This document shows positions 1-64,000 of a stretch of DNA of 64,000 bases, in pieces. The notes under the pieces are model-generated. The model ran no database searches. It saw only the letters and a list, made by a program, of their open reading frames with translations, and was not told the DNA's origin. Origin of the DNA: Roseococcus microcysteis (GTDB lineage Bacteria; Pseudomonadota; Alphaproteobacteria; Acetobacterales; Acetobacteraceae); contig NZ_CP061718.1 of NCBI RefSeq assembly GCF_014764365.1, forward strand, positions 2,682,501 to 2,746,500, given 5' to 3'. How positions within the stretch are numbered: the stretch's first letter is position 1; every line of letters begins with the position of its first letter. A program made the translations under genes and the position numbers.

Positions 1-103
1 GGACGCAGAACTCATGGTCCGCGATTTCCAGGTCAATGCCCTTCACGGCCTGGACGTCGCCCTCATAGGCCTTGACGATCTTTCGCAGCGAAACCTCAGC
101 CAT
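1..103 (-). CDS. Sugar ABC transporter ATP-binding protein (N-terminal fragment)
   Basis: Only the first 34 codons are in the window; the gene continues beyond its left edge. The translation begins MAEVSLRKIVKAYEGD and runs on to VKGIDLEIADHEF, the usual first strands of MalK/UgpC-type ATPases just before the Walker A loop (not reached here). ATG is at 103, preceded by AGGGATGG. It is last in a minus-strand run of binding protein, two permeases and ATPase, the standard CUT1 importer order, so it should energise uptake of a sugar or polyol-like solute. The substrate cannot be told from this fragment. Confidence 0.85.
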   Translation of the reverse strand, partial: MAEVSLRKIVKAYEGDVQAVKGIDLEIADHEFCV

Positions 104-122
104 GGTCCATCCCTGTCTTTGC

Positions 123-173
123 GCCGGCCGATTCACGCCTCCGCGCCTCGCGGCGCTTCGGCGATCGGACGGC
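123..173. repeat. Palindromic intergenic element, copy 1
   Basis: An imperfect palindrome. Outer arms are GCCG-g-CCGAT (123-132) and ATCGG-a-CGGC (164-173), with an inner GCGCC/GGCGC hairpin. It starts just after the ABC permease stop codon. The arms, the internal GATTCAC and the GCCTCCGC block recur at 12129-12167 and 27633-27678. Probably a REP-like or transcript-end element; no T-tract follows. Confidence 0.6.
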
Positions 174-1068
174 TAGCCTTTCGTCGCACCAGCCGTCAGA
201 CCGGCAATGTAGTAGTCCATCAGGAAGGCGTAGATCACGACCGGCGGCAGCGCCGCCATCAAGGCGCCCGCCATGATCTGCCCCCAGGCGAAGGTGTCCG
301 CCCGCACCAGCTGCGACACCACGCCGATGGTCAGCGGCATCTGGTCCGGCGTGGTGACGAAGGCGGTGGGATAGACGAAGGCCGCCCAGGACACGGTGAA
401 GGCGAAGATGGTGGCCGCGATGATGCCGGGCAGCGCCACCGGGATGAAGATCTTCCACAGCATCTGCGGCCAGGTGGCGCCATCAATCAGCGCCGCCTCG
501 TCCAGCTCCTTCGGGATGGAGGCGAAGTAGCCGATCATGATCCAGGTGCAGAAGGGCACGGTCAGCGTCGGATAGACCAGCACCAGACCCCAGATGGAAT
601 TCAGCAACCCCAGCCCGCCCACGATCTGATAGAGCGGGATGAACAGCAGCGTGTCCGGCACCAGGTAGGTCAGGAACACGCCCGTCGCCAGCGCCTGGCT
701 GCCCCAGAAGCGCATCCGCGCCAGCGCGAAGGCCGCCAGCACCGAGACCACCATCGTGATCGCCACCACGCAGCCCGTGATGATGAGGCTGTTCAGCATG
801 AAGCGCTGGAACATCGGGTTCGTCACGATGGCCGCGAAATTGTCCAGCGTCGGGTTCCGCACGAGCCAGGGGCTGCCCGTCATGCCCGCGATCTCGGCGC
901 TGCCCTTCAGGCTCGTGATCAGCATGTAGAAGGGGGTGCCAGGAAGATGATGGCCGCCACCGTCAGGCTGATATACGCCACCCACAGCGCCCAGCGACGC
1001 TCCGCCCGCAGGCTGCCGGCCTTGTGGTAGATGCCGGGCACGTCCCGGTTCATCGCGGTCGCCGACAT
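173..1068 (-). pseudogene. Carbohydrate ABC transporter permease (MalG-like), frameshifted
   Basis: Inner-membrane permease of the CUT1 importer. The N-terminus (ATG at 1068, MSATAMNRDVPGIY...) reads to FLAPP in one frame. The remainder (FYMLITSLKGSAEI to AGATKG, stop at 173) continues in another. The break falls in a run of five G at 932-936; one extra base restores LAPPFYMLITS and a 298-residue protein, normal for the family. The downstream part keeps the EAA loop (ELDEAALIDGATWPQM) and several membrane helices. The start overlaps the stop of the upstream permease (TGATG). It is marked as broken because of what the sequence shows; a base-calling error in the homopolymer is the likeliest explanation. 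Confidence 0.85.
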
Positions 1069-2000
1069 CACATCTGCTCCTTGTTGCGGCGGACCACGCC
1101 GCGCAGGACGAAGAAGGCGCACAGCGCCAGCAGCGGCAGCATGAAGAGCGACACCGCCGCACCCCGCGGGATGTTCCCCGACAGGATGCCCACCTGGAAG
1201 GCGTAGGACGCGAAGACATGCGTGAGATCACGCGGCCCGCCATTGGTCAGCACGCGCACGATGTCGTAGTTCGCGAAGGTGACGATCAGGCTGAACAGCA
1301 CCGTGATGGAGATGATGTTCGCCATCATCGGCAGCGTGACGTAGCGCAACCGCTGGAAGCCCGTGGCGCCGTCAATGGCGGCGGCTTCATAGAGCTGCTC
1401 CGGCACCGATTTCAGCGCGGCCAGGTACATGATCATGAAGAAGGGCGCGCCGATCCAGACATTCACCATGATGATGGCGATGCGCGCCCACCAATGGTGG
1501 CCGAGCCAGGGCACCTCCGGCACCGAGATCACGGCCAGCAGCCAGTTGATCGAGGAGTAGGAGGGGTCGAACATCCACCACCAGCCCAGCGTGGAGAGCG
1601 CGGGCGGAATCACCCAGGGCACCAGCAGCATGCCGCGCCACTTGCGCTGCCCGCGGTCCGGGATGTCGTGCAGCATGTGCGCCAGCCAGAAGCCGATCAG
1701 CGCCTTCAGCAGCACCGCCGTGATGGCGAAGAAGCAGGACTGGAACGCGACCATCCAGAAGGTCTCGCTTTCCAGCAGGATCTCGTAGTTCAGCGTGCCG
1801 ACGAACTCGGTCATCCGCCGGTTCAGCATCGAGAGGTAGATGGCATAGACGGCCGGATAGGCGACCAGCCCGATGATGATGACCAGCAGCGGCGTGGTCA
1901 TCAGCACCGCGATCGAGGACCGGCGCCGCGCGAAGCGTTGCAGGCTGTTGGGCGCGCCGCGCCGGAGGGCCGCGCCGGCCAGGCTGCCATCGGCTGCCAT
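1068..2000 (-). CDS. Carbohydrate ABC transporter permease (MalF/UgpA-like)
   Basis: 310-residue inner-membrane permease with about six helices, the first near residues 33-55 (TTPLLVIIIGLVAYP). It carries the EAA coupling loop QLYEAAAIDGATGFQRLR that docks on the ATPase. I chose ATG at 2000 because AAGGGG lies 8 nt upstream; a TTG at 2006 is also in frame but poorly spaced. It lies 63 nt after the binding-protein gene and is coupled to the second permease by TGATG. The family imports sugars, glycerol-3-phosphate and similar solutes; no substrate is inferred. Confidence 0.93.
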   Translation of the reverse strand: MAADGSLAGAALRRGAPNSLQRFARRRSSIAVLMTTPLLVIIIGLVAYPAVYAIYLSMLNRRMTEFVGTLNYEILLESETFWMVAFQSCFFAITAVLLKALIGFWLAHMLHDIPDRGQRKWRGMLLVPWVIPPALSTLGWWWMFDPSYSSINWLLAVISVPEVPWLGHHWWARIAIIMVNVWIGAPFFMIMYLAALKSVPEQLYEAAAIDGATGFQRLRYVTLPMMANIISITVLFSLIVTFANYDIVRVLTNGGPRDLTHVFASYAFQVGILSGNIPRGAAVSLFMLPLLALCAFFVLRGVVRRNKEQM

Positions 2001-2063
2001 GCTCAATTCCCCTTAGCTGCTGCGAAGACGCGGGCGGGCCCCTCCCGCCCGCGCCATGGGCAC

Positions 2064-3422
2064 TCAGCCGCCGCGGCGGATGGTGTTCAGCTCGCGCTCC
2101 AGCCAGGCCAGGGCCTGGTCCACCGTCTCCCCGCCCTGGTTCACGCGGGCGACGACCTTGGTGTTCAGCGCCTGCTGGTAGGCCTGCACCGCGAATTCGG
2201 CGGGTGCCGGCGCCTGGGCCACGCTGGCGCGGGCGTTGTGGTGCTCGCGCAGCGGGTAGTTGTAGACGGTGCCCACCGGCGGGCCCTCAGTCGCCCAGAC
2301 CGCGAAGTCGCTCATGCTGCTGAAGGGCGGGATGTCATAGCCGTTCGAGGTGTTGGTCTGCTTCTCGGCCGAGGACCGCTCGCTCAGGAATTCCAGCAGC
2401 TGCTTCGCCGGGCCCTTGTTGCGGCTGAAGGCCCAGATGCCCCAGAAATAGGGCAGGTAGGGCACGAAGCGGCCCTCGGGCCCCGCCGGCATCGGCACGG
2501 TCCAGCACTTCTCGGCCACCTGCGGCGCGTCGCGCTTCGCCACCGCCCAGGCCGAGGGCGGGTTGAAGATCAGCGCCGAGCGGCCCGAGATCAGCGCGCG
2601 GTTGTTCGCCCCGTCATCCCAGGCCCAGACATCGTTGGGCAGGAAGCGCGAGAGGCGCACCAGGTATTCCACCGCCGTCTTCAGCTTCGCATTGCCGCGC
2701 ACGGTCACATTGCCGCGGGCATCCATCATCGAGGCGCCGAAGGAGGCGAGGATGGCGCCGGTGGTGTCCACCGCGTCGGTGAAGCTGCCCATGGGCATGC
2801 CGAAGGGCACGCCGGCGGCGTGGCATTTCTCCGCCGCCGCCAGGAAGGTGTCCCAGTTCCAGCTGTCGGCGCCCGGGCCGCGGCGGTTCTCGGCCGGCCA
2901 CATGGCGCGGATGTCGATGCCGGCATGCTGCTCCAGCAGGTCGAAGCGGACGCAGGCGGGCTTCATCTGCGTGCCCGAGACGGCCGGGATGGCGCGCCAG
3001 GTGCCGCGGATCTTGCCCAGATATTCCGCCGCGTCGTTCACCGGCCCGTATTTGCCGATGAGGCGGCCCATCACGTCGTCCACCGGCTCCAGCAGGTCCG
3101 CCTTCGCGGCGGGCTCCCAGGTCGGGAAGGAGAGCAGGTCATGCCCCGAGCGGCTCTGCGCCTGGGCCGCGATGGTCAGCAGGTTCTGGTTGCCGACCGA
3201 GGTGATGAAGTCCACCTGCACATTCACGCGGTTCTGCTGGCCCCATTCGGCGCAGAGCTCACGGATGGCGCCATTGCCGGCCGGGACCCAATGGTCCCAG
3301 AAGCCGCAGCGCAGCGTGGTGGTGGGCTGGGCGAAGACGGCGGGCGCTGAGAGCGTGCCCGCGGCAAAAGCGGTCGCACCCGCGCCCAACAGGGCTCGGC
3401 GCGACAGATCCTTGTCTGCCAT
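2064..3422 (-). CDS. Sugar ABC transporter substrate-binding protein, Tat-exported
   Basis: 452-residue periplasmic binding protein of the UgpB/MalE-like class. The N-terminus MADKDLSRRALLGAGATAF is a twin-arginine signal ending near ...APAVFAQ. The mature part starts TTLRCGFWDHWVPAG, with the usual clamshell features (GTWRAIPAV, WNWDTFLAAAEK). ATG at 3422 has an excellent GGAGGAG site. It is the first gene of the four-gene minus-strand transporter. It lies back to back with the oxidase/dehydratase/enolase operon, so the two units share a 123-bp control region and may handle the same compound (inference). Confidence 0.92.
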   Translation of the reverse strand: MADKDLSRRALLGAGATAFAAGTLSAPAVFAQPTTTLRCGFWDHWVPAGNGAIRELCAEWGQQNRVNVQVDFITSVGNQNLLTIAAQAQSRSGHDLLSFPTWEPAAKADLLEPVDDVMGRLIGKYGPVNDAAEYLGKIRGTWRAIPAVSGTQMKPACVRFDLLEQHAGIDIRAMWPAENRRGPGADSWNWDTFLAAAEKCHAAGVPFGMPMGSFTDAVDTTGAILASFGASMMDARGNVTVRGNAKLKTAVEYLVRLSRFLPNDVWAWDDGANNRALISGRSALIFNPPSAWAVAKRDAPQVAEKCWTVPMPAGPEGRFVPYLPYFWGIWAFSRNKGPAKQLLEFLSERSSAEKQTNTSNGYDIPPFSSMSDFAVWATEGPPVGTVYNYPLREHHNARASVAQAPAPAEFAVQAYQQALNTKVVARVNQGGETVDQALAWLERELNTIRRGG

Positions 3423-3497
3423 CTTGAACTCTCCTCCAGTGCTTTTTCTTCCGCGGTCTTCGCCGCTGGGAGGGAGCCTAGTCATGCCGTGATCCCC

Positions 3498-3518
3498 ATT
3501 GCAACGGCTTGCTGCAAT
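3498..3518. promoter_or_regulatory. Inverted repeat in divergent promoter region
   Basis: ATTGCA (3498-3503) and TGCAAT (3513-3518) are perfect arms with a 9-nt spacer, centred between the divergent transporter and catabolic operons. A second overlapping pair, CCCCAT/ATGGGG (3494-3499, 3522-3527), surrounds it. The layout suits an operator for a dimeric regulator controlling both units. No regulator gene lies beside it. Confidence 0.45.
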
Positions 3519-3545
3519 TTCATGGGGCGACCAGGATGCGCGGCC

Positions 3546-4655
3546 ATGAGCACCCTGTTTTCCGACGCGCTGGTCATCGGCGCGGGCATCGCCGGCGCGA
3601 CCGCCGGCGCGCATCTCGTCGCCACCCATCGCGTGGCCCTGCTGGAGGCCGAGGAGGTGGCGGGCTACCACACCACCGGGCGCTCCGCCGCCATCTGGAT
3701 CCTGAACTATGGCAGCGCCGATGCGCGCATCCTGACCGGCGCGTCGCGCGCCTTCTTCGAAAGCCCGCCTGAAGGCTTCGCCGACGCCCCGCTGGCCACG
3801 ACCCGCGCCATCCTGAACCTGGCCGATGCCGCGCAGCTTCCCCACCTGGAGGAGACGCTGGCCGAGGGCATCGGCCTCGAACGGCTGAGCGTGGAGGAGG
3901 CGCGCGCCCTCGTCCCCGCCATCCGCACCGACTATGCCGTCGCCGCCACCATCGAGCGCGACGCCTTCGACATTGACGTGGCCGCGCTGCACCAGGGTTT
4001 CCTGCGGCAGATCAAGGCGGCGGGGGGCGTGCTGGCGCTGCGCCACCGCGCGGGGCGCATCTGGCGCGCCAACGGTCTCTGGCACGCGGAGGCGACCTCG
4101 GGCGAAGTCCACGCCGCCCCCGTTCTGGTCAACGCCGCCGGCGCCTGGGGCGATGTGGTGGCGCGCCTGGCCGAGGTCACGCCCATCGGCCTGCAGCCCA
4201 AGCGCCGCACCGCGCTGATCGTGGACCCGGGCCAATACGACAGCACGCATTGGCCGCTGGTCGGTGATGTGGGCCACAGCTGGTATGTGCGGCCCGAGGC
4301 CCGTCGCAAGCTGATGGTCAGCCCCGCCGACGAGACCGATGCCGAGCCCGGCGACGCCCAGCCGGATGAGCTCGACGTCGCCATCGCCGTGGACCGGATG
4401 CAGCAGGCGCTGGACATTCCCGTGCACCGCGTGGAGCACCGCTGGGCGGGGCTGCGCACCTTCACGCCGGACCGTGGCCTCGCCATCGGGCAGGGGGCGG
4501 CGCCGGGCTTCTTCTGGCTGTGCGGGCAGGGGGGGTATGGCATCCAGACCGCGCCCGCCGCGGGCCGCCTCCTGGCCCATCTGGTGCGCGGCACCGAGCC
4601 CGAACCCGACATCAAGGGGGCCATCCGCCCCACCGACCCGAGGCGCTTCGCATGA
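3546..4655 (+). CDS. FAD-dependent amine/amino-acid oxidoreductase (DadA/DAO family)
   Basis: 369 residues. The Rossmann FAD motif is VIGAGIAGA (residues 10-18), followed by the E of VALLEAEE that binds ribose and YHTTGRSAA (41-49), typical of the D-amino-acid oxidase/glycine oxidase family. The C-terminus has the second FAD-contact region (GLRTFTPDRGLAIG, then CGQGGYGIQTAPAAG). It probably oxidises an amine or alpha-amino acid to an imine or keto acid. ATG at 3546 is chosen over an upstream in-frame codon because homology starts there. It overlaps the next gene by ATGA and heads a three-enzyme operon. Substrate unknown. Confidence 0.88.
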   Translation: MSTLFSDALVIGAGIAGATAGAHLVATHRVALLEAEEVAGYHTTGRSAAIWILNYGSADARILTGASRAFFESPPEGFADAPLATTRAILNLADAAQLPHLEETLAEGIGLERLSVEEARALVPAIRTDYAVAATIERDAFDIDVAALHQGFLRQIKAAGGVLALRHRAGRIWRANGLWHAEATSGEVHAAPVLVNAAGAWGDVVARLAEVTPIGLQPKRRTALIVDPGQYDSTHWPLVGDVGHSWYVRPEARRKLMVSPADETDAEPGDAQPDELDVAIAVDRMQQALDIPVHRVEHRWAGLRTFTPDRGLAIGQGAAPGFFWLCGQGGYGIQTAPAAGRLLAHLVRGTEPEPDIKGAIRPTDPRRFA

Positions 4656-5614
4656 CCGAATTCTCCGATGTGCAGGACGCCGCCGCGCGCCTCGCGGGCC
4701 GCATCCGCCGCACGCCCATGCTGCGCCACCGCGCGCTGGACGAAGCCGCCGGCGGCGCGGTGCTGGTGAAGCCCGAACCCTTGCAGATCACGGCCAGCTT
4801 CAAGCTGCGCGGCGCCACCAATGCCGCGCTGCAATTGCCGCCGGGGGCGCGTGGCGTGGTGACGCATTCCTCCGGCAATCACGGCCAAGCGACGGCGGCG
4901 GCGGCGCATGCGCTGGGCCTGCGCGCGCTGATCGCGATGCCCGAGGACGCCGCGCAGGTGAAAGTGGATGCCACGCGCGCCTGGGGTGCGGACATCCATC
5001 GCTTCGACCGCCACGGCACGGACCGCGAGGCGATGGTGGAGGAATTGGCGCAGCGTCACGGCCTGCACGTCATCCCGCCCTATGACCATCCGCATGTCAT
5101 CGCGGGCCAGGGCACGGCCATGCTGGAACTGATCGAGGATGCGCGGGCGGCGGGGCTGGTGCCCGAGCAATTCGCCATCTGCACGGGCGGCGGCGGGCTG
5201 CTGGCGGGCAGCGCGCTGTCCATTTCCGCGCTGTGCCCGGAGGCGCGCATCTTCGCGGTGGAGCCGGAGGGGTGGGACGACACCACGCGCTCCCTCCGCG
5301 CGGGCCAGCGCCTGCCCAATGATCTGCGCGGCACGAATTATTGCGACGCGCTGCTGGCGAAGGAGCCGGGGGTGCTGACCTTCGCCATCAACCAGCGCCT
5401 CGTCGCCGGCGGGCTGGTGGTGAGCGAGGCCGAGGTGCGCGCCGCCATGCGCTTCGCCTTCACCCATCTGAAGCTGGTGGTGGAGCCGGGCGGCGCGGTG
5501 GCGCTGGCCGCCGTGCTGGCCGGGAAGCTGCCGACCCAGGGCCGGGTTACGGCCATCATTCTCAGCGGCGGCAATGTGGACCCGGGCGTCTTCACGGAGG
5601 CCCTGGCGGCATGA
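4652..5614 (+). CDS. PLP-dependent threonine/serine dehydratase family protein
   Basis: 320 residues, fold-type II PLP enzyme. The PLP lysine is K51 in ITASFKLRGATN, the substrate loop is HSSGNHGQA (about 73-81), and the phosphate-binding glycine loop is CTGGGGLLAG. It lacks the C-terminal ACT-like regulatory domain of biosynthetic IlvA, so it belongs with the catabolic threonine dehydratase, serine racemase and 3-hydroxyaspartate dehydratase group. It should remove water and ammonia from a hydroxy-amino acid. It overlaps both neighbours by ATGA, which implies one transcript and linked chemistry with the oxidase before it. The exact substrate cannot be assigned from motifs. Confidence 0.88.
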   Translation: MTEFSDVQDAAARLAGRIRRTPMLRHRALDEAAGGAVLVKPEPLQITASFKLRGATNAALQLPPGARGVVTHSSGNHGQATAAAAHALGLRALIAMPEDAAQVKVDATRAWGADIHRFDRHGTDREAMVEELAQRHGLHVIPPYDHPHVIAGQGTAMLELIEDARAAGLVPEQFAICTGGGGLLAGSALSISALCPEARIFAVEPEGWDDTTRSLRAGQRLPNDLRGTNYCDALLAKEPGVLTFAINQRLVAGGLVVSEAEVRAAMRFAFTHLKLVVEPGGAVALAAVLAGKLPTQGRVTAIILSGGNVDPGVFTEALAA

Positions 5615-6762
5615 GCATGCGTATCGCCGCGCTGGACTTCCTGGGCGTGGCGGTGACGCCCAAGACCAATTGGTGCTTCCTGCTGCTGCGGACGGAGGGC
5701 GGGCTGACCGGCCTCGGCGAATGCACGCTCTCGGGCCAGGAGGCCCTGCTGGCGGCGGAGGCCGCGCGGCTGGGTGCCGAGGTCACGGGGCAGGACGCGC
5801 TGGCGCGCAACCGCCTGGCGCGGCTGCTGCCGCATGCGCCGGGCGGGCTGGTCGCGCACACGGTGCTGTCCGCCTTCGAGCAGGCGCAGTGGGATGTGGC
5901 GGCGCAGGCGGCGGGCGCGCCAATCCATGCGCTGCTGGGCGGCGCGCTGCGGCCGCGCATTCCGCTCTACGCCAACATCAACCGCGGCGTGTCGCCCCGC
6001 ACGCCCGAGGGCTTCGCCGCCGCCGCGCGGCGTGCGCTGGATGCGGGCTTCAGCGCGGTGAAGCTGGCGCCCTTCGACCCGATTGTCTGGGAAGATGCGG
6101 AGGGCTGGCGCGTGGGCTACGCGCAAGGCATCGCGCGCATCGCCGCCGTGCGCGAGGCCATCGGCCGCGATGTGGCGCTGATGGTGGACGCGCATTGGCG
6201 CTTCTCGCCCGGGGGCGCGGCGTCGCTGATCCGCGACGTGGCGCCGCTCGACCTGTTCTGGTTGGAATGCCTGGTGGCCGAGGCCAACCACGCCGAAATC
6301 CGCCGCCTGCGGAGCATGGCCAATGACCGCGGCATGCGGCTGGCCGGCGCCGAGACGCTGTCGGGCCTGGCCGCCTATCGGCCGCTGGTGGAGGGCGGCC
6401 TCTATGACGTGCTGATGCCCGACATGAAGCATTGCGGCGGGCATGAGGAGATGCGGCGCATCGCCGCCCTCGCGCTCACGGCGGGCGTCGAGATCGCGCC
6501 GCACAACCCGACCGGCCCTGTCTGCCACGCGCATTCCCTGCACGCCTGCGCGACGCTGCCGAACCTGCTGCCGCTGGAGGTGCAGTTCGGCGAGACGGAG
6601 CGCTTCTTCAGCCTGTGTGGCGGTGCCTCGCTGCGCTTCGACAGCGGTGCGGCGGCGGTGCCGCAGGCGCCCGGCCTCGGCGTGGCGCTGGACGAGGAAG
6701 GGGCACGCGCCACGCCCTGGGTGGCGCAGCGCATGCCCTGGCTGGATCCGCGCCTAGGTTAG
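5611..6762 (+). CDS. Mandelate racemase/muconate lactonizing enzyme family protein
   Basis: 383 residues, enolase superfamily. An N-terminal capping domain precedes a TIM barrel. Likely catalytic features are VKLAPFD on strand 2, the metal ligands D of LMVDAHW, E of FWLECLV and E of AGAETLSG, then MPDMKHCGG and the late barrel motif APHNPTG. It would abstract a proton alpha to a carboxylate (racemase, dehydratase or cycloisomerase). ATG at 5611 overlaps the previous stop (ATGA); a second ATG two codons on is possible. Third gene of the catabolic operon. Its stop overlaps a small convergent gene by 4 nt. Confidence 0.88.
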   Translation: MSMRIAALDFLGVAVTPKTNWCFLLLRTEGGLTGLGECTLSGQEALLAAEAARLGAEVTGQDALARNRLARLLPHAPGGLVAHTVLSAFEQAQWDVAAQAAGAPIHALLGGALRPRIPLYANINRGVSPRTPEGFAAAARRALDAGFSAVKLAPFDPIVWEDAEGWRVGYAQGIARIAAVREAIGRDVALMVDAHWRFSPGGAASLIRDVAPLDLFWLECLVAEANHAEIRRLRSMANDRGMRLAGAETLSGLAAYRPLVEGGLYDVLMPDMKHCGGHEEMRRIAALALTAGVEIAPHNPTGPVCHAHSLHACATLPNLLPLEVQFGETERFFSLCGGASLRFDSGAAAVPQAPGLGVALDEEGARATPWVAQRMPWLDPRLG

Positions 6763-6911
6763 TGCGCGGGCCGCCCGCGCTCGCCACAGGCGTAGTTGTG
6801 CGCGTGCACCAGCCCGTCGTCGAAATCCTCGGGGTGATGGACCATCGGGCGCTCGGCCTGGCCGCGCGGTTCCTGGCGTTGCGGGGTGTCGTTGCTTGTG
6901 TCCGGGTTCAT
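6759..6911 (-). CDS. Small hypothetical protein downstream of isocitrate lyase
   Basis: A 50-residue hydrophilic ORF: MNPDTSNDTPQRQEP..., then MVHHPEDFDDGLVHAHNYA and a single Cys near the end, stop TAA at 6759. A near-perfect AGGAGGACAG ribosome site sits just before ATG 6911, good support for translation. It starts 17 nt after the aceA stop on the same strand, so it is probably co-transcribed. It has no membrane helix or signal, and it is rich in His, Asp and Asn. I do not recognise a family. It overlaps the convergent enolase-superfamily gene by 4 nt. Confidence 0.7.
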   Translation of the reverse strand: MNPDTSNDTPQRQEPRGQAERPMVHHPEDFDDGLVHAHNYACGERGRPAH

Positions 6912-6928
6912 CGGTCTGTCCTCCTGGG

Positions 6929-8245
6929 TCAGGCGTGGTGGAATTGGGCCGCCTCGGTGCTGTCCTTCATGGCGGTGGTGCTGGCGGTGCCGCCGCTGGC
7001 GGCCTGGGCGACGGCGTCGAAGTAGCTGACACCCACCTCGCGCTGGTGGCGCACGGCGGTGAAGCCTTCCGCTTCCGCCGCGAATTCGGCCTGTTGCAAT
7101 TCGCTGTAGGCACCCATGCCGCGCTCGGCATAGCCGCGGGCCAGCTTGAACATGGACAGGTTCAGGCTGTGGAAGCCGGCCAGTGTCACGAACTGGAATT
7201 TGTAGCCCATGGCGCCGATCTCGCGCTGGAACTTCGCCGCCGCTTCCACACCCATCTTCCGCTGCCAGTTGAAGCTGGGCGAGCAGTTGTAGGCCAGCAT
7301 CTTGCCGGGGAAGTGCCTGTGGATGGCCTCGGCGAAGTCACGCGCGTCCTGCAGGTCGGGGTCGCTCGTCTCCCACCACAGCAGGTCGGCATAGGGGGCG
7401 TAGGCCAGGCTGCGGGCGATGGCGTAGTCCTTGCCCATGCCGGGCTTGATGCGGAAGAAGCCCTCGGGCGTGCGCTCGCCGCTGATGAAGGGGCGGTCGC
7501 GCTCGTCCACATCGCTGGTGAGCAATTGCGCGCTCTCCGCATCGGTGCGGCAGAGCAGCACGGTGCTGACACCCTCCACATCCGCCGCCAGCCGCGCCGC
7601 GTTCAGCGTGCGGATGTGCTGGCTGATCGGCACCAGCACCTTGCCGCCGAGATGGCCGCACTTTTTCTCGGACGCCAGCTGGTCCTCGAAATGCACGCCG
7701 GCGGCACCGGCCTCGATCATTGCGCGCATCAGCTCATAGGCGTTCAGCGCGCCGCCGAAGCCCGCTTCCGCATCGGCGATGATGGGGGCCATGTGGTGCG
7801 TGGCGTCATCGGCCTTGCCGTCCAGACGTTCCATGGTCGCGATCTGGTCGGCGCGGCGCAGGGCGTTGTTGATGCGGCGCACGACGCCCGGCACGCTGTC
7901 CACCGGATAGAGCGACTGGTCCGGGTACATCTGCCCCGCGCTGTTCGCATCCGCGGCCACCTGCCAGCCGGAGAGGTAGATGGCCTTCAGCCCCGCCTTC
8001 ACCTGCTGCAAGGCCTGCATGCCCGTCAGCGCGCCCAGCGTGTTCACGAAGGGCTCGGTGCGGAGCAGATGCCACAGCCGCCGCGCGCCCATCTCCGCCA
8101 GCGTGTGCTGCGTGCGGAAGCTGCCCGAGAGGCGCACCACATCGGCCGGCGTGTAGTCGCGGCGGATACCCTCGAACCGGCCAGGGTCGCGGTCACGGCC
8201 GCCGCCGCCATCGGGGGCGAGGTTCGGGGTGGGGGTGGGGCGCAT
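6929..8245 (-). CDS. aceA: Isocitrate lyase
   Basis: 438 residues. Cleaves isocitrate to glyoxylate and succinate, the entry step of the glyoxylate shunt for growth on acetate or fatty acids. The signature KKCGH is present (about 194-198, catalytic Cys196), as are [10 protein letters not shown] before it and YNCSPSFNW near residue 320. I chose ATG 8245 (MRPTPTPN) because GGAG lies upstream and N-terminal homology begins shortly after; more upstream starts lack a site. Divergent from a ScfR/RamB-type regulator across a 151-bp region with repeats. Malate synthase is not in the window. Confidence 0.97.
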
Positions 8246-8274
8246 GGGCGTGTCTCCGTGGGTGCTGTTCGCTG

Positions 8275-8385
8275 TGTGAATAATTGACATTGCGCCCGCC
8301 GAAATCACGCGCAGAATGGCGCTTCACGCGGCAAGACTGTGAAGGCCGCGACGTGATGCCCCGCAAATCCGTGAAGCTTGTGAAG
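8275..8385. promoter_or_regulatory. aceA/regulator divergent promoter with GTGAAG repeats
   Basis: The hexamer GTGAAG or its complement occurs four times: CTTCAC 8322-8327 facing GTGAAG 8339-8344 (inverted, 11-nt spacer), and direct copies at 8371-8376 and 8380-8385, nine bases apart. A 15-bp imperfect palindrome, TGTGAAT-A-ATTGACA, lies at 8275-8289 about 30 nt before the aceA start. The last repeat also contains the regulator ribosome site (AAGGA), which would suit autoregulation. The layout suggests operators for the adjacent ScfR-type protein. Confidence 0.5.
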
Positions 8386-8396
8386 GACCGCGTCCC

Positions 8397-9800
8397 ATGT
8401 CCCGCCCGCTGATCGGCCGCACGGCCCGCCGCCTCCGCCTGGAGATGGGCCTCACCCAGCAGGCGCTGGCCGCGCGGCTGGGCATCTCGGCCAGCTACCT
8501 GAACCTGATCGAGCACGACCAGCGCGCCGTCACCGCCACCGTCCTCATCAAGCTGACCGAGGCGCTGGGCGTGGACCTGGCGGCCCTGTCCGGTCACGCC
8601 GAACGGCAGCTGGAAGCCGGGCTGCGCGAGGTGCTGTCCGACCCCATGCTGGGCCTGGAGGTGATGCCCGAGAACGAGGTCCAGGCCATCGCCGCAAGCG
8701 CCCCCAATGCGGCGCGCGGCGTGCTGGCGCTGTATCGCGCCTGGCGCGTGGCGCGCGAGGATGCGTCGGGCATCGCCCTGCCCTCCGGCCGCCGCCTGCT
8801 GCTGCCGAACGAGGAGGTGCGCGACTTCTTCCACGAACGCGGCAACCACTTCGCCCGCATCGAGACCTTCACCGAATCCCTCGGCGCCGAGTTGCAGGCG
8901 AGCCCGGCCGAGATGAACCACGCCATCGCCCAGCGCCTGCGGCAGAAGCACAACGTCACCGTCACCGTCACGGCCATGCCCGAGGCCGACCGCCGCTACG
9001 ATCCGCGCACGCGCGAGCTCTGGCTGGCCGAATCCCTGCCCCGTGAATCGCGCGGCTTCCGCATGGCCTTCCAGCTGATGCTTCTGGAAGCGCGTGACGC
9101 CGTGGACGCCACCCTGGCCGACACCAAGCCCAGCACCAGCGAGGCCGAACAGCTCATCCGCATCGGCCTGCTGAACTACGCGGCGGCCGCCTTGCTCATG
9201 CCCTACGCGCCCTTCCTGCGCGCCGCGCGTGAGTTGCGGCACGATGTGGAACGCCTCGCCGCGCGCTTCGGCACCAGCTACGAACAGGTGGCGCAGCGCC
9301 TCTCCACCCTACAGCGCGAGGGCGCGCGCGGCCTGCCCTTCTTCTTCCTGCGCGCGGACACGGCGGGCAACGTCACGAAGCGCTTTTCCGCCGCCGGCTT
9401 CCCCTTCGCGCGCTTCGGCGGAAGCTGCCCGAAATGGATCGTCCACCACGCCTTCGCCACCCCTGGCGTCACGCGCGTGCAGGCGGCGGAGCTTCCGGAT
9501 GGCGCGGCCTTCCTCTGCATCGCGCGCGCCATGCACGGCACCTCGCCACGCTGGGGCGAGCCTCCGCCCACCCATGTCGTCGCCATCGGCTGCGACATCA
9601 CCAGGACAGAGGAGGTGGTCTATGCCGACGGCCTGGACCTGGTGACGGCGCGGGTGGGGATCGGGCTGTCCTGCCGGTTGTGCGACCGGGCCGATTGCCG
9701 CAGCCGCGCCTTTCCGCCATTGGAGCACCGCCTGCGCCTCGACGCGAATGAGGACAGCGCATCCCCCTGGCGCTTCGACCGCAAGGACGCCCCGCGTTGA
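8397..9800 (+). CDS. ScfR/RamB-type transcriptional regulator (XRE HTH plus ImmA/IrrE-like domains)
   Basis: 467 residues. The N-terminal XRE helix-turn-helix (LRLEMGLTQQALAARLGIS, about 11-30) is followed by SYLNLIEHDQRAVT. A long middle segment resembles the IrrE-like domain, and the C-terminal DUF2083-type region has a cysteine cluster (SCRLCDRADC). Known members (RamB, ScfR, PrpR) control acetate, short-chain acyl and glyoxylate/methylcitrate genes. The divergent position next to aceA fits control of the glyoxylate shunt. ATG 8397 has AAGGA 9 nt upstream. The ligand is probably an acyl-CoA (family inference). Overlaps the next gene by TTGA. Confidence 0.9.
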   Translation: MSRPLIGRTARRLRLEMGLTQQALAARLGISASYLNLIEHDQRAVTATVLIKLTEALGVDLAALSGHAERQLEAGLREVLSDPMLGLEVMPENEVQAIAASAPNAARGVLALYRAWRVAREDASGIALPSGRRLLLPNEEVRDFFHERGNHFARIETFTESLGAELQASPAEMNHAIAQRLRQKHNVTVTVTAMPEADRRYDPRTRELWLAESLPRESRGFRMAFQLMLLEARDAVDATLADTKPSTSEAEQLIRIGLLNYAAAALLMPYAPFLRAARELRHDVERLAARFGTSYEQVAQRLSTLQREGARGLPFFFLRADTAGNVTKRFSAAGFPFARFGGSCPKWIVHHAFATPGVTRVQAAELPDGAAFLCIARAMHGTSPRWGEPPPTHVVAIGCDITRTEEVVYADGLDLVTARVGIGLSCRLCDRADCRSRAFPPLEHRLRLDANEDSASPWRFDRKDAPR

Positions 9801-10510
9801 AACTGCTGCTGCTGAACGGCAACACGGATGAGGCCATCACCCAGCGCCTCGCCACCGCCGCGCGCGGGATGTGCGCGCATGAGATCACGCCCGTCACCGC
9901 CCCCTTCGGCGCGCGCTACATCGCGAGCCGCGCCGCCGTCGCCGTGGCGGGGCACGCGGTGCTGGAGGCGCTGGCCGAACACATCGGCCCCGACAACGCA
10001 GCCGGCTACGACGCCGCGCTGATCGCCTGCTTCGGCGAGCCGGGGCTGGACGCGGCGCGGGAGCTGTTCCCGCTGCCCGTGCTGGGCATGGCCGATGCCT
10101 CCATCCGCGCCGCCTTGCGCCTGGCCCCGCGCGTGGCGGTGCTGACCGGCGGCGCCGCCTGGGTGTCCATGCTGGAGGAATTCTTCCTGGTGCGCGGGCT
10201 GACGCGCGAACAGGTGCGCGTCGCCGCCATCACACCCACCGGCGACATGATCGCGCGCGACCCCGAAGGCGCGGCCGTGCTGCTGGCGGAGACGGCGCGC
10301 GCCGAGATCGCAAACGGTGCCGGCGCCGTGCTGCTGGGCGGCGCGGGGCTGGTCGGGCTCGACGCGCTTCTGCAACCGCTGCTGCCCGTGCCCGTGCTGT
10401 GCAGCCTGCGCGCCGCCCTTGATGCCCTGCCCGGCAGCCGCGCCCCACGCGGGGGCGTGGCGCCGAGTGTCGGCCTCTCGTCCGCCCTCAGTCGCTGTCT
10501 GGCCGGATGA
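9797..10510 (+). CDS. Asp/Glu/hydantoin racemase family protein
   Basis: 237 residues. It begins KLLLLNGNTDEAIT, the LxxNPNT-like start of hydantoin racemases. The two catalytic-cysteine regions appear to be replaced or shifted: ALIACFGEPGLDAARE carries one Cys (about residue 76), and the second site reads AVLLGGAGLVGL without a Cys. This loss may mean decarboxylase/isomerase-like chemistry or an inactive relative. The start is TTG at 9797, backed by AAGGA 9 nt upstream and overlap with the regulator stop. The 3' end overlaps the convergent dehydrogenase by 23 nt. Confidence 0.82.
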   Translation: MKLLLLNGNTDEAITQRLATAARGMCAHEITPVTAPFGARYIASRAAVAVAGHAVLEALAEHIGPDNAAGYDAALIACFGEPGLDAARELFPLPVLGMADASIRAALRLAPRVAVLTGGAAWVSMLEEFFLVRGLTREQVRVAAITPTGDMIARDPEGAAVLLAETARAEIANGAGAVLLGGAGLVGLDALLQPLLPVPVLCSLRAALDALPGSRAPRGGVAPSVGLSSALSRCLAG

Positions 10511-11492
10511 CGTTGGTGTCGAGGCCGCGCAGCAGCACGTCGCGCATGGTCTCGATGCCCTTAAGGCGGATGTCGTCCCAGGCCTCCGGGCTGTGGAAGG
10601 CGGCGTGCGGCATGATGACCAGGCGCCCGCGCAGCCAATCCTCCCGCGCGCGATAGGCCGCCAGCAGGGGCGGTTCCGGCACGGGCGGTTCCACCGGCAG
10701 CACGTCGAGCCCCGCGCCCGCGATGCGGCCCGAGCGCAGCCCGGCCTCCAGCGCGTCGAGGTCCAGGATCGGCCCACGCGCGGTGTTGATCACCACCGCG
10801 TTCTCCGGCAGCGCCGCCAGCGCCGCCGCATCCACCAGGCCGCGCGTGTTCCGCGTCAACGGGCAATGGATGGAGAGCACGTCGGATTGCGCCATCAGCG
10901 CGTGCAGGCTGTCGGCCCGCGCGATGCCCAGCGCGCGGTCGGCGCCCTTGGGCAGATGCGGGTCATAGAAGGTCACGCGGAAGCCCAGCGCCTTGGCGCG
11001 CAGCGCCGCCGCCGTGCCTATGCGCCCCAGCCCCAGCACGCCGAAGCACTGCACGTCGAAGCGCCGCACGATCTTGTTGGGCAGCACGCCCCAGGGGCAG
11101 GGCGGGTTGTCGCGCATGGCGTCGTGGTAGAGCACCATGCCGCGCCGGAGCGCGAGCGCCATGGTGATGGCGGTGTCCGCGACCTCGGCCGTGCCGTAGT
11201 CGGGCACGTTGCAGACCTTGATGCCGCGGCGCGCGCATTCGGCGCGGTCCACGCGGTCATAGCCCACGCCCATGCGCACCACGACCTTGAGCTTCGGGAA
11301 TTTCGCCAGCGCCTCGGCGGGGACGGCGAGGCGCAGGGTCATGAGGCCGTCCACCTCGGCGCAGAGTTCGTCCGGGAGTTCCAGCAGCGATTTTTTCGCA
11401 TTGCCTTGCAGCAGGCGCACGCCCTCGCCGCAGATGCCCCGTTCCAGCGCGGTGTCGGGGTAGAGGGCTTCGGGTTCGAGAATGGTGAGCAT
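10488..11492 (-). CDS. D-isomer-specific 2-hydroxyacid dehydrogenase (NAD-binding)
   Basis: 334 residues. The NAD Rossmann motif is GVLGLGRIGTAAA, followed by YDPHLPKGADR. The catalytic set is visible: Arg in NTARGPILD, Glu in LDVLPVEPP and His in MPHAAFHS. It should reduce a 2-keto acid or oxidise a D-2-hydroxy acid; the sequence looks closest to C-terminal-binding-protein-like or phosphoglycerate/glyoxylate-type members. ATG at 11492 is chosen because the protein starts directly with MLTILEPEALYPD. AGGAGG is present but about 13 nt away. Convergent overlap of 23 nt with the racemase gene. Confidence 0.9.
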   Translation of the reverse strand: MLTILEPEALYPDTALERGICGEGVRLLQGNAKKSLLELPDELCAEVDGLMTLRLAVPAEALAKFPKLKVVVRMGVGYDRVDRAECARRGIKVCNVPDYGTAEVADTAITMALALRRGMVLYHDAMRDNPPCPWGVLPNKIVRRFDVQCFGVLGLGRIGTAAALRAKALGFRVTFYDPHLPKGADRALGIARADSLHALMAQSDVLSIHCPLTRNTRGLVDAAALAALPENAVVINTARGPILDLDALEAGLRSGRIAGAGLDVLPVEPPVPEPPLLAAYRAREDWLRGRLVIMPHAAFHSPEAWDDIRLKGIETMRDVLLRGLDTNVIRPDSD

Positions 11493-11618
11493 GATGGTGG
11501 CGCTTCCTCCGGTTGTTGCCGCCATCCTGCCCGAGGCTGGGGCGAGGGCAAGCCGCGCCCCCTGACAGGCCACGCCGCCGGGCCTAGGCTTTTCCCCGTA
11601 TGGCATCGGGACGGCACC

Positions 11619-12125
11619 ATGGACGCGCTCCACATCCGGCAAGGCGAGGCCCGGGACCTTCCGGCCCTGGTCGAGATCTTCAACCACTATGTCGCCCACG
11701 GGCATGTGACCTTCACGACCGTGCCGCACACGCTGGAATCCCGCACCACCTGGTTCGCGACCTATGGCACGGGCCGGCACCAGCTGCTGGTGGCGGAGCA
11801 TGCGGGCGCGGTGGTGGGCTGCGCCTATAGCAGCCCCTATCGCCCCACCCCCGCCTTCGACACGACGGTGGAAACCAGCATCTACCTGCACCCGGAACGG
11901 CGCGGGCTGGGCGCGGGGAAGCGGCTCTACGCGGCGCTGCTGGAGCGGTTGGCGGCGCAGCCGGTGCATCTGGCGGTGGCGGGGGTGGCGCTGCCCAATG
12001 AGGCCTCGCTCGCGCTGCACCGGAAGATGGGGTTCGAGGAGGTCGGCACCTTCCGGGAATATGCGCGGAAGAACGGGGTGTGGATCAGTTCGACCTGGTT
12101 TCAGCGGCGGGTGGGGACGGCGTAG
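11619..12125 (+). CDS. GNAT N-acetyltransferase (phosphinothricin acetyltransferase-like)
   Basis: 168 residues, a single GNAT domain. The acetyl-CoA loop is HPERRGLGAGKRLYAALL (about 89-106). Flanking landmarks are EIFNHYVAHGHVTF near the N-terminus and ALHRKMGFEEVGTF near the C-terminus, typical of the PAT/YncA group that acetylates amino-group compounds such as methionine sulfoximine or phosphinothricin-like molecules. Cytoplasmic and free-standing. A palindromic repeat follows 3 nt after the stop, probably ending transcription. Physiological substrate unknown. Confidence 0.9.
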   Translation: MDALHIRQGEARDLPALVEIFNHYVAHGHVTFTTVPHTLESRTTWFATYGTGRHQLLVAEHAGAVVGCAYSSPYRPTPAFDTTVETSIYLHPERRGLGAGKRLYAALLERLAAQPVHLAVAGVALPNEASLALHRKMGFEEVGTFREYARKNGVWISSTWFQRRVGTA

Positions 12126-12128
12126 AGT

Positions 12129-12167
12129 GCGATCCGCGGAGGCGGAATCGCCGTAGCGGTGAATCGC
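12129..12167. repeat. Palindromic intergenic element, copy 3 (between GNAT gene and tRNA)
   Basis: Read on the minus strand it begins GCGATTCACCGC and ends GCCTCCGCGGATCGC. The outer arms GCGAT/ATCGC are perfect. It shares GATTCAC and GCCTCCGC with copies at 123-173 and 27633-27678. It separates the convergent GNAT gene and tRNA-Leu, a position suited to terminating both. Confidence 0.5.
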
Positions 12168-12184
12168 CCTCTCAAACATGAAAA

Positions 12185-12267
12185 TACGGGCGGCGGGGCT
12201 CGAACCCGCACGGCCTTGCGGCCGAGGGCTTTTAAGGCCCTTCCGTCTACCATTCCGGCACGCCCGC
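12185..12267 (-). tRNA. tRNA-Leu, anticodon UAA
   Basis: 83 nt. The acceptor stem is GCGGGCG with CGCCCGT (one G-U pair) and discriminator A. The D-arm GCCGGAATGGTAGAC is Leu-like. The anticodon arm is AGGGC-CTTAAAA-GCCCT, with anticodon TAA at 12232-12234. A long class-II variable arm (TCGGCCGCAAGGCCG) and T-arm GCGGG-TTCGAGC-CCCGC complete the fold. CCA is not encoded. The long variable arm and G-rich anticodon stem make leucine identity secure. Confidence 0.97.
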
Positions 12268-12388
12268 GCACGCCAACCGCAGATTACGCGGGCGCAACCC
12301 GCCCCGTAAAGCAGGCTGCCGCAGCTATTGCACCGGCGCGCCCATCCGCGAACATGGCGAAAAGCCCCGTCCAAGGAAACGCCCGCCC

Positions 12389-13093
12389 ATGTCCCAAGCC
12401 ACCAAGACCGCCGGCCTGCTGCTCTTCCCCGGCCTCACCCAGCTCGACCTCACCGGGCCCTATGAGGTGCTGGCGAACCTCCCCGGCTGGAAGGTCGAGA
12501 TCGTGGCGAAGCAGGCGGGCCCCGTCCGCACCGCCAAGGGCATGGTCATCCACGCCGACCAGGGCTTCGCCACGGCGCCGCAATACGACCTCTTCGCCAT
12601 CCCCGGCGGCCCCGGCACCGATGACGCGCTGACGGATGCGGAGACGGTGGATTTCGTCCGCCGCCAATGCGAGGGCGCGGAGAACGTCTTCGGCATCTGC
12701 ACCGGCTCGCTGCTCATCGGCGCCACCGGGCTGCTGCGCGGCCGCCGCGCCGGCTCGCACTGGGCGGCGCGGCATCTGCTGGCCCGCTTCGGCGCCGAGG
12801 TGCGGGATGAGCGCATGACGAAGGACGGCAAGTTCTACACCGCCGGCGGCGTCACCTCCGGCATTGACATGGCGCTGCGCGTGGTGGCCGACATCGCGGG
12901 CGAGGACGCGGCGCAGCAGATCCAGCTCCAGATCGAATACGACCCCGAGCCGCCCTTCCGCAGCGGCACGCCCTTCACCGCACCCCCGCACATCCTCGCC
13001 CGCGCCCGCGCGGCGGGGGAGGCGCGGCGCCCCATCCGCGAGGCCGCGGTGGAGGCGGCGGCGGCGCGGCTGGCCTCCGGCACTCCTGGTTGA
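12389..13093 (+). CDS. DJ-1/PfpI family protein (isonitrile hydratase-like)
   Basis: 234 residues, a single class I glutamine-amidotransferase-like domain. The nucleophile elbow GICTGSLLIG places the Cys near residue 109, and AIPGGPGTDD precedes it. SHWAARHLL and TAGGVTSGIDMAL match the InhA/AraC-N-terminal branch of the family. No C-terminal HTH domain is attached, so this is an enzyme-like member rather than a GATase-type AraC regulator. ATG 12389 has AAGGAAA upstream. The substrate cannot be inferred. Confidence 0.87.
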   Translation: MSQATKTAGLLLFPGLTQLDLTGPYEVLANLPGWKVEIVAKQAGPVRTAKGMVIHADQGFATAPQYDLFAIPGGPGTDDALTDAETVDFVRRQCEGAENVFGICTGSLLIGATGLLRGRRAGSHWAARHLLARFGAEVRDERMTKDGKFYTAGGVTSGIDMALRVVADIAGEDAAQQIQLQIEYDPEPPFRSGTPFTAPPHILARARAAGEARRPIREAAVEAAAARLASGTPG

Positions 13094-13126
13094 GTCGGGG
13101 TTGCCCCCTATAACTATTGCACTATC

Positions 13127-14128
13127 ATGCATCCCATGGCGGAACGGCATGCGAAGCTTGCGGACGGCCTGCGCCTCATTCTGCTGCTGACGGGCACGCG
13201 CACCGGCCGCACACTGAATGAGCTGGCCGAGGAAATGGGCGTCGGCCGCCGGACGGTCGAGCGGATGCTCGCCGCCATCAAGGAGGTCTGCGGCGGCCTC
13301 GAACAGGTGCCGACGGATGAGGCGCAGAAGCGCTGGCGCCTGCCGGCCTCCACCCTCTCGCGCGTCAAGCCGCTGACGGCGGCGGAGGCGGCGGAGATGG
13401 ACCTCGCCGCCCGCCGCCTGGCCGCCGAGGGGCTGGAGGAACGCGCCGCCCTGCTGCGCAACGCGGCCGAGAAGCTGCGCGCCGCCATGGATGCCCGCGC
13501 TTTGCAACGCGCGGAGCCGGATGTGGAGGCCATGCTGGCGGCCGAGGGCCTGGCCATGCGCCCCGGTCCGCGCGTGCATGTGCCCGAACGCCTCATCGCG
13601 ACGCTGCGCGAGGCCATTCTCGCCAACCGCCGCATCCGCCTTGCCTACCGCCCCAGCCGGGGCGCGCTGCGCGAGCATGTGGTGGAACCTTATGGGCTGC
13701 TCTACGGCACGCGGCCCTATCTGCTGGCGGCGCGAGTGGACAAGCCCGATGCGGCGGTGTGGCGGCTGGACCGCGTGCTCTCGGCCGAGCCGATGAACGA
13801 GGCCTTCACCCCCCGCCCCGGCTTCACCTTGCCCTCGCTGGCGGCGCAGAGCTTCGGCGTGTGGCGCGAGGCGCCGCACCAGGTCGTGCTGCGCTTCACC
13901 GGCAGCGCCGCGGTGGAGGCGCGCCATTGGGCCTTCCACCCCACCCAGCGTTTCGAGACCCAGCCCGATGGCACGCTGATCCTGCGCTTCGAGGCGGGCG
14001 GGCTGGACGAGATGGCCTATCACTTCGCCACCTGGGGCGAGGCGGTGGAGGTGCTGGAACCCCCGGCCCTGCGCGAGCGGCTGGCGGCGCTGGGCGCGGC
14101 GCTGGTGCGGCGCCACGGCGCGCCGTGA
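13127..14128 (+). CDS. WYL-domain helix-turn-helix transcriptional regulator
   Basis: 333 residues. The N-terminal HTH_11-type domain has TLNELAEEMGVGRRTVERML (about 30-49). The WYL domain follows from about residue 165, with RIRLAYRPSRG and VEPYGLLYGTRPYLLA; the eponymous WYL is degenerate. A C-terminal WCX region includes VVLRFTGSAAVEA. Members bind small ligands or nucleic acid and often control stress or defence genes; the target here is unknown. Start ATG 13127, with MAERHAK three codons later as an alternative. It follows the DJ-1 gene by 33 nt on the same strand. Confidence 0.88.
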   Translation: MHPMAERHAKLADGLRLILLLTGTRTGRTLNELAEEMGVGRRTVERMLAAIKEVCGGLEQVPTDEAQKRWRLPASTLSRVKPLTAAEAAEMDLAARRLAAEGLEERAALLRNAAEKLRAAMDARALQRAEPDVEAMLAAEGLAMRPGPRVHVPERLIATLREAILANRRIRLAYRPSRGALREHVVEPYGLLYGTRPYLLAARVDKPDAAVWRLDRVLSAEPMNEAFTPRPGFTLPSLAAQSFGVWREAPHQVVLRFTGSAAVEARHWAFHPTQRFETQPDGTLILRFEAGGLDEMAYHFATWGEAVEVLEPPALRERLAALGAALVRRHGAP

Positions 14129-14278
14129 GGCGGCCGATCACCGGCACCATGCGGGAGACATCAGGGATTCCTCCGCGCTGGCGCGAAGTGCCGCAGGAAA
14201 GCGCGCCGCGCCGCGCTTTGCACGATGCGGCGCCGCGGGAGGCTTGACCCGCACGCCCCCGGCTTGGCATCGAAGGGC

Positions 14279-15262
14279 ATGCGCGTTGCCCTCCGCCTTG
14301 TCGCCCTGGCCGCCCTCCTGACCGGGGCGGCCGAGGGGCGCGCCGAAACCGCCCCCGCCGGGGGGCGGAGCTTCCTGCTGGCGCAATCCTCGCTGGGGGG
14401 TGCGGGGTCGCTGCCGCCCCCCACGCCGCCGCGCGCCGCCACACCCGCCCAGCGCCCGCCGGCCCAAGGCCAGGCGCGCCCGGCCCCCGCGCAGCGGCCC
14501 GCCACGCCGCAGGCCCAGCGCCCGGCGCAACGGCCGGCCGGCCAGGCCCAGCGCCCGCCCGCGCAACGCCCCGGCACCCAATCCCCCACGGGGCAACGCC
14601 AGCCACCCACCGTGCAGCGCCCCGACGCCAACCGGCCCAATGCGGTGCGCCCGCCGCAGCGCCCCAACCCGGCGGCACCGGCCGCCGCCGCGGCGGCGGC
14701 TGCTGCGGCGGCCGCTGCCGCTGCGGCCGCCGCCGCGAATGCAGCGCCCCCCACCCCGCCGCCGCCCGAATGGCCCGCCCCCGGCACCGGCACCAGCACC
14801 GGCCTGCCCCTGCCGCGCTTCACCGCTCTCGCTTCCAACCAGGTGAATTTGCGCGTGGGGCCGGGCCTGCGCTTCCCGGTGGAATGGCGCTACCAGCGCG
14901 CCGACCTGCCGGTGATGATCGTGCGCGAGCATGAGGAATGGCGCCGCGTCCGCGACCCCGACGGCACCGAGGGCTGGCTCGCCGCCTCCACGCTCCGGCC
15001 GGGCCGCCGCACCTTCATCGTGCGCCAGCCGCAACCCGGCGTGACACCCGCCACCACCGCGCCCGCCGCCGGCGAGGTGCTGCTGCGCCGCCGTCCGGAA
15101 GAGGGCGGGGCCGCCGTGGCGCGCCTGCAGCCTGGCGTCATCGGCCGGCTGCGGCTCTGCGAGGCCGGCAGCGAGTGGTGCGAGGTGCAGGTGCAGAACC
15201 GCCGCGGCTATGTCCGCCGGGCCGAGATCTTCGGCGTGCTGCCCGACGAGGAGTTCCGTTGA
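14279..15262 (+). CDS. Exported SH3-domain protein with Pro/Gln/Ala-rich linker
   Basis: 327 residues. Signal peptide is about residues 1-22 (MRVALRLVALAALLTG). A low-complexity linker rich in P, A, Q and R (about 45-175) contains a near-uninterrupted run of about 19 alanines near residue 135. Two bacterial SH3-like domains follow: NLRVGPGLRFPVEWRY (about 184) and LLRRRPEEGGAAVARL (about 262), each with a conserved Trp (EEWRRV, SEWCEV). Such proteins are periplasmic and often bind peptidoglycan or modify envelope enzymes. Small exported SH3 proteins of this kind are common in alphaproteobacteria. The precise role is unknown. Confidence 0.82.
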   Translation: MRVALRLVALAALLTGAAEGRAETAPAGGRSFLLAQSSLGGAGSLPPPTPPRAATPAQRPPAQGQARPAPAQRPATPQAQRPAQRPAGQAQRPPAQRPGTQSPTGQRQPPTVQRPDANRPNAVRPPQRPNPAAPAAAAAAAAAAAAAAAAAAANAAPPTPPPPEWPAPGTGTSTGLPLPRFTALASNQVNLRVGPGLRFPVEWRYQRADLPVMIVREHEEWRRVRDPDGTEGWLAASTLRPGRRTFIVRQPQPGVTPATTAPAAGEVLLRRRPEEGGAAVARLQPGVIGRLRLCEAGSEWCEVQVQNRRGYVRRAEIFGVLPDEEFR

Positions 15263-15322
15263 CCCGTTGACGCCGCGCCCCGGCCGTGCGGAGCATTCGC
15301 GCGTCCAGGAGAACACCGCTTC

Positions 15323-15979
15323 ATGCTGACCATCTATGGCTGCTTCCGCTCCCGCGCCTCGCGCAACATCTGGCTGGCCTATGAGTTGGGGGTGGATTTC
15401 AAGCACATCCCCGTGATCCAGGCCGGGCGCCTGGCGGACCCGCTGGCGACCAACGCGCCGATCAACACCAAGTCGCCCGAATTCCTGAAGGTGAACCCGA
15501 ACGGGCTGATCCCGGCCATGGAGATGGACGGGCTGGTGCTGGCCGAATCGCTGGCCATCAACCTGTTCATGGCGAAGAAGTTCGGCGGCGACCTCGCCCC
15601 GCGCGACCTGAACGAGGACGCGCTGATGACCCAATGGGCCATCTGGGCCATGACCGAGGCCGAGATCCACACCATCCAGGTGCTCTACCACAAGGTGATG
15701 TATCCGGAGGCCCAGCGCGACCCCGCGCGGCTGGCGCAGGCCGTCGAGGCCCTCGCCCGCCCCTTCCGCGTGCTGGACGAGGCGCTGGCCGCGACGGGCT
15801 GGCTCGTGGGCGGCCGCTTCACCGTGGCCGATCTGAACATGGCGGAAGTGATCCGCTACGCGCAGCCCGTGCCGGAGCTGTTCGAGGCCGCGCCGCGCGT
15901 GAAGGCCTGGCTCGCCGCCTGCCAGGCGCGCCCGGCCTTCCAGAAGATGGTGGCCGGCCGCAACGCCGAGCCGGCGTGA
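15323..15979 (+). CDS. Glutathione S-transferase family protein
   Basis: 218 residues. A thioredoxin-like N-terminal domain starts LTIYGCFRSRASRNIW, with the cis-Pro turn NGLIPAMEMDG and the glutathione-contact ES in VLAESLAINLF. The C-terminal domain is all-helical and includes TVADLNMAEVI. Likely conjugates, reduces or isomerises small electrophiles using glutathione, in the cytoplasm. Stand-alone ATG at 15323 with AGGAG upstream. It ends 4 nt before the pbpC start, so the two may be co-transcribed by spacing alone. Confidence 0.92.
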   Translation: MLTIYGCFRSRASRNIWLAYELGVDFKHIPVIQAGRLADPLATNAPINTKSPEFLKVNPNGLIPAMEMDGLVLAESLAINLFMAKKFGGDLAPRDLNEDALMTQWAIWAMTEAEIHTIQVLYHKVMYPEAQRDPARLAQAVEALARPFRVLDEALAATGWLVGGRFTVADLNMAEVIRYAQPVPELFEAAPRVKAWLAACQARPAFQKMVAGRNAEPA

Positions 15980-15983
15980 TGTG

Positions 15984-17867
15984 ATGCGTGGGCCCGCCCG
16001 CCTGCTGGCCGTGCTGGCCCTGCTGGCGGGCGGTGCCTGGGCGCTGGATCGCGCCTTCCCGCCCAACCTGCTGCGCTATGAGCTGCGCGCGCGCGAAGTG
16101 CCGGCGCGCGATGGCCGCCTGCTGGCGGTCTGGCCCGCGGCGGGCGGCGTGTGGCGCCTGCACACGCGGGCGGAAGACGCGCCGCCGCATTTGATCGAGA
16201 TGCTGATCGCGGCCGAGGATGGCCGCTTCCACCTCCACCCCGGCGTGGACCCGCTGGCCATCACCCGCGCGGCGGCGCAATGGGCGCGGGCGGGCAGGGT
16301 GGTCTCGGGCGGGTCCACGCTGGCCATGCAGGCGGCGCGGCTGCTGGAGCCACGGCCGCGCAACCTCCGCAGCAAGGTGATCGAGACGGCGCGGGCCCTG
16401 CAGCTGCAATGGCGCTTCGGGCGCGCGGGCGTGCTGGACATCTGGCTGACCTTGGCGCCGCAGGGCGGCAATATCGAGGGGCTGCGGGCGGGGGCGCTGG
16501 CCTGGTTCGGACGGCCCTTGTCCACGCTGGACCCGGCGGAATCCGCGCTGCTGGTGGCCCTGGCCCGCCGCCCGGAGGCCACGCGGCCGGATCGTTTCCC
16601 CGAAGCCGCACGCGCAGCGCGGGACGCCGTGCTGCTGGCCCGCGCGCGCGGCGTGGCGACGCAGGCGGAAATCGCGCTGGCGGGCGAGGTGCCCCACCAG
16701 CGCCACGCCCTGCCGCGCCACGCGCCCCATTTCACGCGCGACGCGGCGGCGCCGGCCACGCTGGACCTCGATTTGCAGCGCTCTATCGAGGCGCTGGCGG
16801 CGCGCGCCCTGCACGGGCTGCCGCCCCGCGTGTCGCTGGCCATCATGGTGACGGACATCGCGACCGGCGAGACGCGCGCCGCCTTCGGCGGGGAATGGAT
16901 GGCGGAGGGACGGGCGGGCGCGCTCGATCTGACGCGGGCCGTGCGCTCGCCGGGTTCGGCGCTGAAGCCGCTCGTCTATGCGCTGGCCTTCGAGGCCGGG
17001 GTGGTGCGCCCCGACACGCTGCTGGAGGACCTTCCGCGCCGCTTCGGCACCTACGCGCCCGAAAACTTCGACCGCGAATTCCAGGGAAGGCTGCGGGTGG
17101 CGGAAGCGCTTCGGCAAAGCCTGAACCAGCCCGCCGTGGCCCTGTTGCAGGAGGTGGGGCCCATGCGCCTCGTCACCGCCATGAAGGCGGGTGGCGCCCT
17201 GCCGCGTTTGCCGCCCGGCGCGGAGCCCGCCTTGCCGCTGGCGCTGGGCGGGGTGGGGGTGACGCTGCGGGAGATGATGGGCCTCTACGCCCTGCTCGGG
17301 CGCGAGGGCGGCGGCGCCATCGAGGCGCGGGCCGCCCGCATGGCCGCGCGGCTGCTGGTGCAGCCCTTGCCCGGCGGCGGGCCCCCCGGCATCGCCTGGA
17401 AGACGGGCACGAGCTGGGGCGGGCGCGATGCATGGGCCATGGGGCTGGACGGGCGGCATGTGGTGGGCGTCTGGGTGGGGCGGCCCGATGGCACGCCGAT
17501 GCCGAGGGCGACGGGCGCGCGGCTGGCGCTGCCGCTGCTGGCGCAGGTCTTCGCCCGGCTGCCATCGGCGCCGCTGGAGCCCTGGCCGCTGCGCCCCGGC
17601 CCCACCGTCGCGGCCGCCGCCCCGCGCGCGGACCCCGTGCGGCTGCTCTTCCCGCCGCCCGGCGCCACCCTGCCCGAGGCCGGGCGCGTGGTGCTGCGCG
17701 CCGCCGGCGGCCAGCGCCCGCTGACCTTCCTGGTGGATGGCGCGCCGCTGGCCCTGGACCGCGCGCGGCGCGAGGTGGGCTGGGTGCCGCCCGGTCCTGG
17801 CTTCTACCGCATCACCGTGCTCGACGCCGAGGGCAGCAGCGCGGGGGTGGAGCTGCGGGTGAGATGA
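15984..17867 (+). CDS. pbpC: Penicillin-binding protein 1C
   Basis: 627 residues, bifunctional class A PBP anchored by an N-terminal membrane segment (about 6-20). The glycosyltransferase domain has catalytic Glu78 in IAAEDGRFHLHPG and GGSTLAMQAARLL. The transpeptidase domain has SxxK in SPGSALKP (near 325) and KTGTSWGG (near 473). A C-terminal BiPBP_C-like domain starts near LLFPPPGATLPEAG (about 553), characteristic of PbpC. It polymerises glycan and cross-links peptidoglycan. The alpha-2-macroglobulin gene yfhM that often accompanies pbpC is absent here. ATG 15984 is preferred over the adjacent GTG. Confidence 0.94.
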   Translation: MRGPARLLAVLALLAGGAWALDRAFPPNLLRYELRAREVPARDGRLLAVWPAAGGVWRLHTRAEDAPPHLIEMLIAAEDGRFHLHPGVDPLAITRAAAQWARAGRVVSGGSTLAMQAARLLEPRPRNLRSKVIETARALQLQWRFGRAGVLDIWLTLAPQGGNIEGLRAGALAWFGRPLSTLDPAESALLVALARRPEATRPDRFPEAARAARDAVLLARARGVATQAEIALAGEVPHQRHALPRHAPHFTRDAAAPATLDLDLQRSIEALAARALHGLPPRVSLAIMVTDIATGETRAAFGGEWMAEGRAGALDLTRAVRSPGSALKPLVYALAFEAGVVRPDTLLEDLPRRFGTYAPENFDREFQGRLRVAEALRQSLNQPAVALLQEVGPMRLVTAMKAGGALPRLPPGAEPALPLALGGVGVTLREMMGLYALLGREGGGAIEARAARMAARLLVQPLPGGGPPGIAWKTGTSWGGRDAWAMGLDGRHVVGVWVGRPDGTPMPRATGARLALPLLAQVFARLPSAPLEPWPLRPGPTVAAAAPRADPVRLLFPPPGATLPEAGRVVLRAAGGQRPLTFLVDGAPLALDRARREVGWVPPGPGFYRITVLDAEGSSAGVELRVR

Positions 17868-17892
17868 GCGTCACGCCGGAGGCGTGCGGGCG

Positions 17893-18285
17893 ATGAGTTC
17901 CGAGCTGCGCGCGGCCCTCGTCTATGTGCTGCTGGCCTTCGCGCTGGGCTTCGTGCTGGGCCCGCTGCGGGAGCTGTTCCTGGCCCCCGCGCTGGGCCGC
18001 GTGGGCGCGCTGCTGGTGGAACTGCCGCTGCTGCTGGGCGCCTGCTGGTGGATGGCGCCCCGCGTAATGCGCCGGGTGCCGCCGGGCGTGGGGCGGCTGC
18101 GCGCGGGCTTCGCGGCGCTGGCCCTGCTGCTCTTCCTAGAACTCACGCTGGGGATGGTGCTGCGCGGCTGGGATTTTTCCACCTGGCTGGAGAGCTTCTG
18201 GACCGCCCATGGCGCGGTGACGCTGGCGGGCTACTGGCTCTTCGCGCTCATCCCCTATTGGCGGGGGGTGGGCGCGCGCGGCTGA
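17893..18285 (+). CDS. Hypothetical four-helix membrane protein
   Basis: 130 residues, very hydrophobic. Four membrane segments are visible: LVYVLLAFALGFVLGPL, LLVELPLLLGACWWM, GFAALALLLFLELTLGMVL and AVTLAGYWLFALIPYW. No catalytic motif is recognisable. It starts 25 nt after pbpC on the same strand, so it may be co-transcribed. ATG 17893 is preferred over a GTG three codons earlier. The last 31 nt overlap the convergent 186-residue gene. Function unknown. Confidence 0.7.
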   Translation: MSSELRAALVYVLLAFALGFVLGPLRELFLAPALGRVGALLVELPLLLGACWWMAPRVMRRVPPGVGRLRAGFAALALLLFLELTLGMVLRGWDFSTWLESFWTAHGAVTLAGYWLFALIPYWRGVGARG

Positions 18286-18815
18286 GACAGCGCGGCCAGC
18301 AGCGCCGCGCGCAGGGCGGCGTCGCGCGTCGCCAGTTCGGCGAAATCGCCATCGGTGCCGGGGCGCAGCAGGCCGGTGCAGGCGGCGGGCAGCGTCCCGG
18401 GCGGGTCCTCCGCCATGGCCGCCAGGATGTCCGCATCGGCGCAGGGCGGGGCATCGGGGGGGAAGAGCCACACCATCTGCCCGCGCTGCGTCCAGTCGAA
18501 GCCCGGCTGGTCGAAGAGGGTGGCGATGACGGCCGGGTCACGCGTTTGCACCAGGCCGATGGCGGCGGGCGCGCCCTGGCGGCGCAGGGACCAGGGCGCG
18601 GCCAGGCGGTGCGGCGCCTGGCTCGCCTCGGCCAGGAAGAGGGTGTCCGCCACCGCGCCCAGCGCCGCGGCCAGCGCCGCCACCGTCGCCTCGGGCGGCC
18701 CGGCCTCGCCATCGGCGCGGCGCGGCCAGAGCAGGTGGTCGCACCGCCAGCCGGGCAGGCTGAGCGGCCGCCAGCCGGGGTCGGGCGGCTGTTCGGCGAG
18801 GGTGACGGCCGGCAT
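18255..18815 (-). CDS. Hypothetical protein, possible immunity partner of upstream gene
   Basis: 186 residues, acidic, soluble, no signal or membrane helix: MPAVTLAEQPPDPGW, Trp- and Pro-rich at the start, then Ala-rich helical segments. ATG 18815 lies 2 nt beyond the stop of the upstream gene (TAGCCATG), so the two are translationally coupled. I do not recognise the family. Its size, acidity and tight coupling behind a glycine-zipper, toxin-like protein would fit an immunity protein; this is inference only. The 3' end overlaps the convergent membrane-protein gene by 31 nt. Confidence 0.65.
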   Translation of the reverse strand: MPAVTLAEQPPDPGWRPLSLPGWRCDHLLWPRRADGEAGPPEATVAALAAALGAVADTLFLAEASQAPHRLAAPWSLRRQGAPAAIGLVQTRDPAVIATLFDQPGFDWTQRGQMVWLFPPDAPPCADADILAAMAEDPPGTLPAACTGLLRPGTDGDFAELATRDAALRAALLAALSQPRAPTPRQ

Positions 18816-18817
18816 GG

Positions 18818-19585
18818 CTATTGCACCCGCCCCACGCTGGGCACGGCCGAGCCGCCGCTGGGCCGGGCCCCGCCCAGGGGGGAATTGTCGCGGTATTCGC
18901 GCGCGGAGATCTCCTCGACGATGCGGCGCACCACCTCCTCGCCCAGCTCGATGGCCTCGGTGGTGAGGACCTTGCCGGCCCAGTAGCCGCTGGCGCCGCC
19001 GACCAGGCAGCCCAGCAGCCCGCCCACCGCGGTGCCGCCGCCCGGCTTCACCAGCGTGCCGCCCGCCGCACCCGCTGCGCCGACCACCTTGCACCCCGCC
19101 CAGGCCCCCGCCCAGCCGCCGGTGACGATGGCGAGCTGCCGGAAGGGCCGGTCCGACACCACCACCGAATAGGTGTCGGCCGCCACGCCCACCACCATCA
19201 GCAGCCGCCCGGCATGGCGGAAATAGCGCGCGCCATGATACAGCGCCGCCCCGCCGCGCCCGGCCGGCGTGTGGTTGCCCAGGCCGAATTGCTGCGCCAC
19301 GCCCTTCTGGTTCCAGTGGAAATCCACCCGCCCGGTCGCGACATTGTGCCCATAGTCCAGCCGCAGGTGCCGCCGCCCGGTCGCGTCCTGGATGAAGAGG
19401 GTGGAGGTGGTGCCGCCCTTCGGCCGCCAGCCGCGCGGCGTCAGCTCGATGGCCAGCCCCTTGGTGCCGGGCACCGGGATGCGGACCGTCGCCGCCAGGC
19501 CCGCCCCCACGGGGACCGAGCCGGTGATTTCGCCGCCGGCGTCAATGATCGCGCCCGCGGCCTCCCATTCCACCAAGGTGTCCAT
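18818..19585 (-). CDS. Uncharacterised protein resembling a polymorphic-toxin C-terminal module
   Basis: 255 residues. The N-terminal beta-rich half contains RHLRLDYGHNVATGRVDFHW and NQKGVAQQFGLGNHTP. The C-terminal half has two hydrophobic Gly/Ala-rich hairpins (GGWAGAWAGCKVVGAAGAAG; GGTAVGGLLGCLVGGASGYW), then an acidic helix. From memory such modules occur at the ends of Rhs/PAAR-type toxins, where gly-zipper hairpins may insert in membranes; I could not verify this. There is no signal peptide, Rhs repeat or PAAR domain, so it would be an orphan. GGGAGGG precedes ATG 19585. Confidence 0.6.
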   Translation of the reverse strand: MDTLVEWEAAGAIIDAGGEITGSVPVGAGLAATVRIPVPGTKGLAIELTPRGWRPKGGTTSTLFIQDATGRRHLRLDYGHNVATGRVDFHWNQKGVAQQFGLGNHTPAGRGGAALYHGARYFRHAGRLLMVVGVAADTYSVVVSDRPFRQLAIVTGGWAGAWAGCKVVGAAGAAGGTLVKPGGGTAVGGLLGCLVGGASGYWAGKVLTTEAIELGEEVVRRIVEEISAREYRDNSPLGGARPSGGSAVPSVGRVQ

Positions 19586-19625
19586 CTGGCCCTCCCGGAA
19601 GGGGGAAGGATAGCGAATAGCGCGC

Positions 19626-20000
19626 TCAGCGGCAGCCCTGACGGTCCATATGCCCCTGGGCCATGGAAATCCGGAACCGCGCCTGTTCCTGCATGGAGGG
19701 GATCTGCGCGGCGCTGGTGGCGCCCGTCATGTTGGCGGCCAGGCCCGCGGCCTCGGCGGTGTGGGCGGCCAGCGTGGCGCAGCCGCAGCCGATGAAGACG
19801 GGCACGGCGGCGCGCAGGCGGGTGGACATCTCCTCGCCCCGGGCGCGGCCGTCCAGCAGGCCGGGCGGGGGCAGGGCGGCGAGGCGCGCGGCGTCGCGCA
19901 GCGCCTCCACCCCCGCGCCGAAATCACAGCGCGGGCGGGGCAGGCCGGATTGCGCCATGAGCAGCGGCGAGAGCGCCAGCAGGATCAGACCACGCCGCAT
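19626..20000 (-). CDS. Hypothetical exported protein
   Basis: 124 residues. A short signal peptide MRRGLILLALSPLLMAQSG precedes a mature part with Cys at PRPRCDFG and a CGC pair in VFIGCGCATLAAH. The remainder is helical and ends MDRQGCR, so four cysteines could form disulfides in the periplasm. No family recognised. ATG 20000 overlaps the end of the pseudouridine synthase gene by 16 nt, supporting co-transcription. The ORF ends 40 nt before the toxin-like gene start on the same strand. Confidence 0.6.
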   Translation of the reverse strand: MRRGLILLALSPLLMAQSGLPRPRCDFGAGVEALRDAARLAALPPPGLLDGRARGEEMSTRLRAAVPVFIGCGCATLAAHTAEAAGLAANMTGATSAAQIPSMQEQARFRISMAQGHMDRQGCR

Positions 20001-20644
20001 CGCGCCAGGGCCTCCGTCATGTGGGATGGGATGGGGGCCGTCGCGGCGCGCGGCGGGTCGAGCGGCAGGGACAGCGCGCGCGCCAGCAGGTGCAGGGCGC
20101 CCGCGCCGCCGCCATAGCGCGCATCGCCCAGGATGGGGCAGCCCAGATGCGCCATATGGACGCGCAGCTGGTGGGTGCGGCCGGTGCGGGGTTGCAGTTC
20201 CACCGCCGTCAGCTCGCCATCGCGGCCCAGCACGCGATACTGCGTGCGGGCGGGCTGGCCGGCGGGGTCCACCACCATGCGCCAGCCCTCGGCCTTGGTG
20301 CTGCGCTTGAGCAAAGGGGCGTTCACTTCGCCGGCCAGCGCGGGCGGGGTGCCGCGCAGCACGGCCCAATAGGTCTTTCGCGCACGGCCTTCGGCGAAGA
20401 GCGCACCCAGCGCCGCCAGCGCCGGCTTGGTGCGGCCAAGCGCCAGGCAGCCCGCCGTGTCCTGGTCCAGCCGGTGCGCGGGCTGCGGCAGGTGCCGCTT
20501 GCCCTGTTGCAGCACGGGGAGCCAGCCTTCCAGCGAGGCACCGCCACGCGGGCCGGCATGCACCGCCAGGCCCGCGGGCTTGTCGAGGATGATCACCTCG
20601 GCATCCTGGTGGAGGATGCGCGCGAGCGGGTCTGGGCTATTCAG
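19985..20644 (-). CDS. RluA-family pseudouridine synthase
   Basis: About 219 residues. It isomerises uridine to pseudouridine in RNA. The catalytic motif is HRLDQDTAG (Asp), with LDKPAGLAVHAGP before it and RTGRTHQLRVHM after, all diagnostic of RluA/RluC/RluD-type enzymes. No N-terminal S4 domain. No ATG, GTG or TTG is well placed. The best candidate is CTG at 20644, which overlaps the ilvE stop (GCTGAATAGCC); the exact start is therefore uncertain, though homology begins within ten residues of it. The RNA target is not assignable. Confidence 0.85.
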   Translation of the reverse strand: MNSPDPLARILHQDAEVIILDKPAGLAVHAGPRGGASLEGWLPVLQQGKRHLPQPAHRLDQDTAGCLALGRTKPALAALGALFAEGRARKTYWAVLRGTPPALAGEVNAPLLKRSTKAEGWRMVVDPAGQPARTQYRVLGRDGELTAVELQPRTGRTHQLRVHMAHLGCPILGDARYGGGAGALHLLARALSLPLDPPRAATAPIPSHMTEALARCGVV

Positions 20645-21515
20645 CCGCGGCCGCCGCAGGTTCCACCACGCGCGGCTGGGCGCGCATCCAGGCGAAGTAG
20701 AGGTCCCGCGCCTTGGTCGTGATCGGCCCGATGGGCAGGTCGCGGCCATTGTAGCGGGTGCAGGGCTGCACCTTGCCGTAATTGCCGGTGGAGAAGATCT
20801 CGTCGGCCGTCTCCAGCTCCTCCGGGCGCACGGCGCGTTCCTCGACGGGGATGCCCGCCTCGGTCAGCAGCTTGATGACGCGCTGGCGGGTGATACCGTT
20901 CAGGAAGGTGTGGTTCACGGCGGGTGTCACGGCCACGCCATCCTTCACGAACCAGAGGTTCGAGCTGGCGAATTCCGCGATGTTGCCCGCCACGTCGCTC
21001 ATCACCGCCATGTTGGCCCCATGCTCCACCGCCCAGGCCGTGGCGCGGGAGCCGTTGGGGTAGAGGCAGGCGGCCTTGGCATCCGTCGGCGCCATGTCGG
21101 TCGCGGGCCGGCGGAAGGGCGTCAGCATGGCCGAGAAGCCGGCCCATTCGGGCATGGGCGTGTCGTAGAGGGAGAGGATGAAATCCGTGCTGTCCGGGTC
21201 GGGCCGCGCGGCGCCCAGGCCGCGGCGGATGAAGAACATCGGCCGGACATAGAGGGTGGCGCCGGCGCCCATGCGGCGGATGCCCTCCTCGCAGAGTTCC
21301 TGGATGCGCTCGGCCGTGACGGTCGGCTTCATGCCCATGACCTTGGCGGAGCGGATGGCGCGGGCGCAGTGGCGGTCGAGGTCGGGCGCCCAGCCCTCGA
21401 TGGCGCGGGCGCCGTCGAAGATCACGGAACCCAGCCAGAAGGCATGGTCCATGGGGCCCAGGATCTTGGGCTCCTCGGTGAACCATTGCCCGTCATACCA
21501 GAACACGCCCGCCAT
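20637..21515 (-). CDS. ilvE: Branched-chain amino acid aminotransferase
   Basis: 292 residues, fold-type IV PLP enzyme. Interconverts Leu/Ile/Val with their 2-keto acids using glutamate/2-oxoglutarate. Visible features: FWYDGQWFTEE and LGSVIFDGARAIEG at the N-terminus, the PLP lysine region DAKAACLYPNGSRA, Glu in NIAEFASSNLWFV, and TFLNGITRQRVIKL. ATG 21515 follows a strong AGGAGG; an upstream in-frame ATG is discarded. D-amino-acid transaminase or lyase homologues share the fold, but the length and motifs favour IlvE. Divergent from the SAF/UxaA pair. Confidence 0.88.
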   Translation of the reverse strand: MAGVFWYDGQWFTEEPKILGPMDHAFWLGSVIFDGARAIEGWAPDLDRHCARAIRSAKVMGMKPTVTAERIQELCEEGIRRMGAGATLYVRPMFFIRRGLGAARPDPDSTDFILSLYDTPMPEWAGFSAMLTPFRRPATDMAPTDAKAACLYPNGSRATAWAVEHGANMAVMSDVAGNIAEFASSNLWFVKDGVAVTPAVNHTFLNGITRQRVIKLLTEAGIPVEERAVRPEELETADEIFSTGNYGKVQPCTRYNGRDLPIGPITTKARDLYFAWMRAQPRVVEPAAAAAE

Positions 21516-21560
21516 GGTGGCCTCCTTCGCAAGGCATGAGATTGCCACGGCGACGGGCCG

Positions 21561-21587
21561 GCTTGAACCCCCGGGCTTGAACCCCCG
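21561..21587. repeat. Tandem 13-bp direct repeat in divergent promoter
   Basis: GCTTGAACCCCCG occurs twice, at 21561-21573 and 21575-21587, one per 14 bp. A GGGGCAACCCC-type inverted segment follows directly. The repeat lies in the 152-bp region between the divergent ilvE and SAF/UxaA genes. It may be a regulator site; no protein can be named. Confidence 0.35.
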
Positions 21588-21667
21588 TCAGGGGCAACCC
21601 CTGTTGTAGGGGAATGGGGCGCAGTCTAGCCTTCCCGCCATTGCGAATTGAGGGAGGTACCCAACAG

Positions 21668-21952
21668 ATGACGATCCATTTCGTCGTGCATGACGAGGGG
21701 GATTCCGTGGGGGTCGTGGTGGTGGAGGGGCTCAAGGCCTCCAACCGCATCAGCGGCTGGATCATGGACCAGGACAAGATGATCGACTTCGACGCGAAGT
21801 CGGACATTCCCATCGGCCACAAGCTGGCGGTGAAGCCCATCAAGGCGGGCGACGCCATCATCAAATATGGCGTGGATATCGGGAAGGCCATCGCGGACAT
21901 CGCCCCGGGCGAGCATCTGCACGTGCACAACGTCAAGACGAAGCGCTGGTGA
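21668..21952 (+). CDS. SAF-domain small subunit of UxaA/SuyA-type lyase
   Basis: 94 residues forming one SAF domain: [18 protein letters not shown], then [18 protein letters not shown] and ending [14 protein letters not shown]. In altronate and galactarate dehydratases this is the N-terminal domain of one chain; here it is a separate small subunit, as in (R)-sulfolactate sulfo-lyase SuyA and some split sugar-acid dehydratases. GGGAGGT precedes ATG 21668. The large subunit starts 10 nt downstream. The two should form one enzyme. Confidence 0.85.
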
Positions 21953-21962
21953 GGGCACTGCC

Positions 21963-23138
21963 ATGGGCATCAATCTGAAGGACGCCAGCTTCGAAGGCTG
22001 GCGCCGCGAGAACGGCCGGATGGGCGTGCGCAACCACGTGCTGATCCTGCCAGTGGACGACATCTCCAACGCCGCAGCCGAGGGCGTGGCCCGCAACATC
22101 CAGGGCTGCCTCGCCATCCCGCACGCCTATGGGCGCTTGCAGTTCGGCGCGGACCTCGACCTGCACTTCCGCACCATCATCGGCACGGGCTGCAACCCCA
22201 ATGTGGCGGCCGTCGTCGTCATCGGGATCGAGCCGGGCTGGACGGGCAAGGTGGCCGAGGGCATCGCCGCCACCGGCAAGCCCGTGGAGGCCTTCTCCAT
22301 CGAGCAGAATGGCGACATCAACACCATCGCCGCCGCCTCCCGCGCCGCCTACCGCATGGTGCGCCACGCGACGGGGCTGAAGCGCACGCGCGCGCCGCTG
22401 CAGGATCTCTGGGTCTCGACCAAGTGCGGCGAGAGCGACACGACCTCGGGCCTCGCCTCCTGCCCCACGGTCGGCAACAGCTTCGACAAGCTGTGGGAGA
22501 ACGGGAACACCCTCGTGTTCGGCGAGACCTCCGAGATCACGGGTGGCGAACACCTGGTGGCCGCGCGCTGCCGCACGCCTGAAATCCGCGCCGAGTTCAT
22601 GCGGATGTTCGACCGCTACCAGGCGGTGATCGAGGCCAACAAGACCTCGGACCTGTCGGAAAGCCAGCCCACCAAGGGCAACATCGAGGGTGGGCTGACC
22701 ACCATCGAGGAAAAGGCGCTCGGCAACATCCAGAAGATCGGCAAGAAGTGCACGGTGGATGGCGTGCTGGACAAGGCCGAGATGCCGACGCATCCCGGGC
22801 TGTGGTTCATGGATTCGTCCTCCGCGGCGGCCGAGATGGTGACGCTCTGCGCGGCCTCGGGCTTCGCGGTGCACACCTTCCCGACGGGCCAGGGCAATGT
22901 GATCGGCAACCCCATCGTCCCGGTCATCAAGCTGACGGCCAATCCGCGCACCATGCGCACCATGTCCGAACACGTGGACGTGGACGTGACCGGCCTGCTG
23001 CAGAAGACCATGAACATGGACGATGCGGGCGAGGCGCTGCTGGACTGCATCCTGCGCACCGCCGATGGCCAGCACACGGCGGCGGAAATCCTGGGCCACC
23101 GGGAATTCAGCCTGACGCGGCTCTACGAGAGCGCGTGA
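21963..23138 (+). CDS. UxaA/SuyB-family dehydratase or lyase, large subunit
   Basis: 391 residues. It matches the catalytic C-terminal part of altronate/galactarate dehydratases: [13 protein letters not shown] near the start, [27 protein letters not shown] in the middle, and [20 protein letters not shown] near the end. Cysteines at TGC, KCGES and ASCP are probable iron ligands. With the preceding SAF gene it forms a two-subunit lyase that beta-eliminates water (sugar acids) or sulfite (sulfolactate). An HpaI aldolase lies convergently next door, which favours sugar-acid catabolism, but the substrate is open. Confidence 0.86.
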
Positions 23139-23145
23139 ACGGGAA

Positions 23146-23167
23146 GGGGGCGCCGGAAGGCGCCCCC
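23146..23167. terminator. Bidirectional hairpin between convergent genes
   Basis: A perfect 9-bp stem, GGGGGCGCC/GGCGCCCCC, with a GGAA tetraloop fills most of the 36-nt gap between the convergent UxaA-type and aldolase genes. There is no T-tract on either side, so termination may depend on the stem alone or on Rho. Confidence 0.65.
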
Positions 23168-23174
23168 GAACCAC

Positions 23175-23939
23175 CTAACCGCGGGCGACCTTCACCGCAT
23201 TCTTCGACGCCGCCACCATCAGCCCGACCTCATTGGCGATGGTCACAAGCTTGAAGCCCATCTTGATCATCCGGTTCGCGTATTCCGGCGTGCCATTGTG
23301 CAGCCCCGCCGCGATGCCGCGCTTGGACGTCTCCTTCAGCAGCTTTTCGTAGATGTTCAGGACGAAGGGGTCCTCCACGTCCAGCTTCGGCGTCAGCCCA
23401 TAGCTGAACGACAGGTCGGACGGGCCAATGTAGATGCCATCAATGCCCGGCACGTCCAGGATGGCCTCGATGTTCTCGATGGCCTGCTTCGTCTCGATCA
23501 TGGGGATGACCAGGATCTCGTCATTCGCCGTGGCCTGGTAGCCGCCCGCGCTGCCATAGGCGCCGGCGCGGATGGGGCCGTTGCTGCGCGTGCCGGCCGG
23601 CGGGTACTTGGCATACTGAACCAGGTTCGCCGCCTCCTGCGGCGTGTTCACCATCGGGCAGATCACGCCATAGGCGCCGGCATCCAGCACCTTGCCCACG
23701 ATGCCCGGCTCGTTCCACGGCACGCGCACCATGGGCGTGGCGCCGGAGCCCGAGGCCGCGATGCCCTGGAAGCACGCCACGCAGGACAGGTAGTCCTGCA
23801 CGCCATGCTGCATGTCCACCGTGACGCTGTCCCAGCCGCACTGGCTGTACATCTCGGCGGAGAAGGCGTTGGGAATGGCCAGCCAGCCATTCACCACCGC
23901 CTTGCCGGCCTTCCACGCTTCCTTGACCTTGTTGGGCAT
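23175..23939 (-). CDS. HpcH/HpaI family aldolase
   Basis: 254 residues, class II (metal-dependent) pyruvate aldolase fold. VDMQHGVQDY carries the His/Asp region, ARVPW-like MVRVPWNEPG follows, then ICPMVNTPQEAANLV and metal ligands in PMIETKQAIENIE and YIGPSDLSFSYG. It cleaves or forms 2-keto-3-deoxy or 4-hydroxy-2-keto acids to pyruvate plus an aldehyde. ATG 23939 starts at MPNKVKEAWKAGK, where homology begins. It lies opposite the UxaA-type lyase, so dehydratase plus aldolase could form a two-step sugar-acid pathway (inference). Confidence 0.9.
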   Translation of the reverse strand: MPNKVKEAWKAGKAVVNGWLAIPNAFSAEMYSQCGWDSVTVDMQHGVQDYLSCVACFQGIAASGSGATPMVRVPWNEPGIVGKVLDAGAYGVICPMVNTPQEAANLVQYAKYPPAGTRSNGPIRAGAYGSAGGYQATANDEILVIPMIETKQAIENIEAILDVPGIDGIYIGPSDLSFSYGLTPKLDVEDPFVLNIYEKLLKETSKRGIAAGLHNGTPEYANRMIKMGFKLVTIANEVGLMVAASKNAVKVARG

Positions 23940-24010
23940 CGCGCGCTTCCTCTCCCGCGTTTCGCGAGCGAGGCTAGGCGCGGCGCCCGCTGCCATCAAT
24001 CCCTGGCCCC

Positions 24011-24940
24011 TCAATCCCCTGGGCGGATGCCCGCATCACGCATCACCACGCGGAACTTCTCCAGCTCCGCATCGCGGAAGGCGCGGAAGGCGGCGGCGTC
24101 GCGATAGACGATGGGCGTGGCCAGGCGGCGGAAACCCTCGATCACGGCGGGCTGCTGCAAGGCCCGCTGGCACGCCGCATCCATCCGCGCGATCACCTCC
24201 GGCGCCGTGCCCGGCGGCGCGAAGAGGCCGGACCAGATGCTGTAGACCAGGTCCGTCCCTTCCTCCCGCAGCGTCGGCGTGTCGGGGAATTCCGGCGAGC
24301 GCTGTTCGGCGAAGATCGCGATGGGGTGCAGGTTGTTCGCGCGCAGCGTGCCGGGCTGGTCGGCGAAGATGCCCACATCCTGGCGCAGCAGGCTCACCAC
24401 CGCCTCGGCATTGCCGCGATAGGGGATGTGCGTCATCTCCGCGCCCATCGCGCGGGCCAGCGCGACGGTGGCGATGTGCGGCATGGAACCGGGCCCGGTC
24501 GAGGCGAAGTTGAACCGCCCCTGCGCCTCGCGCGCGCGGGAAGCCACCTCGGCCAGGGTGCGCGGCCCGCCAGGCGCCGACATCAGCACCACCGGCGTGT
24601 CCGCCACCTGGCAGACCGGCACCAGGTCATGCGGGCGATAGGGCATGTCGTTGCGGAAATTGGGCTGGATGGCCATGGCGCCGATGGGCGAGAGCAGGAA
24701 GGTCTGCCCATCAGGCCGCGCCCGTGCCACCTCCGCCGCGCCGATCACACCCGCCGCACCCGCGGAATTCTTCACCACGATGGGCGCGCCGAGGATTTGC
24801 GAGAGTTCGGGCGCGAGAAATCGCGCCATCAGGTCCGACGGGCCGCCCGCCACGAAGTTCACGACGAGGGTGATGGGGGCCTGCGCCCGCGCCGGCAGCG
24901 CGAGCAGCACGAAGAGGCCGAGAAAGGCCAGCACACGCAT
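24011..24940 (-). CDS. Tripartite tricarboxylate transporter substrate-binding protein (Bug/TctC family)
   Basis: 309 residues. A Sec signal peptide (MRVLAFLGLFVLLALPARAQA) precedes a periplasmic binding protein with the family landmarks NFVAGGPSDLMARFLAP, VVKNSAGAAGVIGAA and MTHIPYRGNAEAV. It should capture a carboxylate in the periplasm. The TctA and TctB membrane partners are not nearby, which is usual for Bug receptors. It lies 71 nt after the aldolase start on the same strand and diverges from the FAD dehydrogenase, so it may feed the same pathway. Confidence 0.92.
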   Translation of the reverse strand: MRVLAFLGLFVLLALPARAQAPITLVVNFVAGGPSDLMARFLAPELSQILGAPIVVKNSAGAAGVIGAAEVARARPDGQTFLLSPIGAMAIQPNFRNDMPYRPHDLVPVCQVADTPVVLMSAPGGPRTLAEVASRAREAQGRFNFASTGPGSMPHIATVALARAMGAEMTHIPYRGNAEAVVSLLRQDVGIFADQPGTLRANNLHPIAIFAEQRSPEFPDTPTLREEGTDLVYSIWSGLFAPPGTAPEVIARMDAACQRALQQPAVIEGFRRLATPIVYRDAAAFRAFRDAELEKFRVVMRDAGIRPGD

Positions 24941-24962
24941 GGTGTTTCCTCCGGATTATTTT

Positions 24963-24972
24963 TGTCCGGACA
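24963..24972. promoter_or_regulatory. Perfect palindrome TGTCCGGACA in divergent promoter
   Basis: A 10-bp perfect palindrome, 23 nt before the Bug receptor start and 70 nt before the divergent FAD dehydrogenase. The preceding TTATTTTTG is AT-rich against the background and could hold part of a promoter. The TTGT...ACAG form resembles GntR-type operators only loosely. Confidence 0.35.
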
Positions 24973-25042
24973 GCCTAGGCCCCTTCCTCAACCAGGGACA
25001 ACCATTCCCGCGCCGCCGCTTCGGGCGCATGATGGGCGGGCC

Positions 25043-26446
25043 ATGAACACCCTCGCCCCCCGCCCCGTGGACCACCTCATCGCCGCCGCGCAGACCTTCC
25101 TGGGCGACCGCATCACGCGCAACGACGCCATCCGCCAGCAGCACAGCCGCGGCGAGGACACCACGCCGCCCACCATGCCCGATGCCGTGGTCTTCGCGGA
25201 AACCACGGAGGAGGTGAGCCGCCTTCTCGCCCTCTGCCACGCCCACGGCGTGCCCGTGACGCCCTTCGGCGCCGGCACCAGCCTGGAAGGCCATGTGAAC
25301 CCGGTGCGCGGCGGCATCAGCCTCGACCTCTCCCGCATGAACGCCATCGAGGAGGTGAACGCCGCCGACATGGACTGCCTGATCGGCCCCGGCGTCACGC
25401 GGCAGCAGCTGAACGAATATCTGCGCGACCAGGGGCTGTTCTTCCCGGTGGACCCGGGCAGCCACTGCACCATCGGCGGCATGTGCGCCACGCGCGCCTC
25501 GGGCACCAACGCCGTGCGCTACGGCACCATCCGCGAGAACGTGCTGGGGCTGGAAGTGGTGCTGGCCGATGGCCGCGTGATCCAGACCGGCGGGCGCACG
25601 CGCAAGGCGGCCAATGGCTATGACCTGACGCGGCTCTTCATCGGCAGCGAGGGGACGCTCGGCGTCATCACGCGCATCCGGCTCAGGCTGCACGGCATTC
25701 CCGAAGCCACGAGTGCCGCGGTGTGCCAGTTTCCGGACCTGGGCTCGGCCGTGAACACCGTCATCGCCACCATGCAGTTGGGCGTGCCCGTCGCGCGGAT
25801 CGAGCTGCTGGACGAGGTGCAGATGGCCGCCTGCATCGCCTATTCGAAGCTGGAGGGGCTGGCGCCCGTGCCGACGCTCTTCCTGGAGTTCCACGGCACC
25901 GAGGCTGGCGTGGCCGAGCAGGCCGAAGCCGTGGAGGCGATGGCGCTTGACCACGGCGGCTCCGGCTTCGCCTGGGCGCGCGACGCGGAGGAACGCAACC
26001 GGCTGTGGAAGGCCCGGCACGACGCCTATTGGGCCGGCATCGCCTGGCGGAAGGGCAAGAAGGGCATCACCACCGATGTCTGCGTGCCCATCTCGCGCCT
26101 CGCGGAAGCGCTGCTGGGCGCCAAGGCCGATATCGAGGCCAGCGGCTTCGAGGCCCCCATCGTCGGCCATGTCGGTGACGGCAATTTCCACACCATCATC
26201 CTGGTGGAGGAAGGCAATGCCGAGGAGATGGAGCGCGCCTGGGCGCTCGACCGTCAGATCGTCCGCCGCGCCCTGGCCCTCGGCGGCACCTGCTCGGGCG
26301 AGCATGGCGTGGGCCTCGGCAAGCGCGAATTCCTGCGCGAGGAGCATGGCGAGGCCGCGCTGGAGGTGATGCGCGCGCTCAAGGCCAGCATGGACCCCAA
26401 GGGCATCCTGAACCCGGGCAAGCTGTTCCTCGACACGAATACGTGA
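25043..26446 (+). CDS. FAD-binding D-2-hydroxyacid dehydrogenase (GlcD/D-LDH type)
   Basis: 467 residues, VAO/PCMH flavoprotein. The FAD-binding segment has PVTPFGAGTSLEGHV (about 75-89), then DPGSHCTIGGMCATRASG and GSEGTLGVITRIRLRL. The C-terminal FAD-oxidase domain includes HVGDGNFH and CSGEHGVGLGK, the two His-containing catalytic loops of D-lactate and glycolate dehydrogenases. It probably oxidises a D-2-hydroxy acid to a 2-keto acid with electrons passed to quinone or cytochrome. ATG 25043. No GlcE/GlcF partners follow, which favours a single-chain D-lactate dehydrogenase-like enzyme. Overlaps the MFS gene by GTGA. Confidence 0.9.
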   Translation: MNTLAPRPVDHLIAAAQTFLGDRITRNDAIRQQHSRGEDTTPPTMPDAVVFAETTEEVSRLLALCHAHGVPVTPFGAGTSLEGHVNPVRGGISLDLSRMNAIEEVNAADMDCLIGPGVTRQQLNEYLRDQGLFFPVDPGSHCTIGGMCATRASGTNAVRYGTIRENVLGLEVVLADGRVIQTGGRTRKAANGYDLTRLFIGSEGTLGVITRIRLRLHGIPEATSAAVCQFPDLGSAVNTVIATMQLGVPVARIELLDEVQMAACIAYSKLEGLAPVPTLFLEFHGTEAGVAEQAEAVEAMALDHGGSGFAWARDAEERNRLWKARHDAYWAGIAWRKGKKGITTDVCVPISRLAEALLGAKADIEASGFEAPIVGHVGDGNFHTIILVEEGNAEEMERAWALDRQIVRRALALGGTCSGEHGVGLGKREFLREEHGEAALEVMRALKASMDPKGILNPGKLFLDTNT

Positions 26447-27618
26447 CCACCGCGCCCTTCGTCTTGCCCCTGCTGGCGCTGACGCTGGGGCATGTGTTCT
26501 CGAACGCCGTCCGCACACTGCCCGCCGTGGCGGCGGATGTGCTGGCGGCGGACCTCGCCATCACGCCCGAGACGCTGGCCGCCATCACCGGCGCCTTTCC
26601 GGCGGCCTTCGCGCTCGCCATGGTGCCGGTGGGCGTGGCGCTCGATCGCTACGGGGTGCGGCCGGTGGCGCTGTGGCTGCTGGCCATCGCCGGCGTGGGG
26701 GCGGCGCTCGCCGCGCTGGCGCCCTCGGCGGGGACCATGCTGCTGGCGCAGATCGTCCTGGGCGCGGGTTGCTCCGGCATGCTGATGGCGCCCATGACGC
26801 ATGCGGCCCAGGTGCTGGACCAGAAGCGCTTCGGGCTGTGGTCGGGGCTGATCCAGGGCATCGGCAATTCGGGGATGCTGCTCTCCGCCAGCCCGCTCGC
26901 CTGGCTGGTGGAGGTGGCGGGGTGGCGCGCCGGGTTCTGGGCCTGTCTCGGTCTGGGCGGCGTGGCCTTCGCCGCGGTGGCGCTGACGCTGCGCGCCCGC
27001 CCGCCCTTGCCGCAGCCCGGCCGCACCATCCTGGGCGACACGCGGGCGGTGCTCGGCTTCGCGAGTTCCGCGCGGCTGATGGGCATCTTAGCGCTGGCCT
27101 TCGTCTCCTTCGGCGCGGTGCTGGGGCTGCGCGGCCTCTGGGGCGGGCCTTGGCTGATGGAGGTGAAGGGCATGGCCCGCATCCCCGCCGGGCATGTGCT
27201 GCTGCTGGGCACCTTCATGCTGGTGCTGGGGCCGGCGCTGGCGGGCTGGGTCTCCTCGCGGCTCGGGCGGCTGCCGGCGCTGCTGGCGGCGGGGCATCTG
27301 CTGGCGGCGCTGTGCATCCTGGTGCTGCTGGCGGGCGGGCCGCTGGGCACGCCGGCCTGGGCGGATGCGGGGCTGATGGCCCTTTTCGGACTGGCCATCA
27401 GCTTCCAGGTGCTGTGCTTCGCCATGCTGCGCGCGCGCGTGCGAGCGGAGGAGAGCGGACGCGCCCTCTCCGCCATGAACATCTATTTCTTCGGGGGTGC
27501 CGCGGTGCTGCAGGCCTTGAGCGGCCTGGCTTTCGCGGCGGGCGGCGTGGGCGCCGCCCTGCTCACCTTCGCGGTGGCCCTGGTGGTGGGCACCGCGTTG
27601 TTCTGGCGGTGGAAATAA
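26443..27618 (+). CDS. MFS transporter
   Basis: 391 residues, about twelve hydrophobic segments. The MFS A-motif region is VPVGVALDRYGVRPVAL between helices 2 and 3, with a weaker repeat LAGWVSSRLGRLPALLA in the second half. Starts with GTG at 26443, overlapping the dehydrogenase stop (GTGA), so it is translationally coupled and probably moves the substrate or product of that enzyme (inference). The stop is followed 14 nt later by a palindromic element shared with the convergent phasin gene. Confidence 0.88.
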   Translation: MTTAPFVLPLLALTLGHVFSNAVRTLPAVAADVLAADLAITPETLAAITGAFPAAFALAMVPVGVALDRYGVRPVALWLLAIAGVGAALAALAPSAGTMLLAQIVLGAGCSGMLMAPMTHAAQVLDQKRFGLWSGLIQGIGNSGMLLSASPLAWLVEVAGWRAGFWACLGLGGVAFAAVALTLRARPPLPQPGRTILGDTRAVLGFASSARLMGILALAFVSFGAVLGLRGLWGGPWLMEVKGMARIPAGHVLLLGTFMLVLGPALAGWVSSRLGRLPALLAAGHLLAALCILVLLAGGPLGTPAWADAGLMALFGLAISFQVLCFAMLRARVRAEESGRALSAMNIYFFGGAAVLQALSGLAFAAGGVGAALLTFAVALVVGTALFWRWK

Positions 27619-27632
27619 AGAAGGGCCTTTGG

Positions 27633-27678
27633 CGCGGCCGATTCACGGCTTCGGCTGCGCCTCCGCCGATCGGACGCG
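27633..27678. repeat. Palindromic intergenic element, copy 2
   Basis: Arms CGCG-g-CCGAT (27633-27642) and ATCGG-a-CGCG (27669-27678) enclose GATTCACGGC and GCGCCTCCGCC. It fills the 61-nt gap between the convergent MFS and phasin genes and ends 1 nt before the phasin stop. Same plan as copies at 123-173 and 12129-12167. Confidence 0.6.
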
Positions 27679-27679
27679 A

Positions 27680-28108
27680 TCAGCCTTCCTTCTTCACCAG
27701 CGCCTGCATCTCCTCCAGCGCCTCGGCGAAGCGGCGGTTCAGCACTTCCAGCGCCTCGCCATTGGACTTCTGGATGAGGTCCGCCAGTTCCTTCATCGAG
27801 GCCACGGCGCGCTCATAGTTCGCCTTCATCAGCTCGGCCTGCTGGGCGGCCTTGGTGGCGGGGTTGCCATCCATGGCGGTCAGGCCGCGCATGGCCTCGC
27901 TCATCTCCGCCATGGTCTGCTGCATCAGTTCCATGTTGCGGCGGGCGACGGCCTGGGCGCCTTCCATGGCCACGCGGTTGGCGGCGGCCATGGCTTCGAG
28001 GTTCCGGCGCTGGGCGTCGGCCAGGGCCTGGAAGTCCGTCATGTTCGGCATCTTCATGCTGCTGAACATCCGCATCATGTCTTCAGGGTTGAAGCCTTGG
28101 CCCGACAT
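27680..28108 (-). CDS. Phasin family protein
   Basis: 142 residues from ATG 28108 (MSGQGFNPEDMMRMFSSM), almost wholly helical and amphipathic: FQALADAQRRNLEAMAAANR, then MELMQQTMAEMSEAM. This is the phasin pattern of proteins that coat polyhydroxyalkanoate granules. GGGAG lies 7 nt before this ATG. The frame is open upstream to a second ATG at 28369 with a very strong AGGAGGGAGG site, which would add 87 Pro/Ala-rich residues. Both starts may be used. It follows a TetR-like gene on the same strand. Confidence 0.82.
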   Translation of the reverse strand: MSGQGFNPEDMMRMFSSMKMPNMTDFQALADAQRRNLEAMAAANRVAMEGAQAVARRNMELMQQTMAEMSEAMRGLTAMDGNPATKAAQQAELMKANYERAVASMKELADLIQKSNGEALEVLNRRFAEALEEMQALVKKEG

Positions 28109-28256
28109 CCGTGATCTCCCGGGGGGTGGTTCGCTCGACCCTACAGGCGCGGTCGCGGCGGGGTCAAACGCCGTTTCTGTTGCAGTCGGAACAGTTTCCG
28201 CGGCCTCGTCCAGCGCGGCTTGCAGCGCGCGCGGCAAGGGTTCCGCCTGGGGGGGC

Positions 28257-28964
28257 TCAGCCGGGCTGGGTTCCGGCGGGGGCGTCGGGCTCGGGGTCAA
28301 TTCCTGGGCCACCTTCAACACCACCTTCGGAGCCGGTTTCGGGGGTCTCGTGGTCGGTGTGCGTGCCATGCGGCCCTCCCTCCTCGCGCCCAAGGCCGAG
28401 GCTGCGTGCCGCCTTGTCGGCCTGATCCAATGCGCGGTCCAGCGCGGCCATGGTGGCCGAGAGGTCCTCGCTCTCATCCTTCTCCCAGGCCCGCAGCGTG
28501 GCCAGCCAGATCACGCCCAGGCCATGGGCCCGCAGCGCGCCCTTGGGCCCCGTCGCTTCCAGCCCCGCCGCCTCCAGCATCCAGCGCATGGTGCGCGGCT
28601 GCTCGGTGGCGAGCCAGAGCGCCAGGAATGGGTCCCGCGGCAGGTCGCGCATGAGGCGAACGACGCCGGCGCGGTGGGGTTGCAGGAAATCCAGCCGGCG
28701 CATCAGCACGTCGAACAGCCGGTCGCGGGCGGTGGAGGTGTCGTCCTCCATCGTGCCCTCGATCACGGCCGCATCCACCGCTGCCGCATGGGCGCGCAGC
28801 ATCTCCAGCGGCGAGGCGAAGCGCGCGCGCAGTTCGGCGAGGGTGATGCCCGCCTCCGCCGCCACGGCGCGCATGGTCAGCGCGGACCATCCCCCGCCGG
28901 CGAGGACGCGCCAGAAGGCCTGGAGGGCGGGGTCGTTCACATCGGGGGCGCTGGTGCTGGTCAT
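28257..28964 (-). CDS. TetR-like (or COQ9-fold) regulator
   Basis: 235 residues. The N-terminal helix-turn-helix reads GWSALTMRAVAAEAGITLAE (about 25-44), followed by an all-helical ligand domain with LFDVLMRRLDFLQPHRAGVV, a pattern also seen in COQ9-like proteins. The last 40 residues (from about EEGGPHGTHTDHE) are Gly/Pro-rich and unlike the rest. They overlap, in a different frame, the possible N-terminal extension of the phasin gene. It may control PHA granule genes by position. ATG 28964 is the best start; 41 nt separate it from the dehydrogenase stop. Confidence 0.78.
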   Translation of the reverse strand: MTSTSAPDVNDPALQAFWRVLAGGGWSALTMRAVAAEAGITLAELRARFASPLEMLRAHAAAVDAAVIEGTMEDDTSTARDRLFDVLMRRLDFLQPHRAGVVRLMRDLPRDPFLALWLATEQPRTMRWMLEAAGLEATGPKGALRAHGLGVIWLATLRAWEKDESEDLSATMAALDRALDQADKAARSLGLGREEGGPHGTHTDHETPETGSEGGVEGGPGIDPEPDAPAGTQPG

Positions 28965-29004
28965 CCCTGCCAGATTGGCGCAACGGCGCCCCGTGGGAAG
29001 GGGA

Positions 29005-30129
29005 TCAAGCGGCGGTGACGCGCAGAATCCGCCCATCGCCCCGGTCGGTCAGCAGCCACAGCGCGCCATCGGGGGCGAAAATCGTGTGGCGGATGCGGTC
29101 CTCGTCCCACAACAGGCGCTCCTCCTCGCCGGGCGTGTCGCCCTGCATGGGCAGGCGCAGCAGGCCCATGGGGTTCAGGCAGCCGAGGAACAGGCTGCCG
29201 CGCCAGGGGGCGGGGGCGTTGGCGGGGGCGAACGCCATGCCGGAGGGGCTGATGGCCGGATTCCAGTGGCGCAGGGGCGGTTCGAAGCCCGGCCCCTCGG
29301 TGCGGCCGCCGGAAATGGCGGGGCCCCAATATTCGCGGCCATAGGTCACTTCCGGCCAGCCATAGTTCAGCCCGGGGCGGATGATGTTCAGCTCATCCCC
29401 CCCGCGCGGGCCGAATTCGGCCGAGAACAGCGTCCCCGTGGCCGGGTTGAAGGCGATGCCCTGGGGGTTGCGGTGGCCATAGGACCAGATCTCGCCGCGC
29501 GCGCCGTCCCGCCCCACGAAGGGGTTGTCGCGCGGGACGCGCCCGTCGCGCGTCAGGCGGATGATCTTGCCGGCCAGGTCGTCCAGCCGCTGGGAGCGCT
29601 GGCGGTCCACATTGCGGTCGCCGGTCGTCAGGAAGATATGCGCGCCATCGGGGCTGAAGGCGAGCCGCCCGCCGAAATGGTGGCGTCCGCGCGACTGGGC
29701 GGGCGTGCAGTCCAGCACCGGCGTCACGTCGCGCAGCGCGCCATCCACCAGCCTGGCGCGGGAGAGGCGCGTCAGCGCGCCGCCCTGCACCAGCGTGGCC
29801 GTGACAAAGAAGATTTCCTGTGTGCGCGCGAAATCGGGCGCGGGCTGGATGTCCAAGAGCCCGCCCTGGTTCGCGGCCTCGACCGCCGGCACGCCCTGGA
29901 GCGGCGCCGAGAGCCGGCCCTCGGGCGAGACCAGCCGCGCGCGGCCCGGCCTTTCGCTGACCAGCAGGCTGCCATCGGGCAGGAAGCCGCCGCCCCAGGG
30001 GTGTTCCAGCCCCTCGGTCAGGGTGGTCACGCGGAATTGCCCGTCGCGGGCACGAAACCCCTGGGCCCCGGCCGGCAGGGCCAGCAGCAGGGCAGGGGCG
30101 GCGAGGAGGGTGCGGCGATCCATCGTCAT
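29005..30129 (-). CDS. PQQ-dependent aldose sugar dehydrogenase (YliI/Asd family)
   Basis: 374 residues, six-bladed beta-propeller of soluble glucose dehydrogenase type. The signal peptide is MDRRTLLAAPALLLALPAGAQ, with a weak twin-arginine pair. Family landmarks: EHPWGGGFLPDGSLLVSE, SRGRHHFGGRLAFSPDG, TGDRNVDRQRSQ, WSYGHRNPQGIAFNP and EFGPRGGDELNII. It should oxidise aldoses in the periplasm with PQQ and Ca2+. Start ATG 30129 or 30123 (two codons later); neither has a strong ribosome site. Divergent from the TonB-like gene by 103 nt. Confidence 0.92.
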   Translation of the reverse strand: MTMDRRTLLAAPALLLALPAGAQGFRARDGQFRVTTLTEGLEHPWGGGFLPDGSLLVSERPGRARLVSPEGRLSAPLQGVPAVEAANQGGLLDIQPAPDFARTQEIFFVTATLVQGGALTRLSRARLVDGALRDVTPVLDCTPAQSRGRHHFGGRLAFSPDGAHIFLTTGDRNVDRQRSQRLDDLAGKIIRLTRDGRVPRDNPFVGRDGARGEIWSYGHRNPQGIAFNPATGTLFSAEFGPRGGDELNIIRPGLNYGWPEVTYGREYWGPAISGGRTEGPGFEPPLRHWNPAISPSGMAFAPANAPAPWRGSLFLGCLNPMGLLRLPMQGDTPGEEERLLWDEDRIRHTIFAPDGALWLLTDRGDGRILRVTAA

Positions 30130-30232
30130 GCCCAAGCATGTGGGGGCGGGTGGCCGGGGCTCAACCATCCCACCCCTTTCGCCCCCGCCGGGAAGTGCGG
30201 TAAGGCGCCCCCATGCCCGGCCGAACGGCGCC

Positions 30233-31417
30233 ATGAGCGTCCCGCACCACCGGCCCGCCTCGGGGCCTCCCGGGCCGTTGCCACGCTTCGGCCGGCGCCG
30301 GCAGGACCTGCGCCGGGCCCCCTTGCCGCCCACACCCCCGCCGCCGCGACCGGAGGGTGCGCGCCATGGCCGCTGGGCGCTGACCCGGCCCTCGGCGCGC
30401 ACCGTCATGGCCTGGCTGCTGGGCTCGCTGCTGCTGCACGGGCTGATCCTGGCGCTGCTGCTGGCCTGGCCGGACCAGCGCCGCCAGCCCTCGGCCGAAC
30501 TGCCCGCGCCCTCCTTCGACATCGTCTTCGACGGCGCCTCGCCAGAGGCCGCCTCGGGCGAGGCGCCGCCGGGCGAGCAGGTGGCGCCCAGCCAGCCCAG
30601 CGAACCCGCCCCGCCCCCGCCCCAGGCGGAGGTGCCGCCCGCACCGCCCACGCCGCCGCCGCCCGCCCCGCCGCCGCCCGCTCCCGTCCCGGCGCCCAGC
30701 CCGGTGGCGCCACCAGCCGCGCCGCCACCGCCGGTCACAGCGGCCCTGCCGCCGCCCACGCCCCCGCTGCGCGCGGAAATCCCCGCCTTGCCCGCCCCGC
30801 CCCCGGCCCCGCCGCGCCCCGAGGCGCCGCCCGCCGAAGCCGCCCCCACGCCCCTGCCCGAGGCCGAGGAATTCCTGGCCCCGCCCACCGATCTGCGCCT
30901 GTCCGAGCGCTTCGCCCTGCCGCTGCCGCCCGCGCAGACCTCGCCCCAGCCCCCCCAGGCACGGCCGCTGCCCGGCATCATGCTGCCGCAGACGCCGCAA
31001 CTGGGCGGCGGCGCGCCCTCGCCCGCCGGGCGGCCGCAGGGCAGGGGGCTCGACCTCTCGGTGGACCCGCGCTTCGCCGAGGGCGATGCCCGCACCGACC
31101 CCTCGGTGCGCGTCCAGGGCGCGCAGGTCGGCGCCAATTGGCGCGCGGCCTTCCGCCGCTGGCTGGAGCAGAACATCCGCTACCCGCAGGACGCCGCCAT
31201 GCGCGGCGAGGACGGGACGGTGCGCGTGCAGATCCTGGCGAACCCGGACGGCACGGTGCGTTCGGTGCGGGTGGTGCTGCCCTCCACCTCGCCCTCGCTG
31301 AACTACGCCACCACCTTCCCCTTCCAGGGCGCGCAGATCCCGGCCTTCCCGCCGCCGGCCGACCCCAATGGGGTGACGGTGGACCTCACCGTGAACTATG
31401 TGCTGCGCCGGAGATGA
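30233..31417 (+). CDS. TonB-family energy-transducing protein
   Basis: 394 residues. A basic N-terminal cytosolic segment precedes one membrane helix (MAWLLGSLLLHGLILALLLAW, shown broken here as about residues 59-78). A very long Pro/Ala-rich periplasmic linker spans about 105-245. The C-terminal TonB-like domain has WLEQNIRYPQDAAMRGEDG, the YP motif, and VDLTVNYVLRRR at the end. It would couple the proton gradient (with ExbB/ExbD, not in the window) to outer-membrane receptors. It overlaps the next gene by ATGA. The start is tentative because no good ribosome site is seen. Confidence 0.85.
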   Translation: MSVPHHRPASGPPGPLPRFGRRRQDLRRAPLPPTPPPPRPEGARHGRWALTRPSARTVMAWLLGSLLLHGLILALLLAWPDQRRQPSAELPAPSFDIVFDGASPEAASGEAPPGEQVAPSQPSEPAPPPPQAEVPPAPPTPPPPAPPPPAPVPAPSPVAPPAAPPPPVTAALPPPTPPLRAEIPALPAPPPAPPRPEAPPAEAAPTPLPEAEEFLAPPTDLRLSERFALPLPPAQTSPQPPQARPLPGIMLPQTPQLGGGAPSPAGRPQGRGLDLSVDPRFAEGDARTDPSVRVQGAQVGANWRAAFRRWLEQNIRYPQDAAMRGEDGTVRVQILANPDGTVRSVRVVLPSTSPSLNYATTFPFQGAQIPAFPPPADPNGVTVDLTVNYVLRRR

Positions 31418-31920
31418 CCCCCGAGACCCTGCTGCAAGCCCTGGCCGATTTCGGCATCGAGGCCCGGACGATCCACCACCCGCCCGTCTTCACGGTCGCG
31501 GAATCCCGGGCGCTGCGGGGCGAACTGCCCGGCGCGCACTCCAAGAACCTGTTCCTGCGCGCGGCGAAGGGCGAGGGCTTCTTCCTGGCCGTGCTGGAGG
31601 AACACCGCCAGGCCAGCGTGAACGCGCTCGCCCGCGCCGCGGGCTGGCCCAAGGTGCGGATGGCGAGTGCCGAGGAGCTCCGCGCCACACTGGGCGTGGA
31701 GCCGGGCAGCGTGACGCCCTTCGGCCTCGTCAACGCTCCGCCGGGGGGCGTGGGGGTGGTGCTGGACGCGGCGCTGGCCCATGCGCCGGGCCTCGCCTGG
31801 TTCCACCCGCTGGTGAACACCGCCAGCACCGGGCTGCGCCCGCCGGATCTGCTGCGTTTCCTCGCCGCGCGCGGCCATGTGGCGCGGGTGCTCGATCTGG
31901 ACGCGATGGCCTTGGCGTAG
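31414..31920 (+). CDS. Prolyl-tRNA deacylase (ProX/YbaK family)
   Basis: 168 residues. Trans-editing enzyme that hydrolyses mischarged Ala- or Cys-tRNA(Pro). Conserved features are HPPVFTVAESRALRGE, HSKNLFLRAAKGEGFFL with the catalytic-site Lys, and PGSVTPFGLVNAP. The final FHPLVNTASTGLRPPDLLRFL is typical of the ProXp-ala/PrdX branch. ATG 31414 overlaps the TonB-like stop, so it is translationally coupled to an unrelated gene. lysA follows 26 nt later. Confidence 0.92.
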   Translation: MTPETLLQALADFGIEARTIHHPPVFTVAESRALRGELPGAHSKNLFLRAAKGEGFFLAVLEEHRQASVNALARAAGWPKVRMASAEELRATLGVEPGSVTPFGLVNAPPGGVGVVLDAALAHAPGLAWFHPLVNTASTGLRPPDLLRFLAARGHVARVLDLDAMALA

Positions 31921-31946
31921 GGCCGCGCCATCCCTTATCTGCACGG

Positions 31947-33284
31947 ATGGCCGCACCCGCCCCCGTCTTCGACACGCCCGACCCCAGCTTCGCCGACCTT
32001 CTCGCGCAGCGCCCCGCCCTCTCGCTGGACCCCATGGCGGGGCTGATGCTGGAGGAGGTGCCGCTGGCCCGCATCGCCGCCGCGCATGGCACGCCCGTCT
32101 GGGCCTATTCCGCCACCACGCTCCGCCGGCGCGCGGGCATGCTCAAGGCCGCGCTGTTCAATGCGGGGCTGGAGGCCAGCGTGCATTTCGCCACCAAGGC
32201 CAACCCCTCGCTGGCGGTCGTGAACCTGCTGGCGGGCGAGGGCCTGGGCGCTGACGTGGTCAGCGAGGGCGAACTCCATGCGGCGCTGGCGGCGGGCGTC
32301 CCCGCCTCCGGCATCGTCTTCTCGGGCGTGGGCAAGACGCGGGCCGAGATGCGCCGCGCGCTGGAGGAGGACATCCTCCAGCTCAACATCGAAAGCGCCG
32401 AGGAGGCCGCGATCCTGAGCGAGGTGGCCGTCTCCCTGGGCCGCCGCGCCCGCTGCGCGCTGCGCGTGAACCCGGATGTGGACGCGCGCACCCATGCCAA
32501 GATCACGACGGGCCTCACCCAGAACAAGTTCGGCGTGCCCATCGCCATGGCGCCCGACCTCTACGCGCGGATGTGCGCCATGCCGGGGCTCGAGCCCGTG
32601 GGCATCGCGGTGCATATCGGCAGCCAGATCACGCAGGGCGTGGCCTCCTACGCCGCCGCCTATCAGCGCCTGGGCGAGCTGGTGCGGGAGCTGCGCGCCG
32701 CCGGCCACCAGGTGCTTCGGGTGGATTGCGGGGGCGGCCTCGGCATTTCCTATCGCGACGAGACGCCGGCCTCGCCGGATGCGCTGGCCGGCGCCATCCG
32801 CGCCGGGCTGGGCGGGCTGGATGTGCGGATCATGCTGGAACCGGGCCGCTGGATCTGCGGGCCGGCGGGGGTGCTGCTGGCCTCGGTCGTCATCGAGAAG
32901 CATTCCACCGACCGGCGCTTCGTCATTCTCGACGCCGCCATGAACGAATTGCTGCGCCCGGCCATGTATGACGCCTGGCACGGCATCCTGCCCGTGGCCG
33001 CCGCCGCCTTCCACGCGCCTGTTTCCCCGGCCGATGTGGTGGGGCCGGTCTGCGAGAGCAGCGACACCTTCGCGCGCGACCGCGCGCTGCCCGCCTTGCC
33101 CCCTGAATCCCTCGTCGCATTTCTCGATGCCGGGGCCTATGGTGCCTCCATGAGCAGCACCTACAACGCGCGCCCCCTGGCCGCCGAGGTGATGGTGGAG
33201 GGCAGCCGCTTCGCCCTGATCCGCGAAAGGCAGGACCACGCGGCCCTGCTGCACGGGCAGCGCCTGCCCGAATGGACCGGCTGA
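31947..33284 (+). CDS. lysA: Diaminopimelate decarboxylase
   Basis: 445 residues. Last step of lysine synthesis: meso-DAP to L-lysine plus CO2. Alanine racemase-like barrel with PLP lysine about K83 (HFATKANPS), GADVVSEGEL, the glycine-rich DCGGGLGISY (about 258-267), and EPGRWICGPAG. The C-terminal domain has CESSDTFARDR with the active-site Cys and DAGAYGASMSSTYN. ATG 31947. It overlaps the TIGR02302 gene by 13 nt, a conserved lysA-TIGR02302 pairing in alphaproteobacteria. Confidence 0.96.
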   Translation: MAAPAPVFDTPDPSFADLLAQRPALSLDPMAGLMLEEVPLARIAAAHGTPVWAYSATTLRRRAGMLKAALFNAGLEASVHFATKANPSLAVVNLLAGEGLGADVVSEGELHAALAAGVPASGIVFSGVGKTRAEMRRALEEDILQLNIESAEEAAILSEVAVSLGRRARCALRVNPDVDARTHAKITTGLTQNKFGVPIAMAPDLYARMCAMPGLEPVGIAVHIGSQITQGVASYAAAYQRLGELVRELRAAGHQVLRVDCGGGLGISYRDETPASPDALAGAIRAGLGGLDVRIMLEPGRWICGPAGVLLASVVIEKHSTDRRFVILDAAMNELLRPAMYDAWHGILPVAAAAFHAPVSPADVVGPVCESSDTFARDRALPALPPESLVAFLDAGAYGASMSSTYNARPLAAEVMVEGSRFALIRERQDHAALLHGQRLPEWTG

Positions 33285-35851
33285 GCATGGCCCCACCCCC
33301 CGCCCTGCACCGCAAGCGCCGTCTGGCGCGGCTGGCGCTGTGGTGGGAGGGGGCCTGGCCGGCGCTGTGGCCAACCCTGGGTGTCCTGGGGCTTTTCGGC
33401 GTCTTCGCCCTGTTGGGGCTGCCCGCTCTGCTGCCGGGCTGGCTGCACGCGCTGGTGCTGCTGGGCTTCGCGCTGGCCCTGGTGCCGGCGCTGCGCCACG
33501 CGGCGCGCGGCCTGCGCGCGCCCCCCGAGACCGCGGCCGACCGGCGGCTGGAAGCGGCCTCTGGCCTGAAGCACCGCCCTCTGGCCGCCTTGCAGGACCG
33601 CCCGGCCACCACAGGCGCGGAGGGCGAGGCGCTGTGGGCCGCGCACCAGTCGCGCATGACGGCGCTGATCACGCGGCTGCGGGTGGGGCTGCCGCGGCCC
33701 GGCCTCGCGGCGCGGGACCGGAGGGCGCTGCGCGGCGGGCTGCTGGTGGCGCTGGGCGCCGCACTCGGCGTGGCCGGGGCCGATGCGCCCGCCCTGCTGG
33801 CCCGCGGCCTGACGCCGCAGATCGCGGGCACCGCCCCCGCCGCGCCCCTGCGCGTCGAGGCCTGGATCACGCCGCCCGCCTATACCGGCGCGCCGCCCAT
33901 CTTCCTCGACACGCGGGGCGGGCAGGTGATGGCGCCGCTTGGCAGCCGCTTCCAGGCGGCGGTCTCGGGCGGGACGGGGGTGCCCGAGATCGCGGGGCTG
34001 CCGGGTGCCGCCTTCGCCCCGCTGGGCGGCGGCAGCCATGGCGCCCAGGCGGTGCTGGACACGGCCGGCCGCGTGACCCTGCGCCAGGGCGGCCGCGAGG
34101 TCGCGACCTGGGAGATCGGCGTGCGCGCCGACGCCCCGCCCCGCGCCCGCTTCACCGAGACCCCCGCCCGCGCCCCGCGCGGCCTGGCGCTGCGCCTGCC
34201 CTGGGCGGCGGAGGATGATTGGGGCGTGGTGGGCCTCCAGGCCCGGCTGCATTTGGCCGTGCGGCCGGAGGAGGCGCCGATCACGCTCGACATCCCGCTG
34301 CCCTCGGCCGCCCCGCGCGAGGCCAATGGCCTGTCCCAGCCCGATTTCTCGGCGCATCCCTGGGCGGGGCTGGAGGTGCGGGTCAGCCTGGAGGCGCGCG
34401 ACGGCGCGGGCCAGACCGGCCAGTCCGAGACCGTGCTGCTGACCCTGCCGGAGCGCAGCTTCACCCACCCCGTGGCCCGCGCGCTGATCGAGCTGCGCCG
34501 GGTGCTCTCGCGCGATCCGGGGGCGCGGATGGAGGTCATGCGCGGCCTCGACGCCCTGGCGGCCGACCCCGAGGCCTTCGAGCACGATTTCGCCACCTAT
34601 CTGGGCCTGCGCGTGGCACGGTCCTTCCTCCATCGCGACCGCCGCCCCAGCGCCGTGGCCGAGGCCCAGGCCGTAATGTGGGAAACCGCCCTGGCGCTGG
34701 AGGAAGGCCGCGACAGCCGCACCGCCCGCGCCCTGGCCGAGGCCCAGCGCGCCCTGCGCGAGGCCATGCAGGAGGCCGAGCGCAACCCCCAGGACGAGGC
34801 CGCCCGCCAGGCCGTGCAGGAGCGCATCCAGGAGCTGCGCGAGGCCATCCGCCAGCACCTCGAGGCCCTGGCCGAGCGCCTGCGCCAGGAAAATGCCGAG
34901 GCCCTGCCCTACGACCCCCAGCAGCGCATGCTGGACCAGCGCGACATGGAACGCCGCACCCAGCGCATGGAGCAGGCGACGCGCGAGAACCGCATGCAGG
35001 ACGCCCAGCGCGAGCTGGCCGACCTGGAGGAAATGCTCCGCGCCCTGCAGGAAGGCCGCATGGCCCGCGGCGAGAGCCCCGAGCGCCAGCGCCAGCGCGA
35101 ACGCGGCCAGCAGCAGATGGGCGCCGTGCAGGACATGGTGCGCCGGCAGGCGGAGATGCTCGACCAGGGCCAGCGCCGCGCCGAGCAGGAGGACCAGCGC
35201 CGCGCCCAGGAACGCCGGCAGCAATCCCCCTGGAGCCAGCGGCCCGCCCAGCCGGGCCAGCAGGTGCCCGAGGCGCGCCAGCAGGCGGAGGCCGAAGCCC
35301 GCCAGCAATCCGAGGCCGAAGCGCGCATCCAGCGCGCCCTGCGCCGCGCTTTGGGCGAACTCATGCAGCAATTCGGCGATCTGACGGGCGAGGTGCCCGA
35401 GGCGCTGGGCCAGGCCGACCAGGCGATGCGCGAGGCCATGGAGGCGTTGGGCGCCGCCCGTGACGCCCGCCCCGCCCAGCAGGAGGCCATCCGCCGCCTC
35501 CAGGAGGGCGGCCGCCAGATGGCCCAGCAGATGCAGCGGCAATTCGGCCAGGGCCAGGGGCAGGGCGAAGGCCAGGGGGATGGCGAGGGCGGGCCGGACG
35601 CCAATGGCGAATTCGGCCAGGGCCAGGACGGGCAGGGCAACGAGCTCGGCATGGGCGAGGGGCGCGACCCCCTGGGCCGCCCGCGCGACGCCGCCGGCCA
35701 GGCCGAGCATGGCAGCGACACCCGCGTGCCGGACGAGGCGGAACTGCTCCGCACGCGCCGCCTGCAGGAGGAACTCCGCCGCCGCGGCGCCGAGCGCGAG
35801 CGGCCGGTGGAGGAGCTGGACTACATCGAGCGGCTGTTGCGGCGATTCTGA
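33272..35851 (+). CDS. TIGR02302/DUF4175 family membrane protein with long coiled-coil tail
   Basis: 859 residues. Two N-terminal membrane helices (about 29-50 and 53-72) are followed by a third near 148-162. A periplasmic Pro/Gly-rich region includes WITPPAYTGAPPIFLDT. From about residue 460 to the end it is Gln/Arg/Glu/Ala-rich and predicted coiled coil, with a Gly/Gln tail (about 750-805: GQGQGQGEGQGDGEGG). Function is undefined; large alphaproteobacterial homologues are thought to be envelope proteins. ATG 33272 overlaps the lysA stop; a second ATG at 33287 is equally possible. The 3' end overlaps a convergent gene by 31 nt. Confidence 0.85.
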   Translation: MDRLSMAPPPALHRKRRLARLALWWEGAWPALWPTLGVLGLFGVFALLGLPALLPGWLHALVLLGFALALVPALRHAARGLRAPPETAADRRLEAASGLKHRPLAALQDRPATTGAEGEALWAAHQSRMTALITRLRVGLPRPGLAARDRRALRGGLLVALGAALGVAGADAPALLARGLTPQIAGTAPAAPLRVEAWITPPAYTGAPPIFLDTRGGQVMAPLGSRFQAAVSGGTGVPEIAGLPGAAFAPLGGGSHGAQAVLDTAGRVTLRQGGREVATWEIGVRADAPPRARFTETPARAPRGLALRLPWAAEDDWGVVGLQARLHLAVRPEEAPITLDIPLPSAAPREANGLSQPDFSAHPWAGLEVRVSLEARDGAGQTGQSETVLLTLPERSFTHPVARALIELRRVLSRDPGARMEVMRGLDALAADPEAFEHDFATYLGLRVARSFLHRDRRPSAVAEAQAVMWETALALEEGRDSRTARALAEAQRALREAMQEAERNPQDEAARQAVQERIQELREAIRQHLEALAERLRQENAEALPYDPQQRMLDQRDMERRTQRMEQATRENRMQDAQRELADLEEMLRALQEGRMARGESPERQRQRERGQQQMGAVQDMVRRQAEMLDQGQRRAEQEDQRRAQERRQQSPWSQRPAQPGQQVPEARQQAEAEARQQSEAEARIQRALRRALGELMQQFGDLTGEVPEALGQADQAMREAMEALGAARDARPAQQEAIRRLQEGGRQMAQQMQRQFGQGQGQGEGQGDGEGGPDANGEFGQGQDGQGNELGMGEGRDPLGRPRDAAGQAEHGSDTRVPDEAELLRTRRLQEELRRRGAERERPVEELDYIERLLRRF

Positions 35852-36090
35852 TCCGCCGCCCGCGCGCGTTCCAACCGCGCCATGGCGATGCCGATGCGCT
35901 TGCCGCCATAGATGATGACGCCCGCCACCACCAGCACGAAGCCCACGAAGCCGCCGATGGGCACGCCATAGGCGATCGCCGCCCAGGTCAGCCCCGCCGC
36001 GGCGGCGAACAGCGCCAGCATGGCCAGGAAGGCGCCACGGATGGCCCGCTGTTCCGCCTGCCAGAGGGGGTCGTTCGGATCCAGCATCAT
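35821..36090 (-). CDS. Small two-helix membrane protein
   Basis: 89 residues: MMLDPNDPLWQAEQRAIRGA, then two hydrophobic segments (FLAMLALFAAAAGLTWAAIA and IGGFVGFVLVVAGVIIYGG), then a basic tail. Small proteins of this plan are common in Acetobacteraceae; no function is known to me. GGGGGGA abuts ATG 36090; the next codon (36087) is an alternative start. It begins 26 nt after the phosphatase stop, so it is probably the last gene of a hemH-HAD operon. Its last 31 nt overlap the convergent TIGR02302 gene. Confidence 0.7.
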   Translation of the reverse strand: MMLDPNDPLWQAEQRAIRGAFLAMLALFAAAAGLTWAAIAYGVPIGGFVGFVLVVAGVIIYGGKRIGIAMARLERARAADQNRRNSRSM

Positions 36091-36115
36091 TCCCCCCAGA
36101 TGGGGCGGTCTGCGC

Positions 36116-36723
36116 TCAATGGAAGGTGTGCAGCCCCACCACAGGCACGCCCAGCCCTGGCAGCAGCCCCACCACAGGGCAGCCGGCGGCCAGCCCGGCG
36201 GCGACGCCCGTGGCGCTGTCCTCCACCACCAGGCATTCCGCGGGGGCAGGCCGCAGGCGGCGGCGGCATGGGTGTAGAGGTCGGGCGCGGGCTTGGGGCG
36301 GGGCACGTCCTGGAAGCTGAAGACGCGGCCCTCGAAGAAGGGGGCGAGGCCCAGCACGGTCATCTTCATGGCCAGTTCCTCCCGCCCGGAATTGGAGCAG
36401 ACGGCCATGGGCACGCCGCGCGCCGCCAACGCGGCCACGGCCTCGATGGCCCCCGGCATGGGGCGGACGCTGCGGGCGAGTTCGGCGGTGATGCGCGTGG
36501 CGACGGCCTCCGGCCAACCCGGCGGCACGAAGGGCACGCGCGCCGCGATGCGCGGCAGCATGTCGGGCAGGGAGACGCCCAGGAATTCGCGCTCGGCCGC
36601 GTGCGGCGTCAGCGCCCAGCCCAGCGCCGTGACCTCCTCCGCCACGATGGTGTTGGCGATGCTCTCGCTGTCCGCCAGCACGCCGTCGCAGTCGAAGAGG
36701 ACAGCCCTGAAGAGGGGAAGCAT
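36116..36723 (-). pseudogene. HAD-superfamily phosphatase (phosphoglycolate phosphatase-like), frameshifted
   Basis: Frame 1 from ATG 36723 gives FRAVLFDCDGVLADSE (motif I), a cap domain, AVCSNSGREELAMK (motif II) and PRPKPAPDLY (motif III). It then loses homology after ACGLPP. Motif IV, ECLVVEDSATGVAAGLAAG, continues in another frame to the stop at 36116. The break is in G5 at 36242-36246; one extra base gives LPPAECLVVEDS and a normal 202-residue enzyme. All four catalytic motifs are therefore present, so a sequencing error is more likely than decay. ATG overlaps the hemH stop (TGATG). Confidence 0.85.
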
Positions 36724-37826
36724 CAGGCTGAGACAGGCATTCCGGCGGGCCTGGCCGGGGCTTCGGCGCGGGCGCGGGCATGCGGGCAATCCCCGTGCTG
36801 CTTCGGGCATTGCCGGGCGCCGGCGAAGCTGCACAAGGCGCGGCCACCATTCCGGGCGCGCAGCACCAAATCCGTCAGCGCGGTGATGAAGGCGAGGTCG
36901 CTGTTCTGCGCGGGCACGCGGAAATAGCCGGGAATGCCGAGCTTTTCGGCCTCCTCGCGGTACTCCACATCCAGCTCCACCAGGGTTTCCGAATGCTCGG
37001 AGACGAAGGCGATGGGGCAGATCAGGATGGCCGTGCGCTCATGCGCGGCGCGTTCGATCTCGTCCTCGGTGGAGGGGCCGATCCATTTCTGCGGCGTCAC
37101 GCGCGACTGGTAGCAGACCACGCTGTCCAGATCGGGCATGTCGAGCTGTTCCAGCACGGCCGCGACGGTCTGTTCCACCTGCCACTGGTAGGGATCGCCC
37201 GCCTTCACGATGCTCTCGGGCAGGCCATGGGCGGAGAAGAGCACGCGCAGCGGCACGCCGAGCGGCAAGGCGTTGCGGGCATCCTCGATGGATTGGCGCA
37301 CCAGCCGCGCGGTGGCGGCGGCGAAGCCCTCATCCGAATGGAAGCAGCAGAGCGTGGTGGTGGGCAGCGAAAGCCCGATCTTCGCCGCGGCCTCGTTCCA
37401 GGCGATGATGGAGCTGCCCGTGGTGGTGGTGGAGAATTGCGGGTAGAGGGGCACCAGCAGCACCTCCTCCGCTCCCCAATCCTTCACCGCGCGCGCGCAT
37501 TCGTCGGACATCGGGTGCCAGTAGCGCATGCAGACGAAGGATTTGTATTCGGCCGAGGGGTCGCGCGCGGCCAGCAGCGCGTCCAGCGCCTCGCCCTGGG
37601 CGATGGTCAGTTCCAGCAGGGGCGATTTGCCGCCCAGCACGGCGTAGTTCTCCATGGCGGGCGCGGTGCGCCGCCAGGCGATCAGCTTGCCGAGCCAGGG
37701 GCGGATGAAGCCCGGCACGCGCAGGATGGCGGGGTCGGTGAAGAGGTTGACCAGGAAGGGGCGCACGCTCTCGGGGGCGTCAGGCCCCCCGAGATTGAAC
37801 AAGACCACCGCCACGCGCCGCGCCAT
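36723..37826 (-). CDS. hemH: Ferrochelatase, with cysteine-rich C-terminal tail
   Basis: 367 residues. Inserts Fe2+ into protoporphyrin IX, the last step of heme synthesis. Motifs: VVLFNLGGPDAPESV, LVPLYPQFSTTTTGS, catalytic His in LFSAHGLPESIV, and IAFVSEHSETLVELD. The tail contains CSFAGARQCPKQHGDC, three Cys spaced 7 and 6 residues apart, plus further Cys upstream (TLCCFHSDEG). Some bacterial and animal ferrochelatases bind a [2Fe-2S] cluster through such tails, so a cluster is plausible here. It is 51 nt downstream of hemE on the same strand, an apparent heme operon running away from the origin. Confidence 0.95.
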   Translation of the reverse strand: MARRVAVVLFNLGGPDAPESVRPFLVNLFTDPAILRVPGFIRPWLGKLIAWRRTAPAMENYAVLGGKSPLLELTIAQGEALDALLAARDPSAEYKSFVCMRYWHPMSDECARAVKDWGAEEVLLVPLYPQFSTTTTGSSIIAWNEAAAKIGLSLPTTTLCCFHSDEGFAAATARLVRQSIEDARNALPLGVPLRVLFSAHGLPESIVKAGDPYQWQVEQTVAAVLEQLDMPDLDSVVCYQSRVTPQKWIGPSTEDEIERAAHERTAILICPIAFVSEHSETLVELDVEYREEAEKLGIPGYFRVPAQNSDLAFITALTDLVLRARNGGRALCSFAGARQCPKQHGDCPHARARAEAPARPAGMPVSA

Positions 37827-37877
37827 ACCTGAGTTCCCCGGTTACCTGCCCCCGACATGCCCTCGATTGGCGTCGAA

Positions 37878-38915
37878 TCAACCCGCGCGTAGCACGTCCA
37901 TGAGTTGCGCGACATGCTCGGGCGGCGTGGGCGGGACGATTCCATGGCCCAGGTTGAAGATGAAGGGCCGGCCGCGCATGGCGGCCAGGATGGCGCGCGC
38001 CTCCTCCTCCAGCGCCGGCCCGCCGGCCACGACGGCCTGCGGGTCCAGATTGCCTTGCAGCGCCATCTGGGGCGGCACATGGGCGGCGGCCCATTTGGGG
38101 TCCATGCCCGTGTCCATCGCCACCGCCTGGATGGGCATGGCGGCCGCGTATTCCTGGAGCAGCGGGCCTGCGAGGCGCGGAAAACCGATCAACGGAATGT
38201 CCGGCCGCGCGGCGCGCAGCGCGGTGGCCAGCCGCACCGAGGGCTCGATCACCCAGCGACGGAAGCCGCTGGGCGAAAGCAGGCCGGCCCAGCTGTCGAA
38301 CAGCATCAGCGCCTCGGCGCCCGCATCGGCCTGCGCCAGCAGGTAGGTGAGGGTGGCAGCCTCCAGCTTGGCCATCACGGCGGCGAAAAGTTCCGGGTTG
38401 CGGAAGGCCATGCGGCGGGCCTCGGCGAATTCGCCGCCGCCGCGGCCCTCCACCATGTAGCAGGCCACCGTCCAGGGGCTGCCCGCGAAGCCGATCAGGG
38501 CGGTGTCGGGGTGGTCGGCCTTCAGCCCCACGCTGACCAGGCGCACCGTCTCCATGATGGGGGCGGCGCGTTCGGCCACGCCGTCCAGGTCCAGGGCATC
38601 GAGCCCCGCCTGGTCCCGCACGGGGTCGAGCAGCGGGCCTTCCCCCTCGGCGAAGCGCAGCCCCTGCCCCATGGCCCAGGGCACCATCAGGATGTCGGAG
38701 AACAGGATGGCCGCGTCGAAGCCATAGCGCCGGATGGGCTGCAGCGTGACCTCGGCCGCCAGCTCCGGCGTGGTGCAGAGCTTGATGAAGCCGCCCGCCT
38801 GGCCCCGCACCTCGCGGTATTCGGGCAAATAGCGCCCGGCCTGGCGCATCAGCCACACGGGGGGCGGCCAGACGGCCTCGCCAGCGAGGGTCCGGAGGAA
38901 GGGCTTTGTCGTCAT
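37878..38915 (-). CDS. hemE: Uroporphyrinogen decarboxylase
   Basis: 345 residues. Decarboxylates uroporphyrinogen III to coproporphyrinogen III. The N-terminal signature [17 protein letters not shown] (about 19-35) contains the substrate-binding Arg residues. [14 protein letters not shown] carries the essential Asp, [17 protein letters not shown] the second signature, and [15 protein letters not shown] the C-terminal His. ATG 38915. It heads hemE-hemH and is divergent from the COG1806 gene across the probable oriC. The promoter should lie inside that region, as it does in Caulobacter. Confidence 0.97.
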
Positions 38916-39219
38916 GCCCGAACCATCACACCAAAAGGAAAAGAGAAGAAGAGGCTGTGGTGGTTGTAGGGCCTGTGAATCACGGGGAGGCAGCCTGTCC
39001 CGGAAATATCCACAGGGTTTCGCCAGGGCTGGACAGCGCCGCGACTCGCGCACCCGCCTGCCCCCGGCGTCGCCATCCTCCGCGCGCACATCCATGGCCC
39101 CGGATTTCTCCCCTGTGCCGGCTGCTGTCCGCTTCATCCCCGCTGTGGATGTCCGGGACGCTGGCGGGGGCGGTTCATCCCCGTTATCCCCTTGCTGTCC
39201 AGGAACGGTCCACAGATCC
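38916..39219. other. oriC: Probable chromosomal replication origin (oriC)
   Basis: A 304-bp gene-free gap between divergent hemE and the COG1806 gene, the established oriC position in Caulobacter and Rickettsia. DnaA-box-like 9-mers: ATATCCACA 39006-39014 (8/9 to TTATCCACA), TGATTCACA 38974-38982 on the minus strand (close to the Caulobacter G-box TGATCCACA), ACATCCACA 39144-39152 minus, TTATCCCCT 39184-39192, and a TCCACA core at 39209-39214. A purine-rich tract low in GC (38931-38951, AAAAGGAAAAGAGAAGAAG) beside hemE could be the unwinding element. No CtrA-type site is seen. Function is inferred from synteny and motifs. Confidence 0.75.
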
Positions 39220-40110
39220 ATGCCCATCCGGAACACCAACCTGCACCTCGTCTCCGACAGCACGGGCGAGACGCTGAACAGCATCGCCCGCGCGGCGCTC
39301 GCGCGCTTCGAGCAGCCGAGCGTGATCCAGCACCGTTGGTTCCTCGTGCGCTCCCGCCTCAACCTCGACCGCGTGATCGAGGGCATCGAGCATGAGCCCG
39401 GCCCCGTGATGTTCACCCTGGTGGACCGCAGCCTGCGCCTTGCCTTGGAGGAGACCTGTTCGCGCCTGGGCATCCCGGCGCTCTCGGTGCTCGACCCCGT
39501 GATGGAGATGCTCCAGATGGAGATCGGCACCACGGCCAAGGAAAAGCGCGCGGCGCAGTATGTGATGGACGCCGACTACTTCCGCCGCATCGACGCCATG
39601 CACTATGTGCTGAGCCATGATGACGGGCAGGGCACGGCCGGCATCATGAACGCGGATGTGGTGCTGGTGGGCGTCTCGCGCTCCTCCAAGACGCCGACCT
39701 GCTTCTACCTGGCCAACCGCGGCATCAAGGCGGCCAATGTGCCGCTGGTGCCCGGCGGGCCGCTGCCGCCCGAGCTGGACACCGCGCCCTGCCCCATCGT
39801 CGGTCTGACGATTGATCCGCTCTCGCTGCTGGAAATCCGCCGGCACCGGCTGCGCATCCTGGGCGCCGAGGGCGTGCGCATGGGGGAGAACGACTATGTG
39901 GACGCCGATGCGGTGAAGGCGGAAATCCTGGCCGCGCGGCGGCTCTGCACCGCCAAGGGCTGGCCGGTGATTGATGTCACCCGCCGTTCCATCGAGGAGA
40001 CGGCGGCCACCGTCATCCAGCAGATGGAGCTGTGGCATCAGCGCCAGGGCACGGCGCGCGCCTTGCAGCCGCATGACCCGGCCGCGCCGATCCTGGGCGC
40101 CAAGCGATGA
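39220..40110 (+). CDS. Pyruvate,phosphate dikinase/PEP synthase regulatory protein (COG1806, DUF299)
   Basis: 296 residues. Bifunctional kinase and pyrophosphorylase that switches PPDK or PEP synthase off and on by phosphorylating a threonine with ADP. Features: the N-terminal [21 protein letters not shown]-loop GVSRSSKTP (about 151-159), and the C-terminal [16 protein letters not shown] chose ATG 39220 (MPIRNTN) because the family starts there; the open frame upstream belongs to the origin region. It overlaps maf by ATGA. The gene next to hemE at the origin of Rickettsia (RP001) is its orthologue. Confidence 0.94.
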
Positions 40111-40700
40111 GGCTGGTTCTCGCCTCGCAAAGCGCCTCGCGCCGGGCCTTGCTGACGGCCGCCGGGCTGGAGTTCGAGGCCCTGCCGGCCGCGGTGGATG
40201 AAGCCACCATCAAGGAATCCGCCCGCGCCGAGGGCATGGCGGTGGCCGAGGCCGCCACATTGCTGGCCGATGCCAAGGCCGCGCGCATCGCGCGCAAGCA
40301 CCCCGATGCCGTCATCATCGGCGCCGACCAGATCCTGGTCTGCGAGGGGGAATGGTTCGACAAGCCCGAGGATGTGGAAGCCGCCCACGCGCACCTCACG
40401 CGCCTGCGGAACAAGCCGCATGAGCTGGTGACGGCCGTGGTGGTCTGGCGCGAGGGCGAGCGCGCCTGGCACCATGTGGCCCGCCCGAAGCTCGTGATGC
40501 GCGACTTCTCCGACGCCTTCCTCGACGCCTACCTGGCGCGCGAGGCGGAATTCGTCACGCAGAGCGTGGGGGCCTATCGGCTGGAGGGGCTGGGCCTCCA
40601 GCTCATGCGCGACATCAAGGGCGAGCACACGGCCATCCTCGGCCTGCCCATGCTGCCCCTGCTGGCCTATCTGCGGGACAGCGGCGTCATCCCCGCCTGA
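40107..40700 (+). CDS. maf: Maf family nucleotide pyrophosphatase
   Basis: 197 residues. Hydrolyses non-canonical or modified nucleoside triphosphates to the monophosphates; the dTTP/UTP and m7GTP subclasses cannot be told apart with certainty. Starts [18 protein letters not shown] (residues 3-20), with [20 protein letters not shown] (catalytic Asp) and the late [18 protein letters not shown] 40107 overlaps the COG1806 stop. COG1806-maf, followed elsewhere by aroE and coaE, is a common alphaproteobacterial origin cluster; here the convergent binding-protein gene interrupts it, overlapping by 14 nt. Confidence 0.94.
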
Positions 40701-42273
40701 GGTTCCACAGCATCGGGCTTGGCGCCTGCAGCACGCCCGTCAATTCTCGGCGGAAGGCGGTGCGCAGGCGGAACAGGCCGGTGGGGGCGAAGGGGACCGA
40801 CTCCCAGGCCGCTTCCTGCAGCTTCGCCATCGCCACCTCCTGCCCCGCGCGGTCGGGCGCGGCGAGCCAGGCCTGGACCTGTTCCTCGATCGCCGCATCC
40901 TCCGGCCAGCCGAACCAGGCCGCCGCGCCATGCGCGCGGATGATGGGGCTGAGGCCCGGGTTCGCGATGCCGGGCGAGGGGAAGTTGGTGTTGTGCAGGC
41001 TCCAGCCGCCCTGGGTGGGTGGGGCACGGTTGGCACGGCGCGCGACGATGGTGGCCCAGTCGCTTTCCACCGCCTCGATGGTGACGCCGAGGCGGCGCAT
41101 GAGGTCCACGGTGAGCCTTCCCTGCTGGGTGACGGCGGGGAAGTCGCTCGGGTTGATGTGGACCAGGGTTTCACCGCGATAGCCCGCTTGGCGCAGCGCC
41201 TCGCGCGCGCGGTCCATGGCGGCGGCGTTGCGGGGCGCGGGCGGGAATTCGCGGATGCCGGGCAGGCTGCACGGGAACATGGCGTGGCATTCCTGCCAGT
41301 CGCCGGGGATGGCGACGGCCGACATGAAGTCGCTCTGCACGATCAGGTCGCGGATGGCGCGGCGCACGCGCACATCGTCGAAGGGCTTGTGCAGGTGGTT
41401 GAAGCGCAGGAAGCCCAGGAAGCCCAGCGGGTCATAGATCTGCGTGCGGGTGTTGCGGTCGCGGTCCAGCACGGGAACGAGGTCGGGCAGGGGGTATTCG
41501 ATCCAGTCCACCTCGCCGGTGCGGAGTGCCGCGGCGGCGGTGCCGCCATCGGGGATCCAGACCATCTCCAGCCGGTCGAAATGCACCCGCTTGCCGCCGG
41601 AGGAGAGTTCCGCCGGCTCGTCGCGCGGGATGTAGCGCTCATTCTTCGCATAGGCCGCGAAGGCGCCGGCGTTGAACTCGCCCGGCAGGAAGCGCCAGGG
41701 GCCGGAGCCGATGATTTCCGTCACGGCGCGATCCGCGGGCGTGGCGGCGATGCGCGCGGGCATGATGAAGCACGGGATGGTCATGATCTTCGCCAGCCCG
41801 TCCAGCAGGCTGGGGAAGGGGCGGTGCAGGCGGAAGGTGATGCGCCTGTCGTCGGGGGCTGACAGTTCGGCGGTGGCCTGCATCAGCACCTGGCCGAAGC
41901 CGTCGCGCACCGCCCAGCGGCGGATGGACGCCACGCAGTCCCGCGCCAGCACCGGTTCGCCGTCATGGAAGACCAGGCCCTCGCGCAGGGTGATGGTCCA
42001 GGTGAGGCCATCGGGCGCGACCTCATGCCCCGCCGCCATCTGCGGCCGCGGGCGCAACTGCGCGTCCACGCCATAGAGCGTGTCGAAGACGCAATTGCCG
42101 TGGGTGGAGGTGATGGTGGTCAGGTTGAAGACCGGATCGAGCGAGGCGAGCGCCGCCTGCGGCATGAAGCGCAGGGTGCGGGCGCGGGCGTTCTGCGCGG
42201 CGGCGGGGGCGGCGAGGGAGGCCGCCGCGGCGGCGCCCAGGAAGTGACGCCGATTCAAGTGAGTGGGGTTCAC
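40687..42273 (-). CDS. Family-5 (DppA/OppA-like) ABC substrate-binding protein under TPP riboswitch
   Basis: 528 residues. Tat-like signal LNRRHFLGAAAAASLAAPAA (about 6-25), then LRFMPQAALASLDPVFN and the SBP_bac_5 landmarks LREGLVFHDGEPVLARD and PLGFLGFLRFNHLHKPFDD. The start is GTG 42273, with GGAGG 7 nt upstream. Family 5 proteins bind peptides, nickel and other solutes. Here a TPP riboswitch lies just upstream, so thiamine, a thiamine phosphate or a precursor is a plausible ligand (inference). No permease or ATPase genes accompany it, so it must borrow partners encoded elsewhere. Confidence 0.92.
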   Translation of the reverse strand: MNPTHLNRRHFLGAAAAASLAAPAAAQNARARTLRFMPQAALASLDPVFNLTTITSTHGNCVFDTLYGVDAQLRPRPQMAAGHEVAPDGLTWTITLREGLVFHDGEPVLARDCVASIRRWAVRDGFGQVLMQATAELSAPDDRRITFRLHRPFPSLLDGLAKIMTIPCFIMPARIAATPADRAVTEIIGSGPWRFLPGEFNAGAFAAYAKNERYIPRDEPAELSSGGKRVHFDRLEMVWIPDGGTAAAALRTGEVDWIEYPLPDLVPVLDRDRNTRTQIYDPLGFLGFLRFNHLHKPFDDVRVRRAIRDLIVQSDFMSAVAIPGDWQECHAMFPCSLPGIREFPPAPRNAAAMDRAREALRQAGYRGETLVHINPSDFPAVTQQGRLTVDLMRRLGVTIEAVESDWATIVARRANRAPPTQGGWSLHNTNFPSPGIANPGLSPIIRAHGAAAWFGWPEDAAIEEQVQAWLAAPDRAGQEVAMAKLQEAAWESVPFAPTGLFRLRTAFRRELTGVLQAPSPMLWNLRRG

Positions 42274-42316
42274 ACATTTCCTCCATACGGCGCGGCGCAC
42301 GGGAGGAAACGGGGTC

Positions 42317-42335
42317 GCGCGGCGGGATGCCGCGC
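42317..42335 (-). promoter_or_regulatory. Hairpin downstream of TPP aptamer (probable expression platform)
   Basis: A perfect 7-bp stem, GCGCGGC/GCCGCGC, with a 5-nt ATCCC loop lies between the riboswitch and the ribosome site. No U-tract follows on the minus strand (only GTTT further on), so it is a weak intrinsic terminator candidate or part of a translation-control fold. Confidence 0.5.
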
Positions 42336-42337
42336 CT

Positions 42338-42437
42338 CGTCCACCGCTCCCTTCGCCGGTCCGAACCGGATCAGGTTCCAAGGCTCGCGGGATGCGTCCC
42401 GCCTCTCAGCCCTGCATCAGGGCTCACCCAGGTGACG
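42338..42437 (-). promoter_or_regulatory. TPP riboswitch (THI element)
   Basis: Read on the minus strand the aptamer carries the conserved CTGAGA (42404-42409) after a GCCC-loop-GGGC stem, then GAACCTGATC (42369-42378), then CCGGCG (42354-42359) followed by AAGGGAG. These are the invariant J2/3, J4/5 and P5 core elements of thiamine-pyrophosphate sensors. P1 can form from CGTCACC and GGTGGACG at the two ends. It precedes the family-5 binding-protein gene by 65 nt. High TPP should lower expression. Confidence 0.95.
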
Positions 42438-42485
42438 GGGTGAGGTTTGCGCCCGTTGGCGGCGCGCGACAAGAGGCTTGCAGAA

Positions 42486-42519
42486 GTTCGACATCATACT
42501 AAATAGTCAGACATCGAAC
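42486..42519. promoter_or_regulatory. 34-bp palindromic operator before nitroreductase/marR operon
   Basis: Nested arms share one centre (42502.5): GTTCGA 42486-42491 with TCGAAC 42514-42519, and ACTA 42498-42501 with TAGT 42504-42507. Twelve of 17 base pairs match. The AT-rich centre lies just upstream of AAAGGAG and ATG 42535. Fits a site for the MarR protein encoded second in the operon. Confidence 0.65.
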
Positions 42520-42534
42520 GAAAGGAGACTGTCC

Positions 42535-43677
42535 ATGTCCTCCACCCGCCGCCATTTCCTCGCCGCCTCCGGCGCCACCCTGCTGACCCTCCAGGCCGGG
42601 ATGGTTCGCAGCCAGCCCTTGGTCGGGCCGCTCGCCCCCCCTCCTTTGGCACCTTGGGCGGTGTCAGGCGCCAGCGCGCCCGACCCGCGCCTCGGCGCCA
42701 TGGCCTGGGCCGTGCTGGCCCCCAACCCGCACAACCGCCAGCCCTGGGCGCTGCGCCTGGTGGGCGAGAGCGAGGCCCTGCTCTTCTGCGACCTCGACCG
42801 CCGCCTGCCCGCGACCGACCCCTTCGACCGGCAGATCGTGATCGGCCTGGGCTGCTTTCTCGAATTGTTCCGCATGGCGGCCGCGGAGCGGGGGATGGAC
42901 GCTGCGCTGACGCCCTTCCCGGAAGGTGAGCCCGCCCCGCGCCTCGATGCGCGGCCCGTGGCCCGCATCACCCTGCGCCCGGGCGGCACGCGGGACCCGC
43001 TCTTCGCCGCCGTGCCGCAACGGCGCAGCGCGAAGCAGCCCTATGACGTGACGCGGCCGCTGCCCGAGGGCGCGCCGGCGCAACTCGCCGCCGCCCTGCT
43101 GGAACCCGCGCGGCTGAGCGTTGCCAGCGGCGATGTGGCCGCCATCCGCGACCTGACCTGGCGCGCCTGGCTGGTCGAAGCGAACCACCAGGCCGCCTGG
43201 GGCGAGAGCGTGGAACTCTCCCGCCTTGGCACCGAGGCGGTGACGGCGCAGCCGGACGGCATCTCGCTCTGGGGCCCGCAGATGGACGCCATGCTGGCGC
43301 GGGGCGAACTCAGCCACGCGGCCATGGCCATCGGCCAGCCGGGCCACGCCTTCGCCCTGCGGCAATACGAGGTGATGCTGGGCGCGACCAACGCCTATGC
43401 CTGGCTCACCACGCCCGGCAACAGCCGCGCGGAGCAGATCGCCACCGGGCGGGACTGGCTGCGGCTGAATTTGGCGGCGACGGCGGCGGGGCTGGCCATG
43501 CAGCCGGTCAGCCAGGCCTTGCAGGAGTTTCCCGAGATGGCCGGGCCTTCCGCGGAGATGCCGAGGGTTCTGGGCGCCACGGGCACGGTGCAGATGCTGG
43601 GGCGCCTCGGCTTCGCCACCCGCGCCGCACCCCCCACCCCCCGCTGGCCCGCGGAATCGCGTATCATCCCCGGGTGA
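42535..43677 (+). CDS. Acg-like nitroreductase-family protein, Tat-exported
   Basis: 380 residues. The N-terminus STRRHFLAASGATLL is a twin-arginine signal. The body matches the Acg/TM_1586-like nitroreductase group: NPHNRQPWALRLVGE near the start (flavin-binding NRQPW), PQRRSAKQPYD, and a C-terminal GLAMQPVSQALQEFPEM. It should bind FMN and may reduce or sequester a small molecule in the periplasm. ATG 42535 has AAAGGAG 8 nt upstream. It lies just after a palindromic operator and overlaps a marR gene (GTGA), so autoregulation is likely. Confidence 0.85.
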   Translation: MSSTRRHFLAASGATLLTLQAGMVRSQPLVGPLAPPPLAPWAVSGASAPDPRLGAMAWAVLAPNPHNRQPWALRLVGESEALLFCDLDRRLPATDPFDRQIVIGLGCFLELFRMAAAERGMDAALTPFPEGEPAPRLDARPVARITLRPGGTRDPLFAAVPQRRSAKQPYDVTRPLPEGAPAQLAAALLEPARLSVASGDVAAIRDLTWRAWLVEANHQAAWGESVELSRLGTEAVTAQPDGISLWGPQMDAMLARGELSHAAMAIGQPGHAFALRQYEVMLGATNAYAWLTTPGNSRAEQIATGRDWLRLNLAATAAGLAMQPVSQALQEFPEMAGPSAEMPRVLGATGTVQMLGRLGFATRAAPPTPRWPAESRIIPG

Positions 43678-44120
43678 GTGAACAGGACCCCGCCCTCTTC
43701 GCCCTGCTCAATGAGATCGGCATCATCGAGCAGCTGGCGCGGAACCGCTTCGAACGCGCGCAGCCCGACGGGCTGCGCCTGCCCCATTTCGCCGTGCTGA
43801 ACCATCTGGTGCGGCTGGGCGATGGGAAGACGCCGGGGCAGCTCGCCCGCGCCTTCCAGCTGACCAAGGCCACCATGACCAACACGCTGCAAAGGCTGGA
43901 GGCGCGCGGGCTGGTGCGGCTGGAGCCCGACCCGGAGGATGCGCGGGCCAAGCGTGTCTTTCTCACCGATGCCGGCCGCGCGCGGCGCGAGGAAGCGGTC
44001 GCCTTTACCGCCGCCGACCTCACGGAGCTCGCGCGGCGGGCAGATCTGCGCGCCGCCGACCTCCTGCCGCCGCTGCGCGCCCTGCGCACCGCGCTGGACC
44101 GCGACCCCAGGCGCGGCTGA
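43674..44120 (+). CDS. MarR-family transcriptional regulator
   Basis: 148 residues. The winged helix has TPGQLARAFQLTKATMTNTL (about 53-72) and the wing LVRLEPDPEDARAKRVFLTD, with helical dimerisation ends. It starts with GTG 43674, overlapping the nitroreductase stop. MarR proteins bind palindromes as dimers and are released by phenolic or oxidising ligands. The 34-bp palindrome upstream of the operon is the probable target, giving negative autoregulation of the exported flavoprotein (inference). Confidence 0.93.
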   Translation: MSEQDPALFALLNEIGIIEQLARNRFERAQPDGLRLPHFAVLNHLVRLGDGKTPGQLARAFQLTKATMTNTLQRLEARGLVRLEPDPEDARAKRVFLTDAGRARREEAVAFTAADLTELARRADLRAADLLPPLRALRTALDRDPRRG

Positions 44121-44217
44121 AACAGGCGCGATCATGCACGCGGAGGTAGCAAGCCCCGCCGCGCGCCTGATAGCCTGCCCCGTCGGCCCCAGGATGGGGC
44201 CGCACGGGAGAACGTCC

Positions 44218-45213
44218 ATGACCTTGTCTCGCCCCAGTTTTTCACGGCGGGGGGCCTTGGCCCTGCCCGCCTTGCTCGGGCTGCCCGCCCTGGCCTCGGC
44301 GGCCGCCCCGCCGCTCGGCACCCAGGCGCCGGCCTGGTACCGCTTCCGCATCGGCAGTTTCGAGGCGACGGTGGTCTCCGACGGCCATCTGCCGCTCGGC
44401 AAGCCGTCGGATGGCTTTCCCACCGCGCCCCCGCAGGAGATGAGCCAGGTGCTGCAGGACGCCTTCCTGCCCTCCGAGCTGGTGGTGCTGGAACAGAACG
44501 TGCTGGTGGTGAACACCGGGAGCCAGTTGGTGCTGTTCGACACCGGGATGGGCGAGAGCATGGGCGATGCGAGCCGCATGTTCGGCCCCACCACGGGGCG
44601 CATGGCGGCGAACCTCCGCGCCGCCGGCATAGACCCCGCGCGCATCGACATGGTGGTGCTGACCCATGCCCATTGCGACCATTGCTGGGGGCTGGTGGAC
44701 GCGCAGGGCGCCAAGGTCTTCCCCAACGCGCAGGTGGCCCTGCACGAGGCGGACCTGAACTTCTGGACCGATGACGCGAACAAGCGCGGCCCGGCCTTCA
44801 TGGAGGTCTTCATCGAGGGCGCGAGGCGCAACCTCAACCCCTATCGCGACCGCATGGTGATGCTGCGCGACGAACAGCCCGTGCTGCCCGGCATCATCGC
44901 GCTGCACACGCCCGGCCACACGGTGGGGCACACCACCTTCGCCATCACCAGCGGCGGGCAGACGGTGGTGAACTGGGGCGATCTGGCGCACCACCACGCC
45001 ATCATGCTGCGGCACCCGGGCTGGGAATTCGCCTATGACACGGACGCCGCGCAATCCGCCCGCAGCCGCACCCGGATGCTGGACCGGCTGGCGACCGACC
45101 GGCACGCGGTGCTGTCCTACCACTTCCCCTGGCCGGGCCTCGGCAACATCGCGCGGCAGGGCAATGCCTTCGCCTGGGTGGCGGCGCCGATGAACGTGAC
45201 GGGGGTGGGTTAG
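44218..45213 (+). CDS. MBL-fold metallo-hydrolase, Tat-exported
   Basis: 331 residues. The twin-arginine signal FSRRGALALPALLGLPAL covers about 8-25. The zinc motif THAHCDH (about 148-154) is followed by HTPGHTVGHTTF and GDLAHHHAI, giving a full binuclear site. Members of this group include N-acyl-homoserine lactonases and other esterases or lactonases; the periplasmic location argues for a role on exogenous substrates. ATG 44218 has GGGAG upstream. It follows marR by 97 nt on the same strand and may share its control. Confidence 0.9.
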   Translation: MTLSRPSFSRRGALALPALLGLPALASAAAPPLGTQAPAWYRFRIGSFEATVVSDGHLPLGKPSDGFPTAPPQEMSQVLQDAFLPSELVVLEQNVLVVNTGSQLVLFDTGMGESMGDASRMFGPTTGRMAANLRAAGIDPARIDMVVLTHAHCDHCWGLVDAQGAKVFPNAQVALHEADLNFWTDDANKRGPAFMEVFIEGARRNLNPYRDRMVMLRDEQPVLPGIIALHTPGHTVGHTTFAITSGGQTVVNWGDLAHHHAIMLRHPGWEFAYDTDAAQSARSRTRMLDRLATDRHAVLSYHFPWPGLGNIARQGNAFAWVAAPMNVTGVG

Positions 45214-45710
45214 GGCGAGTAGCGGATGGGAATGCCCGGGTCTGGTTCCGGCGCAGGGGTTGGCGCCGGTGCGTCCGGCCGCGCCGGGCGTTCCAGGCTG
45301 GGCAGCACGATCACGCGCACGCCGGCCTGCTGGTCATTGCGGCCGCGGGTGAAGCCACGGGTGCGGGCCTCGGCGCGAATGCGGTCGCGCTCCACGCCCA
45401 GGCGCGAGAGTTCCTCCGCCACGGCCCGCGCGCGGCGGGCGGCCAGGCGGCTCGCGGTCTGGGCGCCGCCCTCCTCGGCGGCGGCATAGCCCAGCACGCA
45501 GATGTTGCGGTGATGGTCCTCGCGCGCCGCTTCGGCCAGCGGGGCCAGGGCCTCGGCGGCGCCCGCGGGCAGGCGGTCCGCATTGCGGGCGAAGCGCAGG
45601 CTGGCGGTGTCGGATTCCAGCTCCTCCACGCCCACGCAGCTGAAGTCACGCGGCTGGGCAGCCACCGGCCCGGCCAGCAGCAGCAGGGCCAGCGCCAGCC
45701 GCAGCCTCAT
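45210..45710 (-). CDS. OmpA-like domain protein, exported
   Basis: 166 residues. Signal peptide MRLRLALALLLLAGPVAAQ. The rest is an OmpA/MotB-like peptidoglycan-binding fold: SLRFARNADRLPAGAAEALA, then ICVLGYAAAEEGG and SRLAARRARAVAEELSRLGV, ending in a Pro-rich tail. The usual Asp and Arg that contact diaminopimelate are only partly recognisable. The start overlaps the stop of the JmjC-like oxygenase gene (ATGA), so the two are translated together. The 3' end overlaps the convergent hydrolase by 4 nt. Confidence 0.82.
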   Translation of the reverse strand: MRLRLALALLLLAGPVAAQPRDFSCVGVEELESDTASLRFARNADRLPAGAAEALAPLAEAAREDHHRNICVLGYAAAEEGGAQTASRLAARRARAVAEELSRLGVERDRIRAEARTRGFTRGRNDQQAGVRVIVLPSLERPARPDAPAPTPAPEPDPGIPIRYSP

Positions 45711-46933
45711 GTCGGCACCAGCAGCCCGGCCACGCGCAGGCGGGAGAGCAGGGCGGGCGCGTCCGCGGCGGGATGGGCGCCGCGCAGCTCGGCCTCGGTC
45801 ACGTCGGGGCGGCCGAGCAGCCATTGCGCGGCCTCGGCCTCGGGCGGTGTCAGGGGCATGACGCCGGCGCCGGTCTTGAGCACCCATTCCGCGCCGCGCC
45901 GCACGGGCTTCGCGCCATTGGCCACCACGCGGAAGGCGCCGCCCTCCTCGGCCGTGCCGGCGCCGCCGGAGGGGGCGGCGAGGCCGCGCCAGGCCAGCAG
46001 GTCATTGCCGCCGCGCTGGAAGCGGTAATTGGCGACGAAGCCTTCCAGCACCTCCATCACCTTGGGGTCCTTGGCGAGGTCCGCGATGCGCGCGCCCAGC
46101 TGCCCGGCGCGCTGCGTCAGCGCGAACTTGGCGGCGGCCGAACCGTCCTGGCGCGGCAAGGGCTGGCGGAAGATCGGTTCGTAGAGGATGCGCTCCATCA
46201 GGATGTTCAGGATGTCCATGCCCACGGGCGCATGCGCGCCATAGGCGACATGGACGCTGCTGGGCGCCTCGGCCAGGGCGTCATGGTACCAGCCGCGCGG
46301 CAGATAGAGCAGGTCACCAGTCTTGATCGTGACCTTGGCGCGCAGCTTGCCCTTGGCCTTCTCGTGGTGCTCCTGCGGCTGGCCGCGGAAGAGGGGGTGG
46401 GCGATGGGCCATTCGGCCCGTCCTTCCCAGATGTTCCAGGCCTTCTCGCCCTCCACCTGCACGGCCCAGACGTCATGGGTGTCGTAATGGGCGTGGAAGG
46501 CCTTGTGGCTCTGCCAGGAGATGTAGACGTTCGCCTGCGCCTTCCCGAGCCCCGCGCCCTCGATCGCCTCGCTGACCGAGGCGAGGCCCGGCGTCAGGCT
46601 GTCCACGTCGTTCATGACGACCGAGGCGCCCTTGGCCACCCAGTCGCGCACCTTGGCGGCGACGGGCTGGAGAAGCTGCTGCGGGATGTCGCGGGCGGTG
46701 GCCGGGGCGCAATAGGCCTCGGCCGGGATGGAGCCGCTGTCCAGCACCAGCTTCAGGCTCTGGCTGGTCCAGATATGCGTCATGTCCAGCAGCCGGTTGA
46801 TCTGCCGCCAGGACAGCACCGAGGCGAATTTCGCCGGGTCCCCGCGCAGATGCAGCGGCTGCTTGTCGTGATATTCGGCGAAGAACTGCTCCACGCTCAT
46901 CGGCGCCAGCAGCTGGGCGAGGGTCATGGTCAT
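45707..46933 (-). CDS. Cupin-4/JmjC-like Fe(II)/2-oxoglutarate oxygenase
   Basis: 408 residues. The double-stranded beta-helix has HxD in KAFHAHYDTHDVW and distal His in SSVHVAYGAH, with KTGDLLYLPRGWYHDAL between. This is the ribosomal oxygenase/cupin-like layout (RoxA/YcfD, Cupin_4). Known members hydroxylate Arg or His of ribosomal proteins; the C-terminal winged-helix region here (about 330-408) fits. The target is not assignable. ATG 46933 with another ATG two codons later. Coupled to the OmpA-like gene, divergent from glutamate dehydrogenase. Confidence 0.87.
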   Translation of the reverse strand: MTMTLAQLLAPMSVEQFFAEYHDKQPLHLRGDPAKFASVLSWRQINRLLDMTHIWTSQSLKLVLDSGSIPAEAYCAPATARDIPQQLLQPVAAKVRDWVAKGASVVMNDVDSLTPGLASVSEAIEGAGLGKAQANVYISWQSHKAFHAHYDTHDVWAVQVEGEKAWNIWEGRAEWPIAHPLFRGQPQEHHEKAKGKLRAKVTIKTGDLLYLPRGWYHDALAEAPSSVHVAYGAHAPVGMDILNILMERILYEPIFRQPLPRQDGSAAAKFALTQRAGQLGARIADLAKDPKVMEVLEGFVANYRFQRGGNDLLAWRGLAAPSGGAGTAEEGGAFRVVANGAKPVRRGAEWVLKTGAGVMPLTPPEAEAAQWLLGRPDVTEAELRGAHPAADAPALLSRLRVAGLLVPT

Positions 46934-47079
46934 GCGGGCAGGATAGACCATCCGCCCCGCATCGCGCCATGGCGCCACCGTGAAGGGTTGCAGCCAGGGG
47001 GGCGGCGGCCAAGATCAGGGCATTGTTACCGGCCACCCGGCCGCAAGAAGGGGCCAATCGCGCCCAGGAAGGAATGCAT

Positions 47080-50000
47080 ATGCCAGAAGCGCCGCACACC
47101 CCCGACCCGGTGCGCGAGGAGGTTTTTCGCGGCGCGCAGGCCGTGCTGGTGGGCGCACCGCGCGGTGCCGCTTCCCTGCTGCGCCCGCTCTTCGAGGGCA
47201 TTCCCACCGCCGAACTGGCCGGGCGTTCGCCCGAGGCGCTGGCCGCCGCCGCCGCCTCCCTGGCCGGCCTCGCGGCGCAGCGCGCCCCGGGCGAGATCAA
47301 GCTGCGCTTCTTCCCGCCCGGCGGCGGGCGCGGGCCGCATGCGGTGGTCGAGATCGTCAATGACGACATGCCCTTTCTGGTGGACAGCGTGCTGGCCTCG
47401 TTGAACCGCTCGGGCCGCGTGGTGCGGGAATTCCTGCACCCCATCCTGGCCGTGACGCGCGACGGCGCGGGCGCCCTGCACGCCCTGGGCGAGGGCGAGG
47501 CGCGGGAAAGCCTCATGCGCGTCACCATCGCCGGCACGCCAGCCCACATGCTGCCCGGCACCGAGCCCGGAGACTGGGCGGAGGTGGAGGCCGCGCTGCG
47601 CCGCACCCTGGCCGACACCCAGCTCGCCGTGCGGGACTTCCCCGCCATGCTCTCCCTGCTGGACCAGGCGGCCGAGGAGGTGCGCGGCCATGGCGAGGCG
47701 GCGGAATTCCTCGCCTGGCTGCGCGACGAGAATTTCGTGCTGCTGGGCCATCGCCGCCTGATGCTGGACGGCGAGGGCGCGCGGATGGTGGCGGAGGAAA
47801 ACCTCGGCCTGCTGCGCGACATGACGCTGCCCGTCTTCGACGCGCTGCGCGGCCTGCCCGAACTGCCCGAGGCCATCCGGACCTCGCTGCTCGGCGCGCA
47901 GGCGGTGCGGGTGGCCAAGGCCAACATGCGCTCCACCGTGCATCGCCCCCAGCACGCGGATGTGGTGGCGACGCGCATCCAGGATGCGTCGGGGCGCGTG
48001 CTGGGCGTGCGGCTCTTCGTGGGGCTGTTCGCGGCGGCCGCCTACAACCGCAACCCGCGCTCCATCCCGCTGCTGCGCGGCAAGGTGGAGCGCATCCTCG
48101 ACGCCTCCGGCATCCGGCCCGACAGCCATGACGGCCGGGCGCTGCGCAACGCGCTGGACACCTGGCCGCGCGACGAGCTGTTCCAGGCGAGCGAGGAGGC
48201 GGTGCTGGAAGGGGCGCGCATCGCGCTCGACCTCGCCATCCGGCCGCGGCCGGCGCTGTTCACGCGGCGCGACCCCTTCGGCCGCTTCGTCTCCATCATC
48301 GCCTGGCTGCCGCGCGAGGGCTTCGACACGAAGCAGCGCGAGAAGGTGGGCGGCATCCTGGCCCGCGCGCATGGCGGGCGGCTTTCCGCCTTCCACATCG
48401 CGCTGGGCGATTCGCCGCTGGCGCGCATCCACTACATCGTGGGCACGGACCCCGCCCATGCGGTGGTGCCCGACCATGCCGCGCTGGAAGCCGCCGTCGC
48501 CCAGGCCGTGCGCGCCTTCCCCGACCGGCTGGCGGAGGCGCTGAGCGAGGAGCTGGGCGAGACCCGCGCCGCCACCCTGCTCGGCCGCTGGGGCGATGCC
48601 TTCCCGGCCTCCTACCGCGATAGCGTCACCGCCGCCCAGGCCCTGGCCGACCTGCACCTGGCCGAGGCCGCGCTGGCGGCGCAGCGCCCGCGCGCGGAAC
48701 TGCACCATGTGCCGGGCGAAGGCCCGCGCCGGCTGACGCTGCGCCTGGCCAGCCCCGGCCATGCGCTGGCCCTGGCCGATGTGCTGCCGCTGTTCGAAAG
48801 CCTGGACCTGCGGGCCATCGAGGAACAGCCCTATCGCCTCGCGCCGCGCGGGGTGGAGGGGCTGGTGCTGCACATCTTCCAGCTCGAGGCCGGGGCGGAT
48901 TGCCCGGAGGAGCGCTTCGCGCCGCTGCTGGACGCGCTCTCGGCCCTGCTGGAAGGCCAGGCGGAGACGGATGGCTTCAACCGCCTGGTGCTGCGCGCGG
49001 GCCTGTCCTGGCGGGAATGCTGGGTGTTGCGGGCGATGTTCCGCTGGCTGAAGCAGGTGGGCTTCGCCTTCTCGCAGGGCTCGGTGGAGGCGGCGCTGGT
49101 GGCGAACCCTGAGGCGGCGCGGCTGCTGCTGGAAATCTTCGCCGCGCGCTTCGACCCCGAGGCGGGACGCGACGAGGCCGCGTTGGACACAAGCTGGAAC
49201 GCCCTGCTGGACGCGGTGGCGGACCCCGATTGCGACCGCATCCTGGCGCGGCTGCGGCACATGCTGGACGGCATGCTGCGGACCAATTTCTACCAGGGCA
49301 AACCCTATCTCGCCTTCAAGCTGGACAGTGCGGCGGCGGGCGACATGCCCCAGCCGCGCCCCTGGCGGGAAATCTTCGTGCACTCGCCCAGCATGGAGGG
49401 CTGCCATCTGCGCGCCGGCCCCGTCGCGCGCGGCGGCATCCGCTGGTCCGACCGGCGCGAGGATTTCCGCAGCGAGGTGCTGGACCTGATGAAGGCGCAG
49501 CGGCTGAAGAACGTCGTCATCGTGCCCACGGGTGCCAAGGGCGGCTTCGTGCTGAAGGGCGCGGTCCCGGCCGACCGGGAAGGCTTCATGGCCACCGGCA
49601 TCGCCGCCTATTCCACGCTGATCCGCGGCATGCTGGACGTGACCGACAACCTGCACGGCACCGAAGTGGTGCCGCCGCCTTCCGTGGTGCGGCGCGATGG
49701 CGACGACCCCTACATCGTCGCCGCCGCCGACAAGGGCACGGCCACCTTCAGCGACATCGCGAACGGGCTTTCCGCCGAATACGGCTTCTGGCTGGGCGAT
49801 GCCTTCGCGTCGGGCGGGTCGGCGGGCTACGACCACAAGGGCATGGGCATCACGGCCCGCGGCGCCTGGGTGATGGTGGAACGCCATTTCCAGGAGGCGC
49901 TGGGCCGGTCCATCCACGACGCGCCCTTCACCTGCGCCGGCGTGGGCGACATGTCGGGCGACGTCTTCGGCAACGGGCTGCTGGTCTCGCGGCAGACGAA

Positions 50001-51702
50001 GCTGGTGGCGGCCTTCGACCACCGGCACATCTTCCTGGACCCCGACCCCGACCCGGCGCGCAGCTTCGAGGAGCGTGAGCGGCTGTTCCGCCTGCCACGT
50101 TCCTCCTGGGCGGATTACGACACCGCGCTCATCAGCACGGGCGGCGGCGTGTTTCCGCGCGGCGCGCGGAGCATCCCGCTCTCCCTCCAGGCGCAGCGCC
50201 TGCTGGGGCTGAAGATGGACCGCGCGGAGCCCGCCCTCATCATGCAGGCCATCCTGCGGATGGAGGTGGACCTGCTCTATTTCGGTGGCATCGGCACCTA
50301 TGTGAAAGCCAGCCACGAGACCCAGGCCCAGGCCGGCGACCGCGCGAATGACGCGCTGCGCGTGGATGGGCGGGAGCTGCGCGCCCGCGTGCTGGGCGAG
50401 GGCGCCAATCTCGGCATCACCCAGGCCGGCCGCATCGAGGCCGCGCATGCCGGCGTGCGGCTGAACACCGATGCGCTGGACAATTCGGCGGGCGTCAGCA
50501 CCTCCGACCATGAGGTGAACATCAAGATCCTGCTGGCGGCCGCCGAGGCGGAAGGCGGCCTGACCCGCCGCAGCCGCGACGCCCTGCTGGCCGAGATGAC
50601 GGATGAGGTCGCCTCCATGGTGCTGCGCGACAATGCGCTGCAATCGGTGGCCGTCTCGCTGGAGGCGCTGGCGGGCGCGGCCGCCCTGCCCGGCCAGGCC
50701 ACGCTGATGGCGCGGCTGGAGGCGGAAGGGCTGCTCGACCGCCAGCAGGCCGTGCTGCCCGGCGCCGAGGCGATGGCGGCGCGCGAGGCCGAGGGCGAGG
50801 CGCTGACCCGCCCCGAGATCGCGGCCCTGCTGCCGGTGGCGAAGCTGTGGCTGACCGACGCGCTCGCGGAAAGCGCCCTGCCGGATGAGCCCGTCTTCGC
50901 GCCGCTGCTGGAGGCCTATTTCCCCACGCCGCTGCGCGCCCCGCCCTTCGCGGAATTCCTGGCCCGCCACAAGCTGCGGCGCGACCTGACGGCCACCGCG
51001 CTCGCCAACCAGGTGGCGAACCGGCTGGGCTGCGCCGCGCTCGGGCGGCTGACGGCCGAGGCCGACCCGGTGCAGGTGGTGGGCGCCGCCTGGCTCGCCA
51101 GCGAACTCTACGGCCTCGAAGCCCGCTTCGAGGAAGCCGAGGCCGCTGAACCCGGCCCGCGCCTCGACGCCCAGCGCGCCCTGCGGGACCTGCTGGAGGC
51201 GGCCACGGTCGAACTGCTGGAGGGCGGGGACATCGCGGAGCGCCTCGCCGCGCTGCGCGAGGGCGTGGGCGCGCTGATCGCCGCCGAGACCGCCCTGCCC
51301 GACGACGCCCATTGCCGTACCGACCTGCCCTCGGCACTGGCCGCCTTCGTGGCGGCCGCGCCGCGCCTGGCCTCCGCGCCCAGCATCGTGGCCCTGGCGG
51401 CGCGGACCGGCGTCACGCCCGGCGAGGCGGCCCAGTCCTGGGCCGAGGCTGGCCACCGCTTCGCCTTCGAACCCCTGCGCGAGGCGCTGCGCCGCCTGCG
51501 CATCGGCGGGCCCTTCGGCGACCGGGCGCGGGCCGCGCTGCTGGCCGATCTGCGCGCCACCCAGTCGCGGCTGGCGGCGGCCCTCCTGGCGGGGCGGAAG
51601 GTCGAGGGGCCTCAGGCGGTGGCCCTGGCGCGCGAGGCGGCGCGGCAGGCGGACCTGGCCTCGGCCACCGTGGCGGCGCGGGCCCTGGCCGCGCTGGCCT
51701 GA
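47080..51702 (+). CDS. gdhB: NAD-specific glutamate dehydrogenase, large (about 165 kDa) class
   Basis: 1540 residues, close to the family length of 1560-1650. Deaminates glutamate to 2-oxoglutarate with NAD+. Long N-terminal ACT-like regulatory region (about 1-650), then the catalytic core: ARGGIRWSDRREDFRSEVL near 780, VPTGAKGGFVLKG near 810, GVGDMSGDVFGNGLL near 955 and YFGGIGTYVKAS near 1068, followed by a helical C-terminal domain. ATG 47080 has AGGAAGGA upstream. The opposite strand is open for nearly the whole gene, a GC-bias artefact. Probably catabolic and allosterically controlled. Confidence 0.96.
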   Translation: MPEAPHTPDPVREEVFRGAQAVLVGAPRGAASLLRPLFEGIPTAELAGRSPEALAAAAASLAGLAAQRAPGEIKLRFFPPGGGRGPHAVVEIVNDDMPFLVDSVLASLNRSGRVVREFLHPILAVTRDGAGALHALGEGEARESLMRVTIAGTPAHMLPGTEPGDWAEVEAALRRTLADTQLAVRDFPAMLSLLDQAAEEVRGHGEAAEFLAWLRDENFVLLGHRRLMLDGEGARMVAEENLGLLRDMTLPVFDALRGLPELPEAIRTSLLGAQAVRVAKANMRSTVHRPQHADVVATRIQDASGRVLGVRLFVGLFAAAAYNRNPRSIPLLRGKVERILDASGIRPDSHDGRALRNALDTWPRDELFQASEEAVLEGARIALDLAIRPRPALFTRRDPFGRFVSIIAWLPREGFDTKQREKVGGILARAHGGRLSAFHIALGDSPLARIHYIVGTDPAHAVVPDHAALEAAVAQAVRAFPDRLAEALSEELGETRAATLLGRWGDAFPASYRDSVTAAQALADLHLAEAALAAQRPRAELHHVPGEGPRRLTLRLASPGHALALADVLPLFESLDLRAIEEQPYRLAPRGVEGLVLHIFQLEAGADCPEERFAPLLDALSALLEGQAETDGFNRLVLRAGLSWRECWVLRAMFRWLKQVGFAFSQGSVEAALVANPEAARLLLEIFAARFDPEAGRDEAALDTSWNALLDAVADPDCDRILARLRHMLDGMLRTNFYQGKPYLAFKLDSAAAGDMPQPRPWREIFVHSPSMEGCHLRAGPVARGGIRWSDRREDFRSEVLDLMKAQRLKNVVIVPTGAKGGFVLKGAVPADREGFMATGIAAYSTLIRGMLDVTDNLHGTEVVPPPSVVRRDGDDPYIVAAADKGTATFSDIANGLSAEYGFWLGDAFASGGSAGYDHKGMGITARGAWVMVERHFQEALGRSIHDAPFTCAGVGDMSGDVFGNGLLVSRQTKLVAAFDHRHIFLDPDPDPARSFEERERLFRLPRSSWADYDTALISTGGGVFPRGARSIPLSLQAQRLLGLKMDRAEPALIMQAILRMEVDLLYFGGIGTYVKASHETQAQAGDRANDALRVDGRELRARVLGEGANLGITQAGRIEAAHAGVRLNTDALDNSAGVSTSDHEVNIKILLAAAEAEGGLTRRSRDALLAEMTDEVASMVLRDNALQSVAVSLEALAGAAALPGQATLMARLEAEGLLDRQQAVLPGAEAMAAREAEGEALTRPEIAALLPVAKLWLTDALAESALPDEPVFAPLLEAYFPTPLRAPPFAEFLARHKLRRDLTATALANQVANRLGCAALGRLTAEADPVQVVGAAWLASELYGLEARFEEAEAAEPGPRLDAQRALRDLLEAATVELLEGGDIAERLAALREGVGALIAAETALPDDAHCRTDLPSALAAFVAAAPRLASAPSIVALAARTGVTPGEAAQSWAEAGHRFAFEPLREALRRLRIGGPFGDRARAALLADLRATQSRLAAALLAGRKVEGPQAVALAREAARQADLASATVAARALAALA

Positions 51703-51711
51703 AGGGCGCCT

Positions 51712-52509
51712 TCAGGGCGTCCAGACGATCTCCTCGCCCGCCCGGGCGAGGGCGTAGTCCCAGACCCGCCGGTCGAGGCGGGTGACGCGGTCCAGCTCCG
51801 TTTGCGTCTCGGGCGGGATGGGCTCGTCCGGGACGGCGTAGAGCCCCGGCACCTCCTGGTCATGGCCATTGACGCGCGGCAGGCGCGCGGGGCCGGACCA
51901 GCCCATGCGCTCGCAGACGGCGGCGTGGAAGCTGTCCAGCGCGCCCGTGAAGCCCACCAGGTCGAAGCTGGAGAGGTTCCGGCAGGCGGTCTCGACGATC
52001 GTCTCCTCCGCCAGGGGCGCCCGGTCATTCCAGGCCCAGCGGGTGTAGAGGCCGGGCGCGCGCGCCCGGCAATCCCCCGCCAACTGCCGCGCCAGGGCGT
52101 TGTCGAAGGCTTCCAGCACCTCCAGGTGGTCGGAGCGCAGGAAGTCCCGCAGGCCCAGCTCCTGCGCCAGCCGCACGCCTTCGTTCTTTCCCGCGGCTGA
52201 CGGCCAATGGCGGCGCCAATGCTGCCAGAGGGACACGACCCGGGCGCGGGGTTCCCGCAGCACCGTGACGGTCACGCGCGGCGTGGGCGTCAGCGCCAGA
52301 TGCTCGAAGCGGTAATGGCCGGAGAAGAAACGGTAGCGCGCGAGCTTCTCCGCCGGCAGCAATTCCAGGCGGTTGAGGCGCATGGGGCAGATCTCGTCTG
52401 GCGCATGGTGTCGGGACAGGGCCTCATGCAGCGTGGTGCCGCCGGTTCGGGGCAGATGGAGGAAGACCAGAATGGCAGGGTGGTCGCGCAGCAGGTCCGG
52501 GGCGGTCAT
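51712..52509 (-). CDS. Sulfotransferase family protein
   Basis: 265 residues. The PAPS 5'-phosphosulfate loop is FLHLPRTGGTTLHEAL (about 16-31), and the 3'-phosphate-binding region is VTVTVLREPRARVVSLW. These match the Sulfotransfer_2 (heparan/chondroitin-type) group, which sulfates carbohydrates, possibly cell-surface glycans. Cytoplasmic; no membrane anchor is visible. ATG 52509 with GGAAGA upstream. It is convergent with glutamate dehydrogenase (9 nt gap) and divergent from the MFS gene. The acceptor is unknown. Confidence 0.88.
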   Translation of the reverse strand: MTAPDLLRDHPAILVFLHLPRTGGTTLHEALSRHHAPDEICPMRLNRLELLPAEKLARYRFFSGHYRFEHLALTPTPRVTVTVLREPRARVVSLWQHWRRHWPSAAGKNEGVRLAQELGLRDFLRSDHLEVLEAFDNALARQLAGDCRARAPGLYTRWAWNDRAPLAEETIVETACRNLSSFDLVGFTGALDSFHAAVCERMGWSGPARLPRVNGHDQEVPGLYAVPDEPIPPETQTELDRVTRLDRRVWDYALARAGEEIVWTP

Positions 52510-52581
52510 GCATTCTTCCGCTGGGGTGGGGGGGCACAATCGGCAGAGGCGTCGCGCCGCGTCAACTCGGAGGCTTGTGGC

Positions 52582-53835
52582 ATGAACCGGCGCGAATGGG
52601 CCTGGGCGAGCTATGACTGGGCCAACAGCGCCTTTCCCACCGTCATCTCCACCTTCGTCATCGCGGCCTATTTCACCCAGGGCATCGCGCCCGACCCCGT
52701 GACGGGCCAGGTGATGTGGGGCTGGATGCAGGCGCTGGTGGGGCTGGGCATCGCCGTGCTGTCGCCGCTGATGGGCGCCATCGCCGATGCCGGCGGGCGC
52801 AGGCGGGCCTTGCTGGCCATGACCACGGTGCTGATGGCGGTCTTCACCGCCTCCATCTGGTTCGCTGAGCCCGCGCCGGGCTACGCGCTCTGGGCGCTGG
52901 CCTGCGTGGCGCTGGCGACGCTGGCCTTCGAGGTCGGCACCGTCTTCTACAACGCCATGCTGCCTGACGTGGCGAGCCGCGCGCGCATCGGCCGTGTCTC
53001 GGGCATTGGCTGGGGGCTGGGCTATGCGGGGGGGCTGGCCTGCCTGGTGGCCTGCCTGGTGCTGCTGGTGCAGCCGGACCCGCCCCTCCTGCCGCTCGAC
53101 CGCGGCGCGGCCGAGCATGTGCGGGCCACGGCGCTGCTGGTGGCCGCCTGGATCCTGGTCTTCGCCTGGCCCGTGCTGCTCTGGGTGCCCGACCCGCCGG
53201 GGGTGCGCCGCGGCTGGGGCGCGGCCGCGCAAGCGGGGCTGGCGGAACTGCTGGCGCTGATCCGCCGCCTGCCGGCCCGCCCGCCGGTGCTGCGCTTCCT
53301 GCTGGCGCGGCTGTTCTACACCGATGGGCTGAACGTGCTGTTCGTGTTCGGCGCGGTCTTCGCGGCGGGCGTCTTCGGGATGGGGTTCGAGGAGATCCTG
53401 CTCTTCGGCATCGCGCTCAACGTCACGGGCGGCATCGGCGCGGTGGCGGGCGGCTGGGTGGAGGAGCGGATCGGGGCCAAGACCACCGTGCTGCTCTCGC
53501 TGCTGGCGCTGATGGTGGTGGGCGGTGCCATGCTGCTGGTGGAGAGCAAGGCGGTGTTCTGGGTGCTGGGCGTCAGCCTGGGGCTGTTCTTCGGGCCGGC
53601 CCAGGCCGGTTCACGCAGCCTGATGGCGCAGTTGGCGCCGCCGGCCGAGATGGCGGCGCATTTCGGGCTGTTCGCCCTGTCAGGCCGAGCCACGAGCTTC
53701 CTGGGCCCCGCCGCGCTGGCCATCGTGACCGATGCCACGGGCAGCCAGCGCTGGGGCATGGCGGTGGTGCTGGTGCTGCTGGGCGGGGGGCTGGCCCTGC
53801 TGCTGACGGTGCGCGCGCCTTCGCCGCCCGCCTGA
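52582..53835 (+). CDS. MFS transporter, UMF1 family
   Basis: 417 residues, twelve hydrophobic segments. The N-terminus REWAWASYDWANSAFPTVI is the hallmark of the UMF1/Atg22-like family (ASYDWANSAF). The A-loop is SPLMGAIADAGGRRRALL. FFGPAQAGSRSLMAQLAPP in the second half is also conserved. These proteins export or import small molecules, including amino acids in fungi; bacterial substrates are uncertain. ATG 52582. It ends 1 nt from the convergent DUF2939-like gene. Confidence 0.91.
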   Translation: MNRREWAWASYDWANSAFPTVISTFVIAAYFTQGIAPDPVTGQVMWGWMQALVGLGIAVLSPLMGAIADAGGRRRALLAMTTVLMAVFTASIWFAEPAPGYALWALACVALATLAFEVGTVFYNAMLPDVASRARIGRVSGIGWGLGYAGGLACLVACLVLLVQPDPPLLPLDRGAAEHVRATALLVAAWILVFAWPVLLWVPDPPGVRRGWGAAAQAGLAELLALIRRLPARPPVLRFLLARLFYTDGLNVLFVFGAVFAAGVFGMGFEEILLFGIALNVTGGIGAVAGGWVEERIGAKTTVLLSLLALMVVGGAMLLVESKAVFWVLGVSLGLFFGPAQAGSRSLMAQLAPPAEMAAHFGLFALSGRATSFLGPAALAIVTDATGSQRWGMAVVLVLLGGGLALLLTVRAPSPPA

Positions 53836-53836
53836 G

Positions 53837-54523
53837 TCAGGGCCAGGGGCCCAGCCGGCCGGGCAGTTCCACCGCCACCACGGCCCATTGCAGCGCCAGC
53901 GGGTCCGTCAGGCGCAGCGTCAGCCGTACAGGCTGGTGCGGCGCATGGGGCGAGGCGAGGCTCACCTGCCACAGCCCGGGCGAGATAGGCCGTGCCTGCC
54001 GCATCGCCTGGCCGAAGCCCGTTCCGCCCTCGGGCGGCAGGTGATGAGCCAGGACGCGCGCCAGCCCCTCGGGCGAGGCCAGCCGGTCCGCCAGCGAGGA
54101 TTTCAGCTCCTCCAGGAAGGCCGGCGGCGGGCCGCTGACATGCGTGGACGCGATCTCGGTCAGCCTTGCCTCGATGCCGGGGCGCAGCAGCGACCAGTCC
54201 ACCCGTGAGGCCAGGGTGGCGGGGTCGGCGCGTTGCACCGCGACGGCGAACTGCACGGCCGAGGCGATGGGCGAGCCCAGATACAGGCAGACCAGCGCCA
54301 GCAAGGCCAGGGTCGAGCGGCGCCAACCCCAAAGGCGGCGCGGAAGCAGGCGGGAGAAGACGCGCCGGGGCCGGCGGGGCGCGGCCTGGCGCTGTGGCGG
54401 CGAGGATGGCCTGGGCGCGGGGGCTGTGGGCCGGCAAAGGGCGGCCTGGACGGCGGCGCGCCGGTCATAATCATTCCACACCTCGTCCCAAAGGCTGCGA
54501 TCCGCGCGGAGATGCGCGGTCAT
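53837..54523 (-). CDS. DUF2939-like membrane-anchored protein
   Basis: 228 residues. A hydrophilic Pro/Arg-rich N-terminus (about 1-65) precedes one membrane helix (STLALLALVCLYLGSPIASA, about 70-90). The periplasmic part begins FAVAVQRADPATLASRVDW, the DUF2939 signature region, with LASRVDWSLLRPGIEARLTE. Function of the family is unknown. ATG 54523 (MTAHLRADRSLW) is preferred over an upstream in-frame codon. A 145-nt gap before the next minus-strand operon holds a GC hairpin (CCCGC/GCGGG near 54536-54551) but no clear terminator. Confidence 0.78.
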   Translation of the reverse strand: MTAHLRADRSLWDEVWNDYDRRAAVQAALCRPTAPAPRPSSPPQRQAAPRRPRRVFSRLLPRRLWGWRRSTLALLALVCLYLGSPIASAVQFAVAVQRADPATLASRVDWSLLRPGIEARLTEIASTHVSGPPPAFLEELKSSLADRLASPEGLARVLAHHLPPEGGTGFGQAMRQARPISPGLWQVSLASPHAPHQPVRLTLRLTDPLALQWAVVAVELPGRLGPWP

Positions 54524-54668
54524 GCCCCCATGCCCGCCCGAAGCGGGCGGCACGAAGGGGCACCCCACAAGGGGCTGGCAGGCAGATGGGCCCTGTCAGG
54601 CATCGCGTCTCTCCGGGGGAAGATCGTCTCGTCCGGTGAGATTTAGGGGGGAGATCCTGACGTATTGG

Positions 54669-55319
54669 TTAACGACGTCTCGATTCGGGAACGATGGCGG
54701 TGATCCAGGCCTCCATCTCCGCGAAGACGCGGCCCAGGGCGGCGGTCATGGCGGCCGCCTGGGCCAGGCCCGCCTCCTCCGGCGTACTCGCGGCCAGGGG
54801 CGCGGTGGCGGTGAAGCTGCGCTGGGCCAGCACCTGGGCATCGGCCAGGGCACCCGTTTCCCGCAGCAGCAGGGCCGCCACACCGGCGCGGGCCTGCCCC
54901 TGGGCGGGCAGGGCTTCCAGCGCGGTGAGTTCCGCTTCCAGCACCAGCGGCGTGGCCAGTCGCGTGCCGGGGGCGGCCACCGCCGAGAACCCCCCGCCGG
55001 CGATGAGCCATTGCCGCAGCGCGGCCTCGGCCAGCTCGGCGGGCGGTGCCAGCCATTCCTCGTAGAAGGCGATGTCCATGGTGCCATTGGCGGCGATGCG
55101 CCGCAGCCCACGGACCTCCTGGCCTGGGGCGGCGCGCACCGTGCGCAGCAGCAGCACCTGGCCCGTCGCGGGCGGGCGCGGCAGGCCGGCCGGGCGCTCG
55201 GGTGACAGGGCATGGCGGCGCGTGGGCACGAAGGGCCTGTCGGGCAGCACGGAGCATCCGCCGAGCCCGACCAGTCCCAGCAGGGCCCCACGGCGCGGGA
55301 GGGAGAGGGGGCGCGTCAT
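54669..55319 (-). CDS. Mla/Pqi-type ABC auxiliary lipoprotein
   Basis: 216 residues. Lipoprotein signal with lipobox LVGLGGC (Cys about residue 22), then the ABC_trans_aux fold: QVLLLRTVRAAPGQEV and MDIAFYEEWLAPPAELAEAA. It matches PqiC-like partners of MCE transport systems, located in the outer or inner membrane leaflet facing the periplasm. Fourth gene of an operon with permease, ATPase and MCE protein, overlapping the MCE gene by 4 nt. The leading twin Arg (LPRRGALLG) is within the signal. Confidence 0.87.
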   Translation of the reverse strand: MTRPLSLPRRGALLGLVGLGGCSVLPDRPFVPTRRHALSPERPAGLPRPPATGQVLLLRTVRAAPGQEVRGLRRIAANGTMDIAFYEEWLAPPAELAEAALRQWLIAGGGFSAVAAPGTRLATPLVLEAELTALEALPAQGQARAGVAALLLRETGALADAQVLAQRSFTATAPLAASTPEEAGLAQAAAMTAALGRVFAEMEAWITAIVPESRRR

Positions 55320-56320
55320 CGCGGCGGCGGCGCCCCGAGGAGGGTCTGGGATGGCGAGCGGCGCAAGGCTTCCGTGGTCTCCCGAAGGTTGGCGGTGGTG
55401 GAGCGCAGGTCGCGCAGGATGGGGGCGAGTTCGGCCTGGAGGTCCGTGGTGGTGCCGCGCGCGGCGCGCAGCGTCGTCTGGATCTGCGTGATGGTGGCGG
55501 GCAGGCGCTGCGTGGTCTCGCGCAGGGCCGCCGTCGTTTGCGTCAGCGCGGCCAGCGTCGCGCGCAGTTCCTCGCCTTCCAGGATGCCGCGCGTGGCGGT
55601 GGTGGTGGCGCGCAATTCCTGCATGAGGCCAGGAACGTCGCTGGCGTTCACCACGTTGCGCGCCTCGCGCACCAATTCCTGCAATTCGGCCATGGCGGGG
55701 CCCACATCCACGCCCTGGGCCACGCGGCGCAAATCCGTCAGCAGCCCGTCGAGGTTGGAGACGAAGCCCACGATATCCACGTTCTCCACCTGGCGCATCA
55801 CCAGTTCGAGGGTGGATTGCGCCTGCGCGACGGTGGAGGGTGTCGCGGGGATGAAGTCGAAGCGCGGAGTCCAGGGCAGAGTCGGGACCGGGGAGCGCGT
55901 GGGGTCCACGAAGTCCAGCTCGATATAGACGACGCCGGTGATGCCCTGGCTGGCCAGGCGGGCGCGCAGGCCCTGGGCCACCGCGTCCCCGATGCTGGGA
56001 ATTTCGCCCACACGTTCGAGGCTGACGGCGAAGCGCACCACGACCAGCTGGAAGGCGCCGGCGAAGGGCTGCCCCTCCGCCCGCCGGTATTCGGAGGAGG
56101 CGAGGCGGATTTCCGTCACGCGGCCGATGGCGACGCCGCGGTAGCGCACGGCCGAGCCCACTTCGAGGCCCTGCACGCTCTCACGCAGATAGGTCTCGAA
56201 CAGCGCGTCCTGCGAGCGGATGCGGTCGCGCGTCAGGAACAGCACGAAGCCGACCGCCAGCACGAGGCCGGTCAGGACCAGCAGGCCCACGGAGAACTGG
56301 GTGCGGCGGGACTGGGGCAT
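55316..56320 (-). CDS. MlaD-family MCE-domain protein
   Basis: 334 residues. One N-terminal membrane anchor (FSVGLLVLTGLVLAVGFVLF, about 9-28) precedes an MCE domain (about 38-120: VQGLEVGSAVRYRGVAIGRV and ITGVVYIELDF). A long helical tail follows with Thr-rich repeats (LTQTTAALRETTQRLPATIT), suitable for a periplasmic lipid tunnel or needle. It binds phospholipid between the inner membrane ABC complex and the outer membrane. Gene order permease-ATPase-MlaD-lipoprotein is standard; MlaC is absent. Confidence 0.92.
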   Translation of the reverse strand: MPQSRRTQFSVGLLVLTGLVLAVGFVLFLTRDRIRSQDALFETYLRESVQGLEVGSAVRYRGVAIGRVTEIRLASSEYRRAEGQPFAGAFQLVVVRFAVSLERVGEIPSIGDAVAQGLRARLASQGITGVVYIELDFVDPTRSPVPTLPWTPRFDFIPATPSTVAQAQSTLELVMRQVENVDIVGFVSNLDGLLTDLRRVAQGVDVGPAMAELQELVREARNVVNASDVPGLMQELRATTTATRGILEGEELRATLAALTQTTAALRETTQRLPATITQIQTTLRAARGTTTDLQAELAPILRDLRSTTANLRETTEALRRSPSQTLLGAPPPR

Positions 56321-56323
56321 GCG

Positions 56324-57100
56324 TCAGACCCCCGCCCGCGCCTCGCGCCGGAAGAAGGCGCGGACGGTGGGGTGCTCGCTCTCGTCGCGGAGATGCTTGG
56401 GGTTGCCCTCGGCGATGAGGCCGCGCGCCTCCTTGTCCAGCATGATGCAGCGGTCCCCTATGGCCAGGATGGATTGCAGTTCGTGGGTCACCACCACGAA
56501 GGTGGTGCCGGTCTCCCGCGCCAGCGAGAGGATCAATTCGTCAAGCCCCGCCGAGGTGATGGGGTCCAGCCCCGCGCTGGGTTCGTCCAGGAACAGGATT
56601 TCGGGGTCCAACGCCATGGCGCGGGCGATGCCGGCGCGCTTGAGCATGCCGCCCGAGATTTCGGCGGGCAGGCGATCGGCCGCGTCGGAGAGGCCCACGA
56701 GACCGAGCTTCGCCATGGCGATCATGCGCCGCGCGGCCTCGGGCAGCTTGGTGTGGGCCTCGATGGGCAGCATGACGTTCTCGGCCAGCGTCAGGCTGCC
56801 CAGCAGCGCGCCCGACTGCCACATGACGCCGATGCGGCGCAGCAGGGCGCGGCGGGGGGCGCCTTCCAGCTTGGCCATCTCCTCGCCCAGCACCGTCATG
56901 GTGCCGGCGGAGGGCGGCATGAGGCCGATGAGCAGCTTCAGCAGGGTGGATTTGCCGCAGCCCGAGCCGCCCAGGATGACGAAGACCTCGCCGCGTCGGA
57001 CCTCGAAGGTCACGTTCTCGAAGACGGTGTTGGTCCCGAAGCGCATGGCGACGCCCTCGGCGGTGATGACCGTGTCGGCCTTCAGGGTGTCCTGGGCCAT
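56324..57100 (-). CDS. Mla-type ABC transporter ATP-binding protein
   Basis: 258 residues. Walker A GGSGCGKST (44-52), Q-loop VMWQSGALLGSL, signature EISGGMLKRAG and Walker B FLDEPSAGLDP. The QSGALLGSLTLAENV stretch and the degenerate signature (SGGM) are typical of MlaF/Ttg2A. It powers lipid transfer with the MlaE-type permease. The start overlaps the permease stop (TGATG). The intergenic distance to the MCE gene is 3 nt. Confidence 0.94.
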   Translation of the reverse strand: MAQDTLKADTVITAEGVAMRFGTNTVFENVTFEVRRGEVFVILGGSGCGKSTLLKLLIGLMPPSAGTMTVLGEEMAKLEGAPRRALLRRIGVMWQSGALLGSLTLAENVMLPIEAHTKLPEAARRMIAMAKLGLVGLSDAADRLPAEISGGMLKRAGIARAMALDPEILFLDEPSAGLDPITSAGLDELILSLARETGTTFVVVTHELQSILAIGDRCIMLDKEARGLIAEGNPKHLRDESEHPTVRAFFRREARAGV

Positions 57101-58191
57101 CACCAGCCCAGCCGGAAGAAGAGCACGGCGAAGATGCCGTCCAGCACCACCAGGGCCACGATGCCGCCCACCACGGCGGCGGTGGCGGCGTCGCCCACCG
57201 CGCGGGGGCCACGCCCGGCGGACAGCCCCGCATGGCAACCGATATAGCCGATGGCCAGCCCGAACATGGCGGCCTTGCCCAGGCCCCCCACGATGTCGCC
57301 CAGCGACATCCATTGCACCAGCTGGTTCATCACGGCGGTGGGCGGGAAGCCCAGCAGCGCCATGACGAAACCCATGCCGATCAGCCCCGTCACATCCATC
57401 ACCAGCGCCAGCACGGGCATCACCAGCATGGCCGCCAGCACGCGCGGCAGCACCAGCCAGGCCATGGGGTCGAGGCCCATGGTCCGCAGCGCGTCCACCT
57501 CCTCATTCACCCGCATGGTGCCGAGTTCGGCCGCATAGGCCGAGCCGGTGCGCCCGGCCAGGATGACGCCGGCCAGCAGCGGCCCCAATTCGCGCGTGAG
57601 CGAGATGCCGACCAGCTGCGGGATGAAGATTTCCGCGCCGAATTGCCGCATGGGGATGGAGGACTGGAAGGCGAGGATCACGCCGATCAGCACGCCCAGC
57701 AGGATGCACAGGCCGAAGGCACGGGTGCCGGCCTCGTCCAGGTGGCGCAGCACCTCCACCCAGCGCAGCCGCCAGGGGCGGGGCGCCAGGGCGGCGGCGG
57801 TCATGGTGGTCTCGCCCAGGAAGGTCAGGCGGGTGCGCAGGTTGCGGACCATGCCCAGCACGGCCCCGCCGAGGCTCGTGATGGGCCGGAAGGGAGGCGC
57901 GGGCTTGGCGGGGCGGGGTTCGCCCAGGCCGGAGCGGAAGCGACGCAGCACGCCGGCGGCGGAGGCGTCCTCGGGCTCACGCCACTCGGCCTCCTTGCCC
58001 GCCACGGAGACCAGGAGCGCGGCCCCCGCGGAGTCGAGCGCCGTTACGCCGCTCGCGTCCAGCAAGATGCGGGATTGGCCATGGCTGGCCTTATGCGCCT
58101 CATTCCAGAGGCGCGCGGCTTCCGTGGCGCTGAGGCTTCCGGTGAAGCGGAGCCTGGTGGCGCCGCCCGTGCTGTCGGCCTCGAAACTCAT
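57100..58191 (-). CDS. MlaE-family permease with N-terminal STAS-like domain
   Basis: 363 residues. The first 95 or so form a STAS-like domain (RILLDASGVTALDSAGAALL), with the MlaE permease following from about residue 115. The permease motifs are LRWVEVLRHLDEAGTRAFG, IGVILAFQSSIPMRQFGAE, RTGSAYAAELGTMRVNEEVD and MGLDPMAWLVLPRV. In E. coli the STAS protein MlaB is a separate chain; here it is fused to the permease, a common layout in alphaproteobacteria. ATG 58191. First gene of the four-gene lipid transport operon. Confidence 0.93.
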   Translation of the reverse strand: MSFEADSTGGATRLRFTGSLSATEAARLWNEAHKASHGQSRILLDASGVTALDSAGAALLVSVAGKEAEWREPEDASAAGVLRRFRSGLGEPRPAKPAPPFRPITSLGGAVLGMVRNLRTRLTFLGETTMTAAALAPRPWRLRWVEVLRHLDEAGTRAFGLCILLGVLIGVILAFQSSIPMRQFGAEIFIPQLVGISLTRELGPLLAGVILAGRTGSAYAAELGTMRVNEEVDALRTMGLDPMAWLVLPRVLAAMLVMPVLALVMDVTGLIGMGFVMALLGFPPTAVMNQLVQWMSLGDIVGGLGKAAMFGLAIGYIGCHAGLSAGRGPRAVGDAATAAVVGGIVALVVLDGIFAVLFFRLGW

Positions 58192-58225
58192 TCGCAGGTG
58201 CAAATGGGGCGTGGAGGGCGCCGGA

Positions 58226-59005
58226 TCAAGCTTTAGGGCCCATGAGGGCATGCATCAGCACGGCCGTGGCGGCGGCCACGTTCAAGCTTTCCACCAGCCC
58301 ACTGCCCGCGAGGGTGATGCGCGCCTCGCAACAGGCCAGCACCTCGGGCGAGGGCCCGCTTTCCTCATTGCCCAGCACGAGGGCGATGGGCTTGCCGCGC
58401 GGCAGCGCATGGGGGGGCTGGCCACCCGCCGCCACGGCCGCCGTGACCAGGAACTGGCCGGAGAGGCGGCGGAGCAGGCTGGGCAGGTGCTCGGCGCGGA
58501 AGACGGCCATGTGCTCCAGCCCGCCCTCCGAGGTGCGGTAGGCGGCATCCGACAGGTCCGCCTGGCGCGGATCATCGGAGAGGATCATGGCCTTGGCGCC
58601 GAAAAAGGCCGCGCCGCGCGCGATGGCGCCCAGATTGTGCGGGTTGCCGATGCCGTCCAGCACCGGCAGCACCGACCCGGCAAAGAGGATGGGCGGCGGT
58701 GGGTTGGGCATGGGCAGCGCCCGGCGCGGCTCGGCCAGGGCGACGATGCCGCCATGGTGCTCGGTGCCCGCGATGCGCGTCAGCTCGTCGTCCAGCACCT
58801 CTCGGTAGGCCTTGTGATGGCGCGCGAGGTAGCGGCAGAGCGGGCCGGCCACGGGACGGCGTTCGGCCAGGTAGTGCAGGCGGATGACCGCCTCCGGCCG
58901 GCGCAGGAACAGGGCGCGCACGGCGTTCACCCCACAGATGCGGGCGGGTTCCGGGCGGCGGGGGCGGGGCGCCTCGCCCCAGCCCTCAGGAATTTGCGAG
59001 GGCAT
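58226..59005 (-). CDS. SpoU/TrmH-family RNA methyltransferase
   Basis: 259 residues. An N-terminal substrate-binding domain (ARICGVNAVRALFLRRPE) precedes the SPOUT knot, with motif 1 LDGIGNPHNLGAIAR, motif 2 ALVLGNEESGPS and motif 3 AGSGLVESLNVAAATA. It should 2'-O-methylate rRNA or tRNA using S-adenosylmethionine. The target cannot be told. ATG 59005 lies 20 nt inside the upstream Ldh-family gene, so the pair is translationally linked. The permease start of the Mla operon is 35 nt downstream. Confidence 0.93.
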   Translation of the reverse strand: MPSQIPEGWGEAPRPRRPEPARICGVNAVRALFLRRPEAVIRLHYLAERRPVAGPLCRYLARHHKAYREVLDDELTRIAGTEHHGGIVALAEPRRALPMPNPPPPILFAGSVLPVLDGIGNPHNLGAIARGAAFFGAKAMILSDDPRQADLSDAAYRTSEGGLEHMAVFRAEHLPSLLRRLSGQFLVTAAVAAGGQPPHALPRGKPIALVLGNEESGPSPEVLACCEARITLAGSGLVESLNVAAATAVLMHALMGPKA

Positions 59006-59999
59006 GGAGTTGATCCAGCACGGGCTGGGGCACGGCGAGGCCCTGGGTGACGGCGTTGGCGCGCAGGATTTCGCGCCGGGCGCCGGGGAGGCGCACGCCC
59101 TCATCCCCCAGCATGGCGGTGATGAGGGCCTCCACCCGGTCCAGATAGGCGGCATGGCCGGCCAGCGCGCCCGGGTCCACCGCCAGCAGGGCGTGGCCGA
59201 GGCGCGGCGGGTTGGAGGAAGGGGCGAAGAAGCTGTCGGCCTCGAAGCCGAAGGCGGCGGCGCCCAGCGAGACGCAGAGCAATTCCACCACCAGGGCCAG
59301 CGCCGCGCCCTTCGTGCCGCCCATGGCCAGCATGGCGCCGTCCAGCGCGGCCTTGGCGTCGGTGGTGGGGTTGCCCTCGGCGTCCAGCGCCCAGCCCTCG
59401 GGGATGGGGCGACCCTCCTTGGCGGCGACCATGATCTTGCCGCGCGCGACCTCGGACAGCGCCAGATCCACCAGCAGAGGCGGCCCCTTGCGGCGGGGGA
59501 AGGCGGCGGCCACGGGGTTCGTGCCCAGCAGCGGTCGCCGCCCGCCCGGCACCGGCATGGCGTAGGGCGAATTGGTGAAGGCCAGCGCCACCAGGCCGCG
59601 CTCGGCCAGCCGCCGCACGGGCAGCGACATGGCGCCCGCATGGTGGCTGTTGGTGACGGTGACGAAGCTGACGCCATGGGCGATGGCGCGGGCGGCCGCT
59701 TCGGCCTCGGCCAGGGCCAGCGCGGGGTAGGCCAACCCGTTGCCGGCATCCACCAGGGCCGCGCCGCCGCGTTCGGCCGTCACGCGCGGGGTGGCGTCGC
59801 CCTTGGCGCGGCCCTCGCGCAGATAGCCCGCATACATGGCCACGCGCGAGAGGCCGTGCCCGCCCTGCCCCTCGGCCTCGGCGGCGACGAGGGCGGCGGC
59901 GGTGAGGCGGGCCATCTCGGGGTTCGCCCCCGCGGCGGAGAGCGCGCGGGCGGCGAGGGTCTCGGCTTCGCCGAGGCTCAGGCGTGGCTGGTCATTCAT
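58986..59999 (-). CDS. Ldh family oxidoreductase (malate/L-lactate/sulfolactate dehydrogenase type)
   Basis: 337 residues, LDH2/MDG2 fold. It has HGLSRVAMYAGYLREG near the N-terminus, TNSHHAGAMSLPVRRLAERG with the catalytic His, NSPYAMPVPGG, and GGTKGAALALVVELLC for NAD(P) binding. Enzymes of the group oxidise malate, L-lactate, ureidoglycolate, (S)-sulfolactate or reduce delta-1-pyrroline-2-carboxylate; the substrate here is open. ATG 59999. It lies 59 nt downstream of the Bug receptor stop on the same strand, so it may act on the solute it captures. Confidence 0.9.
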   Translation of the reverse strand: MNDQPRLSLGEAETLAARALSAAGANPEMARLTAAALVAAEAEGQGGHGLSRVAMYAGYLREGRAKGDATPRVTAERGGAALVDAGNGLAYPALALAEAEAAARAIAHGVSFVTVTNSHHAGAMSLPVRRLAERGLVALAFTNSPYAMPVPGGRRPLLGTNPVAAAFPRRKGPPLLVDLALSEVARGKIMVAAKEGRPIPEGWALDAEGNPTTDAKAALDGAMLAMGGTKGAALALVVELLCVSLGAAAFGFEADSFFAPSSNPPRLGHALLAVDPGALAGHAAYLDRVEALITAMLGDEGVRLPGARREILRANAVTQGLAVPQPVLDQLHALANS

Positions 60000-60058
60000 G
60001 CGCCCTGTTCAAGCGCGGATGGGCCGCCACGTCCACTTGCGAAGCGTATCGGGCGCGG

Positions 60059-61036
60059 TCAGGCATCCACGCGGATATTCGCCTCGCGCACCAGCTGGGC
60101 CCAGCGGTCCACCTCCTGGGCCATGAAGCTCTTGGAGCGGTCGGGGTCCCAGCCCAGCACGTCGAAGCCGCCTTCCTCGGCGCGGCGGCGCGTGTCGGCG
60201 TGCTGGATGGCGAGCTGGGTGGCGCGGCTGATCTCCGCGAAGACGGGCGCGGGGACGGCGGCGTTGGTCAGCACCGCGGTCCAGTTGGTCATGGTCAGGC
60301 CGGGCGCGCCGGCCTCGGCCACGGTGGGCACGTCGGGGATGAGGCGGTGGCGTTCCGTGCCCGTGGTGGCCAGGGCGCGCAGGCGGCCGCCCTGGATCTG
60401 GCCCAGGCATTCGGGAAGGTTGGAGACGATCAGGTCCAGATTGCCGCCAGCCAGGTCCGTCACCGAGGGCGCGCCGCCGCGATAGGGCACATGGGTGATG
60501 TTGCCGCCCGCGCGCGAGGCCTGGCGGAACAGCTCCAGCCCCAGATGCGGCGGCGAGCCATTGCCGGAGGAGCCGCCATTCATGGGCCGGCCGCGAGCCT
60601 GTTCCATCAGCTCGGCCAGGGTGCGGGCGGGGTTGTTGGCGTTCACCACCACCACCAGCGGCAGCGAGCCCAGCACCGAGACCGGCACGAAGTCACGCAT
60701 CAAATTGTAGGGCGCGTTGGGGAAGAGCGAGACATTGACCGTGTGGGTCATGGTGATGGCCAGCAGGGTGTGGCCATCGGGCGGCGACTTGGCGGCGGCG
60801 TCGGCGCCGATCAGCGCGTTGCCGCCGGCGCGGTTCTCGACCACCACCGGGCGGTTCCAGGTGTCGGAGAGGCGCTGGGCCACGAGGCGCGCCATGATGT
60901 CCGTCAGCCCGGCCGGCGGGAAGGGCACGATGTAGCGGACATTGCGGTCGGGGAAGGCCTGGGACTGGGCCTGGGCGGCAAAGGGCAGGGCAGCGAGCGG
61001 CAGCGCCGACAGCGCCGCGCGGCGGGTCAGGGACAT
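60059..61036 (-). CDS. Tripartite tricarboxylate transporter substrate-binding protein (Bug family), second copy
   Basis: 325 residues. Signal peptide MSLTRRAALSALPLAALPFA carries a TRR pair and may use Tat or Sec. The mature protein starts FPDRNVRYIVPFPPAGLTDI with VVVENRAGGNALIGAD and ITHVPYRGGAPSVTDLAGG, all Bug landmarks. Likely a carboxylate receptor without its TctAB partners. GGAGGA precedes ATG 61036. It leads a short operon with the Ldh-family dehydrogenase and the RNA methyltransferase. Confidence 0.92.
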   Translation of the reverse strand: MSLTRRAALSALPLAALPFAAQAQSQAFPDRNVRYIVPFPPAGLTDIMARLVAQRLSDTWNRPVVVENRAGGNALIGADAAAKSPPDGHTLLAITMTHTVNVSLFPNAPYNLMRDFVPVSVLGSLPLVVVVNANNPARTLAELMEQARGRPMNGGSSGNGSPPHLGLELFRQASRAGGNITHVPYRGGAPSVTDLAGGNLDLIVSNLPECLGQIQGGRLRALATTGTERHRLIPDVPTVAEAGAPGLTMTNWTAVLTNAAVPAPVFAEISRATQLAIQHADTRRRAEEGGFDVLGWDPDRSKSFMAQEVDRWAQLVREANIRVDA

Positions 61037-61166
61037 GAATTCCTCCATTCACGGCGCTTGCTGCGCCGCATTGCCGCTGAGCATGGCAGGGGGGGACGGG
61101 GGCGCCAAGCCCAAAGACTTCCCGCCGGCGCGGCGCGGGTGGAGGATGGCGGCCGGAGGATGACCC

Positions 61167-62282
61167 ATGACCGTGCCCTTTCCCCTGCCAGACGCCAGCC
61201 CCGCCGAACTCGGCCTCGACCCGGGGCGGCTGGAGGCGCTTTGCGCCCGCATCGAGGCCGACATCGCGGCCGGCCACCATTCCGGCGCGCAGCTGGCCAT
61301 CGCGCGGCATGGGCGGCTGGCGCTGCACCGCAGCTTTGGTGAGGCGCGCCCGGGGGTGAAGGCGACGGCGGAGACGCTGTGGCTGCTCTATTCCAACACC
61401 AAGGTGCTGACGGCGGCCGCGCTGTGGCTGCTGGCCGAGCGGGGCGCGTTGCGCCTGAGCGATACCGTGGCCGAGCACCTGCCGGGCTTCGAGACGGGCG
61501 GCAAGGGCGGCATCACCTTCATCGAGCTGCTGACGCACCAGGCGGGCTTCCCCAGCGCCGAGGTGCCGGCCGAGGCCTGGGAGGACCCGGCGAAGCTGCG
61601 CCAGGTGGTGTGCGATTTCAGCCTGGAATGGGCGCCGGGCAGCCTGGTGCGCTACCATCCGGCCTCGGCCCACTGGGTCGCGGCGGCGGTCATCCGCGCC
61701 GTGACGGGCGAGGACCACCGCGTCTTCCTGCGCCGGAACATCATCGAACCGCTGCGGCTGGAGCGGGAGCTGTTCGTGGGCCTGCCCGAGGCGGAGGTGC
61801 CGCGCGTGGCCGACATGCGTGACGTGGATGGAAGCGTCCGGATGCCGGAAGGCAGCCTGGCGCACCGCGCCGCTGGTATTCCAGGCGGCGGCGGCTATGG
61901 CACGGCGCGGGCCATGGCGGCCTTCTACCAGGCGCTGCTGGGCGGGGGCGCCCTGGCGGGGCGGCGCATCCTGTCACCGCGGACCATCGAATACGCGGTG
62001 CGGAACTACACGGGCGACCGGCCGGACGAATACAACGGCATGCCCATGCACCGGGGCCTGGGGCCGCATCTGCGCGGCACGACGCCGGCCATCCGTGGGC
62101 TGGGGGCCATCGCGCACCCTTCCACCTTCGGCCATGGCGGCGTGGGGTCGTCCTATTGCTGGGCGGACCCGGCCTCGGGCGTCAGCTTCGCCTTCCTGTC
62201 CAACACGCGGCAGAGCGAGGAATTCCACGGGCCGCGCATGGACACGCTCAGCACCATGGCCCACGCGGCCATCATTTCGTGA
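61167..62282 (+). CDS. Serine hydrolase of the beta-lactamase/EstB family
   Basis: 371 residues. The SxxK motif is S76-K79 in LLYSNTKVLTAAA. The Tyr-containing motif is YHPASAHW, and the KTG-equivalent is FGHGGVGSSYCW (HGG). This is the class C-like esterase/DD-peptidase-like group. No signal peptide is seen, so it is probably cytoplasmic and more likely an esterase or lactonase than a true beta-lactamase. ATG 61167. The last 11 nt overlap parB on the other strand. Confidence 0.9.
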   Translation: MTVPFPLPDASPAELGLDPGRLEALCARIEADIAAGHHSGAQLAIARHGRLALHRSFGEARPGVKATAETLWLLYSNTKVLTAAALWLLAERGALRLSDTVAEHLPGFETGGKGGITFIELLTHQAGFPSAEVPAEAWEDPAKLRQVVCDFSLEWAPGSLVRYHPASAHWVAAAVIRAVTGEDHRVFLRRNIIEPLRLERELFVGLPEAEVPRVADMRDVDGSVRMPEGSLAHRAAGIPGGGGYGTARAMAAFYQALLGGGALAGRRILSPRTIEYAVRNYTGDRPDEYNGMPMHRGLGPHLRGTTPAIRGLGAIAHPSTFGHGGVGSSYCWADPASGVSFAFLSNTRQSEEFHGPRMDTLSTMAHAAIIS

Positions 62283-63123
62283 GGAGGCGGACGATGCCGT
62301 CGAGCTGGTCCAGATCCTTGTAGGACAGGACCACCTGCCCCCCGCGCGGCCCGTGCTTGATGGCGACCTTGAGGCCCAGATGCGCGGTGATCTTCTGCTC
62401 GATCGCGCGGGTGTCGGCGTCGGAGCGGGGGGCGCGCGGGGCGGGGGGCAGGTTGCGGCTGGCGGCCAGCGCCTCAGCCTGGCGGACGTTCAGGCCACGG
62501 TCCACCACCTGCAAGGCAAGGCCCACCGGGTCCTTGGCGGTGAGCAGGGCACGGGCGTGGCCGGCGGTGAGTGCGCCCTCGCGCAGCAATTCGCGCACAC
62601 GATCGGGCAGTTGCAGCAGGCGCAGCGTGTTGGCGATGTGCGGGCGGCTCTTGCCCACGGCGCGGGCCAGGGCGTCCTGCGTCAGGCCGAATTGCTCGAC
62701 GAGGCGGCCATAGCCTTCGGCCTCCTCCAGCGCGTTCAAATCCTGGCGCTGGAGGTTTTCGACGAGGCCGGCGGCCATGGCCTCGCGGTCGGAGAGGTCG
62801 CGCACCAGGGCGGGCACTTCGTGCAGGCCCGCGGCCTGGGCGGCGCGCCAGCGGCGCTCGCCGCCGATGATCTCGAAGCGCTGGCCACGGCTGGATTTCA
62901 GCGGGCGCACCAGGATGGGTTGCAGCACGCCATGCTCGCGGATGGAGCCGGCGAGTTCGGCCAGCGCCGCTTCGTCCATGGCCTCGCGCGGCTGGAAGGC
63001 ACCGGGTTCGATGGACGCAACAGGGAGGTGGCGCAGGCCTGGGGTGTTGGCCCCGGTGCTGGCAGCCGCGGCATCGCCCAGCAGGGCCGAGAGGCCACGG
63101 CCCAAAGCGGGGGGCTTGCTCAT
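62272..63123 (-). CDS. parB: Chromosome partitioning protein ParB
   Basis: 283 residues. Starts with the conserved LGRGLSALLGD. The CTPase/ParB-N domain has the GERRWRAAQAAG box (about 92-103) and ENLQRQDLNALEEAEGY. The HTH domain includes SRPHIANTLRLLQLP, and a C-terminal dimerisation domain ends the chain. It loads as a clamp on parS sites and positions the origin. No parS consensus is visible in this window. ATG overlaps the parA stop by ATGA. Confidence 0.96.
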   Translation of the reverse strand: MSKPPALGRGLSALLGDAAAASTGANTPGLRHLPVASIEPGAFQPREAMDEAALAELAGSIREHGVLQPILVRPLKSSRGQRFEIIGGERRWRAAQAAGLHEVPALVRDLSDREAMAAGLVENLQRQDLNALEEAEGYGRLVEQFGLTQDALARAVGKSRPHIANTLRLLQLPDRVRELLREGALTAGHARALLTAKDPVGLALQVVDRGLNVRQAEALAASRNLPPAPRAPRSDADTRAIEQKITAHLGLKVAIKHGPRGGQVVLSYKDLDQLDGIVRLLTK

Positions 63124-63938
63124 GCGGTGGCCTCCTGGCGGAGCCGCGCGCGATGGCGGCGGAGGAATTCGGCGGCAAGGCGGGTGTAGGCGTCGGCCCC
63201 GGGCGAGCGGGGGTCGTAGAGCGTCACGGGCAGGCCGTGCGACGGCGCCTCGGAGACGCGGACGTTGCGGGGGATGACCGTCTCATAGACCTGCTGCTTG
63301 AAGAAGCCGCGGACGTCATTCTCCACCGCCTCGGAGAGGTTGTTGCGGCGGTCCAGCATGGTGAGCACGATGCCTTCCAGGCGCAGCACGGGGTTGAAGC
63401 CGCCGCGCACCCGTTCCAGCGTCTGCATGATCTGGGACATGCCCTCCAGCGCGTAGAACTCGGCCTGGAGGGGGACCATGACGGCCTCGGCCGCCACCAG
63501 CGCGTTCAGGGTGAGAAGGCCGAGCGAGGGCGGGCAGTCCAGCAGCACCCAGTCCACGCCGCGCAGCCGTTCGGCGCCGGCCTCGATCGCGGTCTTCAGG
63601 CGGGATTCACGGCGGGAAAGGTCGGCCAACTCCAGCTCGGCACCGGCCAAATCCTGGTCGGCGGGCACGAGATGGAGGTTCTTCACGGCGGTGGGGCGAA
63701 TGACCTCGGCCAGGGGGCGGCCATCGATCAGCAGGGCGTAGCTGCCCGCGCCACGATCCGCGCGCGCGACGCCAAGCCCGGTGGAGGCATTGCCCTGCGG
63801 GTCGAGGTCGATCAGCAGCACCTTCTGCCGCGCGGCGAGGGCCGCGGCCAGGTTCACGGCGGTCGTGGTTTTGCCCACGCCACCCTTCTGGTTGGCGAGG
63901 GCAAGGATGCGCGGCGGCGGGGTGTCAGACGACTTCAG
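63120..63938 (-). CDS. parA: Chromosome partitioning ATPase ParA (Soj)
   Basis: About 272 residues. Deviant Walker A KGGVGKTTTAVNL follows RILALANQ; LLIDLDPQGNASTGLG and WVLLDCPPSLGLLTLNAL give the A' and B motifs. It moves ParB-parS complexes. The frame back from the Walker region has no ATG, GTG or TTG before a stop: the only plausible start is CTG at 63938, which overlaps the rsmG end by 14 nt. The start is therefore uncertain. Gene order rsmG-parA-parB is classical for the origin region. Confidence 0.92.
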   Translation of the reverse strand: MKSSDTPPPRILALANQKGGVGKTTTAVNLAAALAARQKVLLIDLDPQGNASTGLGVARADRGAGSYALLIDGRPLAEVIRPTAVKNLHLVPADQDLAGAELELADLSRRESRLKTAIEAGAERLRGVDWVLLDCPPSLGLLTLNALVAAEAVMVPLQAEFYALEGMSQIMQTLERVRGGFNPVLRLEGIVLTMLDRRNNLSEAVENDVRGFFKQQVYETVIPRNVRVSEAPSHGLPVTLYDPRSPGADAYTRLAAEFLRRHRARLRQEATA

Positions 63939-64000
63939 GGCGAATCTCGCTCAGCCGGAAAATGGTGGCAGCAGCGTCCGTCCGGCTCGCGAACCGCTCG
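63925..64000 (-). CDS. rsmG: 16S rRNA m7G527 methyltransferase RsmG (C-terminal fragment)
   Basis: The last 24 codons are in the window, ending TIFRLSEIRPEVV with TGA at 63925. The rest lies beyond the right edge. Identification rests mainly on position (directly upstream of parA, as in most bacteria) and the weak C-terminal match. It overlaps the probable parA start, which suggests translational coupling. Confidence 0.7.
   Translation of the reverse strand, partial: ERFASRTDAAATIFRLSEIRPEVV

Follow-up and report, generated by a model that had tools for sequence, protein, structure and literature searches.

A TPP riboswitch precedes a lone family-5 solute-binding protein gene in Roseococcus and its relatives: a candidate receptor for a B1 vitamer

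A TPP riboswitch lies directly upstream of a gene for a solitary family-5 solute-binding protein (SBP_bac_5) in Roseococcus microcysteis, and the same arrangement recurs among its closest relatives. The DNA analysed, referred to here as the window, is a stretch of 64,000 nt (assembly GCF_014764365.1, contig NZ_CP061718.1, positions 2,682,501 to 2,746,500, forward strand). A previous reading of the sequence alone had noticed the riboswitch in front of this gene, and the observation is confirmed here. That the encoded protein is a receptor for some vitamer of B1 appears very likely to us. The fuller reading that we favour, with confidence only somewhat on the positive side, is that of a receptor under TPP control whose ligand would be HMP (the pyrimidine half of B1) or a closely related vitamer, and which would operate on a shared DppBCDF permease.

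The aptamer maps to positions 42330..42439 of the window, on the minus strand. The cmscan match to the Rfam model (RF00059) is full length (model positions 1-105), with an E value of 3.2e-9 for the entire window and a score of 59.8 bits that passes the gathering cut-off of 54.3; the covariance search that the sequence-only reading had named as a check thus returned an above-cut-off match. With a threshold of E 0.001, a scan of the whole R. microcysteis genome found no TPP riboswitch other than this one. The receptor gene, at 40687..42273 on the same strand, starts 56 bases beyond the aptamer with a GTG codon, preceded six bases upstream by a GGAGG motif, and encodes a protein of 528 amino acids (P0001). 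The span originally assigned to the two elements together, 40687..42437, was right at the gene end and two bases short at the aptamer end (42439); the strand, then unstated, is minus. P0001 matches Pfam family PF00496 (SBP_bac_5) with 179.6 bits against a cut-off of 32.4, and has no other Pfam match. Its N-terminus (LNRRHFLGAAAA...) is twin-arginine-like when inspected by eye, in keeping with the Tat-like signal described earlier. The gene is without an operon partner and, as its description as an orphan implied, no permease or ATPase gene adjoins it. A maf-like gene (our naming) lies downstream in convergent orientation, and a nitroreductase-like gene (42661-43677, plus strand; our reading, with no Pfam match) is divergent and upstream of the riboswitch. 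The nature of the divergent gene varies among relatives; in loci L006, L017 and L036 it is galactarate/altronate dehydratase-like.

The leader separating the aptamer from the start codon (42274..42329, minus strand, 56 bases) contains the sequence UUUCCUCC, which is complementary over 8 bases to the ribosome-binding stretch GGAGGAAA. The 8-bp stem that these segments can form has a shuffle p of 0.017. Searching the leader for terminator-like sites yielded none, and a 200-base leader fold was not stronger than those of shuffled sequences (z -1.28). Since eight leader bases mirror the ribosome-binding stretch, control at the start of translation through this stem would fit and is possible; the pairing is not general, though. 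A ribosome-binding-site stem reached a shuffle p of 0.05 in only 6 of the 31 leaders scored out of 39, a sample that includes several doubtful start codons and one start (L004) set by hand; this gives little sign of a conserved stem.

Pairing within the aptamer was assessed in a MAFFT alignment of 25 aptamers, using the 27 pairs of the Rfam structure; six slid versions of this structure and shuffled alignments served as controls. With the Rfam structure 92.3% of cells pair, as against 34-59% in the slid controls, and 21 cells are changed on both sides, as against 7.8 +/- 1.8 in shuffles and 1-5 in slid controls. Because both measures exceed their controls, the match goes beyond chance. Compensatory changes were found in helices 2 and 3; no variation was seen in helix 4 or in the greater part of helix 5, and the core is nearly invariant among relatives. 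Two of the 27 pairs are broken in the majority of rows (19 of 25 for columns 13/102, 15 of 25 for columns 76/95), and the rows for loci L008 and L011 are misaligned at their 5' end. These two loci (genomes G005 and G006) hold the aptamers that score below the gathering cut-off with the Rfam model, at 48.8 and 39.5 bits. Both (about 7739-7903 in L008 and about 7740-7900 in L011) are TPP aptamers with an insert of ~50 bases that lengthens the P3 arm. The insert brings them below the cut-off, although P1 and P2 seem, by eye, to keep their 5' strands farther upstream. Repeated CTGAGA matches in some loci were considered as separate elements and dismissed, the repeats deriving from one and the same aptamer.

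Of 154 related stretches in named genomes, the best 80 were surveyed for the link between riboswitch and receptor. Loci L002-L038 are 37 orthologues with 61-96% best-segment identity, and another 42 are homologues at 39-47%; L063, a fragment without upstream DNA, was left out of all counts. A covariance model (R1), built from 25 of these aptamers and hence scoring them partly by construction, placed a riboswitch directly upstream and on the same strand in the window and in 37/37 orthologues with upstream DNA. The original observation would have been refuted if homologues of the binding protein were never preceded by the element; close homologues are preceded by it. With the same model, a same-strand riboswitch was found before none of the 42 more distant homologues (two of which, L041 and L058, have only about 156 upstream bases), and the notion that the link is a general trait of family-5 receptors was rejected on this ground. 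Run on whole genomes, Rfam's own model detected the aptamer before the receptor in all 14 pair-bearing genomes, above the cut-off in 12. One further orthologue, in G024 (61% identity), was reached through its riboswitch (69.3 bits) and stands outside the 37/37 count. Paralogues at 49-50% identity in G004, G007, G009, G011 and G024 are not themselves preceded by a TPP riboswitch. In a tree of 170 rows, 35 riboswitch-linked receptors formed a single clade with a support of 100, and riboswitch linkage required one change as opposed to a shuffled mean of 32.3; the point at which the clade attaches is weakly supported. The tree took 35 of the 39 riboswitch-linked proteins, L012, L016, L030 and L037 having been cut or missed by a simple gene caller. 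A different configuration was seen in L053 (Bosea, about 6640-9584) and L054 (a Rhizobiales isolate, 6744-8593), where a distant receptor homologue is arranged divergently to a TPP riboswitch on the other strand; the riboswitch of L053 precedes a thiBPQ-like operon (named by us from its ORFs).

The receptor has a DppA/NikA-type fold in its AlphaFold model (pLDDT 89.6, pTM 0.86), whose top Foldseek matches are family-5 receptors. Among solved structures, the nearest is 8vdx of Bordetella bronchiseptica (phmmer E 1.8e-111; Foldseek 38% identity, E 5.8e-62), likewise a family-5 protein, named only "extracellular solute-binding protein" in listings. The nearest characterised folds are those of peptide, glutathione, nickel, sialic-acid and opine receptors. 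In an alignment with Escherichia coli DppA, uncertain at ~18% identity, the GDNGDPDN stretch of DppA falls opposite a gap in all 5 family rows inspected (of 32 aligned). This stretch holds Asp436 (E. coli precursor numbering), the acidic residue gripping the amino end of the peptide. At 56 positions, the riboswitch-linked clade has a residue fixed in at least 94% of its members that occurs in under 15% of the other 135 rows, and the residues at these positions are candidates for the ligand pocket. P0001 residues 61, 308, 309, 330, 372, 403, 427, 428 and 430 are among them.

The thiamine pathway was inventoried in 27 genomes picked by similarity to the receptor, which makes them kin and not independent samples. 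No match to thiC was obtained in the R. microcysteis genome with a model that was positive in 13/14 control genomes. The same genome has thiE (164.5 bits), thiL (288.7), thiD (312.9), thiG (347.5) and, both over cut-off, thiS (77.8), which adjoins thiG, and TenA (133.2). Matches to PF03070, present in 26/27 genomes, mix TenA and PqqC, and the two were told apart in R. microcysteis only. Since thiC is absent and thiS, G, D, E, L and tenA are present, R. microcysteis should need HMP; Table 1 of PMC6593275 lists this pattern as the "HMP auxotroph" type. All 14 pair-bearing genomes have thiE, thiL, thiD and thiG over cut-off. Nine of them are without thiC and contain exactly one TPP riboswitch each. 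The five that have it (G005, G006, G009, G012 and G024) contain one or two extra TPP riboswitches: one precedes thiC and, in G005 and G006, a second precedes thiG. Judging from these gene complements, most of the riboswitch-receptor relatives of Roseococcus seem unable to make one half of B1.

The absence of thiC extends to 13 of the 27 genomes: nine with the riboswitch-receptor pair, four with a riboswitch-ThiZXY operon and none with both. In the latter four (G019, G020, G023 and G025), the riboswitch is followed by genes for an ABC ATPase, a permease and a relative of ThiY, the G019 protein belonging to Pfam NMT1/THI5. In the thiC-less Pseudoroseomonas relatives, such a riboswitch followed by genes in ThiZXY order can be seen at 1637-4229 of L112 (G019) and at 1921-4469 of L115 (G023). 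A search with one ThiY sequence found relatives at 77% or more only in G016, G019, G020, G023 and G025 among the 27 genomes, and in 0/14 riboswitch-receptor genomes; most genomes gave partial ThiY-superfamily matches of 22 to 36%, those in pair-bearing genomes being at 36% or less. Two unrelated receptors thus alternate behind one riboswitch class. The strength of the association is not readable from the Fisher values (0.0005, 0.0014 and 0.016), which ignore the kinship of the 27 genomes. A second route for B1 vitamers, such as CytX, PnuT, ThiV, YkoE or ThiBPQ, may exist in the R. microcysteis genome besides the receptor.

These data bear on what the receptor binds and on whether the aptamer controls it at all. 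The aptamer might be a relic or a chance match with no control of the receptor gene; the window score is only 5.5 bits over the gathering cut-off, and two orthologues fall below it. We regard this as scarcely credible given the presence of the aptamer before every orthologue with upstream DNA, the compensatory changes in helices 2 and 3 together with the near-invariant core, and the longer P3 arm and retained P1 and P2 5' strands of the two low scorers. Peptides or another non-B1 nutrient might be the ligand, the tie to TPP being indirect, for instance through sulfur or amino-acid supply. This would agree with the Pfam family and with the nearest characterised folds; yet in the nine thiC-less genomes the receptor would then be the only TPP-riboswitch gene, with no close ThiY relative at hand, and the peptide-gripping stretch of DppA has a gap opposite it, as far as the alignment can be relied upon. 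We consider a non-B1 ligand improbable. If the receptor binds a B1 vitamer, an HMP-like ligand is the more probable one, because the HMP branch alone is missing from the pathway and because ThiXYZ, the type of system that alternates with the receptor, is assigned to HMP in PMC12236431. Thiamine itself (or TMP/TPP) is the competing candidate; it would supply TPP through a thiamine kinase, or else as HMP once TenA has cleaved it. Thiamine could rescue any strain without thiC, the TenA that is present could turn thiamine or its debris into HMP, and in Bosea a TPP riboswitch also precedes the thiBPQ-like operon. Moreover, alternation with ThiZXY is no proof of HMP, since Table 1 of PMC6593275 places ThiXYZ under HMP and a ThiXYZ2 variant under B1 itself. 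Against thiamine stand the two arguments for HMP and, nominally, the failure of the thiamine pyrophosphokinase model TIGR01378 to match in any of the 27 genomes, as opposed to 7/14 control genomes. We do not count this last result as evidence: Bosea G021, with its riboswitch and thiBPQ-like operon, scores none either, so the model may miss the type of kinase used. On balance, a thiamine ligand seems unlikely, although far from negligible.

The receptor would also need a permease. When 39 loci (3.0-17.6 kb; the window, 64 kb) were searched by tblastn with the R. microcysteis DppBCDF proteins at E 1e-15, no matching permease was found beside the receptor, and the idea of a riboswitch-linked operon with a permease of its own was abandoned. 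The sole permease match among these loci was a DppB/DppC pair at 34-36%, nearby on the opposite strand in L004; a 30% ATPase stretch occurs elsewhere in the window. A cruder motif scan picked out one distant gene each in L004, L017 and L038, that of L017 encoding two ATPase domains without a permease match. The R. microcysteis genome has 12 members of the receptor family at E 1e-20. Of the eight paralogues looked at (among 11), two are in a DppBCDF cluster and six outside. This cluster (about 104.8-112.1 kb on contig C1 of the genome; 5810-13117 of locus L116) consists, by Pfam, of two tandem related receptors before DppB, DppC, DppD and DppF. The same order, tandem related receptors and then DppB-C-D-F, was present in 11/11 genomes examined (of the 14 pair-bearing), with DppB 83-100% and the DppBCDF proteins overall 76-100% identical to the R. 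microcysteis set. In the arrays (L116, L123, L124 and L130-L137), one DppBCDF follows a tandem run of two to five family-5 receptors, and the genomes with such arrays also contain lone receptors elsewhere, giving a family with many receptors and one permease.

We propose docking of the riboswitch-linked receptor on the array DppBCDF because related receptors precede this permease in all 11 genomes and because sharing has a precedent in the DppA1-A5 proteins discussed below. The sequence-only reading had suggested uptake of thiamine, its phosphates or breakdown products by way of a shared permease; the genome context supports this interpretation, points to the pyrimidine half as the likelier ligand and offers the array DppBCDF as a candidate for that permease. 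That the array permease is the partner strikes us as an evenly balanced proposition. The B1 ligand may be right and the permease another, unlinked one of family-5 type. In line with this, nothing matching adjoins the receptor in the 39 loci save the distant opposite-strand pair of L004, at least one further DppB/DppC pair (L120, 32-36%) exists in the R. microcysteis genome, and some lone paralogues, at 49-50%, are closer kin of P0001 than the array receptors are (39-47%). Nevertheless, the array DppBCDF is served by receptors of the P0001 subfamily in every genome examined, and we rate a different permease as a less likely, if plausible, alternative.

The favoured reading, an HMP-like vitamer carried through the shared DppBCDF, would work as follows. 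Under TPP shortage, the riboswitch would leave the receptor mRNA accessible; with ample TPP, it would shut the gene, probably at the translation start, a direction of regulation that we infer. The receptor would be exported to the periplasm and bind a B1 vitamer there, with HMP or a close derivative of it (aminomethyl- or formylamino-pyrimidine) as the most likely ligand, and would pass it to a DppBCDF-type permease common to related receptors. The roles of ThiD, TenA, ThiE, ThiS/ThiG and ThiL are established for these enzyme families. Inside the cell, ThiD would phosphorylate HMP, which TenA could regenerate from the amino form; ThiE would couple HMP with the thiazole from ThiS/ThiG, and the last step to TPP would fall to ThiL. 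The receptor would stand in for the ThiXYZ-type importer that sister lineages keep under the same riboswitch class. As a broader scenario, put forward tentatively and with slightly more doubt than belief, the receptor would belong to a new HMP/B1 importer class, one with vitamin control of the receptor alone. It would have been recruited from an expanded DppBCDF-feeding family and have gained the TPP riboswitch a single time, before Roseococcus, Rubritepida, Neoroseomonas, Crenalkalicoccus, Pararoseomonas and Roseomonas diverged; it would have replaced ThiXYZ for HMP uptake, permitting repeated loss of thiC.

Annotations usually assign family-5 receptors to peptides or nickel. For a large orphan subfamily of them, the riboswitch offers what is seldom available, a ligand prediction that can be tested. 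If correct, this prediction would give B1 reconstructions one more type of transporter, where such strains would otherwise be called HMP auxotrophs without a recognised importer, and would describe a vitamin regulon run by swapping one regulated receptor onto a shared permease. No report of a family-5 receptor under a TPP riboswitch was found among the matches listed in a search of the open-access PMC literature, mostly titles and the starts of abstracts. The sequence-only reading had considered a lone receptor of this family an unusual member of the TPP regulon, and Table 1 of PMC6593275 indeed shows no such type among its transporters for B1, HMP and HET. PMC3766115 puts the number of transporter orthologues in TPP regulons at 19, and the family-5 type may figure among these in its supplementary list. 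In Ketogulonicigenium, ThiB and family-5 receptors rise under glutathione (PMC3284542); the passages on this give no riboswitch link for the latter.

Among the closest known systems, TPP riboswitch-ThiXYZ has the same riboswitch class, an ABC-type receptor and the same presumed need in thiC-less strains, and is present in place of our receptor in G019, G020, G023 and G025. It differs in that ThiY is a PF09084 protein (334 aa in G019), whereas the receptor is a PF00496 protein of 528 aa without an NMT1/THI5 domain, and in that permease and ATPase are part of the operon, neither of which adjoins the receptor. TPP riboswitch-ThiBPQ resembles the present pair as a riboswitch-controlled ABC receptor for a B1 vitamer (predicted in our case), but has another receptor and a complete operon, none of which was seen beside the present gene. 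The HMP auxotroph SAR11, as described in PMC11452348, has an HMP importer gene, thiV, with a TPP riboswitch upstream; its product is a sodium symporter, not an ABC receptor. Finally, in Pseudomonas aeruginosa several family-5 receptors, DppA1-A5, share one DppBCDF (PMC4206461), which makes permease sharing mechanically possible. Their ligands are peptides, and the abstract mentions neither a riboswitch nor a vitamin; the likeness to the arrangement proposed here lies in the many receptors served by a single permease.
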